This document shows, one piece after another, positions 1 through 64,000 of a stretch of 64,000 nucleotides of DNA. The stretch spans positions 2,190,905 through 2,254,904 of the forward strand of contig NZ_AP017378.1 of NCBI RefSeq assembly GCF_003966735.1, read 5' to 3'. The translations under genes and the position numbers were made by a program. Each line of letters opens with the position of its first letter. Position 1 is the first letter of the stretch. The notes below the pieces were generated by a model. The model had not been told where the DNA came from, did no database searches, and saw nothing but the letters and a program-made list of their open reading frames with translations. The DNA comes from Desulfovibrio ferrophilus. GTDB lineage: Bacteria; Desulfobacterota; Desulfovibrionia; Desulfovibrionales; Desulfovibrionaceae.

Positions 1-1
1 C

Positions 2-1513
2 GAACGCGGAAACTACCGAGGACGCGCCTGGTTTTTCCACGACATTACGGAACGCATACGCTCGGATGCAGCCCTGAAACAGAGCAAGGACCTGTTGCAA
101 AGTATTCTGGACAACGTCCCCTCGTTGGTCTACCTGCGGGATGCTCAAAGCCGTTATGTCCTTGTCAATCGCCGTTATGAACGCTTCTTCGGCTGGAAAA
201 CAGGCACCTACGAAGGCAAGACCCCCCGCGAAATGCTCACCGAGAGCCACGCGGCCAGCATTTACATGAATGACGCCAAAGTCCTTCAGTCCAAAAAGCC
301 TTATGAGCATGAGGAGACATTGGACTTTAAGGGGCGCCGACACGTGATGCTGACCAGGGAAGTTCCCCTGTTCAACGAGCGCGGCAAGGTGACAGGCATC
401 GTAGGCATCACAACGGACATCACCTCACGCAAGCAGATTGAAGAACGCCTGCGCAGTGCCGTCGAAGAGTTCGAAGCCATTTTTGACAACACCTTGGTGG
501 GAACCCTACTACTCAAGAATGGTCGGCATATCGCCAAGGTCAACGCACGATTTGCCGAGATGTTCGGCTATCCCCCCGAGGAGATGGTCGGGCGCTCCAC
601 CCGCTTCCTTCATCTGTCAGACAAGCACTATGAAGAATTTGGGGAACAATTCTCTTCCAAGCTGGCCTCACAGGAAATCATGAAGGTCGAGTATCCCTAT
701 CGCCACGCCAATGGATCAACGTTCTGGTGCCAACTCTCCGGCAAGGCTTTGGACCCGGACCTGCCCGAATCCGGAGTACTCTGGATTGTCGACGATATTA
801 CCGATCGCAAAAAACTGGAACAACTCAGAGATGATGTGGATAACATCGTGCGCCACGACCTCAAGTCCCCCCTGAGCGCAGTCATCCACGTTCCACAGCT
901 GCTTCTGGACGACGACAATCTGAATCACGACCAAAGGGCGCTCTTGCGCGAACTCGAACGCTCCGGGCACCACATGCTGGAGATGATCAACAGATCGCTG
1001 GACATCTACAAGATGGAAAGGGGCACCTATCACATGGAGGCACGGAACCTGGATCTCACCGGAGTCCTACTTCGTGTTCTGCGCGAATTGAACTCCCAGA
1101 TTCTGTCCAAAAGCCTACAAATTGAAATTCTGGTCAACGGCAACCCCACGGGAGCAAATGAGTTTATCGTCAGCGGCGAAGAACTGCTCTATCACTCCAT
1201 GCTTGCCAACCTGCTCAAGAACGCCGTGGAGGCTTCCCCCGAGGGTGGGCGCGTCACTATTTCCATGGTTGAAGGAACCGCCAGGACCGTCGCCATCCGC
1301 AATGCCGGAGCAGTACCGGAGCCCATTCGGAAGACATTCTTCGAAAAATTTGCCACAGCAGACAAGAGCGGCGGCACCGGCCTTGGGACGTATTCAGCCA
1401 AACTCATTGCCGAGGCCCATGGCGGAGCCATCGGCATGCATACGGGTGAAGCCGAAGGAACCACAATCACCGTGACTCTCCCCGGCCCGGTGCAGGACAA
1501 CTCCGACCCCTGA
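2..1513 (+). CDS. PAS-domain sensor histidine kinase, 5' end outside window
   Basis: The reading frame is open from base 2, and its first residues (RAWFFHDITERIRSDAAL) are the typical end of a PAS domain. The gene therefore starts upstream, and a TTG at 95 is not the true start. Two more PAS domains follow, each ending in a D-I-T-x-R-K motif. The kinase core has an H-box (VRHDLKSPLS, His near visible residue 285), an N-box (NLLKNAVEAS, near 403-412) and a glycine-rich GGTGLGTYSA box. The usual D-x-G-x-G reads NAGAVP, a known variant. No membrane segment is visible, so the visible part looks cytosolic. Signal and partner regulator are unknown. Confidence 0.9.
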   Translation, partial: ERGNYRGRAWFFHDITERIRSDAALKQSKDLLQSILDNVPSLVYLRDAQSRYVLVNRRYERFFGWKTGTYEGKTPREMLTESHAASIYMNDAKVLQSKKPYEHEETLDFKGRRHVMLTREVPLFNERGKVTGIVGITTDITSRKQIEERLRSAVEEFEAIFDNTLVGTLLLKNGRHIAKVNARFAEMFGYPPEEMVGRSTRFLHLSDKHYEEFGEQFSSKLASQEIMKVEYPYRHANGSTFWCQLSGKALDPDLPESGVLWIVDDITDRKKLEQLRDDVDNIVRHDLKSPLSAVIHVPQLLLDDDNLNHDQRALLRELERSGHHMLEMINRSLDIYKMERGTYHMEARNLDLTGVLLRVLRELNSQILSKSLQIEILVNGNPTGANEFIVSGEELLYHSMLANLLKNAVEASPEGGRVTISMVEGTARTVAIRNAGAVPEPIRKTFFEKFATADKSGGTGLGTYSAKLIAEAHGGAIGMHTGEAEGTTITVTLPGPVQDNSDP

Positions 1514-1568
1514 TCCAGAACGCTGCAATCCATGACTATGAACCTCTTTCACTGGAGCAGGAGCTATC

Positions 1569-2648
1569 ATGAGGCTTAGCCGTCGCAACGCCATCAAAGT
1601 CGTAACCGCCGCCACTCTGGCCCCCATGTTCGGACTCAGCGGGGCAACGTCCGCTGAAGCTGCAACCAATGGAGCCTTCGCCACAGGCTCGCCCATCAAT
1701 GTCATTATCCCCAAAAACTATGTACAGCCTCTGGACGGCAAGCAAGGCCGTATCGTTCAGGCCCGTCTGGGACGAGCCGTGCTGGAGACCGTGCGCACCC
1801 ATTACAAGGGGAAGAACCTCCCTGTATGGAAACAGAAATACGGAACCATGGACCTTGAAAAACGGGTCATGAACATCTGTCACTGGATCATACAAAGCGT
1901 GCGCGAGCATCGCGATGTCTATCCACTGGACCCGGCTTGGGTAGCGGCCCAGATCATGACCGAATCATTTTTTTATGAATTTGCCGTATCCCGGGCACTG
2001 GCCGTGGGCATCTGCCAGTTCATCACTCCGACAGCTCGGGAATACAAACTGGTCTGTGCCGGAACCCGTTCGGAACACAGCGCGCCTCCGTATCGCAAAA
2101 CAGACTGGTCAGGAGAACAGGATATCTACTATGAACAGCGTACGGCATGGAAACAGGCCCGGCGCACCCGGCTCAAAATCTCCGGGGACGAGTCGGACTT
2201 CCTGCTGAAGGCTCTTCGGGCTGGCATCGACGGCAAATCCGTTGACGGAGCCCAAAAGTATCTTGAAGCCTGCGACAAAATCGAGGCCCTGGACAAACAG
2301 GTCAAGCAGGCACGTGAGCGGTTCACCTCATACCTGCAGCAGAATTTCAAGGGTCGCAGCATCTTTGCAAGCAAGGATGTGGCCTTTTTCAAGGAATTTG
2401 ATGAGCGCGTGCTCTACAAAAAGCCAGTTAGCGCCATGGTTCTGATGCTTGCCCGATTCCTGCGTGCCAGAAATGGCAACATCATCGCCGCCGCAGCCGG
2501 GTACCATTCCGGACTCTCCAACACCCGCGAAGATCATGGCGTATATGGACGCTATGGTCGTATCCCCGGATTCGATTCCACGGTCAGTTACATCAGCCGC
2601 ATTCTGGTCAACCACCACGAGATCGCAAGCCGCATGGTAACGACCTGA
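1569..2648 (+). CDS. Tat-exported lytic transglycosylase-like protein
   Basis: The product has 359 residues. The N-terminus carries a twin-arginine motif (SRRNAIK) before a hydrophobic stretch ending near AEAA, so Tat export to the periplasm is inferred. Glu132 in the TES motif, followed by ALAVGICQFITPTA, resembles the catalytic Glu and G-x-x-Q-x-x-P segment of SLT-type transglycosylases. A later AAAAGYHSGLSN segment resembles the family's A-Y-N-x-G motif. A region rich in charged residues is inserted between these blocks. The likely role is peptidoglycan cleavage. Divergence is considerable, so enzymatic activity is inferred. It starts 56 bp after the kinase, probably as a separate unit. 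Confidence 0.75.
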   Translation: MRLSRRNAIKVVTAATLAPMFGLSGATSAEAATNGAFATGSPINVIIPKNYVQPLDGKQGRIVQARLGRAVLETVRTHYKGKNLPVWKQKYGTMDLEKRVMNICHWIIQSVREHRDVYPLDPAWVAAQIMTESFFYEFAVSRALAVGICQFITPTAREYKLVCAGTRSEHSAPPYRKTDWSGEQDIYYEQRTAWKQARRTRLKISGDESDFLLKALRAGIDGKSVDGAQKYLEACDKIEALDKQVKQARERFTSYLQQNFKGRSIFASKDVAFFKEFDERVLYKKPVSAMVLMLARFLRARNGNIIAAAAGYHSGLSNTREDHGVYGRYGRIPGFDSTVSYISRILVNHHEIASRMVTT

Positions 2649-2776
2649 GCACTGAGGCGGCGACAAACCGACTCCCTCCCAGAACAGCCCAACATTATTG
2701 ATGGAACACATGACTTCTGGATTGCGCGCCCCCTAAGGATCATTTACTGTTCCTCTCCGCCAAGGAAGGGAACATC

Positions 2777-3658
2777 ATGCTCAAGGGATTCATCTGCGCC
2801 ATCATCTCCGCCTGCTGCTACGGCACCCTGCCCATCCTGGGCAAACTGGGCTATGCCATGGGCATGGAGACCTACGAAATGCTCTCCTACCGATTCGGAT
2901 TGGGCACCCTCATGCTGGCTCTGTGGCTGGCAGCCACCAATCCCCGGGCACTTCGCATTGCTCCCCATACCCTGCTCAAGGCCGTGGCCCTTGGCACCTG
3001 CATCTATCCCCTGCAAAGCATCTGTTTTCTATCTGCGTTGAAATACATCACCGCCTCCACCACGACCCTGATCCTGTATTTCTATCCCATCTGCGTCACA
3101 CTGCTGTCCGCCGTGCTCTTCAAAATGCGCCTGGACAGAAAAGTCATTATATCCCTGGTCATCGTCACCACAGGTTGTGCTCTGGTTTTTTACGACGCCT
3201 TTTCACAGTCGGTCAGCAGCATGGGGCTGGCCTACGCCTTGGGTGCCATGGCAATCTTCTCGCTGTACCTCGTCGCCTCACAGGTCATACTGAAGGACGA
3301 ACCACCCCTGACCGTGTGCCTCTATGTGCTGGCTGCGGCCACAGTGGTGTTCACGATACTGGCTGGTCCTCCAAAGCTCGCGGAAATGACCTGGCCCAAG
3401 GCAACTCTGGCGCTGGCGTTTGGATTCTTCCCCACCTTGCTGGCTGTGAGTCTCCTGTACACGGCCATCGACCTTGTGGGCAGCGCTTACACTTCCATCT
3501 TCTCCACCATGGAGCCCGTGACCACCGTCGCCCTGGCCTTCCTGGTTCTGGGCGAACCCATCGCCCCCTGGCAATTGGCCGGGGCCGCATGCATCATCGC
3601 AGGAATCGTACTGCCAAACCTGGGCCTCATCCGCCGAAAAACCATTGTCTCAGCATAA
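2777..3658 (+). CDS. EamA/DMT-family transporter
   Basis: The product is 293 residues long, almost entirely hydrophobic, with about ten predicted transmembrane helices arranged as two EamA repeats (roughly residues 4-135 and 148-285). The glycine-rich start (GFICAIISACCYGTLPILGK) and the ending EPVTTVALAFLVLGEPIAPWQ are typical of drug/metabolite transporters in the inner membrane. The substrate cannot be read from sequence. A GGAA-type ribosome site precedes the ATG. It stands alone between the transglycosylase-like gene and a small membrane-protein gene. Confidence 0.88.
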   Translation: MLKGFICAIISACCYGTLPILGKLGYAMGMETYEMLSYRFGLGTLMLALWLAATNPRALRIAPHTLLKAVALGTCIYPLQSICFLSALKYITASTTTLILYFYPICVTLLSAVLFKMRLDRKVIISLVIVTTGCALVFYDAFSQSVSSMGLAYALGAMAIFSLYLVASQVILKDEPPLTVCLYVLAAATVVFTILAGPPKLAEMTWPKATLALAFGFFPTLLAVSLLYTAIDLVGSAYTSIFSTMEPVTTVALAFLVLGEPIAPWQLAGAACIIAGIVLPNLGLIRRKTIVSA

Positions 3659-3738
3659 GACTTAACTACTCAAGTCTCTCCGTTCTTTGCCTTTTCCCCG
3701 AATCATGCTTATTGAATAAGTAATCGGGGGAAGCCGTC

Positions 3739-4101
3739 ATGCAGATTCTGGATAACACACTGGCAATCATCTACCGGGCATTGTCCATCTCACTGAACCT
3801 CATTGGTCCCGTGAGCCTGCTGCTGTACCTAGCATTGATGTGCCTCATCTATCTGGCCTACTACAAACGCGGCCTGCGCCTTGGTTCCTTTGTGCATATC
3901 ATGGGCTGCATCTTCTTTTTCTTCATCGTCTGGAATCACCCCGGCTACCGCTGGTACAAGATGCGCCCCTGGAACGGCGGGTACGTCTATACCCTGGTAA
4001 TGATCGTTGTGTACGTCTACCTGCCCATGAAACTCGTCATGTTCGGCACCGAACTCTGGCGCAATCTGACTCCCAAGGGGAAAAGCGACAAGCCCCGTTG
4101 A
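3739..4101 (+). CDS. small hypothetical membrane protein
   Basis: The product has 120 residues with three to four hydrophobic segments (about 8-35, 45-60 and 80-105) and a basic C-terminal tail (LTPKGKSDKPR). A GGGG-A-A ribosome site lies 8 bp before the ATG. I do not recognise a family. The tail suggests a cytoplasmic C-terminus by the positive-inside rule. It is the last plus-strand gene before a shared terminator. Confidence 0.7.
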   Translation: MQILDNTLAIIYRALSISLNLIGPVSLLLYLALMCLIYLAYYKRGLRLGSFVHIMGCIFFFFIVWNHPGYRWYKMRPWNGGYVYTLVMIVVYVYLPMKLVMFGTELWRNLTPKGKSDKPR

Positions 4102-4148
4102 CCAGCCACTTCTGATTGTTCTTCCATCTCTTTGCATGAGCCCACAAA

Positions 4149-4179
4149 AAAGCCCGCCCGGCATTGCCGGACGGGCTTT
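4149..4179. terminator. bidirectional intrinsic terminator
   Basis: Arms AAGCCCGCCCGGC and GCCGGACGGGCTT pair with one mismatch around a three-base loop. A run of A lies on the left and TTTATA on the right, so it can serve both the plus-strand membrane protein and the minus-strand ppiD-like gene that converge here. Confidence 0.85.
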
Positions 4180-4206
4180 ATATAACGAGGGTTTTCACCC
4201 GAATAA

Positions 4207-6111
4207 TCAGTTTTCCAGAAGCTGGGGTTGCACGACCTTGAGTTCAATCTTGTCACGCAGCCCCGAGAGGTATGCCATGAACATCTCATTGGTCTTGGCC
4301 TGCTGAATCTGCGTACGGAGCAGTTCCTTCTGGCGTTCCCACAATTCTTCAGGCGGAGCAACCCGCTCCACCAAACGGGCGAGGGCATAGCCGCTGCCCA
4401 CGGAATAGCTCTTATCCAGCCACTGGCCCTCAGTTCCGGCAAAGGCTGCTTCCACCAGTTCGGGATTCATACCGAGCTCGGGAATCAGTCCACGGCGGGC
4501 GAAGGGCTTGCTGGTGGCAAGTTTGGCCTTGTACTGCACCAGAGCGGCTTTGGCCTTGGCAGGATCGACCAACTCGGTCAGCACGGAATCCGCTTTCTCC
4601 TGAGCCAGCGTCAAAGCGCCCTCACGTCTCAGGGTCTCGACGATAACGCCCTTGACCTCGTCCAGAGGAGCCACGGTAGACTCGACGAACTTGGACTTGG
4701 CCGCCAACAGATAACCACCTTCGATGCTCAAAGGCGTTTCGGAGGCCTTGCCGGTCTCCAAATCAAACAGCAACTGAACGCTCTCGGCATCGATGCCCAG
4801 GCGCTGGACCAACATATCCTTGGTCATGGCACCGGTGGACTCCAGGGTCATCCCCAATCCTTCGGCAACCTTGACCAGAGTGTCACCCACGATGATCTGG
4901 CCGATGGCCTGATCGAGCTTGTCGGACAGGGCATCAGCAGCCTTATCCTCAGCCAGGGAGGAACGGATGTCGGACTCGGCTTCTGCCAAGGCCTTGACAC
5001 CCTCGTCGCGGTGATCCTCGAGTTTGAGCAGATGCCAACCGAATTTGGTACGAATGGGCTCACTGACCTCACCAGGCTTCAGAGAGAAAGCAGCCTCCTC
5101 AAAGGGACCAACCATCATGCCGCGTGAGAACCAGCCCAAATCGCCGCCGGTGGCGTTGCTGGGGCCTTCGGAATATTTCTTAGCCAGCTCCTCGAAAGTA
5201 GACCCCTTGGCCAGACGAGCCTTCAGACGCAGCAACTTGGTGCGTACATCCTTGACTTCAGCCTCAGGGGCACCGGCATCCAGCTTGAGCAGAATGTGTC
5301 TGGCCCGGACCTGTTCGGGGCGGGCAAACTCATCCTGATGTGTATCATAGTAGGTCTTGATCTCTTCAGCTGAAACCGTCTGGACTCCGGAAAGCGCCTG
5401 GGGCGTGAACTGCAGGTATTGCAGCGTCGCGCGGGCCGGACGCCTGAAGCGGTCCTGATTGTCGGCGTAGTATTTTTCAACCTGTTCGTCGGAGGACTGA
5501 ACCTCAGCAGCAAAATCTTCCCAGGGAAAAAGCAGATAGTCGATGGCAACTCGCTCGCCACCATACTGGAAGAAATCGCGCACTTCAGCGTCATCCACGA
5601 CCACGGTCATATCCAGATACTTCTGGAGTTTCTCGGCCATGATATCCTGACGCATACCGGTTTCAAAGTCTGCGGGAGTCATGTTGCTGCCCCGCAGCAC
5701 TGCGCGGTAGATGCCCGTATCGAAACGGCCATCCTTGCCGCGGAAGACCTGATAGGAAACGATGCGCTTCTGCAGTTCGGCGTCGCTCACGGCCAGACCC
5801 AACTCCAGGGCCTGCTGACGAATGAGTGTGGAGTTCACCATATTCGCCAGAACCCGGTCCTTGATCCGCATCTGCGAAATGTCCTCGTTGGACAAACCAG
5901 GCATCTGGGTCCGCACAGCATCGAGTTCACGACGCAGGCGCGACTGGAAATCGGTGATCATGATGGGCGTCTCGCCCAGGTAGGCCAATACGCCTCCACC
6001 CTTGCCACCGAGGGTACCGGAACCGTAGGCAAAAACGAACGCCAGGATGATGACGCCGAATAGAATCTTGATGACCCATGATCCGGCATTCTGCCGCAGT
6101 CCATCTAGCAT
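4207..6111 (-). CDS. ppiD: SurA/PpiD-like peptidyl-prolyl isomerase foldase
   Basis: The product has 634 residues, the usual size for PpiD. One N-terminal membrane anchor (IKILFGVIILAFVFAYG, about 15-31) is followed by a SurA-N-like chaperone region. A parvulin-type rotamase domain lies near residues 265-370, with the signatures RARHILLKL, GGDLGWFSRG and FGWHLLKLE. A second degenerate chaperone region ends the protein. It would be anchored in the inner membrane facing the periplasm and assist folding of exported proteins. It lies 29 bp downstream of the aconitase gene, so co-transcription is likely. Confidence 0.88.
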   Translation of the reverse strand: MLDGLRQNAGSWVIKILFGVIILAFVFAYGSGTLGGKGGGVLAYLGETPIMITDFQSRLRRELDAVRTQMPGLSNEDISQMRIKDRVLANMVNSTLIRQQALELGLAVSDAELQKRIVSYQVFRGKDGRFDTGIYRAVLRGSNMTPADFETGMRQDIMAEKLQKYLDMTVVVDDAEVRDFFQYGGERVAIDYLLFPWEDFAAEVQSSDEQVEKYYADNQDRFRRPARATLQYLQFTPQALSGVQTVSAEEIKTYYDTHQDEFARPEQVRARHILLKLDAGAPEAEVKDVRTKLLRLKARLAKGSTFEELAKKYSEGPSNATGGDLGWFSRGMMVGPFEEAAFSLKPGEVSEPIRTKFGWHLLKLEDHRDEGVKALAEAESDIRSSLAEDKAADALSDKLDQAIGQIIVGDTLVKVAEGLGMTLESTGAMTKDMLVQRLGIDAESVQLLFDLETGKASETPLSIEGGYLLAAKSKFVESTVAPLDEVKGVIVETLRREGALTLAQEKADSVLTELVDPAKAKAALVQYKAKLATSKPFARRGLIPELGMNPELVEAAFAGTEGQWLDKSYSVGSGYALARLVERVAPPEELWERQKELLRTQIQQAKTNEMFMAYLSGLRDKIELKVVQPQLLEN

Positions 6112-6140
6112 TGAGACTCCAATCCTTTAAAGGCTTGACA

Positions 6141-8069
6141 TTACGCGTGGTCAGCTTGAGCGCGGACAAAGTTCAGGAGGCCGCCTGACTGAATAATAGC
6201 CAGTTCATTTTCCGTCAAATCATTTTGGAGCAACACACCACCGATTCCGGCAACTTGAACCTCGATTTCGCCCCCTGGCGTAATGGAACCAACAGGCACC
6301 GTCAGGGCTGCACCCTGCTCCAACCGCTCGTAATCACCAGGATTTACAAATGTCAGTGGCAGAATACCGAAGTTCACCAGATTCGCACGGTGAATGCGTG
6401 CAAGAGATTTGACAATCACGGCGGCAACGCCAAGATGACGCGGGCCAAGAGCTGCGTGCTCACGCGAGGAGCCCTGGCCGTAGTTTTCCCCACCCACGAT
6501 GACGCCGCCTCCGGCTTCACGGATGCGGGACACGAAGTCCGCGTCCACGCGGGAGTAGATATACTCGCTGATGGCCGGAATATTGGAGCGCAACGCAGTG
6601 ATCTGTGGCCCGGCAGGCAGAATGTGGTCCGTCGTGATGTTGTCGGCCACCTTCAATTGCACCGTCGTTTCCAAAGTCTCCGTCAGTGCTTCGAAGTTCT
6701 CCAGAGGCACGATGTTGGGCCCACGCAGGACCTCCACTTCGGAGCCATCGGCTGGCGGCATCAGGAACAGATGACGAATTGACGGCACCTCGGCCGGGAA
6801 CTCGGGCTTGGCCGGTGGCTCACCCCAGGTGGCCGGGTCCGTAAACTCACCCTTAAGGGCGCACATGGCGGCAGTCTGCGGGCTGGCCAGATAAACCTGC
6901 CCGTCCTGAGTGCCGGAACGTCCCTCGAAATTGCGATTGAACGTTCGCACGGACACACCGCTGGAGACTGGCGAACCACCCATACCGATGCAAGGGCCGC
7001 AGGTACATTCCAGCAGGCGCGCACCGGCGGTGAGCATGGGAGAAATCAGCCCCTCGGCAGCCAGCATGTTCAATACTTGTTTGGAGCCGGGCGACACCAG
7101 CAGATCGGTCTCGGGCTTGATACGTTGACCGTCCAGCATCTGGGCCACGGTCTTCAAGTCCGCGTAAGAGGAGTTGGTGCAGGAGCCGATGGCCGACTGA
7201 TCAACCTTCTTGCCCGCCAGTTCACGCACGGTCATGCGCACGTCGGGCATGTGCGGAGCGGCGACCAGAGGCTCAAGGGTGGAAAGATCGATACGCACTT
7301 CTTCGTCGTACTCGGCGTCCTCATCGGCCAACAGGAGCTCAAACTCATCCTCACGTCCCATGGCCTTGAAGAAGGAGCGGGTTTGCTCATCACTGGGGAA
7401 GATCGAAGTGGTGGCGCCGAGTTCAGCCCCCATATTGGTGATGGTGGCGCGCTCGGGTACGCTGAGGCTCGCAACGCCGGGACCGGCGAATTCCATGACA
7501 CGGCCCACGCCGCCCTTCACGCTCAGCTCTCCCAACAGATGCAGAATGATGTCCTTGGCGGCTGCCCAGCCGGTCAGTTCTCCTTCCAGCCAGATGCGGA
7601 CGACCTTGGGCATGGAGATGGTATAGGGCTCACCCGCCATGGCCAGAGCCACAGACAGACCGCCAGCCCCCATGGCCAGGCAACCCACACCACCCGCTGT
7701 GGGGGTATGGCTGTCCGAGCCAATGAGGGTCCGCCCGGGGCGGGCAAAATTCTCGAGGTGCAGTTGATGGCAGATACCGGTACCCGCAGGAGAGTAGACC
7801 ACACCGTAACGCGCAGCCACTGTGCGCAGATAACGATGATCGTCCGGGTTGCGGAATCCCATTTGTAGCGTGTTGTGGTCCACGTAACTCACCGATAGTT
7901 CGGTGCGTACACGAGGCACGCCCATGGCTTCGAACTGAAGATAGGCCATGGTGCCTGTTGCGTCCTGGGTCAAAGTCTGGTCGATGCGCAGTGCGACTTC
8001 AGATCCGGGGGTCATCTCCCCGGTGATGCGATGGGCGTCGATGATCTTCTGGGTCAGGTTCTGAGGCAT
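6141..8069 (-). CDS. aconitate hydratase (short, Aquifex-type)
   Basis: The product has 642 residues, shorter than AcnA (about 890), and fits the compact aconitase type found in Aquifex and many anaerobes. It interconverts citrate and isocitrate using a [4Fe-4S] cluster. Cys297 (GSCTNSS) and Cys357/Cys360 (TCGPCIG) are the expected ligands. The DSHTPT motif near residue 120 and the C-terminal swivel domain with GENYGQGSSREHA are intact. It sits second from last in a four-gene minus-strand run. In a sulfate reducer it probably serves glutamate synthesis through a partial TCA cycle, which is inference. Confidence 0.9.
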   Translation of the reverse strand: MPQNLTQKIIDAHRITGEMTPGSEVALRIDQTLTQDATGTMAYLQFEAMGVPRVRTELSVSYVDHNTLQMGFRNPDDHRYLRTVAARYGVVYSPAGTGICHQLHLENFARPGRTLIGSDSHTPTAGGVGCLAMGAGGLSVALAMAGEPYTISMPKVVRIWLEGELTGWAAAKDIILHLLGELSVKGGVGRVMEFAGPGVASLSVPERATITNMGAELGATTSIFPSDEQTRSFFKAMGREDEFELLLADEDAEYDEEVRIDLSTLEPLVAAPHMPDVRMTVRELAGKKVDQSAIGSCTNSSYADLKTVAQMLDGQRIKPETDLLVSPGSKQVLNMLAAEGLISPMLTAGARLLECTCGPCIGMGGSPVSSGVSVRTFNRNFEGRSGTQDGQVYLASPQTAAMCALKGEFTDPATWGEPPAKPEFPAEVPSIRHLFLMPPADGSEVEVLRGPNIVPLENFEALTETLETTVQLKVADNITTDHILPAGPQITALRSNIPAISEYIYSRVDADFVSRIREAGGGVIVGGENYGQGSSREHAALGPRHLGVAAVIVKSLARIHRANLVNFGILPLTFVNPGDYERLEQGAALTVPVGSITPGGEIEVQVAGIGGVLLQNDLTENELAIIQSGGLLNFVRAQADHA

Positions 8070-8114
8070 GGAATTCTCTCTCTTTCGGCAGCGGGGAAGC
8101 CACCGGGCAGGGGG

Positions 8115-8387
8115 TTACTGCACTATGCCCGTGGGCTTGTTCCCAAGCCGCAGTCTATTGGCTTTGCACTTACAAAGCTCAGCTTCGGTCGCCAAGCGCA
8201 ACTTATCCTGTGACAGGCGGAAAATTTCCTGGGCGTAGTACGTTCCGGTCGCTGGGTCCTCTGCTTCTCTCAGCTGGCGAATCTGCGCCACCACGGTTTC
8301 CCGCTGAAGGAGGATTTCCTCGGCCTCACGCTCCAGATCAGCAATTTCATCGGACACGGATACGTCGTCCTTTCTTCTTTCCGTCAT
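8115..8387 (-). CDS. small coiled-coil protein of unknown function
   Basis: The product has 90 residues. I chose the ATG at 8387, which has AAGGAG seven bases upstream. That ribosome site lies inside the end of the preceding gene, so the two overlap by 41 bp in different frames and are probably translationally coupled. The protein is highly charged and predicted helical (DEIADLEREAEEILLQRETV), with two cysteines near the end (ELCKCKANRL). No family was recognised. It lies between the chorismate mutase/EPSPS-like fusion and the aconitase. Confidence 0.65.
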   Translation of the reverse strand: MTERRKDDVSVSDEIADLEREAEEILLQRETVVAQIRQLREAEDPATGTYYAQEIFRLSQDKLRLATEAELCKCKANRLRLGNKPTGIVQ

Positions 8388-9984
8388 CCTCGGGCTCCTT
8401 GTCCTTGGGATTGAAATTTTCGGCGAACAATCCCCAGAATCCGGGCCAGGTCTCGGACAGGCCTCCGGGGTTTGCCAATGTGACACCCGGTGCGGTCATG
8501 GAAGCCAGGGCCAAAGCCAAGCTCCACTGCGGCGACGGGCTGGGGAATGGGGTCATGGGATCGGCCCAGCGATTAGACGGCTCGCGGCCAGCGACGATCA
8601 CAACCCGACCGGGCTTGACCCGGGCAAAACGGCCAATGCGCCCTGCGATTTCTTCGGCAGTGGAGGTGTCTTCATCTTCACTGATGGCAATGCGGGCGTC
8701 ACCCGGTGCGGCAATGCCCATGGCCACGGCCAGCGGGAACAAACCTCGACTGGCGTCGAAATCCAGCTTGTCAGGCCAGCTTCCAGCGGTGACGGTGATG
8801 CCGGACTCGGAAACCTTCAGTTCCAGCCCTGCATTGCGCAGCATCCCCTCAACCACTGGGGCATCGGGACAATCGTCGGGCCAATGCCCGGACAGAGTCA
8901 CGGAGCCCCCTGTGAACCGGGGCAAAGCCAGCAACGTGGCACACAGTTCCGCATCCAGGGGCAGGACGGAACGATCCGGCTTGGCTGGGATCTTGTAGCT
9001 TCCGGCTTCCACAGAAAATTCATTCTTGCCCAGAGTGGCGGTCACTCCACAGTCAGCCAGGACCTTTACGGCCAAATTCATCAGACCAGCGCCTTCCCAG
9101 CCCTTGTCCCAATTGAAACGCAATCCTTCCGGATAGGTCGGACCGGCCAAAGCCATGGCCAAGGCGCACAGCGGCGGAAACCCTTCAGGGACCTTGAAGG
9201 AACCGTGGGTCATGCCACCGCTCTCCAGGCGCACAGGAGCACCGGTCAGGTGCGGCTCGATGGAGGTCAGGCGTGCACCCAACCCGGCAAACACCCGCCC
9301 AACAACAGACAGGTCCAGAACCTTCAGCGGAGTGCCACCCGTAATGGTGGTTCGTCCCACCTGCGGTAACCCCAGAGCCAACAGCAGGTACAGGTTCAGC
9401 GGGTCGTCACCGGCATGGATGGTCTTACCCGGCAGGGAAGCCTTGGCTCCAGTGCTCTTGACCAGGGCCTCTTCCCACGACAGGGAAGCTCCAGCCTGGT
9501 TGAAAGCCTTGACCAATTCCACGAGGGGATCGTTGACCACCACGGGAGCCAGCTCGATCGAAGAGCCGGACAGCACGGCCAGCACGGTCAGCAGGCGGGT
9601 GATGGTCCGATTGCGAGGCCCAGCCATTTCCAGGGCAAGATCCTTGACTTCGGGGTTCATGATGAACTTGCGGCTGGCGGATTCGGGTTTCACGGCACCG
9701 GCATAGGCAAGGCCATTGGCCAAGGTGAAAATCTGGCGCAGTGGACGAATATCCAACCCATGGCGCGAGGCCACTTCATCCCAGGAGCGACGCATACGGC
9801 GTTCCTGATTGGCATCTGCCAAGGGCCTGCCCTTGGCCTTGCGCGCAGCCGCAGCGCGGCCCAGGAGCTGGGTTCGCTTGGCAATCATGTAGGCCAAGTC
9901 GAGGTCCAGATCCACGAGTTCGTCGGTTAATGATCTATTCTGCGACTTATTGAACGGCTTGTTGCCGAATTTTTTATCTTGCAT
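8347..9984 (-). CDS. chorismate mutase domain fused to a degenerate EPSP-synthase-like domain
   Basis: The product has 545 residues. Residues about 15-85 resemble an AroQ-type chorismate mutase (DLDLDLAYMIAKRTQLLGRA with a later ADANQERRMR). Residues about 110-520 follow the EPSP synthase fold: the segment PRNRTITRLLTVLAVLSG aligns with the GSKSITNRALL motif, and GGTPLKVLDLSVVGRVFAGL aligns with the domain that binds shikimate-3-phosphate. The catalytic Lys of GSKS appears replaced, and the N-A-G-T-A-x-R motif reads DDPLNLYLL, so normal EPSPS chemistry looks doubtful. It heads the operon with aconitase and PpiD. The C-terminus is very basic (KKKGRRIRVR). Confidence 0.75.
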   Translation of the reverse strand: MQDKKFGNKPFNKSQNRSLTDELVDLDLDLAYMIAKRTQLLGRAAAARKAKGRPLADANQERRMRRSWDEVASRHGLDIRPLRQIFTLANGLAYAGAVKPESASRKFIMNPEVKDLALEMAGPRNRTITRLLTVLAVLSGSSIELAPVVVNDPLVELVKAFNQAGASLSWEEALVKSTGAKASLPGKTIHAGDDPLNLYLLLALGLPQVGRTTITGGTPLKVLDLSVVGRVFAGLGARLTSIEPHLTGAPVRLESGGMTHGSFKVPEGFPPLCALAMALAGPTYPEGLRFNWDKGWEGAGLMNLAVKVLADCGVTATLGKNEFSVEAGSYKIPAKPDRSVLPLDAELCATLLALPRFTGGSVTLSGHWPDDCPDAPVVEGMLRNAGLELKVSESGITVTAGSWPDKLDFDASRGLFPLAVAMGIAAPGDARIAISEDEDTSTAEEIAGRIGRFARVKPGRVVIVAGREPSNRWADPMTPFPSPSPQWSLALALASMTAPGVTLANPGGLSETWPGFWGLFAENFNPKDKEPEDDGKKKGRRIRVR

Positions 9985-10111
9985 GGGTGGAATCTCGATC
10001 CGGATAGGGAGTTTATGGGGAACCGATTTCTATACCAATATCCCCACAAAGCGCAAGCCCGGCAAACACCGTCATTTTCCACTGTCATCGCGGTATGATG
10101 CCCCAGAACTC

Positions 10112-10168
10112 CAAAAGAAAAGGGGCGCCCGAAGACGCCCCCTATATCATAAATCGGTAAAAACCGAT
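10112..10168 (-). terminator. sat terminator with an additional stem-loop
   Basis: On the minus strand, just after the sat stop, a small hairpin (ATCGGT/ACCGAT, 10153-10168) is followed by a stronger one (GGGGCG/CGCCCC, 10122-10141) and a T-rich tract (10112-10121). This is a standard intrinsic terminator for sat. Confidence 0.8.
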
Positions 10169-11434
10169 CTATTTCATGACGTCGCCGGAAGCAGCGCCCT
10201 GCATCTTGACCTCGACCTTTTCGGTCAGGCCAGCGTAGTACTTGCGCAGCTCGACGAGGACTTCGTCGCGACCGAAGTGATCGACCACTTCAGCACCCTC
10301 GGAGAGGGCCTTACGCAGCTTGGTACCGGACAGGATGACGCGATCTTCCTTGGTGTGAGGGCAGGTACGCAGGGAAGCCATGCCGTCGCACTTGAAGCAG
10401 TAGAAGGTCCAGTCAATCTTCATGGGCTGGCAGATCAGATCCTTGCCAGGACCATTGGTGGGCACGCGGTCGAAGATCTGCTGAGCTTCGAACAGGCCGT
10501 AGAAGTCGCCAACACCAGCGTGGTCACGACCGATCAGCATGTGGGAAACGCCGTAGTTCTGACGGAAGGCAGCGTGCAGCAGGCCTTCGCGAGGACCAGC
10601 GTAACGCATGTCCAGGGGGTAACCAGCGTTGATGACGTTGTCAGCAACGAAGTAGTTGTCGATCAGGATCTGAATGCACTTCACGCGGACTTCGGCCGGG
10701 ATATCGCCGGGCTTCAGGTTGCCGATCAGGGAGTGGATCAGGCAGCCGTCACACACTTCGATGGAGATCTTGGCCAGGAACTCGTGAGAGCGGTGCATGG
10801 GGTTACGAAGCTGCAGGGCGGAAACAGTGCTCCAGCCGCGCTCTTCGAACATGGCACGGGTCTCGGAAGGACGGAGGTAAACGCCGGGGAACTTCGCAGC
10901 GTAGTCGCCCTCGGACAGCACTTTCACAGGACCGGCCAGGTTGAACTTGCCCTGAGCCAGAACCATCTGCACGCCGGGGTGATCTTCAGGAGCGATCTTC
11001 CAGAAGTTCTCGCCTTCGGACTCTTCGCCCTCACCGCGATAAACTTTCTCGCATTCCCACTTCTTGTCTTCTTCGGTCATCTCGAACTTCTCGGTGACCT
11101 GCATGGTCGCGTAGACAACGCCTTTGTTGACCAGGGCGATCTCTTCGCCAACGGCCACGTCAGCATCAGTGTCCAGGCAGACCGGAACGGGCCAGAAGGT
11201 GCCGTCGGCCATGGTGAAGTTCTCACAAACGCTCTTCCAGTCAGCCTTGGTCATGAAGCCGTCCAGCGGAGAGAATCCGCCGATGCCCATCATGATCAGG
11301 TCGCCTTTGGCGCGGTTGGAAATTTCAATCTGCTTCAGGCCTTCGGCCTTTTTCTGCTCAGCAGCCAGCTCAGCGCCGGTCAGCAGGCATTCAACCAGGC
11401 CTTTACCACCATGAGGGGGAACGAGTTTGGACAT
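10169..11434 (-). CDS. sat: sulfate adenylyltransferase (ATP sulfurylase)
   Basis: The product has 421 residues, the usual length for single-domain dissimilatory ATP sulfurylase. It makes APS and pyrophosphate from ATP and sulfate in the cytoplasm, the first step of sulfate respiration. The nucleotide-binding H-x-x-H is at residues 214-217 (NPMHRSHEF), and the second motif LIGRDHAG follows. The C-terminal cysteines in [15 protein letters not shown] fit the metal-binding loop of bacterial and archaeal dissimilatory Sat. AAAGGAG lies seven bases before the ATG. It is divergent from aprBA across an 860-bp gap, a layout that suggests coordinated but separately controlled expression. Confidence 0.97.
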
Positions 11435-11665
11435 AGTCGTCTCCTTTCGAGAGGTTTGAATAGTTTCCTTAAGCCTCGAGAGGCATCAGCTTCCTCGGGA
11501 AGTATTTATTCCACGATCCGAGTCAAATTCTGGGTGCCTATTCTCGTAGTAACCAATTTGAAAGTACGTCGAAGGTGTTTGTGAAAAAAATGCGCAAATG
11601 TCAAGCTTGTATCTTTAATCAATTATTATAGATAGATAGATGTCAAGCTAACCTTGACGACACAC
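11435..11665 (-). promoter_or_regulatory. sat upstream control region with repeated TGTCAAGCT
   Basis: The 9-mer TGTCAAGCT occurs at 11600 and again at 11641. On the minus strand each copy supplies a TTGACA -35-like element. A TATAAT lies downstream of the outer TTGACA but only 10 bp away, and the inner TTGACA has only a weak -10 at 17 bp. A GATAGATAGATAG microrepeat sits between them (11630). A TTGTG/CGCAA half-palindrome (11580-11598) overlaps the inner promoter. The region is clearly AT-rich and regulatory in character, but which promoter is used cannot be decided from sequence. Confidence 0.45.
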
Positions 11666-12027
11666 CGCACATCAGGAAACCCCCCTCTAAACAACCGTTT
11701 CCGAGCTCAAGGATGAGCCAGTGATGACCACCCAAAAAATCATATAAATGCCATATCATCCGGATTTAGAGCCAAATCTGAGTCTTTATTTAATATGTAT
11801 ATATAAAATCAACTTTCAACCCTTGCCTTGGTCTTTCAATCTTTGTATATAGCCGTGTGCCAAGCGCCTCGGCGCGCTCTCGACCTGATTTGAAGTACGT
11901 AAAAAGATCAAGCATTTCGTTGTTTTTTATCCTCATAGCCGAGCTTGGGATATTATTCACTTTCGCCTTGACAGGCGAGGGGCGGAGTTGCTAGAGATTT
12001 CCAGCTTGTTCTTATCATCACAAGCGT
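11666..12027. other. AT-rich intergenic stretch between sat and apr
   Basis: No open frame with coding character was found. The stretch contains TA-rich runs around 11790-11810 and 11850. TTGACA at 11968 precedes a weak TAGAGA 18 bases on, which is the best visible plus-strand promoter candidate for aprBA. No recognised riboswitch was seen. Confidence 0.4.
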
Positions 12028-12297
12028 GTAGCTCATGCTAACTTGCATGTGAGAAAGGCGCCCATAAGTCACTATTAATGACTCTTAGGGCACCACCGGC
12101 ACAAGATCATTGAAAGCCCCGGAAAATCCGCAATGACAACTCATTGCGGTTAGACCAGGGTGACCTGTGTCTGAGAGCAACGTCATAAGGCGGGGAAACT
12201 CGGTGTTTCCCTGCTTTTCATATCTCCGTCGTTGAGGCGGCTGATATGTTCTAGGAAAGGTTGTTTTCATCAACCCTTATTGTTTGGAGGATTCATT
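12028..12297 (+). promoter_or_regulatory. structured 5' leader of aprBA with serial hairpins
   Basis: Five inverted repeats lie in the 270 bp before aprB. They are CTCATGC/GCATGTGAG (12032-12053, bulged), AGTCA/TGACT (12067-12083), a perfect 9-bp stem CCGCAATGA/TCATTGCGG with loop CAAC (12128-12149), GGGAAAC/GTTTCCC (12193-12211, followed by TGCTTTTC) and GGTTG/CAACC (12259-12275). The GGAGG ribosome site follows directly. The series suggests a long structured leader that could stabilise or regulate this very abundant mRNA. The function is inferred. Confidence 0.55.
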
Positions 12298-12804
12298 ATG
12301 CCGACTTTTGTTGACCCTTCGAAGTGCGATGGATGCAAGGGTGGCGAGAAGACCGCTTGCATGTACATCTGCCCGAATGACCTCATGATCCTCGACCCCG
12401 AGGAAATGAAGGCCTACAACCAGGAGCCTGATGCATGCTGGGAGTGTTACTCCTGCGTGAAGATCTGCCCCCAGGGCGCTATCACTGCTCGCCCTTACGC
12501 TGACTTTGCCCCCATGGGCGGTACTTCCATCCCCATGCGTTCTTCCGAGGACATCATGTGGACCATCAAGTTCCGCAATGGCGACGTCAAGCGCTTCAAA
12601 TTCCCCATCCGCACCACCCCTGAAGGCTCCATTAAGCCTTACGAGGGCAAGCCTGAGCCGGGCGACATTGAGTCCGAGCTTCTGTTCACCGAGACCGCAC
12701 TTGTTGCTCCCAAGGAAGCCCTTGGCAAGAAGTTCGAGATCACCGATGACACCAAGACCCAGTGCTGGGCTGACATCCCGTGCGAGGACGGCGCCAACCG
12801 CTAG
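12298..12804 (+). CDS. aprB: adenylylsulfate reductase beta subunit
   Basis: The product has 168 residues, a standard AprB length. The N-terminal ferredoxin-like part holds two [4Fe-4S] clusters ligated by CDGCKGGEKTACMYICP and CWECYSCVKICP. The C-terminal tail (about residues 95-168) wraps around AprA in known structures. AprB passes electrons to the FAD of AprA for reduction of APS to sulfite and AMP in the cytoplasm. The ATG at 12298 has TTTGGAGG eight bases upstream. The frame stays open upstream to 12232, but that part has no family support. It is followed 53 bp later by aprA. Confidence 0.97.
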   Translation: MPTFVDPSKCDGCKGGEKTACMYICPNDLMILDPEEMKAYNQEPDACWECYSCVKICPQGAITARPYADFAPMGGTSIPMRSSEDIMWTIKFRNGDVKRFKFPIRTTPEGSIKPYEGKPEPGDIESELLFTETALVAPKEALGKKFEITDDTKTQCWADIPCEDGANR

Positions 12805-12857
12805 GTTGAGCTGTTTAGGGAACTGATTGAAACGCTAAACTCAAAGGAGTTTAAACT

Positions 12858-14852
12858 ATGCCTCGTATTCCTATGAAAGAAGCGGTGAAGGGCATTGCCA
12901 TCGCCGAGCCCACCATCGTTGAGCATGAAGTAGACATCCTCATGATTGGTGGCGGCATGGGCAACTGCGGTACCGCCTGGGAAGCAGTTTGCTGGGCCGA
13001 CAAGTTCGCCCCCGAAGCCAAGATCATGATGGTTGACAAAGCTGCCATCGAGCGCGGCGGTGCTGTTGCACAGGGCCTGTCCGCTATCAACACCTACATG
13101 GGCAAGAACGACCCGGACGATTACGTCCGCATGGTCCGCACTGACCTCATGGGCCTGGTTCGCGAAGACCTGATCTTCGACCTCGGCCGCCACGTTGACG
13201 ATTCCGTCCACCACTTCGAAGAGTGGGGACTGCCCGTCTGGTGTAAGGACGAGAACAACAAGAACCTGGACGGCGCCCAGGCTAAGGCTGCTGGCCTGTC
13301 CCTGCGCACCGGTGCCACTCCGGTTAACTCCGGCCGTTGGCAGATCATGATCAACGGTGAGTCCTACAAGTGCATCGTGGCAGAAGCTGCCAAGAACGCA
13401 CTGGGCGAAGAGCGCTACATGGAGCGCATCTTTGTCGTGAAACTGCTCCTCGACGCCAACACCCCCAACCGCATCGCCGGTTGTGTGGCCATGGACGCTC
13501 GTGAGAACAAAGTTCACATCTTCAAAGCCAACGCTATCAGCATCGCCTGTGGTGGCGCTGTTAACGTTTACCGCCCCCGCTCCACCGGTGAGGGCATGGG
13601 TCGTGCTTGGTACCCCGTCTGGAACGCTGGTACCACCTACACCCTCGTTGCCCAGGCTGGCGGCGAAATGACCATGATGGAAAACCGCTTCGTGCCCGCC
13701 CGCTTCAAGGACGGTTACGGCCCGGTTGGTGCTTGGTTCCTGCTCTTCAAGGCCAAAGCCACCAACTACAAAGGCGAGGATTACTGTGAGACCAACCGTG
13801 CCATGCTCAAGCCTTACGAAGAGCGCGGATACGCCAAGGGTCACATCATCCCCACCTGCCTGCGTAACCACATGATGCTTCGCGAGATGCGCGAAGGTCG
13901 CGGTCCCATCTACATGGACACCAAGACCGCCCTGCAGAAAGCTTTCGAGACCATGACTCCTGCTGAGCAGAAGCACCTCGAAGCCGAAGCATGGGAAGAC
14001 TTCCTGGACATGTGTGTCGGCCAGGCCAACCTCTGGGCCGCCACCAACTGCGCTCCTGAGGTGCGCGGTTCCGAGATCATGCCCACCGAGCCTTACCTGT
14101 TGGGTTCCCACTCCGGTTGCTGCGGCATCTGGTGTTCCGGTCCTGACGAAGAATGGGTTCCCGAAGACTACAAAGTCCGCGCTTCCAACGGCAAGGTCTA
14201 CAACCGTATGACCACCGTTGAAGGCCTGTGGACCTGCGCTGACGGCGTTGGCGCTTCCGGTCACAAGTTCTCCTCCGGTTCCCATGCTGAAGGCCGCATC
14301 GTCGGTAAGCAGATGGTCCGTTGGTACTTGGATCACAAGGACTTCACGCCTACTCTGAAAGAGTCTGCTGAAGACCTGAAGAAAGAGATCTACCGTCCGT
14401 TCTACAACTACGAGGCTGGCAAGCACGCTTCCACCGACCCCGTTGTGAACCCCGAGTACATCTCTCCCAAGAACTTCATGATGCGTCTGGTCAAGTGCAC
14501 CGACGAGTACGGCGGCGGCGTAGGTACCTACTACACCACCTCCAAGGCTCTGTTGGACACCGGCTTCTGGCTCATGGAGATGCTGGAAGAAGACTCCATG
14601 AAGCTTGCTGCCCGTGACCTGCACGAGCTGCTCCGCTGCTGGGAGAACTACCACCGCCTGTGGACCGTCCGTCTGCACATGCAGCACATCCAGTTCCGCG
14701 AAGAGTCCCGTTACCCCGGTTTCTACTACCGTGGTGACTTCATGGGTCTCGACGATGCCAAATGGCATTGCTTCGTGAACTCGAAGTACGATCCTGAGAA
14801 GGGCGAAACCGCCATCTTCAAGAAGCCTTACTACCAGATCATCCCCGACTAG
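12858..14852 (+). CDS. aprA: adenylylsulfate reductase alpha subunit
   Basis: The product has 664 residues, typical of AprA. It is the flavoprotein that reduces APS to sulfite plus AMP, the central reaction of dissimilatory sulfate reduction. The FAD site begins with DILMIGGGMGNCG (about residues 30-42) and ERGGAVAQGLSAINTYMG, as in the fumarate reductase superfamily. The region HIIPTCLRNHMMLREMREGRGP carries conserved active-site residues. A strong AAAGGAG precedes the ATG. Codon use is strongly biased (for example GGT, CGC and AAG), as expected for an abundant protein. It is co-transcribed with aprB and probably partly with qmoABC. Confidence 0.98.
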   Translation: MPRIPMKEAVKGIAIAEPTIVEHEVDILMIGGGMGNCGTAWEAVCWADKFAPEAKIMMVDKAAIERGGAVAQGLSAINTYMGKNDPDDYVRMVRTDLMGLVREDLIFDLGRHVDDSVHHFEEWGLPVWCKDENNKNLDGAQAKAAGLSLRTGATPVNSGRWQIMINGESYKCIVAEAAKNALGEERYMERIFVVKLLLDANTPNRIAGCVAMDARENKVHIFKANAISIACGGAVNVYRPRSTGEGMGRAWYPVWNAGTTYTLVAQAGGEMTMMENRFVPARFKDGYGPVGAWFLLFKAKATNYKGEDYCETNRAMLKPYEERGYAKGHIIPTCLRNHMMLREMREGRGPIYMDTKTALQKAFETMTPAEQKHLEAEAWEDFLDMCVGQANLWAATNCAPEVRGSEIMPTEPYLLGSHSGCCGIWCSGPDEEWVPEDYKVRASNGKVYNRMTTVEGLWTCADGVGASGHKFSSGSHAEGRIVGKQMVRWYLDHKDFTPTLKESAEDLKKEIYRPFYNYEAGKHASTDPVVNPEYISPKNFMMRLVKCTDEYGGGVGTYYTTSKALLDTGFWLMEMLEEDSMKLAARDLHELLRCWENYHRLWTVRLHMQHIQFREESRYPGFYYRGDFMGLDDAKWHCFVNSKYDPEKGETAIFKKPYYQIIPD

Positions 14853-14865
14853 GATGAACTCTCTG

Positions 14866-14902
14866 GGTGGCTGCGGGCGTATGCCCGTGGCCACCCTTTT
14901 TC
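14866..14902 (+). terminator. terminator after aprA
   Basis: GGGTGGCTGCGGGC pairs with GCCCGTGGCCACCC around a GTAT loop (14866-14897) and is followed by five T. It is a classic intrinsic terminator only 14 bp after the aprA stop. Confidence 0.85.
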
Positions 14903-14921
14903 AACTTTCATCCCAAGTCGA

Positions 14922-14978
14922 AAATGGTCTAAGCCTGAGCAGTACCTTGAAGTTATCGTTTAGGCTTAGGCCATTTTT
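14922..14978 (+). promoter_or_regulatory. 16-bp stem-loop between aprA and qmoA (second terminator or attenuator)
   Basis: AAAATGGTCTAAGCCT pairs over 16 positions (one G-U) with AGGCTTAGGCCATTTT. The loop is 24 bases, and the right arm ends in TTTTT. It stands between the first terminator and the qmoA ribosome site. It could be a second terminator, an attenuator or an RNA-stabilising element that sets the ratio of apr to qmo transcripts. Confidence 0.65.
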
Positions 14979-15013
14979 CAAGTATGGCCCGAACCTGATC
15001 TAGGGAGGAACAA

Positions 15014-16252
15014 ATGCCAAACACCAGCGTGCTCGTTGTCGGTGGCGGTTTCAGCGGCATCACGGCCGCGCTTGAAGCCGCAGAAGTCGGACACGAGGTC
15101 TTTCTCGTTGAGAAAAGCCCGTATCTGGGTGGACGGGTGGCTCAGCTGAATAAGTATTTCCCCAAGCTGTGTCCCCCTTCATGCGGTCTGGAAATCCAGT
15201 TCCAGCGCATCAAGAAAAATTCTCTCGTCAATGTCTTCACCCTCGCCGAAGTGGTCTCCGTGACCGGGCAAAAAGGTGATTATACCGTTAAAATCAAAAT
15301 CAAACCCCGCTTTACCGCGCCCTTCGCGGCCGACCTCTCCGAGGCCGCCGATGAAATCGGCAGCGGCAGCGTGAACGAGTTTGAATTCGGCCTGGCTCAG
15401 CGCAAGGCTCTTCATAAGGACATGCCCTTCGCATATCCTGCTCGTTACGTCCTGGAAAAGGATGAACTCTCCTCCAGCGATGCCGAAAAGCTCGCGGAAA
15501 ACGAGTTCATCGATCTGGACGAGACTGAAAAGGTCATCGAGGTCAACGTCGGCGCCATCGTTATGGCTACCGGTTGGAAACCCTACGACATGACCAACCT
15601 GACCAATCTGGGCGCAGGCCTCATCGAAAACTGCGTGTCAAACATGCAGATGGAGCGTCTGGCTTCGTCCCACGGTCCCACCAACGGCACCATTTCGCGC
15701 CCCTCCGACGGCAAAGCCCCCAAGCGGGTTGCCTTTGTGCAGTGCGCCGGTTCCCGCGATGAGAACAATCTGAGCTTCTGTTCCTACATCTGTTGCATGG
15801 CTTCCCTGAAGCAGGCCACCTATGTACGCGAGCAGCTGCCCGACACTCAGGTCACCATCTACTACATCGACCTGCGTACCCCGGACCGTTATCAGAAATT
15901 CCGCGATCGCGTGCTTTCCGATGAAGGCATCCACGCCATCAAGGGCAAGGTTGCCGATGCCCAGAAGGGCGAGAACGGCACCGTGGTCCTGACCGTGGAA
16001 GATGCCGTGGCCGGTACCAAATCCAAAGAAGAATACGACCTCGTTGTGCTGGCGACCGGAATGCAGCCCACCTTGGCCGGAGAGAAGCTGCCCTTCGACC
16101 TCCCGCTGGACGAAGAAGGCTTTATCGTTGGCGGCGAGGACAACGGCATTTTCGCCGCTGGCTGTGCCAAAAAGCCTCTTGATGTTATGAAATCCGCTCA
16201 ATCGGGCACCGGCGCCGCGATGAAGGCGATTGAAACGGTGAGAGGGAGGTAG
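15014..16252 (+). CDS. qmoA: quinone-interacting membrane-bound oxidoreductase subunit A
   Basis: The product has 412 residues. It is a HdrA-like flavoprotein with an N-terminal Rossmann motif (VLVVGGGFSGITAALEAAE) and a C-terminal NAD/FAD-type segment (GGEDNGIFAAGCAKKPLDV). Cysteines in YFPKLCPPSCGLE and SFCSYICCMAS match the QmoA family. In Desulfovibrio the Qmo complex carries electrons between menaquinone and APS reductase. QmoA is a cytoplasmic subunit. A strong GGGAGGAACAA precedes the ATG, and qmoB begins six bases after the stop. Confidence 0.96.
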   Translation: MPNTSVLVVGGGFSGITAALEAAEVGHEVFLVEKSPYLGGRVAQLNKYFPKLCPPSCGLEIQFQRIKKNSLVNVFTLAEVVSVTGQKGDYTVKIKIKPRFTAPFAADLSEAADEIGSGSVNEFEFGLAQRKALHKDMPFAYPARYVLEKDELSSSDAEKLAENEFIDLDETEKVIEVNVGAIVMATGWKPYDMTNLTNLGAGLIENCVSNMQMERLASSHGPTNGTISRPSDGKAPKRVAFVQCAGSRDENNLSFCSYICCMASLKQATYVREQLPDTQVTIYYIDLRTPDRYQKFRDRVLSDEGIHAIKGKVADAQKGENGTVVLTVEDAVAGTKSKEEYDLVVLATGMQPTLAGEKLPFDLPLDEEGFIVGGEDNGIFAAGCAKKPLDVMKSAQSGTGAAMKAIETVRGR

Positions 16253-16258
16253 CTTACG

Positions 16259-18493
16259 ATGGCCGAGAAAATTGGTATCTATTTCGACGAATCAGCCGTC
16301 GGCCCGTACCTCAATGTCGAGGAGCTGGTCGAATTTGCTGAAAAAAGGTGGGGCACCGAATGCCCCGTGGTAAAGAGCCATCCCGTCCTGCCGGGCGAGG
16401 AAGGCCGCAAGATGATCCAAGAGGATATCGCCGCGGGTACCATTGACGGTGTTCTGGTTTGTGGTTCTTCTCCCCGTTGCGACTGGGAGGCCTATGACTT
16501 CGGCAAGAATATCCTGGTGGAACGCGTCAACCTGCGCGAGCAGGTGGGCATGTGCTTCCCTCAGGGTCTGGACGAAGAGCTGAAGAAAGGTATGGCCATC
16601 GACTATATCAATATGGGTGTCATCAAGCTGCAGAAGTCCACCGTGGCTCAGCCTGAAGACATCGAAACCGTCAGGACCATCATGGTCGTGGGTGGTGGCT
16701 GGACCGGCTTGCATGCCGCACAGCACGCTGCCAACGCCGGTTACGACGTCGTTCTCGTCGAGAAAGACGCCGTGCTGGGTGGCCGCGCCTTGGGCCTGCA
16801 CAAGACTGTGCCCCTGATGCACCCTTATACCGAAGCTCATGAAACCGGTATCGAGGCTCTGGTTGAGCAGGTGCAGGCCAATGCCCGCATCGAGGTGCTC
16901 ACCGGCACGACCATCACCGCCCTTGAAGGCGCTCCCGGCACCTACACAGCCAAGTTCTCCACCGGCTCCGAAAAGCCTGTGGGTGCTGTGGTTCTGGCCA
17001 CCGGTTGGGTTCCCCAGGGAACCAAGGTTCTGGAACCCTTCGGCTACGGCACCCTGCCCGGCGTGATGACCACTGCCGAGTTGGAAGCCAAGGTCAAGGA
17101 AGGTTCGTTCAGCGGCAAGAAAGTGGCCTTCATCCTGAACATCGACAAGCTGATGCCCAAGGATCTCTACAAGCCCGTTTGCGACGAGATCTGCACCGAT
17201 GAGGCCGCAGCCGCCGATGGCGAGGAAGAGGAAGAGAAGTTCAAATTCGAGGACCTCGAAAATGATCGCCACCTGCCCTACTCCAGCGCTGTAAACTCCG
17301 TGGTGTCCATCAAGCAGGCCGGCTATGTCCGCGAGCTTGATGACAACGCTCAGGCCTACATCATCTATGAAGACATGATGGTTCAGGGCATCCACGAGAA
17401 ATACTACAAGGCTGCCACCGACGATCCGGGCATCATGCTCACCAAGGGCTATGTGTCCAGCATCGAGCAGGACGGCGACGGCCTGCTGGTAACGGTCAAG
17501 AACAACCTGATCGGTCAGGACTTCAGCCTGAAGGTCGACACGGTCGTTCTGCCTACCGGCATCGTCCCCTCCACCGCCAAAGACCCGGTCATGAACTTCG
17601 TGTACCGCCAGGGCCCGGCCTTCCCGGATCTGGATCTCTTTGACGGCTTCTGTGACTCCAACTACATCTGTTTCCCGTACGAGACCCGCCGCACCGGTGT
17701 TTATGCCGCTGGTTGTGTCCGTCAGCCGATGTTCATGGACAATGCAGAAGAAGACGCCGCTGGTGCCGCCCTGAAAGCAATCCAGTGCATCGAGTCCGCC
17801 AACCGCGGTGTCTCCGTGCACCCGCGCTCTGGCGACTTGACCTTCCCGGACTTCAACTTCGTGCGTTGCACCCAGTGCAAACGCTGCACCGAAGAATGTC
17901 CGTTTGGCGCCCTGGACGATGACGAGAAGGGAACTCCCAAGCCCAACCCCACGCGTTGCCGCCGTTGCGGTACCTGCATGGGTGCTTGCCCCGAGCGCGT
18001 CATCTCCTTCGCAGACTACAACGTCGACCAAATCGGTTCCGCCATCAAAGCGATCAAGGTCCCGGACGACATGGATGCCGACGGCCCCCGCGTCATCATC
18101 CTGGCTTGCGAAAACGACGCCTACCCGGCTCTGGATATGGCTGCCATGCGCGGCAAATCCTGGAACCCGTATGTCCGCATCCTGCCCGTCCGCTGCCTGG
18201 GCTCCGTCAACGCCATCTGGGTTGCTGACGCCATGAGTAAGGGCATCGACGGTGTGATGATGCTGGGCTGCAAGTACGGCGACGACTACCAGTGCCACTT
18301 CGTGAAGGGCTCCGAGATCTGCAACCGCAGAAAGGAGAACATCGCGGAGACTCTGGCGCGTCTGGGTGTTGAGCCTGACCGTGTTGAGCAGTACCAGGTC
18401 GCCATCGACGAGTACGACAAGTTGCCCGACATGATCGAAGAGTTCATGGACATGATCCTCGAGAAGGGTCCCAACCCGTTCAAGGGATACTAG
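16259..18493 (+). CDS. qmoB: quinone-interacting membrane-bound oxidoreductase subunit B
   Basis: The product has 744 residues. It is HdrA-like with a FAD motif (TIMVVGGGWTGLHAAQHAAN, about 139-158), two ferredoxin motifs (CTQCKRCTEECP and CRRCGTCMGACP, about 538-585) and a C-terminal MvhD-like domain containing LPVRCLGSVNAIWV and MMLGCKYGDDYQC. An unusual acidic insert (DGEEEEEKFKFEDLE, about residue 320) interrupts the flavin domain. It links QmoA and QmoC to AprAB on the cytoplasmic side. GGGAGG precedes the ATG. The gap to qmoC is only 13 bp, so this is a tight operon. Confidence 0.96.
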   Translation: MAEKIGIYFDESAVGPYLNVEELVEFAEKRWGTECPVVKSHPVLPGEEGRKMIQEDIAAGTIDGVLVCGSSPRCDWEAYDFGKNILVERVNLREQVGMCFPQGLDEELKKGMAIDYINMGVIKLQKSTVAQPEDIETVRTIMVVGGGWTGLHAAQHAANAGYDVVLVEKDAVLGGRALGLHKTVPLMHPYTEAHETGIEALVEQVQANARIEVLTGTTITALEGAPGTYTAKFSTGSEKPVGAVVLATGWVPQGTKVLEPFGYGTLPGVMTTAELEAKVKEGSFSGKKVAFILNIDKLMPKDLYKPVCDEICTDEAAAADGEEEEEKFKFEDLENDRHLPYSSAVNSVVSIKQAGYVRELDDNAQAYIIYEDMMVQGIHEKYYKAATDDPGIMLTKGYVSSIEQDGDGLLVTVKNNLIGQDFSLKVDTVVLPTGIVPSTAKDPVMNFVYRQGPAFPDLDLFDGFCDSNYICFPYETRRTGVYAAGCVRQPMFMDNAEEDAAGAALKAIQCIESANRGVSVHPRSGDLTFPDFNFVRCTQCKRCTEECPFGALDDDEKGTPKPNPTRCRRCGTCMGACPERVISFADYNVDQIGSAIKAIKVPDDMDADGPRVIILACENDAYPALDMAAMRGKSWNPYVRILPVRCLGSVNAIWVADAMSKGIDGVMMLGCKYGDDYQCHFVKGSEICNRRKENIAETLARLGVEPDRVEQYQVAIDEYDKLPDMIEEFMDMILEKGPNPFKGY

Positions 18494-18506
18494 GGAGGCA
18501 ATAACC

Positions 18507-19688
18507 ATGTCTAATGCTGTTCGGATTGAACCTGATCTGCAGTTCATCAAGGATCTGCAAGAAGTCGGGGGCGAATCCCTTAAGAAATGCTACCAGTGTG
18601 CCACCTGCTCGGTGGCCTGTCCTCTGTCTCCGGCTGACGCCCCCTATCCCCGCAAGGAGATGATCTGGGCGCAGTGGGGTCTGAAAGACAAGCTGGTCAA
18701 CGATATCGACATCTGGCTGTGCCATAACTGCGGCACCTGCTCGGATCTGTGTCCCCGTGGCGCCAAGCCCGGTGACCTGCTGTCCGCGCTGCGCAACATG
18801 GCGTACCGCAACCTGGTGACCCCTACCGTGATCGGTAAATGGATGAGCGCTTCCAAATACCTGCCCATCCTGGTTGCCATCCCGGCAGTCATCTGGCTGT
18901 TCGTGTGGTACCTGACCACCGGCCTGACGATCCCCGACGGCGACATCGTCTTCGGCAAGATCTTCCCCGGTGACTACACCGTTGACCCCATCATGAGCCT
19001 GACCTTCTTCTTCATGGTCGCTACGTTCGGGATGGGTGTTTCCAAGATGATCAAGTCCTTCCAGAGCACTGGCGGCACCTACTATGTGGGTGAACGCAAG
19101 AAGCCCTGCCTGATCGACTGCATCAAGGACGTTCTCGTCAATGAAGTTGGCCAACACACCAACTTCAAGGACTGTGAGGGCGAAACTGAGGACGTGCAGA
19201 GCGAGGAACGCTTCAAGGGCCACCTGCTGCTGTTCTACAGCTTCATTGCCCTGGCCATCGTGACTGGCCTTGTGGCCTTTGGTCACTGGGGCGGCAAGGT
19301 CATCGAGTTCATCTCACCCATGGGACACACTCCCATGCACCTGCTGAGCCCGGTGAAGCTTCTGGCCAACGCTGGCGCCATCGCCATGGTCATCGGCCTG
19401 ACCAAGCTGACCCGCCGCCGCATGAACCTTGAGGATTCCAAGACCAAGTCCAGCTTCTATGACTGGTACCTTCTGGGAATCATCTGGGCTGTCGCCCTGA
19501 CTGGTATCGGTTCCGAGCTGCTGCGTCTGCTCGGCGTCGCTGGCCTGGCGTACCCCATGTATTACATTCACCTGGTTGTGGTCTGGATGCTGTTCGCATA
19601 CCTGCCCTGGTCCAAGCTCGGTCACGTGATCTACAGGACCGTGGCTCTGGTGTACGCCCGCTACATCGGCCGTGTGCCGCTGGGCTAG
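18507..19688 (+). CDS. qmoC: quinone-interacting membrane-bound oxidoreductase subunit C
   Basis: The product has 393 residues and fuses a HdrC-like iron-sulfur domain to a haem b membrane domain. The N-terminal part has CYQCATCSVACPLSP and CHNCGTCSDLCPRGAKP, each binding [4Fe-4S]. The rest carries about six transmembrane helices resembling the NarI/cytochrome b family (for example LLLFYSFIALAIVTGLVAFG and MYYIHLVVVWMLFAYLPW), with histidines available for haem. This subunit anchors Qmo in the inner membrane and exchanges electrons with menaquinol. GGGAGGC precedes the ATG. It is followed by the accessory gene qmoD. Confidence 0.96.
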   Translation: MSNAVRIEPDLQFIKDLQEVGGESLKKCYQCATCSVACPLSPADAPYPRKEMIWAQWGLKDKLVNDIDIWLCHNCGTCSDLCPRGAKPGDLLSALRNMAYRNLVTPTVIGKWMSASKYLPILVAIPAVIWLFVWYLTTGLTIPDGDIVFGKIFPGDYTVDPIMSLTFFFMVATFGMGVSKMIKSFQSTGGTYYVGERKKPCLIDCIKDVLVNEVGQHTNFKDCEGETEDVQSEERFKGHLLLFYSFIALAIVTGLVAFGHWGGKVIEFISPMGHTPMHLLSPVKLLANAGAIAMVIGLTKLTRRRMNLEDSKTKSSFYDWYLLGIIWAVALTGIGSELLRLLGVAGLAYPMYYIHLVVVWMLFAYLPWSKLGHVIYRTVALVYARYIGRVPLG

Positions 19689-19749
19689 CAACGTATAGGA
19701 ACTCATTAAGGACTATCATTTTTCCGAAAGGAAATAGGAGGATAATACA

Positions 19750-20421
19750 ATGGCTGAGAGCGTTGACCGCAAGGTTTTCTCCATGGGCATGTTCGCCGCG
19801 TACCTCACCGGCGACGATAAGGACTCCAATATGGCTGGCATCAAAGAGATGCTCGGCTACATGACTCAGCTTGAGATCGACAATACCAGCCTGCCGTTCG
19901 CTGAAGCGATCGCCAAGGCTTGGATCTACGAGCAAAACCCCGAGCTCATCGACATCAAGGGCAAGGCTGACCAGTTCGGACAGCATGTGTCCGTGCCTGT
20001 CCTGCCCGAGGCCGTTACCGCTCAGGTAGCTGGCATCGTGGCTGAGCTGAAAGATACCCAGGCCAAGAACTCCGAGCAGGCTTCCAAGATCTCCGATCTC
20101 GAGAAGAAGCTTGCCGAGACCCAGGCCAAGCTGAAAGACGCCAGCGCCAAGGTGACCACCTACGAGGCACAGCTGGGCGAAGGCGAAAAGAAGCTGCAGG
20201 TCTCCGAGACCAAGATTGTGGACTACACCGGCAAGGTCGACACCCTGCTGGCCAAGATCGAAGAAGTTATCAAGCATGGTGTCGTGAGTGCAGCTCCCGG
20301 CGAAGGCGGCGGCGACGCTGCTGCACCTGCTGGTGATGCCCCTGCCGATTCCGCTGGTGAAATCTCCGATAGCTTCGGCTTCGGCACCGTGGATGATGGC
20401 GGCGACAGCTTCGGCTTCTAA
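19750..20421 (+). CDS. qmoD: Qmo-associated protein, probable QmoD
   Basis: The product has 223 residues. The N-terminal ~95 residues form a compact domain (KVFSMGMFAAYLTGDD). They are followed by a coiled coil of about 95 residues rich in Lys, Glu and Ala with heptad spacing (KNSEQASKISDLEKKLAETQ). The tail is Gly/Ala-rich and ends with a duplicated DSFGF (DSFGFGTVDDGGDSFGF). Position directly after qmoC matches the hypothetical gene at the end of the D. vulgaris qmo operon, which deletion work has linked to sulfate growth. The mechanism is unknown. A strong ATAGGAGGATAATACA precedes the ATG. Confidence 0.8.
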   Translation: MAESVDRKVFSMGMFAAYLTGDDKDSNMAGIKEMLGYMTQLEIDNTSLPFAEAIAKAWIYEQNPELIDIKGKADQFGQHVSVPVLPEAVTAQVAGIVAELKDTQAKNSEQASKISDLEKKLAETQAKLKDASAKVTTYEAQLGEGEKKLQVSETKIVDYTGKVDTLLAKIEEVIKHGVVSAAPGEGGGDAAAPAGDAPADSAGEISDSFGFGTVDDGGDSFGF

Positions 20422-20443
20422 GCTCAGTCCAACGAGCACTTAT

Positions 20444-20476
20444 AAAGCCCCGGGCCCAAAAGGCCCGGGGCTTTTT
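20444..20476 (+). terminator. strong terminator of the apr-qmo cluster
   Basis: A perfect 13-bp stem (AAAGCCCCGGGCC / GGCCCGGGGCTTT) with loop CAAAA is followed by T residues, 22 bp after the qmoD stop. Confidence 0.92.
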
Positions 20477-21023
20477 CTATGGACTACAGTCAATACTCAT
20501 TAGAACACAGGCAGGACTTACACGGTGAGGGCACGTCCAAGCACCTCTCTGGAGCGATCCATAACGTCATCAAAATCATGCGTACCGTCGTTATCTGCAT
20601 TTTCATCGGCAGGCATCCCCCCAAACAACCGGGCCTATACTCTCGTTTCTCGCAATTCGCGATTCGTTTTTCAGCTCTATAAGTAGAATATCCACACTTT
20701 TAATGAGTATCCTACCGCACAGAATACCGCTGATTCATTCCTAAACAGACATTTATTCTGCACATGATAATTTCAAAAAAAAGCAACTAAACCGTCTTCA
20801 ATCATGGCCGACTGCCATCAAACGCACTAATGGCAAAGGAATTAATCTTCTCATGCAGAGCACAATGTTTCATGCTTTAACAAAATCGAATAGAACTGAT
20901 ACATCAGCACAACTCAATGGTTGCGTGCATTAAGGCCACATCAGTCAAAAATTCCCTAAAACGATGAGATATTCAGAATGAGCAACAATAGGCTCCAATC
21001 ATTGCGAATAAAGCGGTGGTTTC
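20477..21023. other. AT-rich non-coding gap before the liv operon
   Basis: About 550 bp of lower GC than its surroundings. Short open frames here lack ribosome sites and coding character, and one starting at 20978 runs out of frame through livG. I see no repeat, tRNA or recognised riboswitch. Confidence 0.5.
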
Positions 21024-21052
21024 TTGATTTTAAGATGATTTTCAACTATGAC
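21024..21052 (+). promoter_or_regulatory. candidate livG promoter close to the start codon
   Basis: TTGATT and TATGAC are separated by 17 bp and end 10 bp before the livG ATG. If used, transcription would begin about four bases before the start codon, giving a nearly leaderless mRNA. That agrees with the lack of a visible ribosome site. Both hexamers match consensus at only four of six positions. Confidence 0.35.
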
Positions 21053-21062
21053 TTCCTAGCCT

Positions 21063-21827
21063 ATGACAACACTATCAGAACTCACCCTCACCGATGTCTG
21101 CGTCAACTTCGGCGGCCTGAAAGCGCTGTCCGATGTCAGTTTTGGTGTCAAAGCCGGAGAAATTGTCGGCTTAATCGGACCAAACGGAGCCGGGAAAACC
21201 ACTATTTTCAATGTCATTACCGGGGTCTACAAGGCCAGTTCCGGTGGTGTCAGCTTTGGTGGTTCGTCCATTATTGGACAACGTCCATACATGGTTCTCG
21301 AGTCTGGAGTCGCCAGAACCTTCCAAAATATTCGCCTCTTCACGGCCATGACCGCGCTCGAAAACGTCATGGTTGCGCTCCATTGCCGCACCAAAAAGGG
21401 TGTTTTCGGAGCCGTTTTGCGAACCAAATCGCAAAAAAAAGAAGAAGAACTCATCCGCGAAAAGGCCTTCAAGGCCCTCCAGTTCATGGGTGTAGAAGAA
21501 TACGCTGATGAAATTTCATCGAATTTACCTTACGGGCATCAGCGCAGACTGGAAATTGCCAGGGCTCTGGCTTCCGAGCCAAGGGTCATCCTTCTGGATG
21601 AACCTGCCGCAGGCATGAACCCCGCTGAAAGCCGCGAACTCATGGATTACATCCTGAAAATTCGTGATCACGGGGTCAACGTCCTGATGGTTGAACACGA
21701 CATGAAAGTGGTCATGGGCATCTGTGATCGCATCGTTGTCGTCGACCACGGCGTCATGATTAGCGAGGGAAGTCCCGAACATGTCCAACGTGACCCAGCA
21801 GTTATCGAGGCCTATTTGGGGCAGTAG
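21063..21827 (+). CDS. livG: branched-chain amino acid ABC transporter ATP-binding protein LivG
   Basis: The product has 254 residues, the usual LivG size. Walker A is GPNGAGKT (about residues 39-46). The signature motif reads [16 protein letters not shown] in place of the commoner LSGGQ, as is normal in LivG. Walker B is [13 protein letters not shown], and the H-loop lies in VEHDMKVV. It powers uptake through LivHM. The ATG at 21063 gives the standard N-terminus, but no Shine-Dalgarno is visible. The gene is first in the order livG-livK-livH-livM-livF, with the binding protein placed second. Confidence 0.94.
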
Positions 21828-21854
21828 ATAGTATCCACAAGAGAGGAGGATAGG

Positions 21855-22994
21855 ATGAAGAAACTGATTACGATGACCCTGACCTTTGCGATGGTGATGT
21901 CGCTGGCTCTGGCTGGAGCAGCCGTTGCCAAAACCCTGAATGTCGGTTCCATGAGTCCCCTGACCGGCCCCTACGCCGCTGACGGTAACGACATTGCCAA
22001 CGGTGTGCGTGCTGCCATTGCAGTCGTCCAGGATGAAGGCGGTGTGCCCGGCTTCGACGAGATCAAATTCTTCCCGCAGGACACTGCCTGCGACCCGCGC
22101 CAGGCTGTTGCCTCCGCCAACAAGCTGATCAATGACGAAGTCAGCTTTGTTATCGGCGCGTACTGTTCCTCCTCCACCATTCCCGCGTCCGAGACGCTGG
22201 ATGAGGAATCCATCCCCATGCTGACCCCGGCATCCACCAACGAAAAAGTTACCGAACGCGGCCTGGAATACATGTTCCGCATGTGCGGTCGTGACGATGA
22301 CCAGTCCGTTGTTGCCGTGGCCTTCATGACCAACTACCTGAAAGGCAAGAATATTTATCTGATCGACGACAAGACCACCTATTCTCAGGGGCTGGCCGAC
22401 AACGTCGAGAAGAAAGCCGCTGCCGCCGGCATCAAAGTGCTGGGACATGACCACGTCAACCAGGGCGACAAGGACTTCTCCGCTGTTCTGGCCAAGGTCA
22501 AAGCCGCCAATCCCGATGTCTTCTACATGAGCCTGCAGAACTCCTCTTCTGGTGCATTGATGGCCATTCAGGCCCGCCGCGTCGGCATCAAGGCCGCTAT
22601 CATCGGTCAGGACGCCGTGTACCACCCGCAGCTCATCAGCATCGCCAAGGAAGCTTCCGAAGGCATGTACCTGACCTTCGGTTTCATCGACAAGCAGCGT
22701 TCCCTGTACAAGAAGTTCCTGATGAAATACTCCGAGATGGGCTTTGCCGCTCCCGGCGCCTACTCGGGTTATGCCTTTGACGCAGCCTACGCCGCGATCA
22801 AAGCCATCAAGGAAACCGGCTCCACCGACCCCGACGCCATCAAGGGCGCTCTGATGAAGATGGACTACGACGGTGCCACCAAGCGCATCAAGTTCATGCC
22901 CAACGGCGACTCCGGTTCCAACTACATCATTCGTAAGGTTGATGGCGGCAAGTTCATCAACTACTGGAACCCCGAAACCGGTTCCACCTACTAA
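21855..22994 (+). CDS. livK: branched-chain amino acid ABC transporter substrate-binding protein
   Basis: The product has 379 residues, starting with a Sec signal peptide (KKLITMTLTFAMVMSLALAG...AVAK, cleavage near residue 24). The mature part is a periplasmic type I binding protein: LNVGSMSPLTGPYAADGNDI opens the fold, and SFVIGAYCSSSTIPASETL lines the ligand cleft. The ligand could be leucine/isoleucine/valine or another amide or amino acid. GAGAGGAGGATAGG precedes the ATG. It is followed by a 15-bp stem-loop, so the binding protein is probably made in excess over the membrane subunits. Confidence 0.93.
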   Translation: MKKLITMTLTFAMVMSLALAGAAVAKTLNVGSMSPLTGPYAADGNDIANGVRAAIAVVQDEGGVPGFDEIKFFPQDTACDPRQAVASANKLINDEVSFVIGAYCSSSTIPASETLDEESIPMLTPASTNEKVTERGLEYMFRMCGRDDDQSVVAVAFMTNYLKGKNIYLIDDKTTYSQGLADNVEKKAAAAGIKVLGHDHVNQGDKDFSAVLAKVKAANPDVFYMSLQNSSSGALMAIQARRVGIKAAIIGQDAVYHPQLISIAKEASEGMYLTFGFIDKQRSLYKKFLMKYSEMGFAAPGAYSGYAFDAAYAAIKAIKETGSTDPDAIKGALMKMDYDGATKRIKFMPNGDSGSNYIIRKVDGGKFINYWNPETGSTY

Positions 22995-23005
22995 ACCATC
23001 CCAAA

Positions 23006-23045
23006 GCTGAGGGAATCGCCACTGGCGATTCCCTCAGCCATTTTT
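23006..23045 (+). terminator. stem-loop after livK, likely partial terminator
   Basis: A perfect 15-bp stem GCTGAGGGAATCGCC / GGCGATTCCCTCAGC with loop ACT is followed by CATTTTT. It stands inside the liv operon, so it probably reduces read-through into livH or protects the livGK transcript. Confidence 0.85.
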
Positions 23046-23110
23046 CAACGACCACTTCGCAAATGCCCGAAATCGGACCTTAACGCGACAGGATTCAACG
23101 GAAAACGCAC

Positions 23111-24022
23111 ATGGAATTTTTTATTCAGCAATTCATCAATGGGCTCACTTTGGGCGGGGTCTATGCCCTCATCGCCCTCGGCTACACCATGGTGTACGGC
23201 ATCATCCAACTGATCAACTTCGCCCACGGCGAGTTCTTCGCCGCTGGCGGGTACATGGGCGTCATCATCCTGTCGTTTATGGCCTCCATGGGCTACATGG
23301 AAACCCACCCCTGGCTCTGCCTGATGGGTTCCATGGCCCTGACCATGGGCTACTGCGCCATGCTCGCCATGGCAGTGGAAAAAGTGGCCTACAAACCCCT
23401 GCGCTTTGCCTCGCGCCTGTCGGTGCTGCTCTCGGCACTGGGCATGTCCATCTTTTTGCAAAACGGGCTGATGCTGACACAGGGCGTGTACGACAAACCC
23501 TACCCCACATCCTTTACCGACGGCGGCTTCAGCATTGGAATGGTCACCATGTCCTACATGCAGGTCATGATTCTGGTCATGACTGTGCTCCTGCTGATCG
23601 GGCTCAATATCCTGGTTTTCAGGACCAAGATCGGCACAGCCATGCGCGCCACCGCCCAGGACAAGGTCATGAGCGCTCTGGTGGGCATCAACTCCAACCG
23701 CATCATCAGCACCACCTTCGCCCTGGGCGCAGGTCTGGCCGCTGCTGCGGGCATCATGGTCGGCCTGTACTACGGTTCAGTTCGCTATGACATGGGATTC
23801 GTCCCCGGCATCAAGGCCTTTGCCGCCGCTGTCCTTGGCGGCATCGGCAACATCACCGGCGCAATGATCGGCGGACTCATCATCGGTATGGTCGAGATCA
23901 TGGCTGCGGGCTATCTTTCAAGCGAATACAAAGACGTGTGGGCCTTCGTTATTCTGATCGGAGTACTGTATTTCATGCCTACCGGAATCATGGGTGAGAA
24001 TGTCGATGATACGCGGGTCTAA
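23111..24022 (+). CDS. livH: branched-chain amino acid ABC transporter permease LivH
   Basis: The product has 303 residues with about eight transmembrane helices. The opening FIQQFINGLTLGGVYALIALGYTMVYGII and the loop TAQDKVMSALVGINSNRII are standard LivH features, including the coupling helix that contacts the ATPases. The C-terminal part KAFAAAVLGGIGNITGAMIGG is also diagnostic. It works in the inner membrane with LivM. Its 3' end overlaps the start of livM, so the two are translationally coupled. Confidence 0.94.
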   Translation: MEFFIQQFINGLTLGGVYALIALGYTMVYGIIQLINFAHGEFFAAGGYMGVIILSFMASMGYMETHPWLCLMGSMALTMGYCAMLAMAVEKVAYKPLRFASRLSVLLSALGMSIFLQNGLMLTQGVYDKPYPTSFTDGGFSIGMVTMSYMQVMILVMTVLLLIGLNILVFRTKIGTAMRATAQDKVMSALVGINSNRIISTTFALGAGLAAAAGIMVGLYYGSVRYDMGFVPGIKAFAAAVLGGIGNITGAMIGGLIIGMVEIMAAGYLSSEYKDVWAFVILIGVLYFMPTGIMGENVDDTRV

Positions 24023-25229
24023 AAAAACTTGGATGACCTGGGCCATTGCGATGGCCTGGTTCTATGTGCTGCTGTGGCCGCTGATGGGCATCCATCCCGA
24101 TGGCACCCTGACCTTCAAGAACAGTCTCATTGTCTGGGGCTGGGTCGTGGGTCTCTCCGGCGCGGTACTGATCCTGCGCCAGTTGAATGAAACCGGGATG
24201 TTCAACGCCATCACAACACCTGTGGCCAATGTCAGGGCCGCAGCGAATCGGGGCATCGACACCGTACCCGTCTGGCTCTGGTGGGGAATCGGCTTTGCCG
24301 CAACCTTCGCCCTGCCCTTCTTCACCGGGCGCTATGTGCAGGACGTTGCCATCAACGTCATGATCTACATCTGCCTGGGGCTGGGGCTGAATATCGTTGT
24401 GGGACTTTGCGGCCTGCTGGACCTCGGGTTCATCGCCTTCTATGGAGTGGGTGCCTACACCTACGGCCTGCTGTCCATCCACTACGCCATGCCCTTCTGG
24501 ATCTGCCTGCCCTTTGCGGCCATGACCGCCGCCCTGGCAGGTTGCATCATCGGCTACCCGACCCTGCGCATGCGTGGCGACTATCTGGCCATCGTGACTC
24601 TGGGCTTCGGTGAAATCGTGCGCCTGCTGCTCAACAACTGGATGCAACTGACAAACGGTCCCAATGGCATCCTGGGCATCAAGGCCCCGGGGCTGTATTA
24701 TTTCTCTTTTGCAAACGGCTTCAGCCTGGAGCATATCTGGCTCAAGAAGCTGACCTACATGTACTACGTGATCCTGGGGTTGATGGTGCTGACCATCATT
24801 GCCGTACACCGGCTTAATTTCTCACGCGTGGGACGTGCCTGGGAGGCCATCCGCGAGGATGAAACGGCTGCCGAACTGATGGGCGTGAACACCTTCAAGC
24901 TGAAGCTCTTGGCCTATGCCATGGGCGCAACCTTCGGTGGTTTGGCCGGAGCCTTCTTTGCGGCACGGATGCGCTTTGTCAGCCCCGAGAGTTTCACCTT
25001 CCTCGAATCCGCCATGGTTCTGGCCATGGTCGTACTGGGCGGCATGGGCTCCATCCCCGGCATCATGCTGGGAGCACTGGCGCTGGTGGCCCTGCCCGAG
25101 GTTTTCCGAGAATTCGAGCTCTATCGCATGCTGGCCTTTGGTGGAGCCATGACCGTCATGATGATCTTCAAGCCCAAGGGCCTGTGGCCTGCCAAGCGAT
25201 TTGGCACGCGTTCCGACGACAATGATTAA
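23994..25229 (+). CDS. livM: branched-chain amino acid ABC transporter permease LivM
   Basis: The product has up to 411 residues. Possible starts are GTG at 23994 and ATG at 24000 or 24006; the ATG at 24006 has GGGTGAG at a reasonable distance and may be the true one. About ten transmembrane helices are present. Family signatures are ICLGLGLNIVVGLCGLLDLGFIAFYGVGAY and the coupling loop AWEAIREDETAAELMGVNTF. The N-terminal ~90 residues form the extra two-helix extension common in LivM. It overlaps livH and lies 18 bp before the likely livF start. Confidence 0.93.
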   Translation: MRMSMIRGSKKTWMTWAIAMAWFYVLLWPLMGIHPDGTLTFKNSLIVWGWVVGLSGAVLILRQLNETGMFNAITTPVANVRAAANRGIDTVPVWLWWGIGFAATFALPFFTGRYVQDVAINVMIYICLGLGLNIVVGLCGLLDLGFIAFYGVGAYTYGLLSIHYAMPFWICLPFAAMTAALAGCIIGYPTLRMRGDYLAIVTLGFGEIVRLLLNNWMQLTNGPNGILGIKAPGLYYFSFANGFSLEHIWLKKLTYMYYVILGLMVLTIIAVHRLNFSRVGRAWEAIREDETAAELMGVNTFKLKLLAYAMGATFGGLAGAFFAARMRFVSPESFTFLESAMVLAMVVLGGMGSIPGIMLGALALVALPEVFREFELYRMLAFGGAMTVMMIFKPKGLWPAKRFGTRSDDND

Positions 25230-25247
25230 TCAGCACCCGTGAGCAAT

Positions 25248-25967
25248 ATGAGTAAACAACCGATCCTCGAACTGAACAATGTGGTCACCTGTTATGGCCG
25301 CATCCAGGCCCTGAAGGGCATCTCGCTCAAGGTCTATGCCGGCGAGATCGTCTCCATCATCGGGGCCAATGGTGCGGGCAAATCCACCACGTTGATGACC
25401 ATCTGCAACATCACCCCCTGCGAATCCGGTGAAGTGCTCTACAAGGGCCAACCCATTCAGGGCAAAGCCCCTGACCTGCTGCCGCCCATGGGCCTGTGTC
25501 AGGTGCCCGAAGGCCGGCGCATCTTCCCGCGCCTTTCTGTGCTGGAAAACCTGGAGATGGGCGCCTTTTTCCGCAAGGACAAGGACGAGATCAAGCGGGA
25601 CCTGGAGTATGTGCTGGACCTGTTCCCCGTGCTGCGCGAACGCCGCCGCCAGAAGGGAGGCACCCTGTCCGGCGGCGAGCAGCAGATGCTGGCCATGGCC
25701 CGGGCGCTCATGAGCCGCCCCGAGGTACTGTTGCTGGATGAGCCGTCTCTTGGACTGGCCCCGCTCATCGTTCGCCAGATCTTCAGCATCGTGGAGCGCA
25801 TCAGCAAGGAAGGCATGACCATCCTGCTGGTGGAACAGAACGCCAATCTGGCGCTCAAGATCGCCTCGCGCGGTTATGTCCTTGAGACCGGCAAGGTCAT
25901 CATGGAAGACGATGCGGCCTCCTTGCTCCAAAACGAGGACATCAAGAAGGCATATCTGGGCGAATAA
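25248..25967 (+). CDS. livF: branched-chain amino acid ABC transporter ATP-binding protein LivF
   Basis: The product has 239 residues from ATG 25248 (an upstream GTG at 25239 would add three). Walker A is GANGAGKS, the signature is LSGGEQQMLAMARAL, Walker B is VLLLDEPSLGLAP, and the Q-loop is within LCQVPEGRRIFPRLS. These are textbook LivF features. It pairs with LivG to drive import. The gene ends 27 bp before a strong terminator that closes the operon. Confidence 0.95.
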   Translation: MSKQPILELNNVVTCYGRIQALKGISLKVYAGEIVSIIGANGAGKSTTLMTICNITPCESGEVLYKGQPIQGKAPDLLPPMGLCQVPEGRRIFPRLSVLENLEMGAFFRKDKDEIKRDLEYVLDLFPVLRERRRQKGGTLSGGEQQMLAMARALMSRPEVLLLDEPSLGLAPLIVRQIFSIVERISKEGMTILLVEQNANLALKIASRGYVLETGKVIMEDDAASLLQNEDIKKAYLGE

Positions 25968-25994
25968 CCTGGGCGCTGCCAATATGATTATCCG

Positions 25995-26021
25995 GGCCTT
26001 CCTTTGGGAAGGCCTTTTTTT
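25995..26021 (+). terminator. liv operon terminator
   Basis: GGCCTTCC and GGAAGGCC pair around TTTG and are followed by seven T. Confidence 0.93.
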
Positions 26022-26138
26022 ACCTGCAACCACGCACTGTTGCGAGGAACGTTCTCTTGACAGGGAGCCGTTGCTGGACCTATTCAATTGCAAGACTATA
26101 GATTCCCCCCTGCCAACCGCGTGCAAAGGAGGCCTTGA

Positions 26139-26546
26139 ATGCCCAGAATCGAATGGAACGACAGCCTGAAACTGGGCGTCTCGGAGATCGACGAGCAACA
26201 CGAAAAACTCATCGCACTGATCAACGACCTGTACGACGCCTTTACACAGGGCAAAGCACAGGACGTCGTGGACAACATCGTCTCCGAAGCGCACGATTAC
26301 ATCGGCTACCACTTCTCCACCGAGCAGCGCCTGATGGAAGAGCACGGCTACCCCGTCATGGACGACCACATCGAAGAGCATGAGGACTACATCCTCAAAT
26401 CCTCTGACTACCTGATGGCCTCCCAGGACAGTGATAAAAACCTGCCCCAGGATGTGCTGGACTACCTGACCGACTGGTGGAAGTCCCACATCAACGGCAC
26501 GGACCGCAAGCTGACCCACTTCCTCAAGGAAAAGGGAATCCAATAA
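26139..26546 (+). CDS. bacteriohemerythrin
   Basis: The product has 135 residues, a standard single-domain hemerythrin. Di-iron ligands are visible in order: His in IDEQHEKL, His and Glu in YHFSTEQRLM, the pair in DDHIEEHEDY, and His/Asp in WWKSHINGTDRKL. It binds O2 reversibly and probably helps an anaerobe buffer or sense oxygen in the cytoplasm. AAAGGAGG precedes the ATG. It is a single-gene unit with its own terminator. Confidence 0.95.
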   Translation: MPRIEWNDSLKLGVSEIDEQHEKLIALINDLYDAFTQGKAQDVVDNIVSEAHDYIGYHFSTEQRLMEEHGYPVMDDHIEEHEDYILKSSDYLMASQDSDKNLPQDVLDYLTDWWKSHINGTDRKLTHFLKEKGIQ

Positions 26547-26578
26547 GCCAACCACTAAGTGGCCGCATATTAAAAAGA

Positions 26579-26611
26579 AGCGCCGCTCCCGGAAGGGGGC
26601 GGCGCTTTTAT
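26579..26611. terminator. hemerythrin terminator
   Basis: AGCGCCGCTCCC pairs with GGGGGCGGCGCT around GGAA (two imperfect positions) and is followed by TTTATTATT. Confidence 0.88.
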
Positions 26612-26676
26612 TATTCATCAAAACGAAACGGGCTTAGCGCGTACGGCGATTTTTGCATTTTAAACGCTCCGGCCTG

Positions 26677-26801
26677 TAGAGCGTTCAGGGATGGTCAGAT
26701 GCCAGGCGCGAGAGAAATTGGAGATCGATGCGTATATGGACATACGCGAGATTTCAAATTTCCCGCAGCAACGCCGCAGATGGCCGTTCATGGACGCTCT
26801 A
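26677..26801 (-). repeat. palindromic intergenic element, copy 1
   Basis: Outer arms TAGAGCGT (26677-26684) and ACGCTCTA (26794-26801) end two bases from the aminotransferase stop codon. The conserved boxes are CAGGCGCGAGA (variant of AGGCGCAA) and GCAGCAACGCCGCAGATGG. The inner hairpin has GCGTAT/ATACGC at its tip. A competing hairpin, AACGCTC/GAGCGTT (26663-26685), uses the same left arm. A terminator or mRNA 3'-end role is inferred. Confidence 0.75.
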
Positions 26802-26802
26802 G

Positions 26803-27993
26803 CTACGCCAACTTCCTATAGGCCTTTTTGAACCCTTCAGCCGACCTGCGAATAACTTCCTCGCCCACACAAAATGCGAGGCGGAAGTAACCAGGGCAGC
26901 CGAAGCCCGACCCTGGAACCGCCAGAATCAACTCTTCCTGCAAGGCGGCACAGAACGCCACGTCGTCTCCGCCCGGAGCTTCGGGGAAGAAGTAGAACGC
27001 GCCCTTGGGCATGGTGAAGTTGTAGCCAGCATCGTCCAGGACCTTGGTCATGGCCTTGCGGCGCTCGGCGTAGACCGTCACGTTGACCTGCGAGCCAATG
27101 GCCTCGGCCATGACCTTCTGACCAATGGCCGGGGCATTGACGAAGCCCAGAATCCGGTTGGCCAGAATCAGGCCACCCAGCAACTGCTCCTTGCCAGGCA
27201 TCTGCGGGGCCACCGTCGCGTAGCCCACTCGCTCTCCTGCCAGGGACAGGTTCTTGGAAAAAGAACTGACCGCAATGGCATAGTCATACAGGGGCAGAAT
27301 GGAAGGAACCTCGATACCGTCAAAGACCAGGAATCGATACGGCTCGTCGGCCACCAGATAGATGGGCCGGCCATACTCCTCGCTCTTGGCCTTCAGGATC
27401 GCGGCAAGCCCCTCCAACTCTTCCTTGGCATAGACTGCGCCCGAGGGGTTGTTGGGCGAGTTGATGAGCACGATACGGGTCTTGGCGTTGATCCCGGCCT
27501 CCAGGGCCTCCAGATCAAGCTCGAAGGTCAGGGGCTTGGCGGGCACGGACTTGAACACACCGCCGTGATTCTGGGTATAGAACCCATACTCCACAAAATA
27601 GGGGGCAGGGCTCAATACCTCGTCACCGGGGTTGAGTACCGCACGCATGATAACGTTCAAAGCACCGGCAGCACCGCAGGTGATGATCACATCGCCCGCA
27701 TCAATGTCCACGCCCTGCTCCTTGGACAGGTATCCTGCCAGAGCTTCACGCGCAAAGGGATAGCCGGGGTTAGGCATGTAGCCAAAGGCAAAGGGCTTGT
27801 CTGCCGCTTCTGCAACATTACCAATAGCCGTTGCCACGGCCTTGGGCGGAGCGAGGTCGGGATTGCCAAGGCTGAAATCGCAGACAGCATCTTCGCCGTG
27901 CTGGGCCTTGAGTTCAATACCGGTCTCGAACATTTTCCTGATCCACGACGACTTCTTGATGTAGCCGCCGACCTGTTCGGAAAGCATCTGCAT
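26803..27993 (-). CDS. PLP-dependent class I/II aminotransferase
   Basis: The product has 396 residues. The PLP lysine lies in SSFSKNLSLAGERVGY, the family NSPNNPSGAVY motif holds the Asn that contacts the cofactor, and VADEPYRFL holds the Asp that binds the pyridine nitrogen. A C-terminal Arg in GYFRLAFCVG binds the substrate carboxylate. It belongs to the aspartate/alanine aminotransferase superfamily. The exact amino acid is not clear. It lies 63 bp after the sigma-54 activator gene on the same strand and may be co-transcribed with it. Confidence 0.9.
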   Translation of the reverse strand: MQMLSEQVGGYIKKSSWIRKMFETGIELKAQHGEDAVCDFSLGNPDLAPPKAVATAIGNVAEAADKPFAFGYMPNPGYPFAREALAGYLSKEQGVDIDAGDVIITCGAAGALNVIMRAVLNPGDEVLSPAPYFVEYGFYTQNHGGVFKSVPAKPLTFELDLEALEAGINAKTRIVLINSPNNPSGAVYAKEELEGLAAILKAKSEEYGRPIYLVADEPYRFLVFDGIEVPSILPLYDYAIAVSSFSKNLSLAGERVGYATVAPQMPGKEQLLGGLILANRILGFVNAPAIGQKVMAEAIGSQVNVTVYAERRKAMTKVLDDAGYNFTMPKGAFYFFPEAPGGDDVAFCAALQEELILAVPGSGFGCPGYFRLAFCVGEEVIRRSAEGFKKAYRKLA

Positions 27994-28056
27994 GGTGAGT
28001 ACCTCGATAAACCGCCCATGATTCGGACGGAGGACTTCGGCGCAAAGGCCGATGGC

Positions 28057-29472
28057 TTACGGGACCGTAAGGCCCCTCTTCTTGTAGTCTGAAATCTTGT
28101 TGCGCAGAGTGCGTACGGAAATCCCCAGCAGATCTGCGGCTTGGGTCCTATTGCCCTCGGTTTGCTCCAGGCGCTTTAAAATGGCAATGCGCTCGATCTC
28201 CGACAAGGGCAGATCGCGACCACCAAGGGCGTTGTGCAATGAGGCCTCATCCGCCGCCGGTGCTCCGGGAGATGGCGTCTCGTCCTGAAGTTCTTCCTCG
28301 TCGAACAGCGGCCAGTTGTCTCCATCCAACAGGAAATGCTGTTCCTCGATGGGGCCTGCACCCGCCAAAAGCACAGCGCGCTCCATCAGGTTCTGCAACT
28401 CGCGCACATTCCCCGGCCAGTCGTAACCCATGAGCCATGCCCGGGCGGCGTCGGAGAATGCAAGGCGTGGCAGGCCATATTCCTTGCTGTAGTGATCCAC
28501 AAAGAACTGGGCCAGCAACATGATATCATCGCCACGCTCATTCAGGGCAGGCAGCTTCAGCGGGATCACGTTCAAGCGGAAATACAGGTCCTGGCGAAAT
28601 TCCTTATTTTTCACCGTGGTCTCGATGTCGCGGTTGGTCGTCGCCAACACGCGCACATCCACCTTCACGGTCTCCACACCGCCCACGCGGTCCAACTCGC
28701 CCTCCTGGAGTACCCGCAACAGCTTGGCTTGCAGGCCCATATCCATTTCGGTGATTTCATCGAGCAGGATGGTGCCACCACTGGCCAATTCGAATTTGCC
28801 CAGCTTGCGGTTGATGGCCCCGGTAAAAGAACCTTTCTCATGGCCGAAAAGCTCGCTTTCCAGCAGATGTTCGGGCAGGGCCGCGCAATTGATGGCCACA
28901 AAGGGCGCATTGGCTCGATTGCTGTTCTGATGAAGGTACCTGGCAAACATTTCCTTACCGGTTCCGGACTCGCCGGAAATCAGCACCGAAGCCTTGGAAG
29001 GAGCGACTTGGCGAGACAGGGCAAGTACCCGGCGCACCGAAGCATCCTGACCAATGATCTTCACTCCGGTTCCCGCAGGGGGAGCCGTAGCCTGGGGTTC
29101 GTTGGCGGGGACAGGAGCCTCGTCAGACGGGATCACGGCCTGAATCTTTTCCCACGACAAGGGCTCAAGCCAATAATCCTTGGCCCCAAGTTCCATCAGT
29201 CGCTGGGCCTCTCCACTGGAACCACGATCCGTAAAAACCACTACGGGAGGAAAGGAAGAATCATCCTGCCCATGGATAAGCAGGTCCTCGAGTTTCACGC
29301 CCGGGAGCATGGCGTAGGCAAAGACCACGCCTGGCTTCTTCTTTTCGATGAAGTCGAGCGCGCCACGAATGGTTTCGGCAAGGCCAGCCTCGACCCCGGC
29401 TTCTTTGCATTGAGCAAACAGGGGAGTGATGGCCTGCGGTTTGGCGAGGAACAGGATCGTCTTTGACGACAT
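28057..29472 (-). CDS. sigma-54-dependent activator with degenerate receiver domain
   Basis: The product has about 471 residues from the ATG at 29472 (an ATG at 29496 would add eight; neither has an ideal ribosome site). The N-terminal ~110 residues have a receiver-like fold, but the phosphoacceptor position reads FAYAMLPG (no Asp), the acidic pair is missing (FLAKPQ) and the usual Lys reads YWLEPLS. The AAA+ domain is intact: Walker A GESGTGKE, GSFTGA for sigma-54 contact, and the region TILLDEITEMD. The C-terminal Fis-type HTH is NRTQAADLLGISVRTLRNKI. Activity is probably controlled without phosphorylation. Confidence 0.9.
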   Translation of the reverse strand: MSSKTILFLAKPQAITPLFAQCKEAGVEAGLAETIRGALDFIEKKKPGVVFAYAMLPGVKLEDLLIHGQDDSSFPPVVVFTDRGSSGEAQRLMELGAKDYWLEPLSWEKIQAVIPSDEAPVPANEPQATAPPAGTGVKIIGQDASVRRVLALSRQVAPSKASVLISGESGTGKEMFARYLHQNSNRANAPFVAINCAALPEHLLESELFGHEKGSFTGAINRKLGKFELASGGTILLDEITEMDMGLQAKLLRVLQEGELDRVGGVETVKVDVRVLATTNRDIETTVKNKEFRQDLYFRLNVIPLKLPALNERGDDIMLLAQFFVDHYSKEYGLPRLAFSDAARAWLMGYDWPGNVRELQNLMERAVLLAGAGPIEEQHFLLDGDNWPLFDEEELQDETPSPGAPAADEASLHNALGGRDLPLSEIERIAILKRLEQTEGNRTQAADLLGISVRTLRNKISDYKKRGLTVP

Positions 29473-29702
29473 GGGTACAGCTTTTATCCTTTCCATGAAA
29501 ATTTATCAACGAAATGAGGCATGCTTCCTTCGGGAATCAAAACACTCCTTCATCTTTTCACGAGCGTTTATCGCATTGCCCTCAAGCACCAATTCGAAGT
29601 GTTTCACGCTGCTACGAGGCGCTTTAAACACGACGATGCTATTGACCTACCCTTGGCGCTCAACTAGTTTCGGGCAATATTTCAAGAACAAAGAGTACAA
29701 AC

Positions 29703-30473
29703 ATGACCGAAAAAAATATTCATGATGTTCTGGAACAGGTCTCCAAGGGGCTCTTGTCACCCGATGAAGCCCTTGGTCAATTCCAGAACCGCCCGCTCGG
29801 CGACTTGGCACAAGGCATCAATCTGGACGCCCATCGCCTTTCGCGCACGGGATTGGGCGAGGTGGTCTTTGCCACGGGCAAAACTCCTGCGCAAATCGTG
29901 GCCTGCGTCCAGGGACTTCAGGATCACGGCCCTGTGCTGGCCACCAGAGTCGGCAATGGTGCCGCCACGGCCCTGACCCAGACCTTCCCAAATGGACACT
30001 ATCACGAACTCTCGGGCCTGTTCGCTCTGGGAGCTGACCTCGGCTTGACTCCCCCTTGGCCTCAAAGGGGCGAAGTGCTGGTGGCTACGGCCGGAACATC
30101 GGACCTGAGCGTCGCTCTGGAGGCCTATGGCTGCGCGCGATTCTTCGGACTGGACTGCGGCCTCATCGCCGATGTGGGCGTTGCTGGCGTCCATCGGCTA
30201 ACACCGCATCTGCCTGCCCTGCGGGCCGCACAGGTAGTCATTGCCGTAGCCGGGATGGATGGGGCACTGCCCAGCGTATTGGCGGGCCTTCTGCCTACGC
30301 CAGTGATCGCCGTGCCCAGCTCGCAGAACAGTGGCAATCCCCTTGGGGGCATTTCCAGCCTGTTGGCCATGCTCAACTCCTGCTCTCCCGGCATCACGGT
30401 ATCCAATATCGACAATGGATTCGGAGCCGCAGCCTTTGCCGCAAAATTACTCAAGACTCACCCTGCGGAGTAG
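29703..30473 (+). CDS. larB: nickel-pincer cofactor biosynthesis protein LarB
   Basis: The product has 256 residues, a usual LarB length. The N-terminal part contains LGDLAQGINLDAHRLSRTGLGEVVFATGKTP, and the C-terminal AIR-carboxylase-like part contains VATAGTSDLSVALEA and GMDGALPSVLAGLLPTPVIAVPSSQNSG. LarB carboxylates nicotinic acid adenine dinucleotide and hydrolyses it to start synthesis of the nickel-pincer cofactor of lactate racemase-type enzymes. No larA or larE is next to it; a LarC-like gene lies 10 kb away at 40.8 kb. The thioesterase gene starts seven bases after the stop. Confidence 0.9.
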   Translation: MTEKNIHDVLEQVSKGLLSPDEALGQFQNRPLGDLAQGINLDAHRLSRTGLGEVVFATGKTPAQIVACVQGLQDHGPVLATRVGNGAATALTQTFPNGHYHELSGLFALGADLGLTPPWPQRGEVLVATAGTSDLSVALEAYGCARFFGLDCGLIADVGVAGVHRLTPHLPALRAAQVVIAVAGMDGALPSVLAGLLPTPVIAVPSSQNSGNPLGGISSLLAMLNSCSPGITVSNIDNGFGAAAFAAKLLKTHPAE

Positions 30474-30479
30474 CTTTTC

Positions 30480-31211
30480 ATGACCCGAACATACACGGAA
30501 CCATTCAAGGTCCGTATTTATGAAACAACAGCCGACTACACCACCAGCATCGGAACCATCGCCGACTGGCTGCAGGAAGCCGCCACCATCCACGCCGGAC
30601 GGCTGGGCTTTTCCAATAAGGAGATGGTCAAGGCCGGAGTGGCCTGGGTACTTTCGCGCCTGTGCATCCGCATGGAACGTTACCCGGTCTACGGCGAAAC
30701 CATCACCGTCTGTACCTGGCCAACCACCAGAAACAAGCGGCGTGCAGCCCGCGATTACCGTTTGACCGACGAAAGCGGAGCCATCATCGGCACCGGCACC
30801 TCCTCTTGGGTGGCTCTGGACCTCGCCACTCGCCGCCTGGGTTCCATGCCTGACTTCGTACTGGAACGCTTCCCCAATCAGGATGAACGGGCCTGCGAGT
30901 TCACGGCCAAATCACTGCCCAAGCTCCAGGCAACGCAGCATGAAGCCATTGTCACCGCCCGAGCGGCAGACCAGGACCAGAACGGGCACGTCAACAATGT
31001 GCATCTCCTCAAATGGGGGCTGGAACCCATCCCAAATGGCAGGCCCCGATTCCAACCCTCGGTGGTGGATATTGCCTTCAGGGCCGAAATTCTGCCCGGA
31101 GAGAGAGCCACAGCAGGCTGCGCCACGGGCGTGGAGCCGAACACGATGTTGCATACCCTGATCCGCAGTGACGGCACCGAAGCTGTACGCATGCTCACCC
31201 ACTGGTCATGA
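30480..31211 (+). CDS. acyl-ACP thioesterase
   Basis: The product has 243 residues and two hot-dog folds. The first contains IADWLQEAATIHAGRLGF, and the second contains RAADQDQNGHVNNVHLLKWGLE, with the N-x-H catalytic pattern of the FatA/FatB-like family. It hydrolyses acyl-ACP in the cytoplasm to free fatty acid and can set chain length for lipids. It overlaps nothing but follows larB by only six bases, so they are probably co-transcribed, without an obvious shared pathway. Confidence 0.88.
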   Translation: MTRTYTEPFKVRIYETTADYTTSIGTIADWLQEAATIHAGRLGFSNKEMVKAGVAWVLSRLCIRMERYPVYGETITVCTWPTTRNKRRAARDYRLTDESGAIIGTGTSSWVALDLATRRLGSMPDFVLERFPNQDERACEFTAKSLPKLQATQHEAIVTARAADQDQNGHVNNVHLLKWGLEPIPNGRPRFQPSVVDIAFRAEILPGERATAGCATGVEPNTMLHTLIRSDGTEAVRMLTHWS

Positions 31212-31345
31212 ACCAAAACACTCCAGGCAACAGAACACGCCAGCCCCAGGCAGGTCTGACGCGTTGCACTGCCGAAAGCGAAGCGTTATAGAGCGGCCTT
31301 GACGGGGCCCTTTCCCGCCCAACCACAACAATCACGAGACCTGGC

Positions 31346-32419
31346 ATGAACACACAGACCTATACCGCCCGCCGCGACAAGCTCCGCGCCACCCTTGAGG
31401 AAAAGGGAGTCGACGCCCTGCTCGTGTCCCACGCTGCCAACCGCTATTACCTGTCCGGCTTCGAACTGCACAACCCGCAGTGCAACGAGTCCGCAGGCAT
31501 GCTGCTGATCACCCGCAAGGCCGGGGACTGGCTGCTGACCGATTCGCGCTATCATGACGCGGCAAAGCGCCTGTGGGACGAAGACAAAATTTTCATCTAT
31601 CGCCCGCCCGCGCACGAGCAGATGGGAGATTTCCTGCAGGAGCTCTGCCCAGGCCCAGTCGGATTCGAAAGCTCCGCTGTTAGTTTTGATTTCCACTCTC
31701 GCCTCGTTGAGCGCAAATCCGAACTCAAGCCTCTGTCCGGCCTGGTCGAAAAGCTCAGATACATCAAGGAACCCGCTGAAATCGACATCATGCGCCGCTC
31801 CTGTGCCCTGAACCACAAAGTCTTCGAGCAGGCGCAAAAGATCGCTGCCCCGGGCATGACGGAAAAGGAACTGGCCTGGGAAGTGGAAAAGCTCTATCGC
31901 GACCAGGGTGCCTCCGAGCTGTCGTTCTCCACTATCGCAGCGGTGGACACCAACGGCGCACTGCCCCATGCCATCCCCGGCGACAGGAAGATCACAGACA
32001 ACTGTTCCGTGCTGCTGGACAAGGGCTGCCGCCTGGATGACTACTGCTCGGACCAGACCAGGACCTTCTGGGTCGGCAACTCGCCCTCGGACGAATTCAA
32101 ACGCGCCCTTGAGCAGACACAGGAGGCCCAACAGCGCGCCATTGATGTCATCCAGCCCGGCGAATCCATCGCCGAAGCCTACCGCGTAGCCCGTGGCGTC
32201 TTCGAAGCCTATGGCGTGGCCGATCATTTCACCCATGCTCTGGGGCACGGTATCGGCCTGGAAACCCACGAGGGCCCCAGTGTCAGCCCCAAGGCCAACG
32301 GCGAATTCAAACCCGGCATGATCGTGACCGTGGAGCCCGGACTGTACTACCCCGAATGGGGCGGCATCCGCTGGGAGCACATGGTGCTGGTCACTGCCAA
32401 CGGGCATGAGGTATTCTAA
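31346..32419 (+). CDS. M24-family Xaa-Pro peptidase
   Basis: The product has 357 residues. An N-terminal creatinase-like domain (about 1-130) precedes the pita-bread peptidase domain. The metal ligands are visible: Asp in LLDKGCRLDDYCSDQTRTF, His in THALGHGIGLETHEGP, Glu in TVEPGLYYPEWGGIRWEH. It should remove N-terminal residues before proline in the cytoplasm. Its TAA stop overlaps the ATG of the next gene by one base (TAATG), a sign of coupling. Confidence 0.93.
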   Translation: MNTQTYTARRDKLRATLEEKGVDALLVSHAANRYYLSGFELHNPQCNESAGMLLITRKAGDWLLTDSRYHDAAKRLWDEDKIFIYRPPAHEQMGDFLQELCPGPVGFESSAVSFDFHSRLVERKSELKPLSGLVEKLRYIKEPAEIDIMRRSCALNHKVFEQAQKIAAPGMTEKELAWEVEKLYRDQGASELSFSTIAAVDTNGALPHAIPGDRKITDNCSVLLDKGCRLDDYCSDQTRTFWVGNSPSDEFKRALEQTQEAQQRAIDVIQPGESIAEAYRVARGVFEAYGVADHFTHALGHGIGLETHEGPSVSPKANGEFKPGMIVTVEPGLYYPEWGGIRWEHMVLVTANGHEVF

Positions 32420-32724
32420 TGGTCAGGCGACGACGCATCGGCAAAGCAAAAAGTGCCCAGTATGCACGCGACGCGGTGAAACCACACGATTCGCGCCGCA
32501 TCTACCTGCGCATCGCCCCAAGTGACATCGCATTCTTCAAGTTCATTCTTGAATCATACGATAATCTGGCCTATTTAAGTGTAGTGGATAAACATACTGC
32601 GGTCCTGCAACTGGTGCACACAGCTGGTACCGAACGCGAGACCCGGGAATTCCTGGAGACCATGCGCGACGAGGTGCCCTTCACCGAAATCACGCTGCCA
32701 TCACGAACCACTGGAGAAGCCTAG
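32419..32724 (+). CDS. DUF4911-like protein
   Basis: The product has 101 residues. A basic N-terminus (VRRRRIGKAK) is followed by an alpha/beta fold with FFKFILESYDNLAYLSVVDKH, which matches my recollection of the DUF4911 family common in Desulfovibrio. The function is unknown. It is reminiscent of small ACT-like regulatory folds, which is only a guess. It is coupled to the M24 peptidase upstream and abuts the ATG of the next gene without a gap. Confidence 0.7.
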   Translation: MVRRRRIGKAKSAQYARDAVKPHDSRRIYLRIAPSDIAFFKFILESYDNLAYLSVVDKHTAVLQLVHTAGTERETREFLETMRDEVPFTEITLPSRTTGEA

Positions 32725-33141
32725 ATGAACGCTTTGCGACGCCTTGCCGCCTTGACCGCCGTCCTTTCGCTGGCTCTGCTGTGCATGGGCATGGGCGGTT
32801 TTGGCGATACCGATATCGTCAAGAAAATCCCCGCACCTGACCGTTCCTTTACCGTGACCATCCTGGACGACACAGACACCACATTCACGGTGTCTGACTT
32901 TTCCGTGGAAGGGCTGACCCTGGTGCCCGTTCATCTGGGCAAAGCCAACATGGCCATTGATTTTGCCAAGGTAAAAAACGTGACCCTGTTCGAGCAGGGC
33001 TCGGAGCTGGCAGCCACCATTGTCCTCAGCGATGGCAGCACCAAAAAAGTGACCATGTCACCCAAGACCATGTTCTATGGTCGCACCCCGTGGGGCCTGA
33101 TGCAGTTGAAGGCCGGGGACATCAAGGAAATTCACTTCTAG
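32725..33141 (+). CDS. exported protein of unknown function
   Basis: The product has 138 residues. The N-terminus is a signal peptide (RRLAALTAVLSLALLCMGMGG). The Cys at its end is only a weak lipobox (ALLC), so it may be a lipoprotein or a soluble periplasmic protein. The mature part is predicted mostly beta (FTVTILDDTDTTFTVSDFSVEG). I do not recognise the family. It starts directly after the stop of the DUF4911-like gene and ends the cluster that begins with larB or the M24 gene. Confidence 0.75.
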   Translation: MNALRRLAALTAVLSLALLCMGMGGFGDTDIVKKIPAPDRSFTVTILDDTDTTFTVSDFSVEGLTLVPVHLGKANMAIDFAKVKNVTLFEQGSELAATIVLSDGSTKKVTMSPKTMFYGRTPWGLMQLKAGDIKEIHF

Positions 33142-33163
33142 AGCGCAAGCACTATGACCAAGA

Positions 33164-33189
33164 CAAAGGGGGCCACTTGGCCCCCTTTG
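33164..33189. terminator. bidirectional terminator
   Basis: A perfect 11-bp stem CAAAGGGGGCC / GGCCCCCTTTG with loop ACTT. It is followed by TGATTCTTGTCTT rather than a clean T-run. Confidence 0.8.
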
Positions 33190-33255
33190 TGATTCTTGTC
33201 TTTGCTGCGTCCTGGCAATGCTCAGCAGCGATTCGCGCTCATTGACCTCTCTATC

Positions 33256-34029
33256 TTACCCGGCAAAATGAATGCCACGCTGTATTGCCGTAGCGAGTCC
33301 GGCCGGGTTGTCCCAGGCCATGGAATGTCCGGCATTATCAACAATTTCGATATTGATGCCATTGGCTTTCAGTCTGGACTCCTCAGGGTCGGGCAATGAT
33401 TTTTGTCCAAATATGAATGTTCGTGGAATGTTCAAGGAATACAATATCTGGCGCCAACTGCGAGCCTCGCCATCCACCAACGACTTCGACTCCCGATATA
33501 CCGCGACAGGAGAGCTTGCCTCAAGGCCAACAGCCCATTCCTCACAGGCACTCGCCCTGGCATTCCTGATCATTGTCTGATGACCGGACTCCAGATAGCC
33601 ACCCTCTTCATGACCTGCAATTCGTCTGCTGAAGAGGCCACCACCCGAGTCCAGATTCGCCTCACTGAGCACCAGCCCACTCAACCGTTGTTCGCACTTT
33701 CCGGCCAGTGAGATGGCGATGGCTCCCCCCATGCTGTGACCGTAGAGATAAAAATTATCCAAGCCCATGTGCTCAATAAGCTGCTCAAGGCAACTGGCGT
33801 GCGCGGCCATGGAGTAACTGAAATTTTCCGGGCTATCGCTATACCCGGAACCAAGCAGATCAACCAGGATTCTTCTGTGCTGCTGCAGTTCCCGGAATGC
33901 CGCGACTTGGGGATAATCAAAGGAAGAAGAACAGCCCAACCCGTGCAGAAACAGTATGGGCGGACCATCGCCCAGCAAGTCGTGATACCGAATCTTCGCC
34001 TTGTGATCTGTCAGAAGAAACCCTTTCAC
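33256..34029 (-). CDS. alpha/beta hydrolase
   Basis: The product has 257 residues, with a GTG start preceded by GGAGGTG. The oxyanion region is LFLHGLG, the nucleophile elbow GHSMGG (Ser near 98), and the C-terminal His lies in NAGHSMAWDNPAG. These are typical of the broad esterase/lipase/haloperoxidase-like group. The substrate is unknown. GC content is lower than in neighbouring genes, hinting at transfer. The bases just before it are a TatD remnant, whose end supplies its ribosome site. Confidence 0.85.
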   Translation of the reverse strand: MKGFLLTDHKAKIRYHDLLGDGPPILFLHGLGCSSSFDYPQVAAFRELQQHRRILVDLLGSGYSDSPENFSYSMAAHASCLEQLIEHMGLDNFYLYGHSMGGAIAISLAGKCEQRLSGLVLSEANLDSGGGLFSRRIAGHEEGGYLESGHQTMIRNARASACEEWAVGLEASSPVAVYRESKSLVDGEARSWRQILYSLNIPRTFIFGQKSLPDPEESRLKANGINIEIVDNAGHSMAWDNPAGLATAIQRGIHFAG

Positions 34030-34031
34030 GC

Positions 34032-34120
34032 CTCACACCTCCAGCCCGAGAAAGCGCGTCACTCTTTCCGCCGTGATTCGCCAATATCCTCCGCCGCCAG
34101 CCTCTTGATCTCGGGCACGG
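34032..34120 (-). pseudogene. frameshifted C-terminal remnant of a TatD-type nuclease gene
   Basis: Read on the minus strand this gives AVPEIKRLAAEDI and, after restoring one missing base, WRITAERVTRFLGLEV then a stop. This aligns with the end of the intact TatD gene at 34575 (AVAEAKGLPLEEIWRVTAENATRFFRLDEE). Only the last ~30 codons remain, and the two copies have diverged, so this is an old or foreign second tatD. Confidence 0.7.
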
Positions 34121-34135
34121 CAGGAGCTTCAAAAA

Positions 34136-34420
34136 CTATTCGCTGCTCAACGCGTCCACAGCAGCAACACAGATGGCCACCGCCGACTGAGCATCCTCAG
34201 CCATGAATTTCGTCTCGTCCTTGGAAAACACCGCCCGCCACAGGCTATCGTCCAGACTCTTGGGGCAGCAGTCCTTCATTGCAAAGGAAAACCCCTTGGC
34301 CTCCAGGCACTCCGCAAGCTGTAAGGCGGCGCTGATGTCCTTGGTCGGGTTGGCAGGCATTTCGTCACCAAAAACTTGTTGAAGCTGCTTTTCCACTTTT
34401 TCGATTTTAGCGTCGGGCAT
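34136..34420 (-). CDS. small hypothetical protein
   Basis: The product has 94 residues and is acidic and mostly helical, with adjacent cysteines (KDCCPKSLDDSLWRAVF). GGAGAAAA precedes the ATG. I do not recognise a family. It lies between the TatD remnant and the intact TatD gene and is AT-richer than the main operons. Confidence 0.6.
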   Translation of the reverse strand: MPDAKIEKVEKQLQQVFGDEMPANPTKDISAALQLAECLEAKGFSFAMKDCCPKSLDDSLWRAVFSKDETKFMAEDAQSAVAICVAAVDALSSE

Positions 34421-34574
34421 ACATTTTCTCCACTATCAACTCAAAATGAATCGTCAAAAAACCTTTCAGTAGACACACCAACCAGTATTGAACGCAGATA
34501 ATTTTTCATCTCATGAGTCCCCAGGCAAGAGGCGCACCCAACCACCACTAAGCCCTTGCCCAAAAGCGTAAGAG

Positions 34575-35411
34575 CTATTCCTCATCCAGCCTGAAAAAGC
34601 GCGTCGCATTCTCCGCCGTGACCCGCCAAATCTCTTCCAAGGGCAGCCCCTTGGCCTCGGCCACGGCCCGGGCCGTAAAACCGATAAAGGCGGGTTCATT
34701 GCGCTTGCCGCGCCACGGGTCCGGGGCCAGGAACGGGCAGTCGGTTTCCAGCACCAGCCGGTCCATGGGGATCATTTCCACGGCCTCGCGCAGCTCGTCC
34801 ATCTTCTTCCAGGTCACCGCACCGGGGATGGAGATCATCCAGCCGTTGTCCAGCACCCGCCGCGCAAAGGCCGTGTCCCCACCAAAGCAGTGCCAGAGCA
34901 ATGGCCTGTCCTTGAAGCCTTCGGCCTCCAAAACCTCAAAGGTCTCGTCCAGAGCATCGCGGGAATGAACCACCATCGGCCGATCGACCTCGCACGCCAG
35001 TTGCAGCTGTGCGGCAAACACCCGACGCTGCACGTCGCGCGGTGAATAGTCGTAATAATAATCCAGCCCGGCTTCGCCCACGGCTTTCAGGCGCGAGTCC
35101 GAAGCAAAAGCCGCACGCATGGCGCTTAGCGTCTCGTCGGTCCAGCCTTTGGCGTCGTGGGGATGAACCCCCAGCAGGAAGAATACCCCGGGCCGGGATT
35201 CGAACAACCCGCGCCCCTTCTCATAGGCCTCAGGCCCCAGAAAGACCTGACCAATCCGTGCGACACCACAGGCCTCGGCCCGGTCCAGAACGGCATCCAA
35301 ATCTTCGGCAAAAGGCTCCATATCCAGATGGGCATGGGTCTCCACACCACCTGTCGGCAAGCCTAGGGCTTCGGGCAACTCTCTGGGCTTCTTGTTCTTC
35401 TTCTTTCCCAT
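34575..35411 (-). CDS. TatD-family metal-dependent hydrolase
   Basis: The product has 278 residues from the ATG at 35411, which has GGGA six bases upstream. An ATG at 35423 would add four residues but sits directly on the preceding terminator's T-run. Metal-binding residues are visible in ETHAHLDMEPF, GEAGLDYYYD, PMVVHSRDA, LLWHCFGG and LVLETDCPFLAPDP. TatD proteins are magnesium-dependent DNases/deoxyribonucleases in the cytoplasm. A lysine-rich N-terminus (GKKKNKKPREL) precedes the barrel. Confidence 0.92.
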   Translation of the reverse strand: MGKKKNKKPRELPEALGLPTGGVETHAHLDMEPFAEDLDAVLDRAEACGVARIGQVFLGPEAYEKGRGLFESRPGVFFLLGVHPHDAKGWTDETLSAMRAAFASDSRLKAVGEAGLDYYYDYSPRDVQRRVFAAQLQLACEVDRPMVVHSRDALDETFEVLEAEGFKDRPLLWHCFGGDTAFARRVLDNGWMISIPGAVTWKKMDELREAVEMIPMDRLVLETDCPFLAPDPWRGKRNEPAFIGFTARAVAEAKGLPLEEIWRVTAENATRFFRLDEE

Positions 35412-35423
35412 TTCGTATCCCAT

Positions 35424-35448
35424 AAAAAGGCCTGCGTCGGACGCAGGC
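35424..35448 (-). terminator. terminator of the glycosyltransferase gene
   Basis: On the minus strand GCCTGCGT pairs with ACGCAGGC around three bases and is followed by CTTTTT. Confidence 0.85.
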
Positions 35449-35489
35449 GCAATGTTTTCAGATCACCCCACCCCAAGGGCGGGAACGCA

Positions 35490-36506
35490 TCACAAAGAGC
35501 CCAACAGCTTCGGCCACAGTGCGAGCACAGCCTCACGCTGCTGCTGCACGGAATAGGCAGCCGCCGTGATCCGCGCCTGTTCCACGGCCTGGGCATAACG
35601 TGGATCTTCCTGTGCCACCCATGTGGCAACACGTTCCAGAGCCAGCGCCGCAGCAGCCACATCGGCATCCACTGCGAACAGCCCATTACCGCCCCAGGAA
35701 ACCTCGCGCAGAGGGAACCACGGCTGGGCCGCGCCGGGGATGTCTTCAGCCTGACGCATGTAGTCAAACCCGCCTAGACCGCCAAAACCGACGACCGGAC
35801 AGCCACAGGCCATGGCCTCCAGCGGGGGCAGTGGGCAGCCCTCTGGATAGCCCATGGCCAGAAAAATATGTGCACGTTTCAGTGTCGCGGCCACACCGTC
35901 CAGCTCCAGGCCCTCAATGGGCAACCATTCGATCTCGGGCGCTCCCGGCGTTCTCGCAGCTCGCGCTTCGAGCATTGCCCGGACCTGTGCGGCCAGTGCC
36001 TTGTTCTTGCGGGGCATGAACGCCACGCGCACAGGACTGACGGCCTTGGGGACCTCCGGCGCCTGGAAACGTTCGGGGTCAATCCCCGGACGCAGCACGG
36101 GGACCTCTCCCCCCAGGCACTCACGAATATACCAACCCACAGGGTCTGACACCGCCAGGAACGAGACGTCCAGCTTGTCCCAACTCACGCCAGGAGGCAG
36201 CGCGGAAAACAGATAGGCCCAGTTCTGAACATAGACCACGGTCCTTGCTCCGGCCTGAAGCCCGGGAGCCAGGGCATTAACCCAGCCTTCGGGCACAAGC
36301 CAAAGGTCGTCGGGAGTCAACGCCAACGCGTCCCATGAGATCACGGGCACATCCCGGGAGATCTCCGGGGCCTCATGACCGCCTTCACGCGTGACCAGAG
36401 ACACGGGCAAACCGCCCGCATGCAGATGCGCCGCCACCTGATGCAGCACATAGGTACCGCCAGTGGCCTTTCGCAGAGGAGGAAGAAAGATGTAAGTCTT
36501 GGTCAT
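35490..36506 (-). CDS. family 4-like glycosyltransferase
   Basis: The product has 338 residues with a GT-B style layout. The N-terminal half begins TYIFLPPLRKATGGTYVLHQVAAHL. The C-terminal half has GYPEGCPLPPLEAMACGCPVVG, the sugar-nucleotide contact and E-x7-E region of GT4 enzymes. Donor and acceptor are unknown. It is followed 21 bp upstream on the same strand by a membrane-protein gene, and the two probably share a transcript. Confidence 0.85.
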   Translation of the reverse strand: MTKTYIFLPPLRKATGGTYVLHQVAAHLHAGGLPVSLVTREGGHEAPEISRDVPVISWDALALTPDDLWLVPEGWVNALAPGLQAGARTVVYVQNWAYLFSALPPGVSWDKLDVSFLAVSDPVGWYIRECLGGEVPVLRPGIDPERFQAPEVPKAVSPVRVAFMPRKNKALAAQVRAMLEARAARTPGAPEIEWLPIEGLELDGVAATLKRAHIFLAMGYPEGCPLPPLEAMACGCPVVGFGGLGGFDYMRQAEDIPGAAQPWFPLREVSWGGNGLFAVDADVAAAALALERVATWVAQEDPRYAQAVEQARITAAAYSVQQQREAVLALWPKLLGSL

Positions 36507-36527
36507 ACTGCCTGTTTAGCTACGCCA

Positions 36528-37034
36528 TCACGAAGCCCGTTGCAAGGCTCGTTCGCGCCCCCGTGCGAGCAGTTGTTGCAGTACCAGCAGCCCCATGAAG
36601 GACAGCGTCCCTCCCATGAACACCGAGCCTCCGCAAGCCACGGCAATTCCCAAAGCCACAACAGAGGCCCCAAAAAAAATGGCCGAATCCTTCCTGCCAT
36701 TACGCCCGCGAAGCACTATCCAGAGACAGACTCCCAATGAGGTCAACGCCACCCACGCAAACAGGCTCCCGGAACCCAACCGGGCATACCAGCCAAGGGA
36801 TGTCCAGAATTCCACCAAATACAGTACGGCACCACTGATCAGCCAGAGGTTGGTGCCCAGATACAACGGCTCAATCCGTCGGGTAACAATATCCATCAGC
36901 AGGACCACGACACCCAGGCCACCTGCCGTCAGATAGGCCATTCGCCAATCCACACCACCGGCGCCACTGCGCATGAACCACAGGAAAACCGCCAGGGGCG
37001 CCCAGCGCAACACATTGAAAAGCATCATCTTCAT
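36528..37034 (-). CDS. hypothetical membrane protein
   Basis: The product has 168 residues from the ATG at 37034, which has GGAAA six bases upstream (the frame extends to 37079). Five to six hydrophobic segments are present (LTAGGLGVVVLLMDIV and SAIFFGASVVALGIAVACGG among them), and the C-terminus is basic. No family was recognised. It is probably co-transcribed with the glycosyltransferase downstream. Confidence 0.7.
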   Translation of the reverse strand: MKMMLFNVLRWAPLAVFLWFMRSGAGGVDWRMAYLTAGGLGVVVLLMDIVTRRIEPLYLGTNLWLISGAVLYLVEFWTSLGWYARLGSGSLFAWVALTSLGVCLWIVLRGRNGRKDSAIFFGASVVALGIAVACGGSVFMGGTLSFMGLLVLQQLLARGRERALQRAS

Positions 37035-37081
37035 ATGGTTTCCATAGCCCTGCAAAAGCCCTGGTGCAAGGTCGAGCAATC

Positions 37082-37112
37082 AAAAAAGAACCGACCCCAC
37101 TCAGGGGCCGGT
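37082..37112 (-). terminator. terminator upstream of the membrane-protein gene, ending the hsp20 transcript
   Basis: ACCGACCCC pairs with GGGGCCGGT with one mismatch; a run of six T follows on the minus strand (37082-37087). Confidence 0.75.
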
Positions 37113-37244
37113 CCTTCATTTAGTATTGCATCTTCTCCATGCTGCCAGAAAGACAGCTCCAGTCAGTCATTTTCCCAAGCATCCACTTCTCTCATCTGCG
37201 GTAAGATACCAAGCTCAAGCGCAGTTCGGAACCGCAACCGGACC

Positions 37245-37365
37245 GGGAGAGGTTTGGGTGGTCGGATGCAAGGCGCAAAGGAATTTCAAGCTCGCCGCGT
37301 ATTTGGCATACGCTAGGGCTTGAAATCCCTACGGCAACGAAGCAGATGGCTGCTCAAAACCTCCC
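37245..37365 (-). repeat. palindromic intergenic element, copy 2
   Basis: Outer arms GGGAGAGGTTT (37245-37255) and AAACCTCCC (37357-37365) pair with a two-base bulge, three bases from the hsp20 stop codon. Boxes AAGGCGCAA and GGCAACGAAGCAGATGG are present. The inner stem ATTTCAAGC (37283-37291) / GCTTGAAAT (37318-37326) plus GCGTAT/ATACGC forms the hairpin. Confidence 0.8.
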
Positions 37366-37367
37366 GA

Positions 37368-37733
37368 TCATCCGGCCTTGATCTCAATCCGCTTAGGCAC
37401 AGCCTTCTCGGCCTTGGGAAGGTGCAACTCCAGCACCCCGTTATCCACGTTGGCCTTGATCTTTTCGCGGTCTACGGTGTTGGAGAGCTTGAAGGCCCGG
37501 CGATATTCGCACCCACCGAACTCGACCTCGATGAACTTCTCGTCGGCTCCGGGCTCGAAGCAAGCACGCCCGGTAACGACCAACTCGTTTTCATTGAGAT
37601 CGATGATCAAATCCTCCTTGGCAACACCGGGGACGTCCATGAAGATATGAAAGCCGTCCTCGCGCTCCAGAATATCGGAGGGTTGACGATAGCGGGGCAG
37701 ATTCTCTTCGTGCTTTTGGATGTCGTTTGTCAT
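37368..37733 (-). CDS. Hsp20 small heat-shock protein (second of a pair)
   Basis: The product has 121 residues. The alpha-crystallin domain runs from about residue 20 (REDGFHIFMDVPGVAKEDLIIDLNENELVVTG) to NVDNGVLELHLPKAEKAVPKRIEI, with the C-terminal R-I-E-I standing in for the I-x-I oligomer motif. It is an ATP-independent holdase. It follows the first hsp20 gene by 13 bp with an AGGAGGTC ribosome site. The two probably form mixed oligomers, which is inference. Confidence 0.93.
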   Translation of the reverse strand: MTNDIQKHEENLPRYRQPSDILEREDGFHIFMDVPGVAKEDLIIDLNENELVVTGRACFEPGADEKFIEVEFGGCEYRRAFKLSNTVDREKIKANVDNGVLELHLPKAEKAVPKRIEIKAG

Positions 37734-37746
37734 GACTCTTGACCTC

Positions 37747-38157
37747 CTAGGAAACTGCGATATCGATCTTCTTGGGCTTTACCGAATCGGCCTTGGGCAG
37801 GTCGATCGCCAAAATGCCGTCCTTCAGCGTAGCGCGAACCTGGTCGCGTTCCACAGGCACGTTCAGGGTGATCACACGCTGAAAGGCACCCGCCGGACGC
37901 TCCTGACGAAAATACTTGCCCTCGGGGGCCTTTCGCTCACCCTTGATGACCAGATTCTTGTCCGTCAGAGTCAGCTCGATGTCTTCCATGCTGATCCCGG
38001 GAATCTGGGCGCGCAGTTGGATGGCATCTTCGGTCTCACTGATGTTCAGTGGCGGATAGGCAACCCTGCGCTGGCTGAGGCTTGTGGGACCGAAAAAATC
38101 CTGGAACAACTTGTCCCAACGCGGGACGTCATAAAAGGAACCATAATCAATCACCAT
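37747..38157 (-). CDS. Hsp20 small heat-shock protein (first of a pair)
   Basis: The product has 136 residues. The variable N-terminus (YGSFYDVPRWDKLFQDFFGP) is followed by the alpha-crystallin domain (AIQLRAQIPGISMEDIELTLTDKNLVIKGERK) and the ending LPKADSVKPKKIDIAVS, where I-D-I is the oligomerisation motif. GGAGGTTACAGAA precedes the ATG. The sequence differs considerably from the second copy, so the pair is old rather than a recent duplication. Confidence 0.93.
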   Translation of the reverse strand: MVIDYGSFYDVPRWDKLFQDFFGPTSLSQRRVAYPPLNISETEDAIQLRAQIPGISMEDIELTLTDKNLVIKGERKAPEGKYFRQERPAGAFQRVITLNVPVERDQVRATLKDGILAIDLPKADSVKPKKIDIAVS

Positions 38158-38202
38158 TTCTGTAACCTCCGTAATGTTAACAGAAGTTCGTGTTCGATGA
38201 TT

Positions 38203-38230
38203 AAAATAAGCAGGCCGAAAAGGTTGTCAA
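38203..38230 (-). promoter_or_regulatory. promoter of the hsp20 pair
   Basis: On the minus strand TTGACA and TATTTT are spaced by 16 bp, about 45 bp before the first hsp20 ATG. A vegetative-type promoter fits better than a sigma-32 type, since no CCCCAT-like -10 is visible. Confidence 0.55.
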
Positions 38231-38300
38231 GAGAGGTCGAAAAAGTCGGGCAGGGGAGAAGAAAAATCAAACGAACAACCAAGACTTGAACGCTACACCT

Positions 38301-38335
38301 GAAACAGGCCCGGTGCAATGCGCCGGGCCTGTTTC
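38301..38335 (-). terminator. stem-loop after trm112
   Basis: A perfect 13-bp stem GAAACAGGCCCGG / CCGGGCCTGTTTC with a nine-base loop lies about 30 bp after the Trm112 stop. Confidence 0.75.
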
Positions 38336-38365
38336 ATGATCAAAGCAAAAAGAATAAAGCGGCAG

Positions 38366-38563
38366 TTAATCCTGCGCCACCCCACCGGGCCACTCGGCTT
38401 CGGCTATGGCCTCTTCCACCAGCATGATGGGGATTTCATCCTTGATGGGGTAAACAACCTGGCACTGCGCACAGTGCAGGCCATCCTGTGCCGGCAGCAG
38501 GCCAATCTCGCCTTTGCACTTGGGGCAGGCCAAAATATCCAACAGTTCCTTGTTCAGCGTCAT
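38366..38563 (-). CDS. Trm112-family protein
   Basis: The product has 65 residues. Zinc-binding CPKC (residues 13-16) and CAQC (31-34) with the ending YPIKDEIPIMLVEEA are typical of the Trm112/YcaR family. Eukaryotic Trm112 activates methyltransferases; the bacterial role is unclear. AAGGAGGAATGA precedes the ATG. It is divergent from the PHP-domain gene. Confidence 0.88.
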   Translation of the reverse strand: MTLNKELLDILACPKCKGEIGLLPAQDGLHCAQCQVVYPIKDEIPIMLVEEAIAEAEWPGGVAQD

Positions 38564-38698
38564 TTCATTCCTCCTTCTCGAGTGGGTTCAGCTATACCCG
38601 CTTTGCGCCTTGGCCTCAAGGCGTCGTTGACACCCGGTTTTCCATGCCCTAGCAACAAGGGACCATCAACGTTCAGCAGCAAGAACAAGGAGCCGCAC

Positions 38699-39559
38699 AT
38701 GCCCGGCATCGATCTCCATACGCATTCCACCATTTCAGACGGCACCCTAACCCCCACGGAACTTGTGGCTCTGGGCAAACGAAGTGGGCTCAGAGCCTTG
38801 GCTCTGACGGATCATGACATCACCGACGGTTTGCCCGAAGCCCTTGCCGCCGGAGTCGAACACGATCTGGAGATCATCCCCGGCTGCGAACTGGCCGTGG
38901 ATTCGGCCACCGGATTCATGCACATTCTGGGGCTTTTTCTGCCGCCTAACCCCGTTCAACTGAATGCCAAACTGGAATGGCTGCGCGAACGCCGTGCAAG
39001 TCGCAACACACGCATCTGCGACAAACTCCAGTCCCTGGGGCTGGATGTGACTTACGAGCGCGTTCTGGAGATTGCCGGAGACGGCACAGTGGGCCGCCCG
39101 CACATTGCCAAAGCCATCATCGAAGCCGGCGGAGCAGACAGCGTCCAGAATGCCTTTGACGTCTATATCGGCGACAGCGGACGAGCCTATCTGCCCAAGG
39201 ACAAGCTGACTCCCGAGGAAGCCATCCCCCTGCTCAAGAAAGAAGGCGCCACCGTCATTCTGGCCCATCCCTATACCCTCAAGCTGGACGGCGAACCTGA
39301 GGCCCGACGCATCAAGGATCTCAAGGAGATGGGCCTGGACGGTATCGAGGTCATCTACACCGAGCATACCCGCACCATGACCGAAAAATATGGTAAACTC
39401 GTCAAAGACCTGGATCTGCTGGCTTCCGGTGGTTCGGACTTTCACGGCACGGTCAAGCCCGACATCAGTCTCGGCAAGGGCCGAGGCGGACTGCACGTGC
39501 CTTACGCCCTGCTGGAGGCCATGAAGGAAGCCAGAGCCAAGCAAGGGCTGCCTGTCTAA
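38699..39559 (+). CDS. PHP-domain phosphoesterase
   Basis: The product has 286 residues from ATG 38699 (AAGGAG ribosome site; the open frame upstream is not part of the gene). The PHP metal motifs are DLHTHSTISDGTLTP (residues 5-19), LTDHDITDG, IPGCELAV, ILAHPY and GSDFHG. It resembles the RNase AM/YciV group, which removes phosphate from 3',5'-nucleoside bisphosphates and trims RNA 5' ends. The exact substrate is inferred. The U32 peptidase gene starts one base after the stop. Confidence 0.88.
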   Translation: MPGIDLHTHSTISDGTLTPTELVALGKRSGLRALALTDHDITDGLPEALAAGVEHDLEIIPGCELAVDSATGFMHILGLFLPPNPVQLNAKLEWLRERRASRNTRICDKLQSLGLDVTYERVLEIAGDGTVGRPHIAKAIIEAGGADSVQNAFDVYIGDSGRAYLPKDKLTPEEAIPLLKKEGATVILAHPYTLKLDGEPEARRIKDLKEMGLDGIEVIYTEHTRTMTEKYGKLVKDLDLLASGGSDFHGTVKPDISLGKGRGGLHVPYALLEAMKEARAKQGLPV

Positions 39560-39560
39560 T

Positions 39561-40790
39561 ATGAATATCTCTCTGCCTGAGCTGCTGGCCCCGGCCGGCA
39601 ACCGCGAAAAACTCACCACCGCTCTGACCTATGGTGCAGATGCCGTCTACCTAGGTGGCCCGGCCTTGAACCTGCGCGCTCCCAGCGCCGGTTTCAGTTG
39701 GGACGAACTGGCCGAAGGCCTGAGGCTGACCCATGAAGCCGGTGCCCGGGCCTATGTTTGCATGAACGCCCTGCCCCGCCAGGAGCAGATGCCGGCTGTG
39801 CGCGACGCCCTGGAACGCCTCTCTGAATTCCATGGGAATCAGGCCCCGGACGGATTGATCATCGCAGACCCCGGCGTGCTGGCGCTCGCCCGGCGCATCC
39901 TGCCGGAGATGCCGCTGCATCTCTCGACACAGGCCAACACCGCCAATGCCGAATCCGCTGCGTTCTGGCAGGAGATGGGCGTTTCGCGAGTGAATCTGGC
40001 GAGGGAATTATCGCTGCGGTCCATGGGCGCCATTGCGCGCCAGTGCCCGGACCTGGAACTGGAAGCCTTTGTGCACGGTGCCCAATGCATGGCCATTTCG
40101 GGCCGCTGCATGCTTTCGGCACACATGAACGGACGCTCAGCCAACCAGGGGTTATGCACTCATCCCTGCCGTTTCCAGTACAAGACCACTGCCGTACGCC
40201 TGGAAGAATCCACGCGCCAGGGGCAAGACACCTGGGAAGCCGTGGAGGAGGATGGGCACACCTCCATCTTCGCCCCCGAGGACCTGTGCCTGATCAAATA
40301 CGTGCCCTGGTTCATGCGCACGGGGCTGGCCGCCCTGAAGATCGAAGGACGCATGAAATCCGGCGGCTATCTGGTCCACGCCGTGGACGCCTATGCCACG
40401 GCCATGGCTGATTTCCGGGCCGGAATCTTCCGCCCGGGATTGTACCTGGATGAACTCATGAACACGGCTTCGCGCCCATTGGGAACAGGCTTCTTCCTGC
40501 CAGGGCGCAAGGCGCTGTATGGTCAGGCCGAGGCCCCGCGCCCCATTCTGGCTCGGGTTCTGGCCCGCCGAGCGGACAATGCCTGGGAAGTGGCCGTGCG
40601 CCACCGCTGGAATGTGGACAGGCCCATCACAGTCCTCAAGCCCGGGCTGAAACGCCCCATCATCGCAGCGGGGGATTATGCCTTGGAAAAACTGGATGGA
40701 GAGCAGGTCGACGTTATCCATTCGGGTATGACCATCGTGCTTCGCTGTGAATCTAAAGATATTCTAGAGAATCTCTATTTAAGAGCCTGA
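39561..40790 (+). CDS. U32-family peptidase
   Basis: The product has 409 residues. Family hallmarks are PELLAPAGNREKLTTALTYGADAVYLGGPALNLRA at the start, the cysteine-containing ELEAFVHGAQCMAISGRCMLSAHMNGRSANQG, and PEDLCLIKYVPWFMRTGLAALKIEGRMKS. Known U32 relatives (TrhP, RlhA) hydroxylate tRNA or rRNA bases rather than cut proteins, so RNA modification is plausible. It is coupled to the PHP phosphoesterase, also an RNA-linked family, and converges on the larC-like gene. Confidence 0.88.
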   Translation: MNISLPELLAPAGNREKLTTALTYGADAVYLGGPALNLRAPSAGFSWDELAEGLRLTHEAGARAYVCMNALPRQEQMPAVRDALERLSEFHGNQAPDGLIIADPGVLALARRILPEMPLHLSTQANTANAESAAFWQEMGVSRVNLARELSLRSMGAIARQCPDLELEAFVHGAQCMAISGRCMLSAHMNGRSANQGLCTHPCRFQYKTTAVRLEESTRQGQDTWEAVEEDGHTSIFAPEDLCLIKYVPWFMRTGLAALKIEGRMKSGGYLVHAVDAYATAMADFRAGIFRPGLYLDELMNTASRPLGTGFFLPGRKALYGQAEAPRPILARVLARRADNAWEVAVRHRWNVDRPITVLKPGLKRPIIAAGDYALEKLDGEQVDVIHSGMTIVLRCESKDILENLYLRA

Positions 40791-40822
40791 TCGTCTGGAA
40801 CCAAACAGGTTTCCCCGACGGG

Positions 40823-41539
40823 CTAGTGTTCATCCAGTAGCACCAACCGGAGTCCACCGCAGCCTTGCCCCAGATCATGAGTGCCAAAGGAGCGCCCCAC
40901 CTGCCGCACAACGCCTTCGGGACCGTGTACGAATTCGTCCACGACCTGATCAATGATCAGTGCGCCGGTGGGGGTCAGGATTTCCAACTCGAACTCCGTA
41001 GGTGACACGGGCTTGCCCTTCATCAGTTCCAGAGTCGCTGGCGCAGGCAGGGGCAACGTACCATGGGCACACTCCACCTTGCCGCCAAACCAGGGCAGCG
41101 TCGAACACAGCACCCGGGTCACACCCAGAGCTTCCAACCCGTAAAACGCACCCGCAACATCGATCAGCGTGTCCACGGCACCCACTTCGTGAAAGTGCAC
41201 CTCGTCCACGCCGATGCCATGCATCTTTGCCTCCACCTCTGCGAGACGCACAAAAGCCGTAGCAACGCGCCCGCGCACGACTTCGGACAGCGGCAGCCTC
41301 TCCACGATACTCATAATTTCCGGCAGGTGCCGCAGGGGTTGCACCCCCGGTGCATCAATGGACAACCTCCGGCCAGCCAAGCCGTGAACCCGCACCTCCG
41401 GCGCATCCAGAGCAATGGAGATACCAGCCTGTCCCAGGGCTTTCACCAACGGTTGCAGGTTCAGCCCCATATCCGCAAGGGCGGCCAGAAACATGTCTCC
41501 ACCCAGACCAAACCGGCAGTCGATGAACAGCTTTGCCAT
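40823..41539 (-). CDS. larC: LarC N-terminal domain (LarC1-only) protein
   Basis: The product has 238 residues from ATG 41539, giving KLFIDCRFGLGGDMFLAAL, which matches the start of LarC (DUF111). Further LarC motifs are VHFHEVGAVDTLIDVAG and TLPLPAPATLELM with LTPTGALII. It stops at LRLVLLDEH, the position where full-length LarC (about 400 residues) passes into LarC2, the part that binds CTP and inserts nickel. No LarC2 coding sequence follows in any frame; the next DNA is the end of the U32 gene. Function may be partial or supplied in trans. Confidence 0.8.
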   Translation of the reverse strand: MAKLFIDCRFGLGGDMFLAALADMGLNLQPLVKALGQAGISIALDAPEVRVHGLAGRRLSIDAPGVQPLRHLPEIMSIVERLPLSEVVRGRVATAFVRLAEVEAKMHGIGVDEVHFHEVGAVDTLIDVAGAFYGLEALGVTRVLCSTLPWFGGKVECAHGTLPLPAPATLELMKGKPVSPTEFELEILTPTGALIIDQVVDEFVHGPEGVVRQVGRSFGTHDLGQGCGGLRLVLLDEH

Positions 41540-41726
41540 GCACCCAATCCCCACTCTGCACGTATGAGTCGCACACAATGCACTTTACTGATTGAAAAGA
41601 ATCTTCACCTATGAGATTTTACAGAAAGATTACATCGGCAACTAGCCGAAAAACGGATAGAAAACCAGCAGTCACCCATTCCCCCTCAGGATAGCGGGGA
41701 TCGACCAAACCAAGGAGGCCTGAGAT

Positions 41727-42401
41727 ATGCTCGTAGGCAACTGGATGAGCAAGGAACCCGTCACAGTGACCCCTGAAACCTCCATGATGCGTGCATCCAA
41801 GGTCATGAAGGACAAGAACGTGCGCGGTCTTTCCGTGGTGGACAAGAACGGCATCCTGCTCGGTATTGTCACTGATCGCGACATCAAGGAAGCATCACCG
41901 TCCAAGGCCACAACCCTGGACGTTCATGAATTGTACTACCTGCTCTCAGAGATCAAGGTCCAGGATATCATGTCCACCAACCTGGTCACCATCCAGGAAG
42001 GCGAGTCCGTTGAGAAGGCCGCCGTGCTGATGCTGGACACCAAGGTCGGAGGACTGCCCGTGGTGGACGACGCAGGCAAGCTTGTGGGCGTGATCACCCA
42101 ATCCGACGTGTTCGAAGTCCTGATTTCCATTACCGGCGTGCTCCACGGCGGATTCCAGGTCGCCATCGACCTGCCCGACGACCAGGGCACCCTGGGTGGT
42201 CTTGTGGGCCTGCTCAACAAGCACAACGCCCGCATCATGAGCATCCTGACTGCCTATGAGCCGGAAGACGCACCCACCCGCCGAGTCTTCGTCCGCATCC
42301 AAGACATGGACAAGGCCCTGCAAAAGACCATGATGGAAGAACTGAAGTCCCAGTACAATGTGCTGTTTACCCTGCGTGAGGAGATTCAGCATTCGCTGTA
42401 A
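41727..42401 (+). CDS. CBS-pair protein with C-terminal ACT-like domain
   Basis: The product has 224 residues. Two CBS motifs (residues 1-60 and 75-140: VGNWMSKEPVTVTPETSMMRA and VQDIMSTNLVTIQEGESVEKA) are followed by an ACT-like region (GGFQVAIDLPDDQGTLGGLVGLLNKHNARI). Such AcuB-like proteins sense adenine nucleotides or amino acids in the cytoplasm. The controlled target is unknown. AAGGAGGCCTGAGAT precedes the ATG. It is a single-gene unit with its own terminator. Confidence 0.9.
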   Translation: MLVGNWMSKEPVTVTPETSMMRASKVMKDKNVRGLSVVDKNGILLGIVTDRDIKEASPSKATTLDVHELYYLLSEIKVQDIMSTNLVTIQEGESVEKAAVLMLDTKVGGLPVVDDAGKLVGVITQSDVFEVLISITGVLHGGFQVAIDLPDDQGTLGGLVGLLNKHNARIMSILTAYEPEDAPTRRVFVRIQDMDKALQKTMMEELKSQYNVLFTLREEIQHSL

Positions 42402-42424
42402 GGCTCCCCTGAAGAATCAAACAG

Positions 42425-42457
42425 GCCGTCGCTCCGGAAGGGGCGGCGGCTTTTTTT
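42425..42457. terminator. terminator shared by convergent genes
   Basis: GCCGTCGCTCC pairs with GGGGCGGCGGC around GGAA (two G-U pairs), and seven T follow. Confidence 0.88.
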
Positions 42458-43122
42458 CACGATTTAAGAACTATTGAAGGTGATTCCGGCAAACTATACT
42501 TAAATAAATCATTATTGTGAGCAACCATCACCTGAAAAAGACGACGCATCAACCTTGGTGTAATCACAATTTCATCGCCCGGCTTGAAGCATTTGATCCT
42601 TTTCAACTTAGCGCAATCTGAATTTGCAATTCCTCGGCAGTGGACAATCGATTGGCGAAGATATCGAATATCACCCCAAAAATCATATCTCACTTCATTG
42701 TTTATAATCCTTCTCTTTTCATCACCACTCTCATCACCATTAATATACCCCATTGCCTTCGCAAATTCAGGACGGGTATATTCATCCCAATACGAATAGA
42801 CCATAACCAAACACATTTGCCCTAAAGCAATATAATTTGCACCATCTTCAGCATTTCTCGAAATGACGTCGCCAGTATTTGGAGTGTGCAATTGATTTTC
42901 AACGATAGGATCATTCAAAATATCTCGATATGAAAATGACAGTAATTCCTTATAGTCATCAAAATCATCATCTGCAAAAACGGCTAATCCATCGAGGTAA
43001 TCCTCAGCAGTATTTCTTACCGCCTGAAACCCAACCAACGAATCTAAATAAAAACCATAAATCTTATTGATGTACCCATCAAACCCTCTGTACAATTCCC
43101 CAATTTTAGCATGGTTACGCAT
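42457..43122 (-). CDS. AT-rich HEPN-like protein, possible RNase/defence gene
   Basis: The product has 221 residues, and the gene is clearly AT-rich (roughly 38% GC by eye) against a ~60% background. The helical core has LVMVYSYWDEYTRPEFAKAMG, similar to the W-E-x-Y helix of MAE_28990-like HEPN proteins, and RQSIVHCRGIAN, which fits the HEPN catalytic R-x4-H motif. HEPN proteins are often RNases of abortive-infection or toxin systems. No antitoxin (MNT) gene is adjacent. The family call is inference from motifs. The gene looks like a recent acquisition. Confidence 0.6.
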   Translation of the reverse strand: MRNHAKIGELYRGFDGYINKIYGFYLDSLVGFQAVRNTAEDYLDGLAVFADDDFDDYKELLSFSYRDILNDPIVENQLHTPNTGDVISRNAEDGANYIALGQMCLVMVYSYWDEYTRPEFAKAMGYINGDESGDEKRRIINNEVRYDFWGDIRYLRQSIVHCRGIANSDCAKLKRIKCFKPGDEIVITPRLMRRLFQVMVAHNNDLFKYSLPESPSIVLKS

Positions 43123-43136
43123 CCCCCCTCCGTCGT

Positions 43137-43907
43137 TTAGCCGTTACAAACAAGAAATGGACAATACTCCAATGCCTGCGGGGTCAGGCAGGACTTCGCA
43201 CCCTGCCCCTGGTAGACGACCAGCGGCGGTTCCACCACCAGCCCCGGCCCACCATTCTTCACGGCTTCTACCAGAGCAAGGCGGGCGGGTTCATCCACGC
43301 GGGAATGCACCAACAGCAGACGCTTGGGCGCCAGCCGCTGGGTAAGCATGTCGGTCAATAGCTCGGGCAGGCGTTCGGGCAGGCCGATAAAGCAGGCGCG
43401 CTTGCGATTCTTGAGCAGATAGGAGGCCGCTTCCACAAAGGCAGCGATGGGGGCCACGGCCTCAAACCTTGCCGTGTCACGCCCATGATCAGCCGGGCGA
43501 CGACCCGTGCCCGGCTCGCGGTATGGTGGATTGCATAATACCAGATCGCAAGATTCAGGAGACAGATCGGGATCGATCCGCACTGCGGACACGTCGGCAC
43601 GGACAACGGCATACCGATCTTCCAATCCCAAACTCACGGCATTGGCAGCTGCGCAGTCCAACATCTGCGGATTCACATCCAGCCCGGTGACCACCGGGTC
43701 TGCTTCCGGCTGACGCAGCATCCAGCCCTGCCCCACCACCCCGCAACCACAGCCCAAATCCACGGCATGAGCTGCACCACCCACAGGGGCAAAACAGGCC
43801 AGCAGCAAGGCGTCCATGGAAAAACGAAAGCCCGACTCGGGCTGAGACATGCCACGCGGAAAATACTCGCGGGCAGAGAGAATGTCGGGATTCTGGGATG
43901 CGTTCAT
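43137..43907 (-). CDS. N6-adenine methyltransferase, TrmN6-like
   Basis: The product has 256 residues from ATG 43907 (GAGGG ribosome site). SAM motif I is AVDLGCGCGVVGQG, and the catalytic motif NPPY (LVLCNPPYREPG) marks amino-methyltransferases. The N-terminal YFPRGMSQPESGFRFSMDALLLA is shared with TrmN6 (YfiC), which methylates A37 of tRNA-Val. The substrate is inferred. It is the second gene after serB on this strand. Confidence 0.85.
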   Translation of the reverse strand: MNASQNPDILSAREYFPRGMSQPESGFRFSMDALLLACFAPVGGAAHAVDLGCGCGVVGQGWMLRQPEADPVVTGLDVNPQMLDCAAANAVSLGLEDRYAVVRADVSAVRIDPDLSPESCDLVLCNPPYREPGTGRRPADHGRDTARFEAVAPIAAFVEAASYLLKNRKRACFIGLPERLPELLTDMLTQRLAPKRLLLVHSRVDEPARLALVEAVKNGGPGLVVEPPLVVYQGQGAKSCLTPQALEYCPFLVCNG

Positions 43908-43977
43908 TTCAGTACCCTCAGGGGCTGGCAGAAACAATTGGCCCTGAGCCTTTCCCGGTCACGCCAAAACCGCTTTC

Positions 43978-44013
43978 ACCGCAACGAAGCAAACGTGCGT
44001 TTTTCAACAGCCA
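43978..44013 (-). repeat. degraded palindromic element at the serB 3' end
   Basis: Only the right half is recognisable: CGCAACGAAGCAAACGTGCG followed by TTTTTCAACAGCC, two bases from the serB stop. It matches the right box of copies 3 and 5. A weak GGGGCTGGCAG at 43920 may be the left arm. Confidence 0.5.
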
Positions 44014-44014
44014 A

Positions 44015-45226
44015 CTATTCGGCTTCGCGATCCCGCAGCCCGAGAAGATAGAGAATGCCGTCCAACCCCAGCGTCGAAATGGCCTGTCGCGCGCCTTCGC
44101 GCACAATGGGCTTGGCATGGAAGGCGATGCCCAGCCCTGCGACCCCCAGCATGGGCAGGTCGTTGGCTCCGTCACCCACGGCAACCACCTGTTGCAGGCT
44201 GATGTCCTCGGTCAGTGCGATTTCTTCAAGCAGTTCGGCCTTGCGCTTGCCGTCCACGATCTCGCCCACGACCTTGCCGGTGAGCTTTCCGTCCTTGATC
44301 TCCAATTCGTTGGCGTAGACGTGGTCCACCCCCAGCTTGCGCTTCAGATGCTGTCCGAAATAGGTGAATCCCCCCGAAAGAATGGCTATCTTGTAACCCA
44401 ACTTCTTCAGGTTGGAGACCAGGCGTTCGGCACCCTCGGTAAAGGGCACCTCTTCTGCCACCTCTTCCAGCACCGAGGCATCCAATCCCTTGAGCAGGGC
44501 CACACGCTCTCGCAGGCTTTCCTTGAAATCCAACTCCCCACGCATGGCGGATTCGGTGATGCGCGAGACTTCGTCCACAACCCCGGCCTTGCGCGCCAGT
44601 TCGTCGATGACCTCGGCCTGAATCAGGGTGGAGTCCATATCGAAAGCCACCAGTCTACGATTACGACGATAGACATTGTCCTCCTGGAAGGAGATGTCCA
44701 CGCCCAACTCGCCGGTAATATCCATGAAGGCCGACCGCAGTTGTAACATGTCGCTGGGCTCACCACGCACGGAGAATTCCACACAGGCTCTGGGCAATGC
44801 ATCCGGCTTGACCAGGGAGATACGTCCAGACAGGCGGGAAATGAAATCGATATTCAAACCGACATCGGTCATCACCCCGGTGACCCGGGCAATCTGCTCG
44901 GCCCCGATCTCGCGCGAGAGCAATGTCACGATATAACGCTTGCGGCCCTGGGCCTGGACCCAGTCCTCATGCTTGGCCTCGGTCACGGGCACGAACTTCA
45001 GCTTCACGCCCAGTTCGTTGGCTCCGTAGAGCAAATCCTTGAGGATGGGGGCGGAACCCTGTGCCTCGGGAATATCGATGATCATGCCCAAGGACAGGGT
45101 GTTGTGGATCACGGCCTGGCCAAGGTCGAGGATACGCACGCCATAATCCGCCAGAATGCGGGACATGTGCGACATGATGCCCGGCTTGTCCTCACCGGAG
45201 ATCTTGATCAGAAATATTTCGGACAT
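44015..45226 (-). CDS. serB: phosphoserine phosphatase with ACT domains
   Basis: The product has 403 residues. Two ACT domains come first (FLIKISGEDKPGIMSHMSRIL and YIVTLLSREIGAEQIARVTG). The HAD phosphatase domain begins at LVAFDMDSTLIQAEVIDELA (about residue 190) and has the motifs ILSGGFTYFG and VAVGDGANDLPML. It makes serine from phosphoserine in the cytoplasm; the ACT domains probably bind serine as feedback. The length matches the ACT-SerB type found in Desulfovibrio and mycobacteria. Confidence 0.95.
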   Translation of the reverse strand: MSEIFLIKISGEDKPGIMSHMSRILADYGVRILDLGQAVIHNTLSLGMIIDIPEAQGSAPILKDLLYGANELGVKLKFVPVTEAKHEDWVQAQGRKRYIVTLLSREIGAEQIARVTGVMTDVGLNIDFISRLSGRISLVKPDALPRACVEFSVRGEPSDMLQLRSAFMDITGELGVDISFQEDNVYRRNRRLVAFDMDSTLIQAEVIDELARKAGVVDEVSRITESAMRGELDFKESLRERVALLKGLDASVLEEVAEEVPFTEGAERLVSNLKKLGYKIAILSGGFTYFGQHLKRKLGVDHVYANELEIKDGKLTGKVVGEIVDGKRKAELLEEIALTEDISLQQVVAVGDGANDLPMLGVAGLGIAFHAKPIVREGARQAISTLGLDGILYLLGLRDREAE

Positions 45227-45287
45227 GAATAGTGTCTCCGTTTGGCCGACGTTGTAACCGCTTTAACCTTGGAAGGAAAGTCTCGTC

Positions 45288-45400
45288 AGGGCGGTTTCAG
45301 GCAGTCGCAAGAACTATACGAGATCGATGTGTATATAAGCGTACACGAGATTTAGCCTTGTTCGCAGCAACGCAGCAAACGTGCATTTCCCAGCGGCCCT
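45288..45400 (-). repeat. palindromic intergenic element, copy 3
   Basis: The most diverged full copy. Outer arms are AGGGC (45288-45292) and GCCCT (45396-45400), which overlaps the murJ stop codon. The boxes are CAGTCGCAAGA and GCAGCAACGCAGCAAACGTG. The inner hairpin keeps TGTGTA/TACACG with GAGATC-GAGATT arms that pair poorly. Confidence 0.6.
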
Positions 45401-46925
45401 AGCGCCCCAATCTGCGGCGTAGCACATCCACCACCATCCTCGCCTCTGGCACTTTGAGCAGCCAGGTCGCCACCCCGTAGCCCACGCCCCAGAGGGGGAC
45501 CAATGCCACAGCCCAACGGCCAAGCCCGATGGTCAGCCATGCCGCCGCGCCCATGACCAGCGACAAGGCGACAAACAGCGCCACCTGTCGCCAGAAATCA
45601 GCCCAGCGGCCCAGATGGCGATTCAGCCCGCGCAACAGCAATCCGGCATTGACCCACGAGGAAATCGTCGTCGCAAGAGCCAGTCCCACATGATCCATGA
45701 CTTGCATCAGAGTCACGCCCGAGATCACATAGACCAGCAGACTGACTACGGCGGCTCGCACCGGGGTCCGGGTATCCTGCAAGGCATAGCAGGCAGAAAC
45801 CAACGGGCGGACCATGGCAAAGGCAGGCAGGCCCACGCCGTATCCCACCAACGCCCAGGCAGTCATGCTCACGGCCTCGGCGCTGAAGGCCCCGCGCCCG
45901 AAGAGCAATGAGACAATGGGTTCGGACAGGCCTATGAGGCCGGCCGCGGCAGGCAGGCTGATAAATAAGGTCAGGCGCAGACTGGCGGACAATGTCTGAC
46001 GAAAATCATCCATCTGCCCCTTGGCCGCCAGCAGAGACAGGCTCGGCAACGCCGCAGTAGACACGGCCACCCCGAACACGCCAAGGGGGAATTGTACCAA
46101 CCGATCAGCGTAGTACAGATACGAAATACTACCCACGGCCAGGAATGAGGCCAGCACCGTGCCCAGAATAATGTTGATCTGATAGACTGCCGCGCCGAAG
46201 ACCGTGGGCAACATCAGCTTGCCGGTCTTCTTGACTCCCGGATTGGAAAACGACCACGGCCCGCGCCACGAAAAGCCAAGACGCGCCAGATACGGCTGCT
46301 GCAACAACCATTGCCCAAGGCCCGCCAGAACAACGCCCCAAGCCAGACAATGCGGCACACTCCAGCCCATGGCCACACCCGCCAGAGCCGAGGCAATGAG
46401 CACCGTATTGAGTATGCACGGGGCCAGAGCCGGAGCCAGAAAATGGCCTGAAGAATTGAGGATGCCCATGCACAGGGCCACCCCGGAGATGAAAATGATG
46501 TAGGGGAAGCAGATACGCACCAGTTCCGCTGTCACGGCCACCAGTTGCGGGTCATCCGCAAAGCCCGGTGCGACGACAAGGACCAGCGGCTTGGCCAGCA
46601 GTCCAGCACAGGCCGTAATCACGCCCAGGATCAACACCAGCCAGACAAGGGCCGACCGGGCAAAGGTATGGGCCTCGGCCTCGCCCGAGTCCTCACGAGT
46701 CCGGGTGAAGACCGGCACAAAAGCCATGGTCAGCGACCCTTCGCCGAACAGTCGCCGCAGCAGATTGGGCAGACGGAAGGCCACGAAAAAAGCATCCGCC
46801 ATCGGCCCTGCACCCAAGGCAAAGGCAATGATCAGGTCACGCAAAAAGCCGAGGATGCGTGAGGCCAACGTGGCCCCGCCCACCACTGCGGCATTTTTTG
46901 CGACGGTCTTGGAATGACTGTTCAA
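45399..46925 (-). CDS. murJ: lipid II flippase MurJ
   Basis: The product has 508 residues from a TTG at 46925 that has GGAGA seven bases upstream and gives NSHSKTVAKNAAVVGGATLASRILGFLRD. The open frame extends to 46970 without a ribosome site. About fourteen transmembrane helices are present. Conserved MurJ segments are ADAFFVAFRLPNLLRRLFGEGSL with its Arg residues, GAFSAEAV and ACYALQDTRTPVRAA. It moves lipid II across the inner membrane for peptidoglycan synthesis. Confidence 0.92.
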   Translation of the reverse strand: MNSHSKTVAKNAAVVGGATLASRILGFLRDLIIAFALGAGPMADAFFVAFRLPNLLRRLFGEGSLTMAFVPVFTRTREDSGEAEAHTFARSALVWLVLILGVITACAGLLAKPLVLVVAPGFADDPQLVAVTAELVRICFPYIIFISGVALCMGILNSSGHFLAPALAPCILNTVLIASALAGVAMGWSVPHCLAWGVVLAGLGQWLLQQPYLARLGFSWRGPWSFSNPGVKKTGKLMLPTVFGAAVYQINIILGTVLASFLAVGSISYLYYADRLVQFPLGVFGVAVSTAALPSLSLLAAKGQMDDFRQTLSASLRLTLFISLPAAAGLIGLSEPIVSLLFGRGAFSAEAVSMTAWALVGYGVGLPAFAMVRPLVSACYALQDTRTPVRAAVVSLLVYVISGVTLMQVMDHVGLALATTISSWVNAGLLLRGLNRHLGRWADFWRQVALFVALSLVMGAAAWLTIGLGRWAVALVPLWGVGYGVATWLLKVPEARMVVDVLRRRLGR

Positions 46926-47156
46926 TCTGATCTCCGACTGCCGGAGGTACCGCCCCCGATTAATAACCAAAGGGAATCAACACCTTGGGAATCCTACTTA
47001 AACTTATTCGATTATGATCTTCGCCATCTACAATCAATACTCGGGAGCGTCCATTGAGTGCCCCACGGCTCTTCCCTTCTTCACAAGCTGCTCACCCTAC
47101 GGCGGTCCGACAGACACACTATTTTCTTCGCAGGCCGTTCAGAGCACATTCCCCGC
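46926..47156. other. intergenic gap upstream of murJ
   Basis: Apart from the murJ ribosome site, nothing is recognised here. Short plus-strand open frames (from 47014) run into the repeat copy and have no ribosome site or family match. Confidence 0.4.
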
Positions 47157-47279
47157 AGGCTGTCCCAGAGTGGTCGGATGCGAGGCGCAAGAGGAAGACG
47201 AAATCGAAGCGTATCAAGACATACGTGAGATTTCATCTTTCCCGCAGCAACAAAGCAGACAGCTGCTCTCGGGCGGCCT
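47157..47279 (-). repeat. palindromic intergenic element, copy 4
   Basis: Left arm AGGCTGTCCCAGAG (47157-47170) pairs with CTCTCGGGCGGCCT (47266-47279), 14 positions with two G-U and one mismatch. The right arm contains the first two bases of the mutM stop on the plus-strand view and the codons before it. Boxes GCGAGGCGCAAGA and GCAGCAACAAAGCAGACAG are present. The inner stem AAGACGAAATC / GATTTCATCTT and GCGTAT/ATACG complete it. Confidence 0.8.
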
Positions 47280-48120
47280 ACCGTTGGCACTTATGACAGA
47301 AGACTGTTGTCCGGCCCGCCACCGTACGCTTGGCAAGTAGGGTTTGGCAATTGCGGCACGGCTGCCCCGCACGGCCATAGACCCTGAAATCATTCTGAAA
47401 GGCTCCGGCATCACCCCGGGCATTGACGTAATCGCTGATGGAGGAGCCATTGGCGGCAATGGCCTCGTTCAGGACTTCCACCAACTCTTGGTGCAGACGC
47501 ATGAGCCGCGCCCGCGACACACGATCGGCCGCAGCATCGGGGCGGATACCCGCCCGGAACAGGGATTCGTCGGCGTAGATATTGCCAATACCAGCGATGA
47601 ATTTTTGGTTGAGCAGCAGGGCCTTGATGCCCCCCCGGCGGCCCTTGAACAGACCCGCAAACTGTTCGGCGTTGATCTCCAGCGGCTCTGGCCCGAGGGT
47701 AGCCCAGAATGCCCAGTGCGGCAGACCTTCCAACGGCATGGCCCGACACGATCCGAACTTGCGGACGTCCGCAAAAAACAGATGCCTGCCATCGGCAAGA
47801 TCAAAGACGATGCGGGTATGGGGCCGGGGCTCGGTCTGCGCGGGTTCCACAGTAAGCCGACCGGTCATGCGCAGGTGAAAGGCCAGATGCAGGAGTGGGC
47901 GCTTGGCGGTGGCAAGGTCCATAAACAACACCTTGGCGCGGCGCCGGACCCGCAGGATGCGTGCCCCGGGCAACTCGGCCAGGAATTCATCGTGGCCTAA
48001 CGCTCCGGTTCCCGTGGACAGGGACCCGGACTCCAGCAACCGAACGCCGGAGATGGATGCCTCGGCAAGATCGGTTGCCAACCCTCGGGCAATGGTTTCA
48101 ACCTCGGGCAATTCGGGCAT
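47278..48120 (-). CDS. mutM: formamidopyrimidine-DNA glycosylase
   Basis: The product has 280 residues. It starts MPELPEVETIARGL, where Pro2 and Glu3 are catalytic; the start codon is therefore certain. KFIAGIGNIYADESLF is the helix-two-turn-helix region. The C-terminal zinc finger is CRNCQTLLAKRTVAGRTTVFCHKC. It removes 8-oxoguanine and other oxidised purines from DNA. It follows the ChaN-like lipoprotein gene by six bases and ends inside repeat copy 4. Confidence 0.97.
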   Translation of the reverse strand: MPELPEVETIARGLATDLAEASISGVRLLESGSLSTGTGALGHDEFLAELPGARILRVRRRAKVLFMDLATAKRPLLHLAFHLRMTGRLTVEPAQTEPRPHTRIVFDLADGRHLFFADVRKFGSCRAMPLEGLPHWAFWATLGPEPLEINAEQFAGLFKGRRGGIKALLLNQKFIAGIGNIYADESLFRAGIRPDAAADRVSRARLMRLHQELVEVLNEAIAANGSSISDYVNARGDAGAFQNDFRVYGRAGQPCRNCQTLLAKRTVAGRTTVFCHKCQR

Positions 48121-48126
48121 GTGCCG

Positions 48127-49290
48127 CTACTCGCCCTCGGGCTTACCGTGCGACAAAGGCAGGGACAATGAGACCCGCTCCTCCCCACGCAGCACGACGA
48201 AATTCAGCGGCACCCCATCCTTCTTGGCTTGAATTGCGGCCTTGTGCAGCACCCACAAATCCTCGGCCTCCATGCCCTGCACCGTCTCGATGCGATCACC
48301 GGGCATGAATCCGGCCTTGGCAGCTTTGGTCTCCGGAGCCACAGCCACAACCTCGGCATAACCGGGGAACTGTTCCAGCGTGAACCCAAGACGCGACGAA
48401 TGCGTCAACGCACAGTAAAAAAAGAGATCCCCAGCCTCGGCATCCACATCATCCAGCCCACGCCAGGGCATGATGGTCAACACTCCGGCATCGGCATCCA
48501 GCGCATGCAGACGATGCGGGATGCCCCAGCTGTATTCCACGTGCCCGGAGCCAGCCAGAATGAGCATGGTTCCGCCCAAACGCCCGCGCACGGCCACGGC
48601 ATTCTCGGCCATGATCGTATCCCACAGGGATTGAATCAACAGGAACCGCTCTTCCTCATCCTTGATTTTGCGCTCGGTCATCATGCCTTGATGCCGCTCG
48701 AATTCTTCATGCAGTGAATCGACCTGATCGTCGGTGGGAGGGATAATGCGCGAGGGCAGATACTGGCGGTCGGCCTCTTCCACACCATCCAGTCCATTGG
48801 CGGACACGGCTCTCACCACCCGCTTGGGAACGTTCAGGGCAAACAATGGAACCCCGCGCTCGGCAGCCTCGCGAAACACAGGGGCGTAACCTGCGTAGGA
48901 ATGACCCCAGATCGCTTTCCAATCCAATTCCTTTCCAAGATCGTCCACGTTGATTTCACCGGCATTGAAGCGATCCAGCACGGGCTGCTTGTCCATGGGG
49001 ACCATCTCCAACCCGAGTGCAGAGACCAAACCGACATCGGCAAGCGCGGCCAAGATGTCGGCCTGCACGCGATGGTCACAGGCCACGGTATGGCCCTCGC
49101 CCAACAGCACATAGGCCGTACTTCGAACCCGTTCGGTCAACTGGGCCGTGGACAGGGCCTCGCCGCCGGGTTCGAACAAATCACCAGGGAGTATGTCTTG
49201 CATAGGCATGGGGGTTGTAGCGCAACCGCCCAGGACCGCTGCCACAACAATGGCGACAATCCAGAGGCGAAAAGTTTTTATCAAAGTCAT
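48127..49290 (-). CDS. ChaN-like lipoprotein with C-terminal PDZ domain
   Basis: The product has 387 residues from ATG 49290 (AGGA site). The signal peptide ends in the lipobox LGGC, so it is lipid-anchored. The ChaN domain (about 55-290) has STAYVLLGEGHTVACDHRVQ and GTMLILAGSGHVEYSWGIP, with His residues at the expected positions; ChaN proteins bind haem. The last ~90 residues form a PDZ domain (AAKAGFMPGDRIETVQGMEAEDL). A ChaN-PDZ fusion is known in some delta- and gammaproteobacteria. A role in haem/iron uptake is inferred. It is probably co-transcribed with mutM. Confidence 0.82.
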   Translation of the reverse strand: MTLIKTFRLWIVAIVVAAVLGGCATTPMPMQDILPGDLFEPGGEALSTAQLTERVRSTAYVLLGEGHTVACDHRVQADILAALADVGLVSALGLEMVPMDKQPVLDRFNAGEINVDDLGKELDWKAIWGHSYAGYAPVFREAAERGVPLFALNVPKRVVRAVSANGLDGVEEADRQYLPSRIIPPTDDQVDSLHEEFERHQGMMTERKIKDEEERFLLIQSLWDTIMAENAVAVRGRLGGTMLILAGSGHVEYSWGIPHRLHALDADAGVLTIMPWRGLDDVDAEAGDLFFYCALTHSSRLGFTLEQFPGYAEVVAVAPETKAAKAGFMPGDRIETVQGMEAEDLWVLHKAAIQAKKDGVPLNFVVLRGEERVSLSLPLSHGKPEGE

Positions 49291-49401
49291 GTCCTGTCCT
49301 GCGTTATCGAGTCGTTCAAACAATGCCATAGTAGCGGCTCGGCAACACGGAGACAAGCCCACCTTGCACGGAGATTCAACACCATACCGATCCAATTATT
49401 T

Positions 49402-49512
49402 TGGAGCAACTAAGCAGACATGCATCTACAAGCAGCCAGCCCCGTTTGAGAGCCTAGTGAGCCGTGAGGGCGAGGCGCAAAAAAAGGGCAGGCACAATGT
49501 GTATCTTGCTCC
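49402..49512 (-). repeat. broken copies of the palindromic element
   Basis: A right-half remnant (GAGCAACTAAGCAGACATGC, 49402-49421) is followed by a left-half remnant (GAGGGCGAGGCGCAAAAAAA near 49475, then GGGCAGGCACAATGTGTAT). The latter is close to the left half of copy 5, so it is probably a duplicated and truncated copy. They lie upstream of the ChaN-like gene rather than after a gene. Confidence 0.5.
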
Positions 49513-49571
49513 AAGCTACCAGCAAGCGGCTTCAATTCTTACCGACACAAAACGCACTTCGGCTCCCTACC

Positions 49572-49699
49572 AACAGACGGGTTGAAGGCGTACGGATGTG
49601 AGGCGCAAAAAAAGGGCAGGCCCGACGTGTATCTGAAATACACGAGGGTCTGCCCTTTTAGCAGTAACAAAACAAACGTGCGTCTACAGCCCGTCTGTT
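49572..49699 (-). repeat. palindromic intergenic element, copy 5 (terminator-like)
   Basis: Outer arms AACAGACGGGTTG (49572-49584) and CAGCCCGTCTGTT (49687-49699) pair over 13 positions with one G-U. The right arm overlaps the ligase stop codon. The inner stem AAAAGGGCAG (49610-49619) / CTGCCCTTTT (49650-49659) is perfect, with GTGTAT/ATACAC at the tip. On the minus strand the hairpin is followed by seven T then GCGCCT, so this copy can act as an intrinsic terminator. Confidence 0.85.
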
Positions 49700-50963
49700 A
49701 ATCCCACTTGCGCTTGTCTTCGATGGGCCGAATCTGCGGAGGCAGAGTACCGGGAGCCACAATCTTCAGCTCGGGGCGCAGTTTGATCTGCTGGCGGAAG
49801 TCATGCAGCATCTCGTCCTCGCGCTTGAAGTTGCTGGCCTCCACGTAGAGAACCATCTCGTCGATGCCACCGGGGTTGGTGACTTCGATCTGCCAGCGCT
49901 TGACTTCTTCGAAGCGGGCCATGACCTGCTCGACCTGATGGGGGTAAACGAACATGCCCTTGATGCGGGTGGTGGTGTCCACACGGCCCACAATACCGCC
50001 CAAACGGGGCGAAGTACGCCCACAGGGGCAGGGGGAACGGTCGATGTAACCCAGGTCGCCGGTGGCGAGGCGGATCAGCGGATAGGTCTTGTTAAAGGCC
50101 GTGACCACGATCTCACCCACTTCGCCATCCTTCAGGGGGATGCCGGTGTCGGGGTGGCAGATCTCCACGAAAGAGCGGTTGGCAATATGCAGGCCGGTGG
50201 TGTGGAAGCATTCATAACCGATGCAGCCCACGTCGGCAGTGCCGTAGCCCTGGCGCATGATGAGGTCGAATTTCTTTTCCAGAGAGGAACGCATCTTCTC
50301 GGAGAACTTTTCGCCGGTGACGAAAGCCACTTCCAGATACAGATCCTTGCGCAGGTTCAACCCGGCTTCCTCGGCCTTCTGGGCCAGGTGCATCAGGTAA
50401 CTGGGGGTACCGACATAGCCGGTGACGCGCAGCTTCTGCAGAATCTCAAGCTGGGTATTGGTGTTGCCGGGGCCGGCAGGCACCACGGAGCAACCCAGAT
50501 TACGAAGAGGCTCTTCGAACATCAGACCCGCGGGGGTCAGGTGATAGTTGAAGGTCACCTGAGACAGATCACCAGTACGGAAACCGGCAGCGTAGAAGCC
50601 CTCGGTCCATCCCCAGTAATCATCACTTCTGTCTTCGGGATCAAAGATCGGTCCGGGGGACAGGAACACGCGGCGCAGTTCGCCCAGATCCTTGGTCAGC
50701 AGCCCGCCAAGACGCGGTCCCATGGACTGCAGGAAGATCAGTTCCTTCTTCTTGAGGATGGGGATGTGCTTCAGGTCGTTCAGGGTCTTGAACTTGTCCA
50801 CATTGAACTGCGCCCGGTCGAAACGCTTCTTCACGTCTTCGGAATAGCGGTAGGCGTAGGTCAGCAGTTCCTTGAGCTGGATGGCATAGTATTGCTTGCG
50901 CTCGGACTCGTCGAGTACCTCGCGCCGAGAATAAATGCCTTCGGTACGGTCTTTACGGGTCAT
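49698..50963 (-). CDS. phenylacetate-CoA ligase family protein
   Basis: The product has 421 residues, typical of PaaK-like AMP-forming ligases. The AMP-binding region includes VPAGPGNTNTQ and MRQGYGTADVGCIGYEC. The adenylate site is LIRLATGDLGYI, and GRVDTTTRIKGMFVYPHQVEQVM begins the C-terminal domain. It would activate an aryl acid to its CoA thioester in the cytoplasm. Sulfate reducers often carry several copies linked to indoleacetate or phenylacetate metabolism. The substrate is not determined. The Shine-Dalgarno is weak (GGAGAATAACCG). Confidence 0.9.
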   Translation of the reverse strand: MTRKDRTEGIYSRREVLDESERKQYYAIQLKELLTYAYRYSEDVKKRFDRAQFNVDKFKTLNDLKHIPILKKKELIFLQSMGPRLGGLLTKDLGELRRVFLSPGPIFDPEDRSDDYWGWTEGFYAAGFRTGDLSQVTFNYHLTPAGLMFEEPLRNLGCSVVPAGPGNTNTQLEILQKLRVTGYVGTPSYLMHLAQKAEEAGLNLRKDLYLEVAFVTGEKFSEKMRSSLEKKFDLIMRQGYGTADVGCIGYECFHTTGLHIANRSFVEICHPDTGIPLKDGEVGEIVVTAFNKTYPLIRLATGDLGYIDRSPCPCGRTSPRLGGIVGRVDTTTRIKGMFVYPHQVEQVMARFEEVKRWQIEVTNPGGIDEMVLYVEASNFKREDEMLHDFRQQIKLRPELKIVAPGTLPPQIRPIEDKRKWD

Positions 50964-51106
50964 CGGTTATTCTCCATTCGAATAGATTGTCAGATAGAGT
51001 GAACCGTGACTTATAGCAGAGAGAAGCTGATATTTCAAGTTATTTTTTATAATATCATATATTACAGCTTGTTACAATAGCAAAATTGAAATTTATGGAC
51101 TCGTTT

Positions 51107-52453
51107 TTACAGCTTCAACATCTCGGCCAGAGTCTCCAATCCACGCTTCAATGTGGCGCGGTCACGCACCCCGGACAAGGAGACTCGCACCCCCTGCTCG
51201 GCCCCCAAACCACCCACCGCAAAATGTTCGGTGTGGGCCACGATAACGCCCCGCTCCGCTGCGGTCTCGGCAAAATCAACAGCCCGCCACCCCCGGGGCA
51301 TGGGCACCCAGATATAGCTGCCGGTGGTCTGCCCCCTGAAGGCATCCTTGCCCAGGACCTCACGCGCCAGTTCGTTGCGCGCCGCGGCCTCGGTGCGGTT
51401 GGCCTCCACAATGCGCATGGCGGAACCATCGCTGATCCAGATGGAGGTAATTTCCGCCATCAGACCGGCGGCCTTCCAGGCAGACATCTCGATGGCGGAT
51501 TCAAGGCGGCGCACCGCCTGCGGTGGCACACACAAAAACGCCACGCGCAGGCCGTCGCACAGCACCTTGGATGTGGCGGCGATGAAATATCCCAACTCTG
51601 GAGCCAGCATGGATAACGGCGGCAGGGACGAATCCACGGCCAAGGCATAGACGTCGTCTTCCACAATGGACAGCCCGTGACGGCGGCAGACCGCGGCCAC
51701 CTCATGGCGGCGAAACTCCGGCATCCGCGCCAGGGTCGGATTCTGACAGGCGGGCATGGTATACAGACCGCGGATCTTGTCGCGCACACAGGCTGCATTC
51801 AGAGCATCAGGCATCAGGCCCTGCTCATCCATGGGAATGGGCACCAATTGCAGGGACAGACGCTTGGCCATGGGCTTGACCATGGGATAGGTCAGGCTTT
51901 CCACGGCCACCCGGTCGCCGGGGCTGAACATGGCTGCCAACGTTGCCAGAATGGCATGCTGCGCCCCGGCGCAGACCAATACATTGTCCGCCTGAGCGGT
52001 GTAGCCATACTCCGCAGCCCAGCGCACACCGGCCTCCCGGTGACGGGGCAGTCCTCGTGATTCGTGCCGGGTCAACAGCTCCTGTAATCCGTCACGGCCC
52101 GCAAGCTCGGCCAGGGTCGCCCCCAAAGACGGCCCCAGAGGATAAGTAGTCGCGGCAAGACCCAGATCCACCACTCCGTCATTCTGCCCCAGTTCGGCAA
52201 AGCCCTGCCGATCCTGCATCACATAGGTTCCACGCCCCCGCTCGCCGCGCACCAGCCCGCGCCGGGCGGCCTCGGCATAACCGCGTGTCACCGTGCCTAC
52301 GGTCACGCCCAGCTGATCCGCCAGATCGCGGTGCGTGGGCAACGGATCGCCAGGAGCCAAACGTCCCTCGGCCACTGCCGCCTGAATGAAATCCGCAATG
52401 GACAGGTACTTGGGGCAATCGCCGGTCTCGGGAAGCTGCATCGATATTGTCAT
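51107..52453 (-). CDS. MocR-type transcriptional regulator (GntR-aminotransferase fusion)
   Basis: The product has 448 residues from ATG 52453. The N-terminal winged helix (KYLSIADFIQAAVAEGRLAPGDPLPTHRDLADQLGVTVGTVTRGY) is GntR-like. The rest is a class I aminotransferase-like domain with VEDDVYALAVDS and a PLP-lysine region AATSKVLCDGLRVAFL. It is divergent from a LysE-type exporter gene, so it probably responds to an amino acid or amine and controls that exporter. Direct repeats overlap its own start region. Confidence 0.9.
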   Translation of the reverse strand: MTISMQLPETGDCPKYLSIADFIQAAVAEGRLAPGDPLPTHRDLADQLGVTVGTVTRGYAEAARRGLVRGERGRGTYVMQDRQGFAELGQNDGVVDLGLAATTYPLGPSLGATLAELAGRDGLQELLTRHESRGLPRHREAGVRWAAEYGYTAQADNVLVCAGAQHAILATLAAMFSPGDRVAVESLTYPMVKPMAKRLSLQLVPIPMDEQGLMPDALNAACVRDKIRGLYTMPACQNPTLARMPEFRRHEVAAVCRRHGLSIVEDDVYALAVDSSLPPLSMLAPELGYFIAATSKVLCDGLRVAFLCVPPQAVRRLESAIEMSAWKAAGLMAEITSIWISDGSAMRIVEANRTEAAARNELAREVLGKDAFRGQTTGSYIWVPMPRGWRAVDFAETAAERGVIVAHTEHFAVGGLGAEQGVRVSLSGVRDRATLKRGLETLAEMLKL

Positions 52454-52469
52454 GGTCACAATCGATATT
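52440..52469. promoter_or_regulatory. direct-repeat operator candidate between mocR-type gene and lysE
   Basis: ATCGATATT occurs at 52440-52448 and 52461-52469, 21 bp apart, or two helical turns, in the same orientation. It is bordered by TTGTCATGG/TGGTCACAA. Direct repeats are the usual operators of MocR regulators. The site covers the regulator start codon, consistent with autorepression. Confidence 0.5.
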
Positions 52470-52561
52470 TTGACCAAACAATTGTGTCAACCGTAAACAG
52501 GGGCAAGCTCGACAACCGGCCTCCGAGGCCGGGCACCATTTCTAGCCTTTGGAGAATCCCC

Positions 52562-53173
52562 GTGTTTGAGAACCTGATCCCGCTCATCCTGTTCTGCTTC
52601 GGCATGACCGTAACCCCCGGACCAAACAACATCATCATGACGGCCACGGGCGCGAACCACGGCTACCGAGCAAGCCTGCCACATATTCTGGGGGCCACAC
52701 TGAGCATCCCGGTGATGTGCATGATGGTGGGCGTAGGCCTCGGGCAATTGATCCTGCTTTATCCCCCCGCGCACACAGCCCTGAATCTGGCTGGGTCGGC
52801 CTATCTGCTCTGGCTGGCCTGGAAGGTCGCCAACTACAGCGGCACGGTGGACGGCAAGGACGCGGGTCAGCCCCTGACCTTCATGCAGGCCGTGGTCTTC
52901 CAATGGCTGAACCCCAAATGCTGGATGATGTATATCGGTGCGGTGTCCATGTTCACGACCAGCGGCGGCAACGTATTCCTGCAAGTCTTCATCATCGCAG
53001 CCGTTTTCACGGTCATGGTGCCGCCCTGTTTCTCGTTCTGGTCGCTGGCGGGCGTGGGCGTGGGGCGCTTCCTGACCTCCCCGGCGCGCCGCCGCGCCTT
53101 CAATCTGACACTGGCGCTACTGCTTGTGGCATCGCTGGTACTGGCGCAACTGCCGCAGGACGGAATGGGGTAA
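52562..53173 (+). CDS. LysE-family amino acid exporter
   Basis: The product has 203 residues from GTG 52562 (TTTGGAGAA ribosome site), giving the usual FENLIPLILFCFGMTVTPGPNNIIM start; P-G-P-N-N is the family signature. About six transmembrane helices are present. The QAVVFQWLNPKCWMMYIGA segment matches RhtB/LysE proteins. It exports an amino acid or derivative through the inner membrane. The open frame continues upstream, but that part reads through the promoter region. Confidence 0.9.
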   Translation: MFENLIPLILFCFGMTVTPGPNNIIMTATGANHGYRASLPHILGATLSIPVMCMMVGVGLGQLILLYPPAHTALNLAGSAYLLWLAWKVANYSGTVDGKDAGQPLTFMQAVVFQWLNPKCWMMYIGAVSMFTTSGGNVFLQVFIIAAVFTVMVPPCFSFWSLAGVGVGRFLTSPARRRAFNLTLALLLVASLVLAQLPQDGMG

Positions 53174-53221
53174 CGAGGCATTCAGCAGAGGGTACCCCCT
53201 GACTATACAGCATGAAACAAC

Positions 53222-53253
53222 AAGCGGCAGTCCTCTTCGGGACTGCCGCTTTT
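53222..53253. terminator. terminator between lysE and MFS gene
   Basis: A perfect 12-bp stem AAGCGGCAGTCC / GGACTGCCGCTT with a six-base loop is followed by TTTCGTTT. Confidence 0.9.
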
Positions 53254-53286
53254 CGTTTCAGTAACTCCATTCAAACAAGAGGGAGC

Positions 53287-54414
53287 CTATCCCCTCATTC
53301 TCTTGAACCTCCATGCCACCACAGAGACCCCAAGGGCGTAGAAAACCAGCAGCCAGTTCCCCACAGCAAGCCCTACCGAGTTCACCAGCAATGGCCCCGA
53401 GAAATACCCACAGCCCCATGCCGCAAAGTACAACCCGGAGGCCCGGCCCTCGCAGTTGTGCCCCGCCAGTTCATTCACCAGAGCCATGGAAGCCGCAGCA
53501 AAACACCCGAGCCCAAGGCCCATGACAGCACCAGCAGCCATGTATCCCAAAGGATTCTCTCCGTTAAAACCAAGCAGCCCGACGCTGATGCACACAATTC
53601 CAACGGCGATGAATCTCCCCCGACCATAACGGTCGGACAGCATCCCCCCCAGCAATTGCGCAACGGCAAGCCCAGAGTAGACCACAAACAGAAACACACC
53701 CAAACGCTCCGGGGTATATCCAACCACGGCTGTCAGATGAACAGGGAGACAACTGACCAACAGCCCGTACACGGCCCCATAAAAGGGAACGACTCCCATC
53801 ACGGACCAAAGAGAGCGAGTCCGCCCCGCCCCTCTGCCCTTGGGCAACACTGTCTGCCGATTCTGCGGCAAGCGGCCCCACAACGAACTCACGACCAGCA
53901 CCAACGCCACAAGGCTCATCCCCGCAAACACCAGAAAAGGGTCCATCCCGGCCTGAACCAGATACCATGCGCCAATCACTGGCCCCAGCATGAGGCCGAG
54001 GTGAAAAGCCATGTTGTACAGCCCCATGACGCGTCCCCTCATGGTGGGATAGAGGCGACCAAGCAATGCCGGGGCAGAGGCCCAAACCGGAGCCTCCCCC
54101 GCACCCTGAATGAACCGGCCCACGTAAATGGCCTGCGGGCTTTGTGCATAGCTGAAAACCAGAGCGGACACGGCGATCAGAAAGCATCCCAGAGCCAGGA
54201 CCTGACAATACCCGTACTTATCCGCCCAACGCCCCACCGGGTACTGGCACAGCAGGTAGGACACGGCAAAACACGAGGCAATCCAGCCGGAGGATCGCAT
54301 GGTCCCGGACAACTGAAGGTATTTACTCGGCAGAGCAACGGAGGCCGTGCCCATGCCGATCATAATGAAAAACACGGCAAGGCAGAGCCCTACCAAAGGA
54401 ATATGGCGATGCAT
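53287..54414 (-). CDS. MFS transporter
   Basis: The product has 375 residues with about twelve transmembrane helices. The loop between helices 2 and 3 reads GRWADKYGY (major facilitator G-x-x-x-D-R-x-G-like), and a second copy GGMLSDRYGRGR lies in the C-terminal half. A motif-C-like GRFIQGAGEAPVWASAP suggests a drug/metabolite antiporter. The substrate is unknown. AAGGATGAATC precedes the ATG. The upstream 530 bp holds a candidate structured RNA on the other strand. Confidence 0.88.
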   Translation of the reverse strand: MHRHIPLVGLCLAVFFIMIGMGTASVALPSKYLQLSGTMRSSGWIASCFAVSYLLCQYPVGRWADKYGYCQVLALGCFLIAVSALVFSYAQSPQAIYVGRFIQGAGEAPVWASAPALLGRLYPTMRGRVMGLYNMAFHLGLMLGPVIGAWYLVQAGMDPFLVFAGMSLVALVLVVSSLWGRLPQNRQTVLPKGRGAGRTRSLWSVMGVVPFYGAVYGLLVSCLPVHLTAVVGYTPERLGVFLFVVYSGLAVAQLLGGMLSDRYGRGRFIAVGIVCISVGLLGFNGENPLGYMAAGAVMGLGLGCFAAASMALVNELAGHNCEGRASGLYFAAWGCGYFSGPLLVNSVGLAVGNWLLVFYALGVSVVAWRFKRMRG

Positions 54415-54606
54415 GATGATTCATCCTTGCGAATACAGCGGCAACCACGGCGAGAACGCCGCGCAAACCGCATGGTTCAGTGGGCGCAGGCTCAGACCCG
54501 CGTAGAACTAGGCAAAGGAAAGGGGGAGAATGGACGCAAAGAAGAACAAACCGACGCTCAGCGCAACCGGTTCGCCAGGATCATCAATGATGGTACATCC
54601 GCCCCT
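54415..54606. other. intergenic region upstream of the MFS gene
   Basis: No coding sequence is recognised. A weak plus-strand promoter (TTCGCC, 17 bp, TACATC; 54571-54599) lies at the right distance to start a transcript near 54607, just before the candidate structured RNA. Confidence 0.35.
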
Positions 54607-54610
54607 ATTG

Positions 54611-54791
54611 GCAGGGGGGAGGAGGAGAGGCGTTCCAAAGCAATACATTCATCAGATGACTCTCTTGTAAAAAGCAATGGTGAGCAAACCCTAGGTCCTG
54701 AAAGGAGTGCAGGTCAAGCTTCGAGGGGAAGCTTCCGGACCCCAAGACGACTGAAACCAACAGCTGAAGTTATTTTCTCCCTCCCTCCTGC
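54611..54791 (+). ncRNA. candidate structured RNA, 6S-like outline
   Basis: GCAGGGGGGAGG (54611-54622) pairs with CCTCCCTCCTGC (54780-54791), 12 contiguous pairs with one G-U, and the helix continues for five more after one mismatch. The enclosed 181 bases have no coding character. Inside are the hairpin AAGCTTC/GAAGCTT (54717-54733) and CCTG/CAGG (54697-54713). Size, a long closing helix and an internal TGGTGAGCA followed by GGTCC recall 6S RNA, but the match is weak and I cannot run a covariance search. Strand is assigned from the 6S resemblance and the weak promoter. Confidence 0.35.
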
Positions 54792-54833
54792 TGTGTTTGT
54801 TTCCCGCTCTAGCATTGTCGCGCCCCCACTCTT

Positions 54834-54960
54834 CTGGACTGTTCAGAAGTAGGCAAGTGCAAGGCGCAAAAAAACCTCAAGTCCGATGTGTGCTGATACG
54901 CACATGAGGGCTTGAGGTTTTTGCAGCAACACCGCAATTGCTTGCTTATGGACAGTCCAG
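54834..54960 (-). repeat. palindromic intergenic element, copy 6 (terminator-like)
   Basis: Outer arms CTGGACTGTTCA (54834-54845) and TGGACAGTCCAG (54949-54960) differ by one G-U pair. The right arm is the last four codons of the neighbouring gene. Boxes CAAGGCGCAA and GCAGCAACACCGCA are present. The inner stem AAAAACCTCAAG (54870-54881) / CTTGAGGTTTTT (54911-54922) is perfect over 12 bp. On the minus strand it is followed by T-run and GCGCCT, so termination is likely. Confidence 0.85.
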
Positions 54961-55662
54961 AGTAAAACGCCAGGAGCAGACCCACTGGGCAGGATGTTCA
55001 TCCGGCGGACAAGCCACGCACTCAGTCACGATGCGCGGGTCCACCTGCCGGGCAAAGCTGGTATACTCCACTGTGCCACCGGATTTGCAGGGATAGTCGG
55101 CCAAGCCTTTGCGGACGCGGGCCGTCTGCACTCGGCAGCGATTCATGCGGAAAATGAAAGAAGTCGGGGTTTCGTCCACGATCTCCCAGTCGTTGATATG
55201 GGCATACATGCGCTGGGCCAGACACTCTTTAAGCGCCTCCAGCCCACCGCCACGGGCAAGCCCAAGGGCCGCCATGGCGCGCGAGGCCTCCAGTGGCGCA
55301 AAGCGGGACCAGCAGGTATCGTTGACGCGCTTGGCGTCGTCCATGCCGGCCATGCCTTCCACCGCCTGAAACCAGACCCCGTCTGCAGCCAGCCAGGCTG
55401 TGCGCAGTTCCTTGCCCAAATCGGTCAGTGCCGTTTCATCCAGCCCGGCGAACAGATCTTTGAGCCCCTCACCGCCCAGGACCTTGGCGAGCTTGCGCTC
55501 CACAATGCCGGTCAGCCTATCCCCGGCTTCGGCTTCGGCCTCCAAGGCCCGTTCCAGCCCCATCTGATGCACGGCCTCGGCCAGCCACAGGCCGTAATGC
55601 GCCCCGGTCTGGCGCACGGTTTCGATGATCTGGCCTATCAATTCGTCACGTTTCTCACTCAT
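54946..55662 (-). CDS. cysteine-rich cytosolic protein, DUF6125-like
   Basis: The product has 238 residues with no signal peptide or membrane segment. The N-terminal half is helical. The C-terminal half has spaced cysteines in FIFRMNRCRVQTARV, YPCKSGG, TECVACPPDE and WVCSWRF. This recalls DUF6125 and the L-2-amino-thiazoline-4-carboxylate hydrolase-like group. The function is unknown. Its final codons double as the outer arm of repeat copy 6. Confidence 0.65.
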   Translation of the reverse strand: MSEKRDELIGQIIETVRQTGAHYGLWLAEAVHQMGLERALEAEAEAGDRLTGIVERKLAKVLGGEGLKDLFAGLDETALTDLGKELRTAWLAADGVWFQAVEGMAGMDDAKRVNDTCWSRFAPLEASRAMAALGLARGGGLEALKECLAQRMYAHINDWEIVDETPTSFIFRMNRCRVQTARVRKGLADYPCKSGGTVEYTSFARQVDPRIVTECVACPPDEHPAQWVCSWRFTLDCP

Positions 55663-55741
55663 ATCTGCCCGTCCTGATTAATCATCTATTGCGTAGGCAA
55701 CTTCTACAATAAAAGCATCCGCTTTGCGATAGAAGGATTCT

Positions 55742-55783
55742 CAAGGGGATTATCCCCTTGAACAGGGCACGGGGCAGCGCCCC
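55742..55783. other. two small inverted repeats
   Basis: CAAGGGGA/TCCCCTTG (55742-55760, loop TTA) and GGGGC/GCCCC (55771-55783) lie between the trmI terminator and the start of the next minus-strand gene. Their role is unknown; they may be leader RNA structure. Confidence 0.45.
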
Positions 55784-55791
55784 ATATACAT

Positions 55792-55825
55792 AAAAAACCG
55801 GCAACCCCTTACGGGACTGCCGGTT
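55792..55825 (-). terminator. trmI terminator
   Basis: AACCGGCA and TGCCGGTT pair around a loop with a further CCC/GGG helix. Six T follow on the minus strand. Confidence 0.85.
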
Positions 55826-55859
55826 GCATTTCTATACGTATGGCAAGACTTGGAAAAGG

Positions 55860-56759
55860 CTACTCTTCCCCATCCTGCGCTTCGGTTTCTTTCGCTTCCT
55901 TGGCCTCTTTGGCGGCTCGTTGGGCTTCGCGTTCGCGGCGGGCAGCTTCCTGCTTGCGCTCGCGGGTGCCCATGGCTCGCTGTCCAGGCTCCAGAGGGTC
56001 CTGCTGGCGGGCGAAGATCAAAAAGCCGGTGTGGGCGACCATGCGGTCTTCGGGGCGCAGGCGGTCCGGGATGGGCTTCCAGCGCCGGACCAAAATCTCC
56101 ACAACTTCGATATCGTCAAAAGGGGCGGTCTCCATGGCCTCCAGCAAACGGCTGACCTGATTGGTGACCGGAGCCAGAAAACAGACCGGAGCGCCGGGAC
56201 GCACGGCATTGGCCACGTTATGCACGTGGTTCCAGGGGTCGCGCACGTCCAGGAACAGCGCATCCGCATCGTCCTGCTCAAAGCCTTCGATGACGTCGCC
56301 TTCGAACTGCTCCACATTCTTGCCCAGACCGCAGCGATCCAGGTTCTTGCGTACCAGTGCGGCAAACTCGGGGCGGCGCTCATAGGTATAGACCTTGCCG
56401 GTCTCACCCGTCACATGTGACAGGGCAACGGTCAGACCACCGGAACCACTGCCCGCCTCGATGACGCGGGAGCCGGACCCGATGCCCAACTTGACCAGAA
56501 TATACCCGATTTCCTTGGGATACAGAATCTGCGTCTGGCGCTTGATGCCGTATTTGATCAGGTCATACATGGTGGGCCGAACAATGCGAAAAGCCTTGTT
56601 CATGTGCGTAATGGCGATGCCACCGTAGCCGGCCTCGGCGATGGCGGACATTTCGATCACGCCCTCATTACAGTGTAATTGATCCTTGGGATCGAAAACT
56701 CGAACGTATCTCTTGCCCTTCGGGCTAATGAGCATTACCAATTGTCCAGGGTTTGGCAT
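55860..56759 (-). CDS. trmI: tRNA (adenine-N1)-methyltransferase TrmI
   Basis: The product has 299 residues. The N-terminal beta domain (residues 1-75) ends in TMYDLIKYGIKRQTQILYPKEIGYI, a TrmI hallmark. SAM motif I is VIEAGSGSGGLT, and ALFLDVRDPWNHV is the catalytic-site motif. It makes m1A58 in the T-loop of tRNA. The C-terminal ~35 residues are an unusual charged Glu/Lys/Ala tail (RREREAQRAAKEAKEAKE), probably disordered or helical. GGAGGATATT precedes the ATG. Confidence 0.93.
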   Translation of the reverse strand: MPNPGQLVMLISPKGKRYVRVFDPKDQLHCNEGVIEMSAIAEAGYGGIAITHMNKAFRIVRPTMYDLIKYGIKRQTQILYPKEIGYILVKLGIGSGSRVIEAGSGSGGLTVALSHVTGETGKVYTYERRPEFAALVRKNLDRCGLGKNVEQFEGDVIEGFEQDDADALFLDVRDPWNHVHNVANAVRPGAPVCFLAPVTNQVSRLLEAMETAPFDDIEVVEILVRRWKPIPDRLRPEDRMVAHTGFLIFARQQDPLEPGQRAMGTRERKQEAARREREAQRAAKEAKEAKETEAQDGEE

Positions 56760-56854
56760 AATATCCTCCGAAGGCGTGGGGTAGGGTTTTCGAGCGGTGC
56801 AGTCAACCCCAATCTACCTCAGACAACTAACCAGTTTACAAGGATCGCGCAATA

Positions 56855-57868
56855 TTGGCATATAAGTATGTATTCGGCCCGGTACGTTCCGGCAGGCTCG
56901 GCCTCTCTCTCGGCCTCGACCTGCTGGGCGATGCGGTATGCTCACTGGACTGCATTTACTGCGAAGTGGGACGGACCACACAACTGGACATGAACCGGAA
57001 ACCCTATGTCCGGGCCGAAGAACTGCTCGGGGAACTGGCGCATTGGAAAAGTGAAATGCACCAAGCCCCGGAATACGTGACTCTGGGGGGACTGGGCGAG
57101 CCCTGTCTGAACAGTGAAATGGGCGTTATTATCGAGGGAGTGCGACAGATTTTTCCAAAGACGCCCGTCGCCGTTCTGACCAACTCCACCCTGCTGCACG
57201 ACCGTCAGGTCCGGCGCGAGCTGGCCCTTGCCGATGTCGTGCTGCCCTCCCTGGATACCCTGGTGCCCGACGAGATGCTCCATCTGAACAGGCCGCACAA
57301 AGCGGTCAGCGTGGATGCCCTCAAGGCGGGCCTGCTGGCCTTTCGCCAGGAGTTCACTGGCCGCCTCCTGTTGGAGGTGCTGCTGGTCGCCGGGGTCAAT
57401 GACAGCGAGGAGAACCTCGCCAGGTTGAAGGAGTTTGTGGCCGAACTCAAACCGGACCGCGTGGACGTGGAGACCATGACCCGCCCCGGCACCCTGAAAA
57501 CGGCCCAGCCCGTAGCCCCCGAGGCCCTCGCGCAATGGCGCGAAACCTTGGGCAAGCTCGCCGCCGACGGCGGACAGGCAAAACAGAAACCCGCGTCCCA
57601 CATGGGTGAGACGAGGCATATTACCGAGGACACCGCATCCCCGCCCCGGGCCGAAAAGGCTCGCGAAACGGACGATGCGGAAAACACCGCACTGGAACGT
57701 GTGTCAGCCTCCATCGCGCGAAGACCCCAGACGGCAGCCCAGCTGGCCGATGCTCTGGCCCTCCCCCGGGAGGCCGTGACCCGAGCCCTGGATGATCTGG
57801 AATCGCGCAGCAGGCTCACCACATTCACAAGCGACGGAGCCACGTTCTTCGCATTGCGCGAAGACTAA
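56855..57868 (+). CDS. radical SAM protein with C-terminal winged-helix-like domain
   Basis: The product has 337 residues from a TTG at 56855 with AAGGAT upstream. The iron-sulfur motif is CSLDCIYCEVG (C-x3-C-x2-C, about residues 29-36), and the SAM-binding TLGGLGEPCLN follows. Residues about 245-275 are a charged linker, and the last ~60 (SIARRPQTAAQLADALALPREAVTRALDDLES) resemble a winged helix. It resembles the 'Fe-S oxidoreductase' radical SAM proteins with unknown substrate. It lies 78 bp before the RNase gene. Confidence 0.85.
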   Translation: MAYKYVFGPVRSGRLGLSLGLDLLGDAVCSLDCIYCEVGRTTQLDMNRKPYVRAEELLGELAHWKSEMHQAPEYVTLGGLGEPCLNSEMGVIIEGVRQIFPKTPVAVLTNSTLLHDRQVRRELALADVVLPSLDTLVPDEMLHLNRPHKAVSVDALKAGLLAFRQEFTGRLLLEVLLVAGVNDSEENLARLKEFVAELKPDRVDVETMTRPGTLKTAQPVAPEALAQWRETLGKLAADGGQAKQKPASHMGETRHITEDTASPPRAEKARETDDAENTALERVSASIARRPQTAAQLADALALPREAVTRALDDLESRSRLTTFTSDGATFFALRED

Positions 57869-57946
57869 GGCACAGCGCCACAAAGGCGCTTCCGTGAGCA
57901 CACCAGTTGCGGCTGGTCCCGAACCATTTTCACATCGAGGTGACAA

Positions 57947-59395
57947 ATGCCGAAGAAACGGCAAAAAATGCTCATTGGGGTTCTGCCCGGTGAACAGGTC
58001 GAGGTGGTCATCACCGAAGACGGCAAGATTCTGGAATACTACGTCGAGATGCTGCACCAGGCCAAAACCAAGGGCAATATCTACAAGGGCGTTATCAACA
58101 ACATCGATCCCAACCTCCAGGCGGCCTTCGTCAACTATGGCGCGGAGCGCAACGGTTTCCTGCAGATAGACGAGGTTCACCCCGAGTACTATCTGGATTC
58201 CAACGCCCCGAGAAAGGGCTTCAAGTACCCGCCCATGCAGAAAGTGCTGAAGGCAGGTCAGGAAGTTCTCGTGCAGGTGGTCAAGGAACCCACCGGCAAA
58301 AAAGGCGCGTTCATCACGACCTATCTCTCCCTGCCGGGACGCTATTTCGTGCTGACCATCGGGCGCGAGCAGGTGGGAATCTCCCGCAAAATCGAGGACG
58401 AAAAGGAACGCGCCAAGCTGAAGGCCGTGGTCGAGGACCTGAAGTTGGACGAAGGCCTCGGCGTCATCGTTCGCACCGCCAGCCTGGGCGTGGGCAAAAC
58501 CATGCTCACCAAGGACCTGAAGTTCCTGAAACGCCTCTGGACAGAGGTCCGCAAAAAGGTCGGACAGGAGACTCCATCCTCCATCTATACAGAAATGGAC
58601 CTGGCGTCGCGCGCCATCCGCGACTACATGAACAGCGATACAGCAGAAATCTGGGTGGATGACAAAAACACCGCCGCGAACCTCAAGGAAATGGTCTCCC
58701 TGGTGTTCCCGAGGCGCCCCAATCTGGTCAAATATCATGACGACCCCAGCAAGAGCCTGTGGGAACGCTTCAATCTGGATCGCCAGATCGAGTCCATCTA
58801 CGGCCGCGAAGTCGACCTGCCCAGCGGCGGACGACTGGTATTCGATTCCACCGAGGCCCTGACCGCAGTGGACATCAACTCCGGGCGCATTGGCGGCAAG
58901 AAGAACTTCCGCGACATGGCGCTCAAGACCAACCTCGAAGCCGCCGAGGAAATCGCCCGCCAGTTGGTGCTGCGCGATATCGGCGGACAGGTGGTCATCG
59001 ATTTCATCGAGATGAAGGACAAGAATCACTGCCGCGACGTCGAAAAAGTCCTGCGCGCCGCCGTAAAGATGGACCGCGCCCGCACCGATGTGGGCCGACT
59101 GTCCCGCTTCGGGTTGCTGGAGATGGTGCGTCAGCGTCTGGGGTCCTCGGCCCTGGCCGTGTCCACCGAACCCTGTGCCTGCTGTGGCGGCACCGGCATG
59201 CGCCGCAACATGGAGTGGCAGGCCCTGCAAGCCTTGAAGGACATCAACCGCCAACTGCGAATGAAAAAGAACGGCGACCCGGTCCAGCAGCGTTGCAACA
59301 CCGAGCTGTTGGCCTATATGGCCAACCACAAGCGTGAGCAATTGCTGGAACTGGAGCAGGCCTACAACACCCCCATCCAGCTGCTGCCCGAATAG
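57947..59395 (+). CDS. ribonuclease E/G
   Basis: The product has 482 residues, the length of RNase G rather than full RNase E. An S1 domain (about 38-125: GNIYKGVINNIDPNLQAAFVNYG) is followed by the catalytic core with LTAVDINSGR and VVIDFIEMKD, holding the metal-binding Asp residues. The zinc-link region is CACCGGTG. It cuts single-stranded AU-rich RNA after monophosphate 5' ends and would process rRNA and mRNA. GAGGTGACAA precedes the ATG. queH follows by 20 bp. Confidence 0.93.
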   Translation: MPKKRQKMLIGVLPGEQVEVVITEDGKILEYYVEMLHQAKTKGNIYKGVINNIDPNLQAAFVNYGAERNGFLQIDEVHPEYYLDSNAPRKGFKYPPMQKVLKAGQEVLVQVVKEPTGKKGAFITTYLSLPGRYFVLTIGREQVGISRKIEDEKERAKLKAVVEDLKLDEGLGVIVRTASLGVGKTMLTKDLKFLKRLWTEVRKKVGQETPSSIYTEMDLASRAIRDYMNSDTAEIWVDDKNTAANLKEMVSLVFPRRPNLVKYHDDPSKSLWERFNLDRQIESIYGREVDLPSGGRLVFDSTEALTAVDINSGRIGGKKNFRDMALKTNLEAAEEIARQLVLRDIGGQVVIDFIEMKDKNHCRDVEKVLRAAVKMDRARTDVGRLSRFGLLEMVRQRLGSSALAVSTEPCACCGGTGMRRNMEWQALQALKDINRQLRMKKNGDPVQQRCNTELLAYMANHKREQLLELEQAYNTPIQLLPE

Positions 59396-59415
59396 GCGAC
59401 GGCGGGAGGGAGCCC

Positions 59416-60057
59416 ATGCCCAAAATACTGTTGCATATGTGTTGCGGACCGTGTGCCATCGCACCGGTCCGCGCTCTTCAGGACAGGGGCTATGAAGTCA
59501 CGGGGCTGTACTACAACCCCAACATCCACCCCCTGATGGAATACAAGCGCCGCCGCGATGCCTTGGCGGAGGTTGCCGCACGTCTGAATTTCAAGGTCAT
59601 CTACAAGGACAACGAATACGACCCACAGGCCTGGTTCCGGGGCGTTTCGTTTCGCGAAGACAACCGCTGCTTCCATTGTTACGCCATGCGCCTGGAACGT
59701 ACGGCTGGCATGGCGCGGCGTGGAAAATTCGACTGTTTCTCAACGACCCTGCTCTACAGCAAATTCCAGAAGCACGAGATGATCGCTGGCCTGGGCCGGG
59801 ACGTTGCCGGCCAGGGCAAATGCACATTCCTGTACGAGGACTTTCGCGAAGGCTGGAAGGAAGGCATTGCCACGTCCAAGGACTGGGGCATCTATCGCCA
59901 GCAATACTGCGGCTGCCTGTATAGCGAAAATGAACGCTACGCCCGGGAACTGGAAGAGCCACCCACCGCACCGCCTGAGGCCTCATTGAGCGAAATGCCC
60001 GACAACATGCCTGACGTTGCGCCCCTCACCCCCATCGATGGAGACGACGATGCTTGA
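59416..60057 (+). CDS. queH: epoxyqueuosine reductase QueH
   Basis: The product has 213 residues. Adjacent cysteines in LLHMCCGPCAIAP (residues 9-13), CFHC (about 89-92) and YCGCLYS match QueH (formerly DUF208), the non-QueG enzyme that reduces epoxyqueuosine to queuosine in tRNA using an iron-sulfur cluster. The last ~35 residues are a variable Pro/Ala/Asp-rich tail. The GGGAGG ribosome site is good. Its stop overlaps the start of the next gene by eight bases. Confidence 0.92.
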   Translation: MPKILLHMCCGPCAIAPVRALQDRGYEVTGLYYNPNIHPLMEYKRRRDALAEVAARLNFKVIYKDNEYDPQAWFRGVSFREDNRCFHCYAMRLERTAGMARRGKFDCFSTTLLYSKFQKHEMIAGLGRDVAGQGKCTFLYEDFREGWKEGIATSKDWGIYRQQYCGCLYSENERYARELEEPPTAPPEASLSEMPDNMPDVAPLTPIDGDDDA

Positions 60058-60436
60058 ACAGACCGTATACCTGGCAGCGCTGTTCAAGGGCCTGGACGAC
60101 ACCCCGCAGATTCTGCATTTCTCGGCCGCCATCGTCCCCGCGCTTCTCCTGGGAATCTCCGTCATCAAAGCCAACAAATTTCTTGCCGCCGTGGGATTCA
60201 CCACCCTGCACGCCCTGTTCTTTGTGGGCCTGCTGAAACTGACCGAGGGCGGATACGCCTTTTGGCTCTACAGCCTCTGCCAGCCCCTGCACCAGACAGA
60301 CTGGACCGGGTTGGTCGCTCCGAGCCTTGCGGATCAGTTCATGATCTACGGCCTGCCTGCTCTGGTACACGGTCTGACGGTGCCTCTGCTCTCCCTGCTC
60401 ATCGGCGTGGGGGTGCGCGCCGCACGTAAGAACTGA
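60050..60436 (+). CDS. hypothetical membrane protein downstream of queH
   Basis: The product has 128 residues from ATG 60050 (GGAG six bases upstream), overlapping the queH stop. Three to four transmembrane segments are present (FSAAIVPALLLGISVI and VHGLTVPLLSLLIGVGV among them), and the C-terminus is basic. I do not recognise the family. Overlap suggests translational coupling with queH. Confidence 0.7.
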   Translation: MLEQTVYLAALFKGLDDTPQILHFSAAIVPALLLGISVIKANKFLAAVGFTTLHALFFVGLLKLTEGGYAFWLYSLCQPLHQTDWTGLVAPSLADQFMIYGLPALVHGLTVPLLSLLIGVGVRAARKN

Positions 60437-60457
60437 TCAGGGAGGCTCATCCAGACC

Positions 60458-61621
60458 ATGCTTCTTTACGTCCACGTCCCCTTCTGCCGCCGCAAGTGCA
60501 CCTACTGCGCCTTCCACTCCGTCATTCCCAAGGCCGGAGACATGGAGCGCTACGCCGGACTGCTGCGCAAGGAGGCCGAGCATTGGGGGCGGGCCCTGAA
60601 GCGGCCCACCGTGACCAGTGTCTATCTGGGGGGCGGCACCCCGAGTCTGTTGGAACTGCCGATGCTGGCCAGCGTGGTATCGGCCATCCGCCGCAACTTC
60701 GCCCTGAAACCGGACCTGGAATTCACCATGGAGGCCAACCCGGACTCCATCATGGATATGTCCTACCTGTACGCCATGCGGGAAATGGGCATTAACCGAC
60801 TCTCCATCGGCGTCCAAAGCCTGCACGACAACTACCTGAAGACCCTGGGACGCCCACACACCGCAGACCAGGCCCGAGGCGTTGTCCGCCTTGCCCGCGA
60901 CTGCGGCTTTACAAACATCTCCGTGGACCTCATCTGGGGCTTGCCCAAGCAACGCCTTTATACATGGATGAAGGAACTGCGCGAGGTGGTACTCATGCGC
61001 CCTGACCACCTGTCGTGCTACGGACTGACCCTTGAGCCAGGCACTCCCCTCGAAGAACTCTCCCACAAAGTTGATATGGAGATGGCCCCGGACGACGACA
61101 TGGCCAAGATGTTCCTCTATGGGGCAGAATTCCTGGAAAGCGAAGGCTACCTGCAGTACGAGATTTCCAACTTCGCGCGCATGGGCTACACCAGCCGCCA
61201 CAATCAGGGCTACTGGGAAGGCAAGAATTATCTGGGTCTAGGACCAGCGGCCGTATCAACCATCAAGCACAGCCGCTGGGAAAACCCACATGATCTGAAC
61301 GACTACGCCAAGGCCGTGGACAGCGGCAAGTTGGGCAGAAACCGTGAGGAGCTCGACCTGCGCACCCGCGTCAGGGAAATGGTCATGCTGCGGCTGCGCA
61401 CCTCCAAGGGACTCAATCTGGCGTCCTACCAGAAGCTCGCCGGAGTCTCGTTCACCAAGGAGTTCGGCCCACTGGTTCGGGCTCTGCGTCAGAACGAGCT
61501 GATTCGCATCACTGGTGGATACATTCGGTTGTCCAAAGCCGGAATGCTGGTTTCGGATACCATCCTCGCCAACCTGTTCAGTGATGAACCCAGCGCTCCA
61601 CATCCACTCCCCAGCCCCTAA
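60458..61621 (+). CDS. hemW: HemW-like radical SAM protein
   Basis: The product has 387 residues. CRRKCTYCAFHS (C-x3-C-x2-C, about residues 10-17) binds the radical SAM cluster. GGGTPSLL and EFTMEANPDS follow, and the C-terminal HemN-like part has YEISNFARMGYTSRHNQGYW. HemW proteins are haem chaperones rather than coproporphyrinogen oxidases; the missing extra Cys after C-x2-C supports this. The gene ends the rne/rng-queH run. GGGAGG lies 13 bases before the ATG. Confidence 0.9.
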   Translation: MLLYVHVPFCRRKCTYCAFHSVIPKAGDMERYAGLLRKEAEHWGRALKRPTVTSVYLGGGTPSLLELPMLASVVSAIRRNFALKPDLEFTMEANPDSIMDMSYLYAMREMGINRLSIGVQSLHDNYLKTLGRPHTADQARGVVRLARDCGFTNISVDLIWGLPKQRLYTWMKELREVVLMRPDHLSCYGLTLEPGTPLEELSHKVDMEMAPDDDMAKMFLYGAEFLESEGYLQYEISNFARMGYTSRHNQGYWEGKNYLGLGPAAVSTIKHSRWENPHDLNDYAKAVDSGKLGRNREELDLRTRVREMVMLRLRTSKGLNLASYQKLAGVSFTKEFGPLVRALRQNELIRITGGYIRLSKAGMLVSDTILANLFSDEPSAPHPLPSP

Positions 61622-61726
61622 AATCCAAAAAAAATCCCATGGATGTTTTTCCCGGGGATTGCGCCTTTTCCGCCATTTCTGAATATCCACCCGCCCCCGT
61701 CAGTAAACAAATTACGCACGGGACCC
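61622..61726. other. short intergenic gap before the flagellin gene
   Basis: It contains only an imperfect AATCCC/GGGATT inverted repeat after hemW (61627-61654), with a T-run in the loop rather than after it. Confidence 0.35.
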
Positions 61727-61754
61727 TAAACTTTTCCCTCCCCGACGCCGAAGA
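61727..61754 (+). promoter_or_regulatory. sigma-28 (FliA) type flagellar promoter
   Basis: TAAACTTT is followed after 12 bp by GCCGAAGA. The FliA consensus is TAAAGTTT, 11 bp, GCCGATAA. It lies 73 bp before the flagellin ATG. The one-base longer spacer and the GAAGA end are the only deviations. Confidence 0.65.
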
Positions 61755-61826
61755 GAAATTACACACGGCGCAATCCTCAAACGCAGCACGGAAGCTGTAG
61801 AACCATTCTATGGAGGGAAACCACAC

Positions 61827-62720
61827 ATGTCTCTGGTCATCAACAACAACTTGATGGCGGCAAATGCCGCGCGGAACTTGAGCCAATCTTTTGGCGCACT
61901 TGGAACATCCGTTCGTCGTCTTTCTTCCGGTCTTCGGATCGGTACCGCCTCTGACGATGCGGCCGGTCTGGCCATTCGAGAGCTGATGCGTTCGGATATC
62001 GCAGCCCTGAACCAGGGTGTGCGAAATGCCAACGATGCCATCTCGATGATTCAGACCGCCGACGGCGCGCTCCAGGTCATCGATGAAAAGCTCATCCGCA
62101 TGAAGGAACTGGCAGAACAGGGTGCCACGGGTACTTACAACTCCGACCAGCGTCTGATCATCGACTCCGAGTATCAGGCCATGGCTTCGGAAATCACTCG
62201 TATCGCCAACGCCACGGACTTCAACGGCATTTACCTGTTGAACGGTAACCTGTCATCCGACACTCACACCGGTTCTGGCCTTGTTTCTACCGGTAAGATG
62301 AAGGTCCACTTCGGTACCGCCAACGACAGCTCCGAGGACTACTACTACATCAGGATCGACACTTCCACGGCTTCGGCTCTGGGTGTTGGCAACCAGGCGA
62401 CGTCCACGTCTGCCGGTTTCACGATCTCGACTCAGTCCGCGGCGCAGAACGCACTGGACGGCATCAAGAATGCCATCGTGTCCAAGGATAAGATCCGAGC
62501 CAACCTCGGCGCTCTCCAGAACCGTCTGGAGAACACCATCTCCAACCTGCAGATCCAGTCTGAGAACCTGCAGGCGGCCGAATCCCGCATCTCCGATGTG
62601 GACGTGGCCATCGAGATGACCGAGTTTGTGCGTCAGCAGATCAAGTCCTCGGCCGCAGTGTCCATGCTCGCCCAGGCCAACTCGCTGCCTCGTATGGCCA
62701 TGCAGCTCTTGGGCGGTTAA
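61827..62720 (+). CDS. flagellin
   Basis: The product has 297 residues, a short flagellin with a reduced variable region (about 140-205). The conserved N-terminal D0/D1 (SLVINNNLMAANAARNLSQS and RLSSGLRIGTASDDAAGLAI) and C-terminal D1/D0 (NRLENTISNLQIQSENLQAAESRISDVDVA and MLAQANSLPRMAMQLLGG) are intact. It would be exported by the flagellar apparatus to form the filament. GGAGGGAAACCACAC precedes the ATG. A sigma-28-like promoter lies upstream. No other flagellar genes are in the window. Confidence 0.96.
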   Translation: MSLVINNNLMAANAARNLSQSFGALGTSVRRLSSGLRIGTASDDAAGLAIRELMRSDIAALNQGVRNANDAISMIQTADGALQVIDEKLIRMKELAEQGATGTYNSDQRLIIDSEYQAMASEITRIANATDFNGIYLLNGNLSSDTHTGSGLVSTGKMKVHFGTANDSSEDYYYIRIDTSTASALGVGNQATSTSAGFTISTQSAAQNALDGIKNAIVSKDKIRANLGALQNRLENTISNLQIQSENLQAAESRISDVDVAIEMTEFVRQQIKSSAAVSMLAQANSLPRMAMQLLGG

Positions 62721-62807
62721 TACGGCAGGCCCCGTGGGCCGCCTGAACGCTGCTTGATCAATCAGCTGCACGACGGGCGTCACGGGCGCCCACAGGACGC
62801 ATTACAA

Positions 62808-62840
62808 AACGCCCCTCTTTCCATCGGAAGGAGGGGCGTT
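62808..62840. terminator. bidirectional terminator after flagellin
   Basis: AACGCCCCTCTTTCC pairs with GGAAGGAGGGGCGTT around ATC (15 pairs, one G-U). On the minus strand TTTT follows, serving the phosphodiesterase gene. Confidence 0.85.
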
Positions 62841-62873
62841 GCCTGTATCAAATCAGATTCGAAATCTGTTTGT

Positions 62874-63377
62874 TCAGCCCATCTCCCTGGGCACCTGCAC
62901 CAGCTCACGGGTCATGGTTCCATCCGCCGCCACGTGAACATAGGCCAAGGTGGGCGCCTTGCCGGTCTCGCGCAGGCTGCCGGGATTGGCGACCCGCACA
63001 CCATCATAGTCGATCCAGGCGGGTTCATGAGTATGACCGAAACACAGCAGGTCATAGTCCGGCCCAAAGGCCTGAGCCACAGCCCCGGACAGGGGACGGC
63101 CCGACAAACCGAAGCCGTGCATCATCCCGATACGCAGCCCGCCTTCTACGGTCATGGAAAGCCGGGTCTCAAGCTCGCCGGACAAAGACCACTCATCCAT
63201 GTTGCCAGCCACGGCGTGAAAACCCGGATGCTGCATGAAGAAGGACCATAATTCCTTGCTCGTCATGTCGCCCATGTGCAACAGAAGGTCGGCCTTGGCC
63301 AGATAGCGGTCATACACAGCCTGCATCCAGGGGGTTGGCCCCGTGGCATGTGTATCGGAAATGAGTGCGATCTTCAT
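62874..63377 (-). CDS. YfcE/MJ0936-family metallophosphodiesterase
   Basis: The product has 167 residues. Metal ligands are visible: D and H in ALISDTHA (residues 4-11), LLHMGDMTS, AGNMDEW, MMHGFG and CFGHTHEPAW. It should hydrolyse a phosphodiester or phosphomonoester in the cytoplasm. The natural substrate is unknown. It follows the MlaD-like gene by two bases, so they are co-transcribed. Confidence 0.92.
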   Translation of the reverse strand: MKIALISDTHATGPTPWMQAVYDRYLAKADLLLHMGDMTSKELWSFFMQHPGFHAVAGNMDEWSLSGELETRLSMTVEGGLRIGMMHGFGLSGRPLSGAVAQAFGPDYDLLCFGHTHEPAWIDYDGVRVANPGSLRETGKAPTLAYVHVAADGTMTRELVQVPREMG

Positions 63378-63379
63378 CG

Positions 63380-64000
63380 TTAGTTGGCAGCCGAAACCGG
63401 AATGCTGGACATGATGTACTTGATATCCTCGTCGGTAAACCTGAGGCCCAGCCCGGCGAAGAAGGAGCTATTACCCTTATTGCTGGCAAAATCATCCCAG
63501 CCCGCGGCAACGTAGAAATTCTTCAGGAAGTAGACATTCACACCGGCCTTGTAGTGCGCCGGATCGTTGCTATCGAAATCGAAGGCCTCGGCAAAAAGTC
63601 TCACCCGGTCCTCCCAGAGGTAATACTCCGCGCCAACGCCACCGGTGGATTCAAACACGCCTCCGCGCAATACAAAATCACCCCAGCGCTTGCCAATCTG
63701 GGCATTGAACAGCAACTGGTCACGCTCGGTCTTTTCCTCGATCTCCCGGACTTCGGTAAAGGCACCCCCAACCCATCGGCTGGTCACGGTCTCGGTTTCC
63801 GTAGTCCGCCCACGAGGGTCGGAGACCACGCCCAGCAGATAGAAATGGTCGCTGCTGGGGTGCAGCTCCACATTCAGGTACGATTTCAAATCGCCGCTTG
63901 CCGCCTGATGTTCGGCATGAAAATCAAGCACGGTCTTGAACTCATCCTGTTTGGCCAGGTACTTGTTGACCCCTTCCAAGGCCTTGTCCAACTCTTCGCC
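63380..64000 (-). CDS. MlaD-like protein, C-terminal part only
   Basis: The frame is open to the window edge, so the gene begins outside; the TTG at 63991 is not the start. The visible ~206 residues are mostly beta-rich (FYLLGVVSDPRGRTTETETVTSRW and RLFAEAFDFDSNDPAHYKAGVNVYFL), like an outer-membrane barrel segment. They follow a short helical part (LDKALEGVNKYLAKQDEFKTV). This layout matches MCE/MlaD proteins of Desulfovibrio with a C-terminal barrel-like domain. The MCE domain itself is not visible, so the call is moderate. Confidence 0.65.
   Translation of the reverse strand, partial: GEELDKALEGVNKYLAKQDEFKTVLDFHAEHQAASGDLKSYLNVELHPSSDHFYLLGVVSDPRGRTTETETVTSRWVGGAFTEVREIEEKTERDQLLFNAQIGKRWGDFVLRGGVFESTGGVGAEYYLWEDRVRLFAEAFDFDSNDPAHYKAGVNVYFLKNFYVAAGWDDFASNKGNSSFFAGLGLRFTDEDIKYIMSSIPVSAAN

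Follow-up and report, generated by a model that had tools for sequence, protein, structure and literature searches.

Elements in the window

In the 64,000-nucleotide stretch of Desulfovibrio ferrophilus DNA analysed here (the window; contig NZ_AP017378.1, positions 2,190,905 to 2,254,904), a repeated element lies at the ends of unrelated genes, with its right outer arm at the gene end and its left outer arm complementary to the right. How can the left arm match a different gene end at each place? The first-pass annotation proposed that it was copied from, or adapted to, each gene end, either by a fold-back template switch during insertion or through selection for a long closing stem at the mRNA end. 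We find that the element is a dispersed repeat family to which both outer arms belong, and that these arms co-vary, both across copies and, at fixed loci, between species. In the reading we prefer, with a probability of roughly 0.6, the element spread as a whole with both arms included, the arms co-vary, and the element is tolerated at gene ends or serves there as a 3' boundary. The features of the window are as follows.

26669..26811, + strand: element; arms 26676-26702 and 26776-26802; R1 128.7 bits; neighbour an aminotransferase gene, 26803-27993, - strand (Pfam PF00155)
37235..37377, + strand: element; arms 37242-37268 and 37342-37368; R1 102 bits; neighbour an Hsp20 gene, 37368-37733, - strand (PF00011), stop offset 0
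43975..44012, + strand: solo right half of an element (repeat family D4)
45269..45410, + strand: degenerate element; R1 73.8 bits; stop offset -2; neighbour a murJ-like gene, 45399-46970, - strand (PF03023)
47148..47290, + strand: element, copy 4; arms 47155-47181 and 47255-47281; R1 127.6 bits; neighbour mutM, 47278-48120, - strand (PF01149/PF06831)
49402..49490, + strand: remnants of further elements adjoining copy 5, a right half and then a left half (repeat families D4, D5)
49566..49707, + strand: element, copy 5; arms 49573-49599 and 49672-49698; R1 124.4 bits; neighbour a phenylacetate-CoA-ligase-like gene, 49698-50963, - strand (PF00501/PF14535)
54827..54969, + strand: element, copy 6; arms 54834-54860 and 54934-54960; R1 122.4 bits; neighbour a DUF6125 gene, 54946-55662, - strand (PF19620)

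The stop codon begins one base past the last arm base at the aminotransferase gene, overlaps the arm by one base at the ligase gene (offset 0) and is wholly covered by it at mutM (offset -3). In copy 6, which is identical from arm to arm to a sister-species element in alignment, the stop lies 14 bases inside the arm (offset -14), and the arm spans the stop and four codons. The solo right half lies just ahead of a gene end at 44015 (open reading frame 44015-45226, - strand), and the remnants beside copy 5 were recognised also by alignment with an array in the sister species.

The long complementary arms first noticed in copies 4, 5 and 6, each a full match to the model, hold up, with 17, 18 and 18 of 19 scored positions paired in a fixed register, G-U included. 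Shorter arms had been described for copies 1-3, whose numbering was unstated. Among the other elements of the window, the one at 26669 is paired at 17 of 19 positions, the one at 37235 has long arms too, and the one at 45269 is degenerate (outer helix paired at 9 of 19).

A dispersed repeat family

The element is about 127 nt long and forms one long imperfect hairpin, comprising an outer helix, conserved internal loops (AGGCGCAA / GCAGCAAC), a variable inner helix and a conserved tip. Its outer arms have a family-wide consensus, GCAGGCCGTTCAAAAATGG / CCGTTTTTCAACGGCCTGC. R1 matches number 134 in its own genome, scattered along the chromosome, and 135 in the sister species, and the architecture is also present in other bacterial families and in named MAGs.

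Placement at stop codons and strand preference

In most copies, the right arm abuts the stop codon of an antiparallel gene. Stop-codon offsets were analysed for 118 of 129 own matches (length 136-150); subsequent counts use 116 copies, omitting two reverse-strand readings of places already counted. The right flank is clearly coding in 102 copies, of which 90 face an antiparallel gene; most commonly this gene ends exactly at the arm edge (offset 0 in 27/90, -4 to +4 in 66/90). Deep overlaps such as that of copy 6 occur in 10/90, and in 26/116 copies no end of an antiparallel gene is close to the arm in its assigned position. The stop codons at the arm edge (n = 83) are mixed (45 TAG, 25 TAA and 13 TGA), so there is no fixed tag there, and TAG was not significantly enriched in element-bearing genes (29/54 vs 206/517, p 0.06). 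The earlier statement that the right arm lies in the coding end or stop codon of its neighbour needs correcting, in that the usual overlap is the stop codon or nothing.

Genes abutted by the element are mostly on the replication leading strand. With strand assigned by GC skew, leaving out stretches with skew below 0.02 and genes lacking a called downstream neighbour, the element was found at 44/297 leading-strand and 7/273 lagging-strand genes (p ~1e-7), a nearly sixfold preference although called genes split almost evenly between the strands. This count replaced one in which strand was set by majority element orientation (50/298 vs 4/273), which was circular. The p-value attached to two breakpoints is optimistic, since the breakpoints had been fitted.

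Position and strand bear differently on the idea that these are (bidirectional) transcription terminators or mRNA 3'-end structures, with the closing stem at the mRNA end kept by RNA-level selection. Placement at stop codons is consistent with it. An intrinsic terminator has a GC-rich stem with a U tract directly behind it, and two A-rich features were counted. Next to the core stem, the left side of the outer helix has a run of at least five A in six in 41/116 copies; following GGCGC, at least six of the next seven bases are A in 14/116 (including copies 5 and 6; six with a stricter pattern), which in the gene sense makes a U tract behind the inner stem. In the sister species, a long perfect hairpin followed by T's replaces the element at one locus (L135:1301, where the flank is not clearly coding), and a weak short hairpin stands where our genome has an element at another (L138:1301). 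However, lagging-strand genes should need terminators too, yet they carry the element far less often; the outermost arms extend beyond the U tracts, and in 75/116 copies the A run next to the core stem falls short of the threshold. We regard a terminator family as an unlikely account.

Origin of the complementary arms

In the 116 own-genome copies, Watson-Crick pairs filled 72.6% of cells at the ten outermost positions, compared with 42.9% when arms were swapped between copies. Over the whole element 88.7% of cells were paired (33-41% in slid registers), and these paired percentages are inflated because copies were found with a structure-aware model whose seed copies were picked partly for pairing. 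There were 233 double-change cells overall vs 70.1 in shuffles; for the outer helix, 24 copies gave 71 cells with paired two-sided changes vs 21.4. The inner stem and tip co-vary too.

These patterns bear on whether fold-back template switching (quasipalindrome correction) restores the left arm using the gene-side arm as its template, with no structural selection. If the distal arm were copied from each gene end, pairing could extend into the codons. Instead, Watson-Crick pairing falls to 24% immediately outside the arm, marking a fixed element edge, and stop-codon positions within the arm were Watson-Crick paired in 50/78 cases vs 54.9 expected from the same positions in all copies. The family-wide consensus and the covariation of inner stem and tip also oppose such copying. 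So do nearly identical arms beside unrelated genes, which the first-pass annotation had named as evidence against its own proposal. In genome G017, which belongs to another family, the left arms of all nine fetched copies were at most one mismatch from GTTCACGC or GTTGACGC; the adjoining genes encode UbiD, two ferredoxin-type proteins, an M48 peptidase, a cupin, PurD, PAPS reductase and an ammonium transporter, the ninth neighbour being a frame without a Pfam match. The "last codons" of a gene match the left arm because its stop codon falls at the arm of the element or within it.

Orthologous loci in the sister species

Comparison at fixed loci shows the two arms changing together. Of 129 own matches, the gene flank could be matched for 74, and for 46 there was an element of the same orientation no more than 60 nt away. 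Requiring full length left 43, tightening the distance to 10 nt left 35, and requiring both helices to pair at 13/19 or more left 34; this last filter excludes the window element at 45269. Both pair partners had changed in 139 cases vs 66 expected in these 34 pairs, at least one of which (the ligase locus) compares different elements; without the ligase pair the count was 128 vs 60. Double changes remained in the strictest 27 pairs, in which both arms are at least 11/20 identical (73 vs 31), a further argument against template switching. Joint change of the two sides favours the other branch of the original proposal, a maintained long closing stem. These loci include one at which a change of stop codon in the same frame is matched by the left arm (TAA at L071:1301, TGA at L189:568).

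The orthologue of copy 4 is L164:127-269. The counterpart of copy 5 in the sister species (G001, C33:82639-82780) abuts another element, which separates it from the gene, and the neighbouring element at this locus was gained or lost as a unit. The counterpart retains its outermost arm bases although it adjoins an element rather than a gene, which also argues against gene-end copying. At a few loci the arms are wholly different between the two species yet matched within each, as at L098:1301 / L176:10212, where the adjoining genes are 90% identical; arms may thus be renewed by template switching at single loci. In one MAG copy (L227), an arm that departs from the consensus is long and perfectly paired, which points the same way. 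As a general origin of the arms, template switching nevertheless seems quite improbable. The element ends remain complementary because the arms evolve together, not because they are copied from the neighbouring gene, and the interpretation first offered is partly supported. Candidate element-free sites in the sister species that could be aligned contained half-elements or DNA too diverged to read a target duplication.

Folding strand and mode of spread

Deviations from Watson-Crick pairing appear to favour G-U when the strand read is the one antisense to the gene, which is an indication and not a firm result. Above the swapped-arm background, G-U exceeded A-C at positions 11-19 (151 vs 43, p 1e-4) and in the outermost ten pairs (111 vs 68, p 0.05). 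One-sided changes between orthologues were 56 vs 19 (p 0.0004 to 0.09 depending on background), or 41 vs 18 in the strict orthologue set (p 0.03 to 0.5); a position-matched background gave weaker p-values than one background for all positions. This bias suggests that it may be the antisense strand, in the form of RNA or of single-stranded DNA, whose folding is preserved, and, modest as the bias is, it speaks against terminators.

The element would have spread as a unit with both arms, perhaps by a REP-kind, replication-coupled process acting on single-stranded DNA. Gene ends would tolerate it or use it as a 3' boundary, and the left arm would follow the stop-codon-bearing right arm by compensation. 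The favoured folding strand would correspond to the leading-strand template, whereas IS200/IS605-type transposition uses the lagging-strand template, a point against our reading. In REP systems the genome has a Y1 gene for TnpA-REP, often with repeat copies close by, and TnpA-REP cleaves the folded single strand. The genome here has one Y1 transposase-like gene (Y1_Tnp), more than ~65 kb from the nearest element match, and transposase co-occurrence across 118 genomes was weak (12/23, p 0.02). A stronger version, which we hold doubtful, is that a large single-strand-folding repeat is set at leading-strand stop codons by a replication-coupled process and kept folded antisense by compensatory change, giving a chromosome-wide, orientation-coded mark of gene ends. 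If true, such a mark would lie where transcription, translation termination and replication meet, and would be common to several bacterial families.

Comparison with known systems

Palindromic repeats at gene ends are common, and may be parasites, terminators or mRNA caps. This family offers sharp handles, namely a stop-codon offset within a few bases, a leading-strand preference and, at dozens of shared loci, double changes that match, and it makes the question of which strand folds, and when, testable.

Integron attC sites have a folded-strand structure and variable arms near stop codons. An attC-like recombination site, with variable arms and a folded bottom strand just past the stop codon, would resemble the element in form only. 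It is very improbable here, since matches are scattered along the chromosome, with window neighbours such as mutM, murJ and hsp20, and an integron integrase was ruled out, with nothing in the genome over the TIGR02249 cut-off. Two tyrosine recombinases each match the integron-integrase model in two pieces; we take them to be XerC/XerD-like.

An Rfam search of the window at the gathering threshold gave no matches, and a permissive search of seven loci gave three weak ones, none overlapping the element. The element was not described in the literature on stop-codon or replication-oriented repeats or Deltaproteobacteria palindromes, as covered outside subscription journals and supplements; a search by sequence words yielded nothing relevant among the titles listed. 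The accessible parts of PMC7509114 and PMC5009743 held no REP passages bearing on it. Geobacter and Pelobacter genomes have annotated multicopy intergenic sequences, according to the accessible portions of PMC2700814 and PMC3543383. The element is likewise multicopy and near genes, a likeness by description, and those portions, which exclude supplements, gave no identification with it.

REP sequences are recognised as folded single strands and occur in groups, as set out in the available sections of PMC8266576. REP/BIME systems (TnpA-REP, RAYT) have a palindrome of 20-50 nt and a conserved tetranucleotide, whereas the element has ~127 nt, several helices and conserved internal loops. Unlike REP, its arms vary between copies and do so jointly, its replichore orientation is strong, and no transposase gene lies near the copies. 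ERIC/IRU sequences are 127-bp and intergenic, with transcripts that form long base-paired stems, as described in the part of PMC2229807 available to us. The element also has ~127 bases, a likeness by description. In ERIC/MITE elements, terminal inverted repeats come with a target-site duplication; terminal arms are present here, and the candidate empty sites gave no readable duplication. The arms of ERIC are conserved sequence, whereas those of the element are variable and held complementary. We read the element as a large REP/ERIC-like repeat.

Structure and covariation of the element

On the plus strand, the element forms a single long imperfect hairpin whose left and right arms pair along some 27 positions, always in the same register. 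Position 10 of the outer helix, counted from 0 on the outward side, is a C-C mismatch in 54 of 116 copies. Inward of the arms lie AGGCGCAA (left) and GCAGCAAC (right), then an inner stem that varies between copies, capped by a tip near TGCGTAT/ATACGCGAG.

Covariation occurred in every helix, with two-sided changes in 42 of 47 pairs across an alignment of 24 genomic copies. Double-change cells numbered 233 compared with 70.1 in shuffles, and 71 compared with 21.4 when only the outermost ten pairs were counted. Cells were paired at 88.7% in the true register versus 33–41% in slid registers, although absolute pairing is flattered because the 24 seed copies were picked partly on pairing energy and later copies were found by a structure-aware model. 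When arms were exchanged between copies, Watson-Crick pairing was 42.9%, compared with 72.6% for own arms in the identical copy set.

Distribution and variants

A covariance model built from the 24-copy alignment (R1) had 134 matches in the D. ferrophilus genome (E ≤ 0.01) and 135 in the sister species (G001; E ≤ 1e-4), the sole other genome of the genus in the comparison. Across a phylum sample, matches were found in 36 of 118 genomes, own included, and 27 of 92 genera (E ≤ 1e-5, stricter filters). In three other families, 17 of 20 fetched copies had an antiparallel open reading frame (at least 90 open codons) beside them, ending −11 to +3 from the arm edge. The exact core pattern was present in eight stretches of the named collection, seven of them in Desulfovibrio/Pseudodesulfovibrio MAGs; the eighth, in a Patescibacteria MAG, could reflect a binning error.

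We also observed several variants. In the Patescibacteria copy (L227:3296-3437, minus strand), on a contig that is possibly mis-binned, the outer arm is long, pairs perfectly and differs from the family consensus; an open frame of 451 codons has its stop codon within this arm. Copies in L087, L110, L120, L132 and L140:2366-2511 seem to form a sub-group with about 53 additional bases in the right half, most sharing the motif GGTCTTGTAGGCTCGATGACTC..., so the model sets their right arm too far inward; matches roughly 195 nt long (for example L111:2231-2425) perhaps belong here too. On the D. ferrophilus chromosome, 11 same-strand neighbours with starts 91–147 nt apart form almost spacerless head-to-tail tandems, and eight pairs in opposite orientation (minus, then plus) have starts 179–287 nt apart.

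Placement at stop codons

Calling coding frames with a codon model that had the window as its training set, we found a clearly coding right flank in 102 of 118 near-full-length copies, with an antiparallel gene ending at or near the element in 90 and a parallel gene in 12. The arm edge coincided with the stop codon in 27 of the 90 and lay within −4 to +4 of it in 66. The stop was 11–18 bases within the arm in ten copies, including copy 6 below, and 44–53 bases from the arm edge in four. The element therefore abuts stop codons as a general rule, of which the three copies that drew attention in the first-pass annotation are a special case:

47148-47290, copy 4, at the end of mutM
49566-49707, copy 5, at the end of a phenylacetate-CoA-ligase-like gene
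54827-54969, copy 6, at the end of a DUF6125 gene, with the stop within the arm

Origin and coevolution of the arms

That annotation had proposed that each left arm was copied from the adjacent gene end by a fold-back template switch, or adapted to it under selection for a long closing stem. Four results count against copying. Both arms carry a recognisable family consensus. Across 83 gene-abutting copies, Watson-Crick pairing fell from 76.7% at ten arm positions to 24.4% at seven positions outside, so complementarity ends at a fixed position of the element. Pairing persisted in 26 copies without a nearby antiparallel gene end (58.1%), above the swapped level but lower than in other copies; some of these were probably misplaced by the model. 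Finally, in G017, a genome from another bacterial family, the left arm of all nine fetched copies differed from GTTCACGC or GTTGACGC by no more than one mismatch. Eight of the open frames ended by these nine copies had a Pfam match (UbiD, two ferredoxin-type proteins, M48 peptidase, cupin, PurD, PAPS reductase and ammonium transporter). Near-identical arms beside such unrelated genes argue against derivation from the gene.

Comparison with the sister species supplied the clearest single case, copy 5. At the G001 ligase locus, an element whose arms differ stands between the stop codon and the copy 5 counterpart (C33:82639-82780); copy 5 and this counterpart have the outermost arm bases CAACAGACGGG / CCGTCTG in common. 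The arm sequence of copy 5 did not depend on the ligase end, and a neighbouring element was gained or lost whole. Copy 6 was the opposite extreme, with no difference from arm to arm and differing flanking DNA. Copy 4 was intermediate, with compensated and uncompensated differences.

Among 34 element pairs at matched positions (646 arm positions), the left side had changed at 197 and the right at 215. Both sides had changed at 139, compared with 66 expected under independence, and 104 of these double changes pair in both species. The ligase pair among the 34 compares different elements; without it, there were 128 double changes versus 60 expected, 93 of them paired in both species. In 27 stricter pairs, with arms at least 11/20 identical on each side, which makes whole-element replacement unlikely, the corresponding values were 73, 31 and 48. 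A few pairs had wholly different arms, such as L098:1301/L176:10212, which could stem from replacement of the element, from rapid compensation or from template switching.

Folding strand and replication orientation

Non-Watson-Crick cells on the plus strand, which is antisense to the gene, lean toward G-U over A-C. The G-U share with arms swapped was 0.55 (positions 0–9) and 0.65 (positions 11–19), so this lean is partly base composition. Above that background, it was clear at positions 11–19 (151 versus 43, p 1e-4) and marginal at positions 0–9 (111 versus 68, p 0.05). One-sided changes between species gave 56 G-U versus 19 A-C (p 0.0004 to 0.09, depending on the background chosen), and 41 versus 18 in the 27 stricter pairs (p 0.03 to 0.5); 20 other-family copies gave 26 versus 6, a raw count without the swapped control. 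The antisense strand is indicated as the one that folds.

Orientation along the chromosome fell into two blocks, with 56 plus and 12 minus copies at 1.21–2.92 Mb and 11 plus and 55 minus elsewhere, the breakpoints being fitted to the data. One orientation switch falls near a DnaA-like gene at 2.93 Mb that scored under the curated cut-off, but a stronger DnaA match at 0.25 Mb makes the origin position tentative. With the leading strand set by GC skew, independently of the elements (G001 stretches and the window; positive skew assumed leading), an element lay at the 3′ end of 44 of 297 leading-strand genes versus 7 of 273 lagging-strand genes. The G001 stretches were picked for holding elements, not by orientation.

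Possible roles and dispersal

Terminator-like runs were found in a minority of copies (41 of 116 by one count, 14 of 116 by another). Where D. ferrophilus has the element, G001 carries a long perfect hairpin followed by T's at one locus and a weak hairpin at a second. It is therefore plausible that the element acts as a terminator at some genes, but such a role leaves the strand preference unexplained. The window also holds two similar ordinary hairpins of the CGGCAGTCC...GGACTGCCG type, 2.6 kb apart (53219-53251 and 55793-55825), which are perhaps intrinsic terminators.

A single transposase-like gene was identified, with no element match within about 65 kb:

L200:1204-1863, minus strand (G000:C1:1883394-1884050), Y1 transposase-like gene, 219 aa

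The arms coevolve, the element sits at stop codons and its orientation is biased; dispersal could proceed through single-stranded DNA, and the hairpin may serve as a terminator or mRNA cap. We interpret the element as a large repeat of the REP/ERIC kind that has coevolving arms of its own, has spread as a unit and is placed at gene ends.
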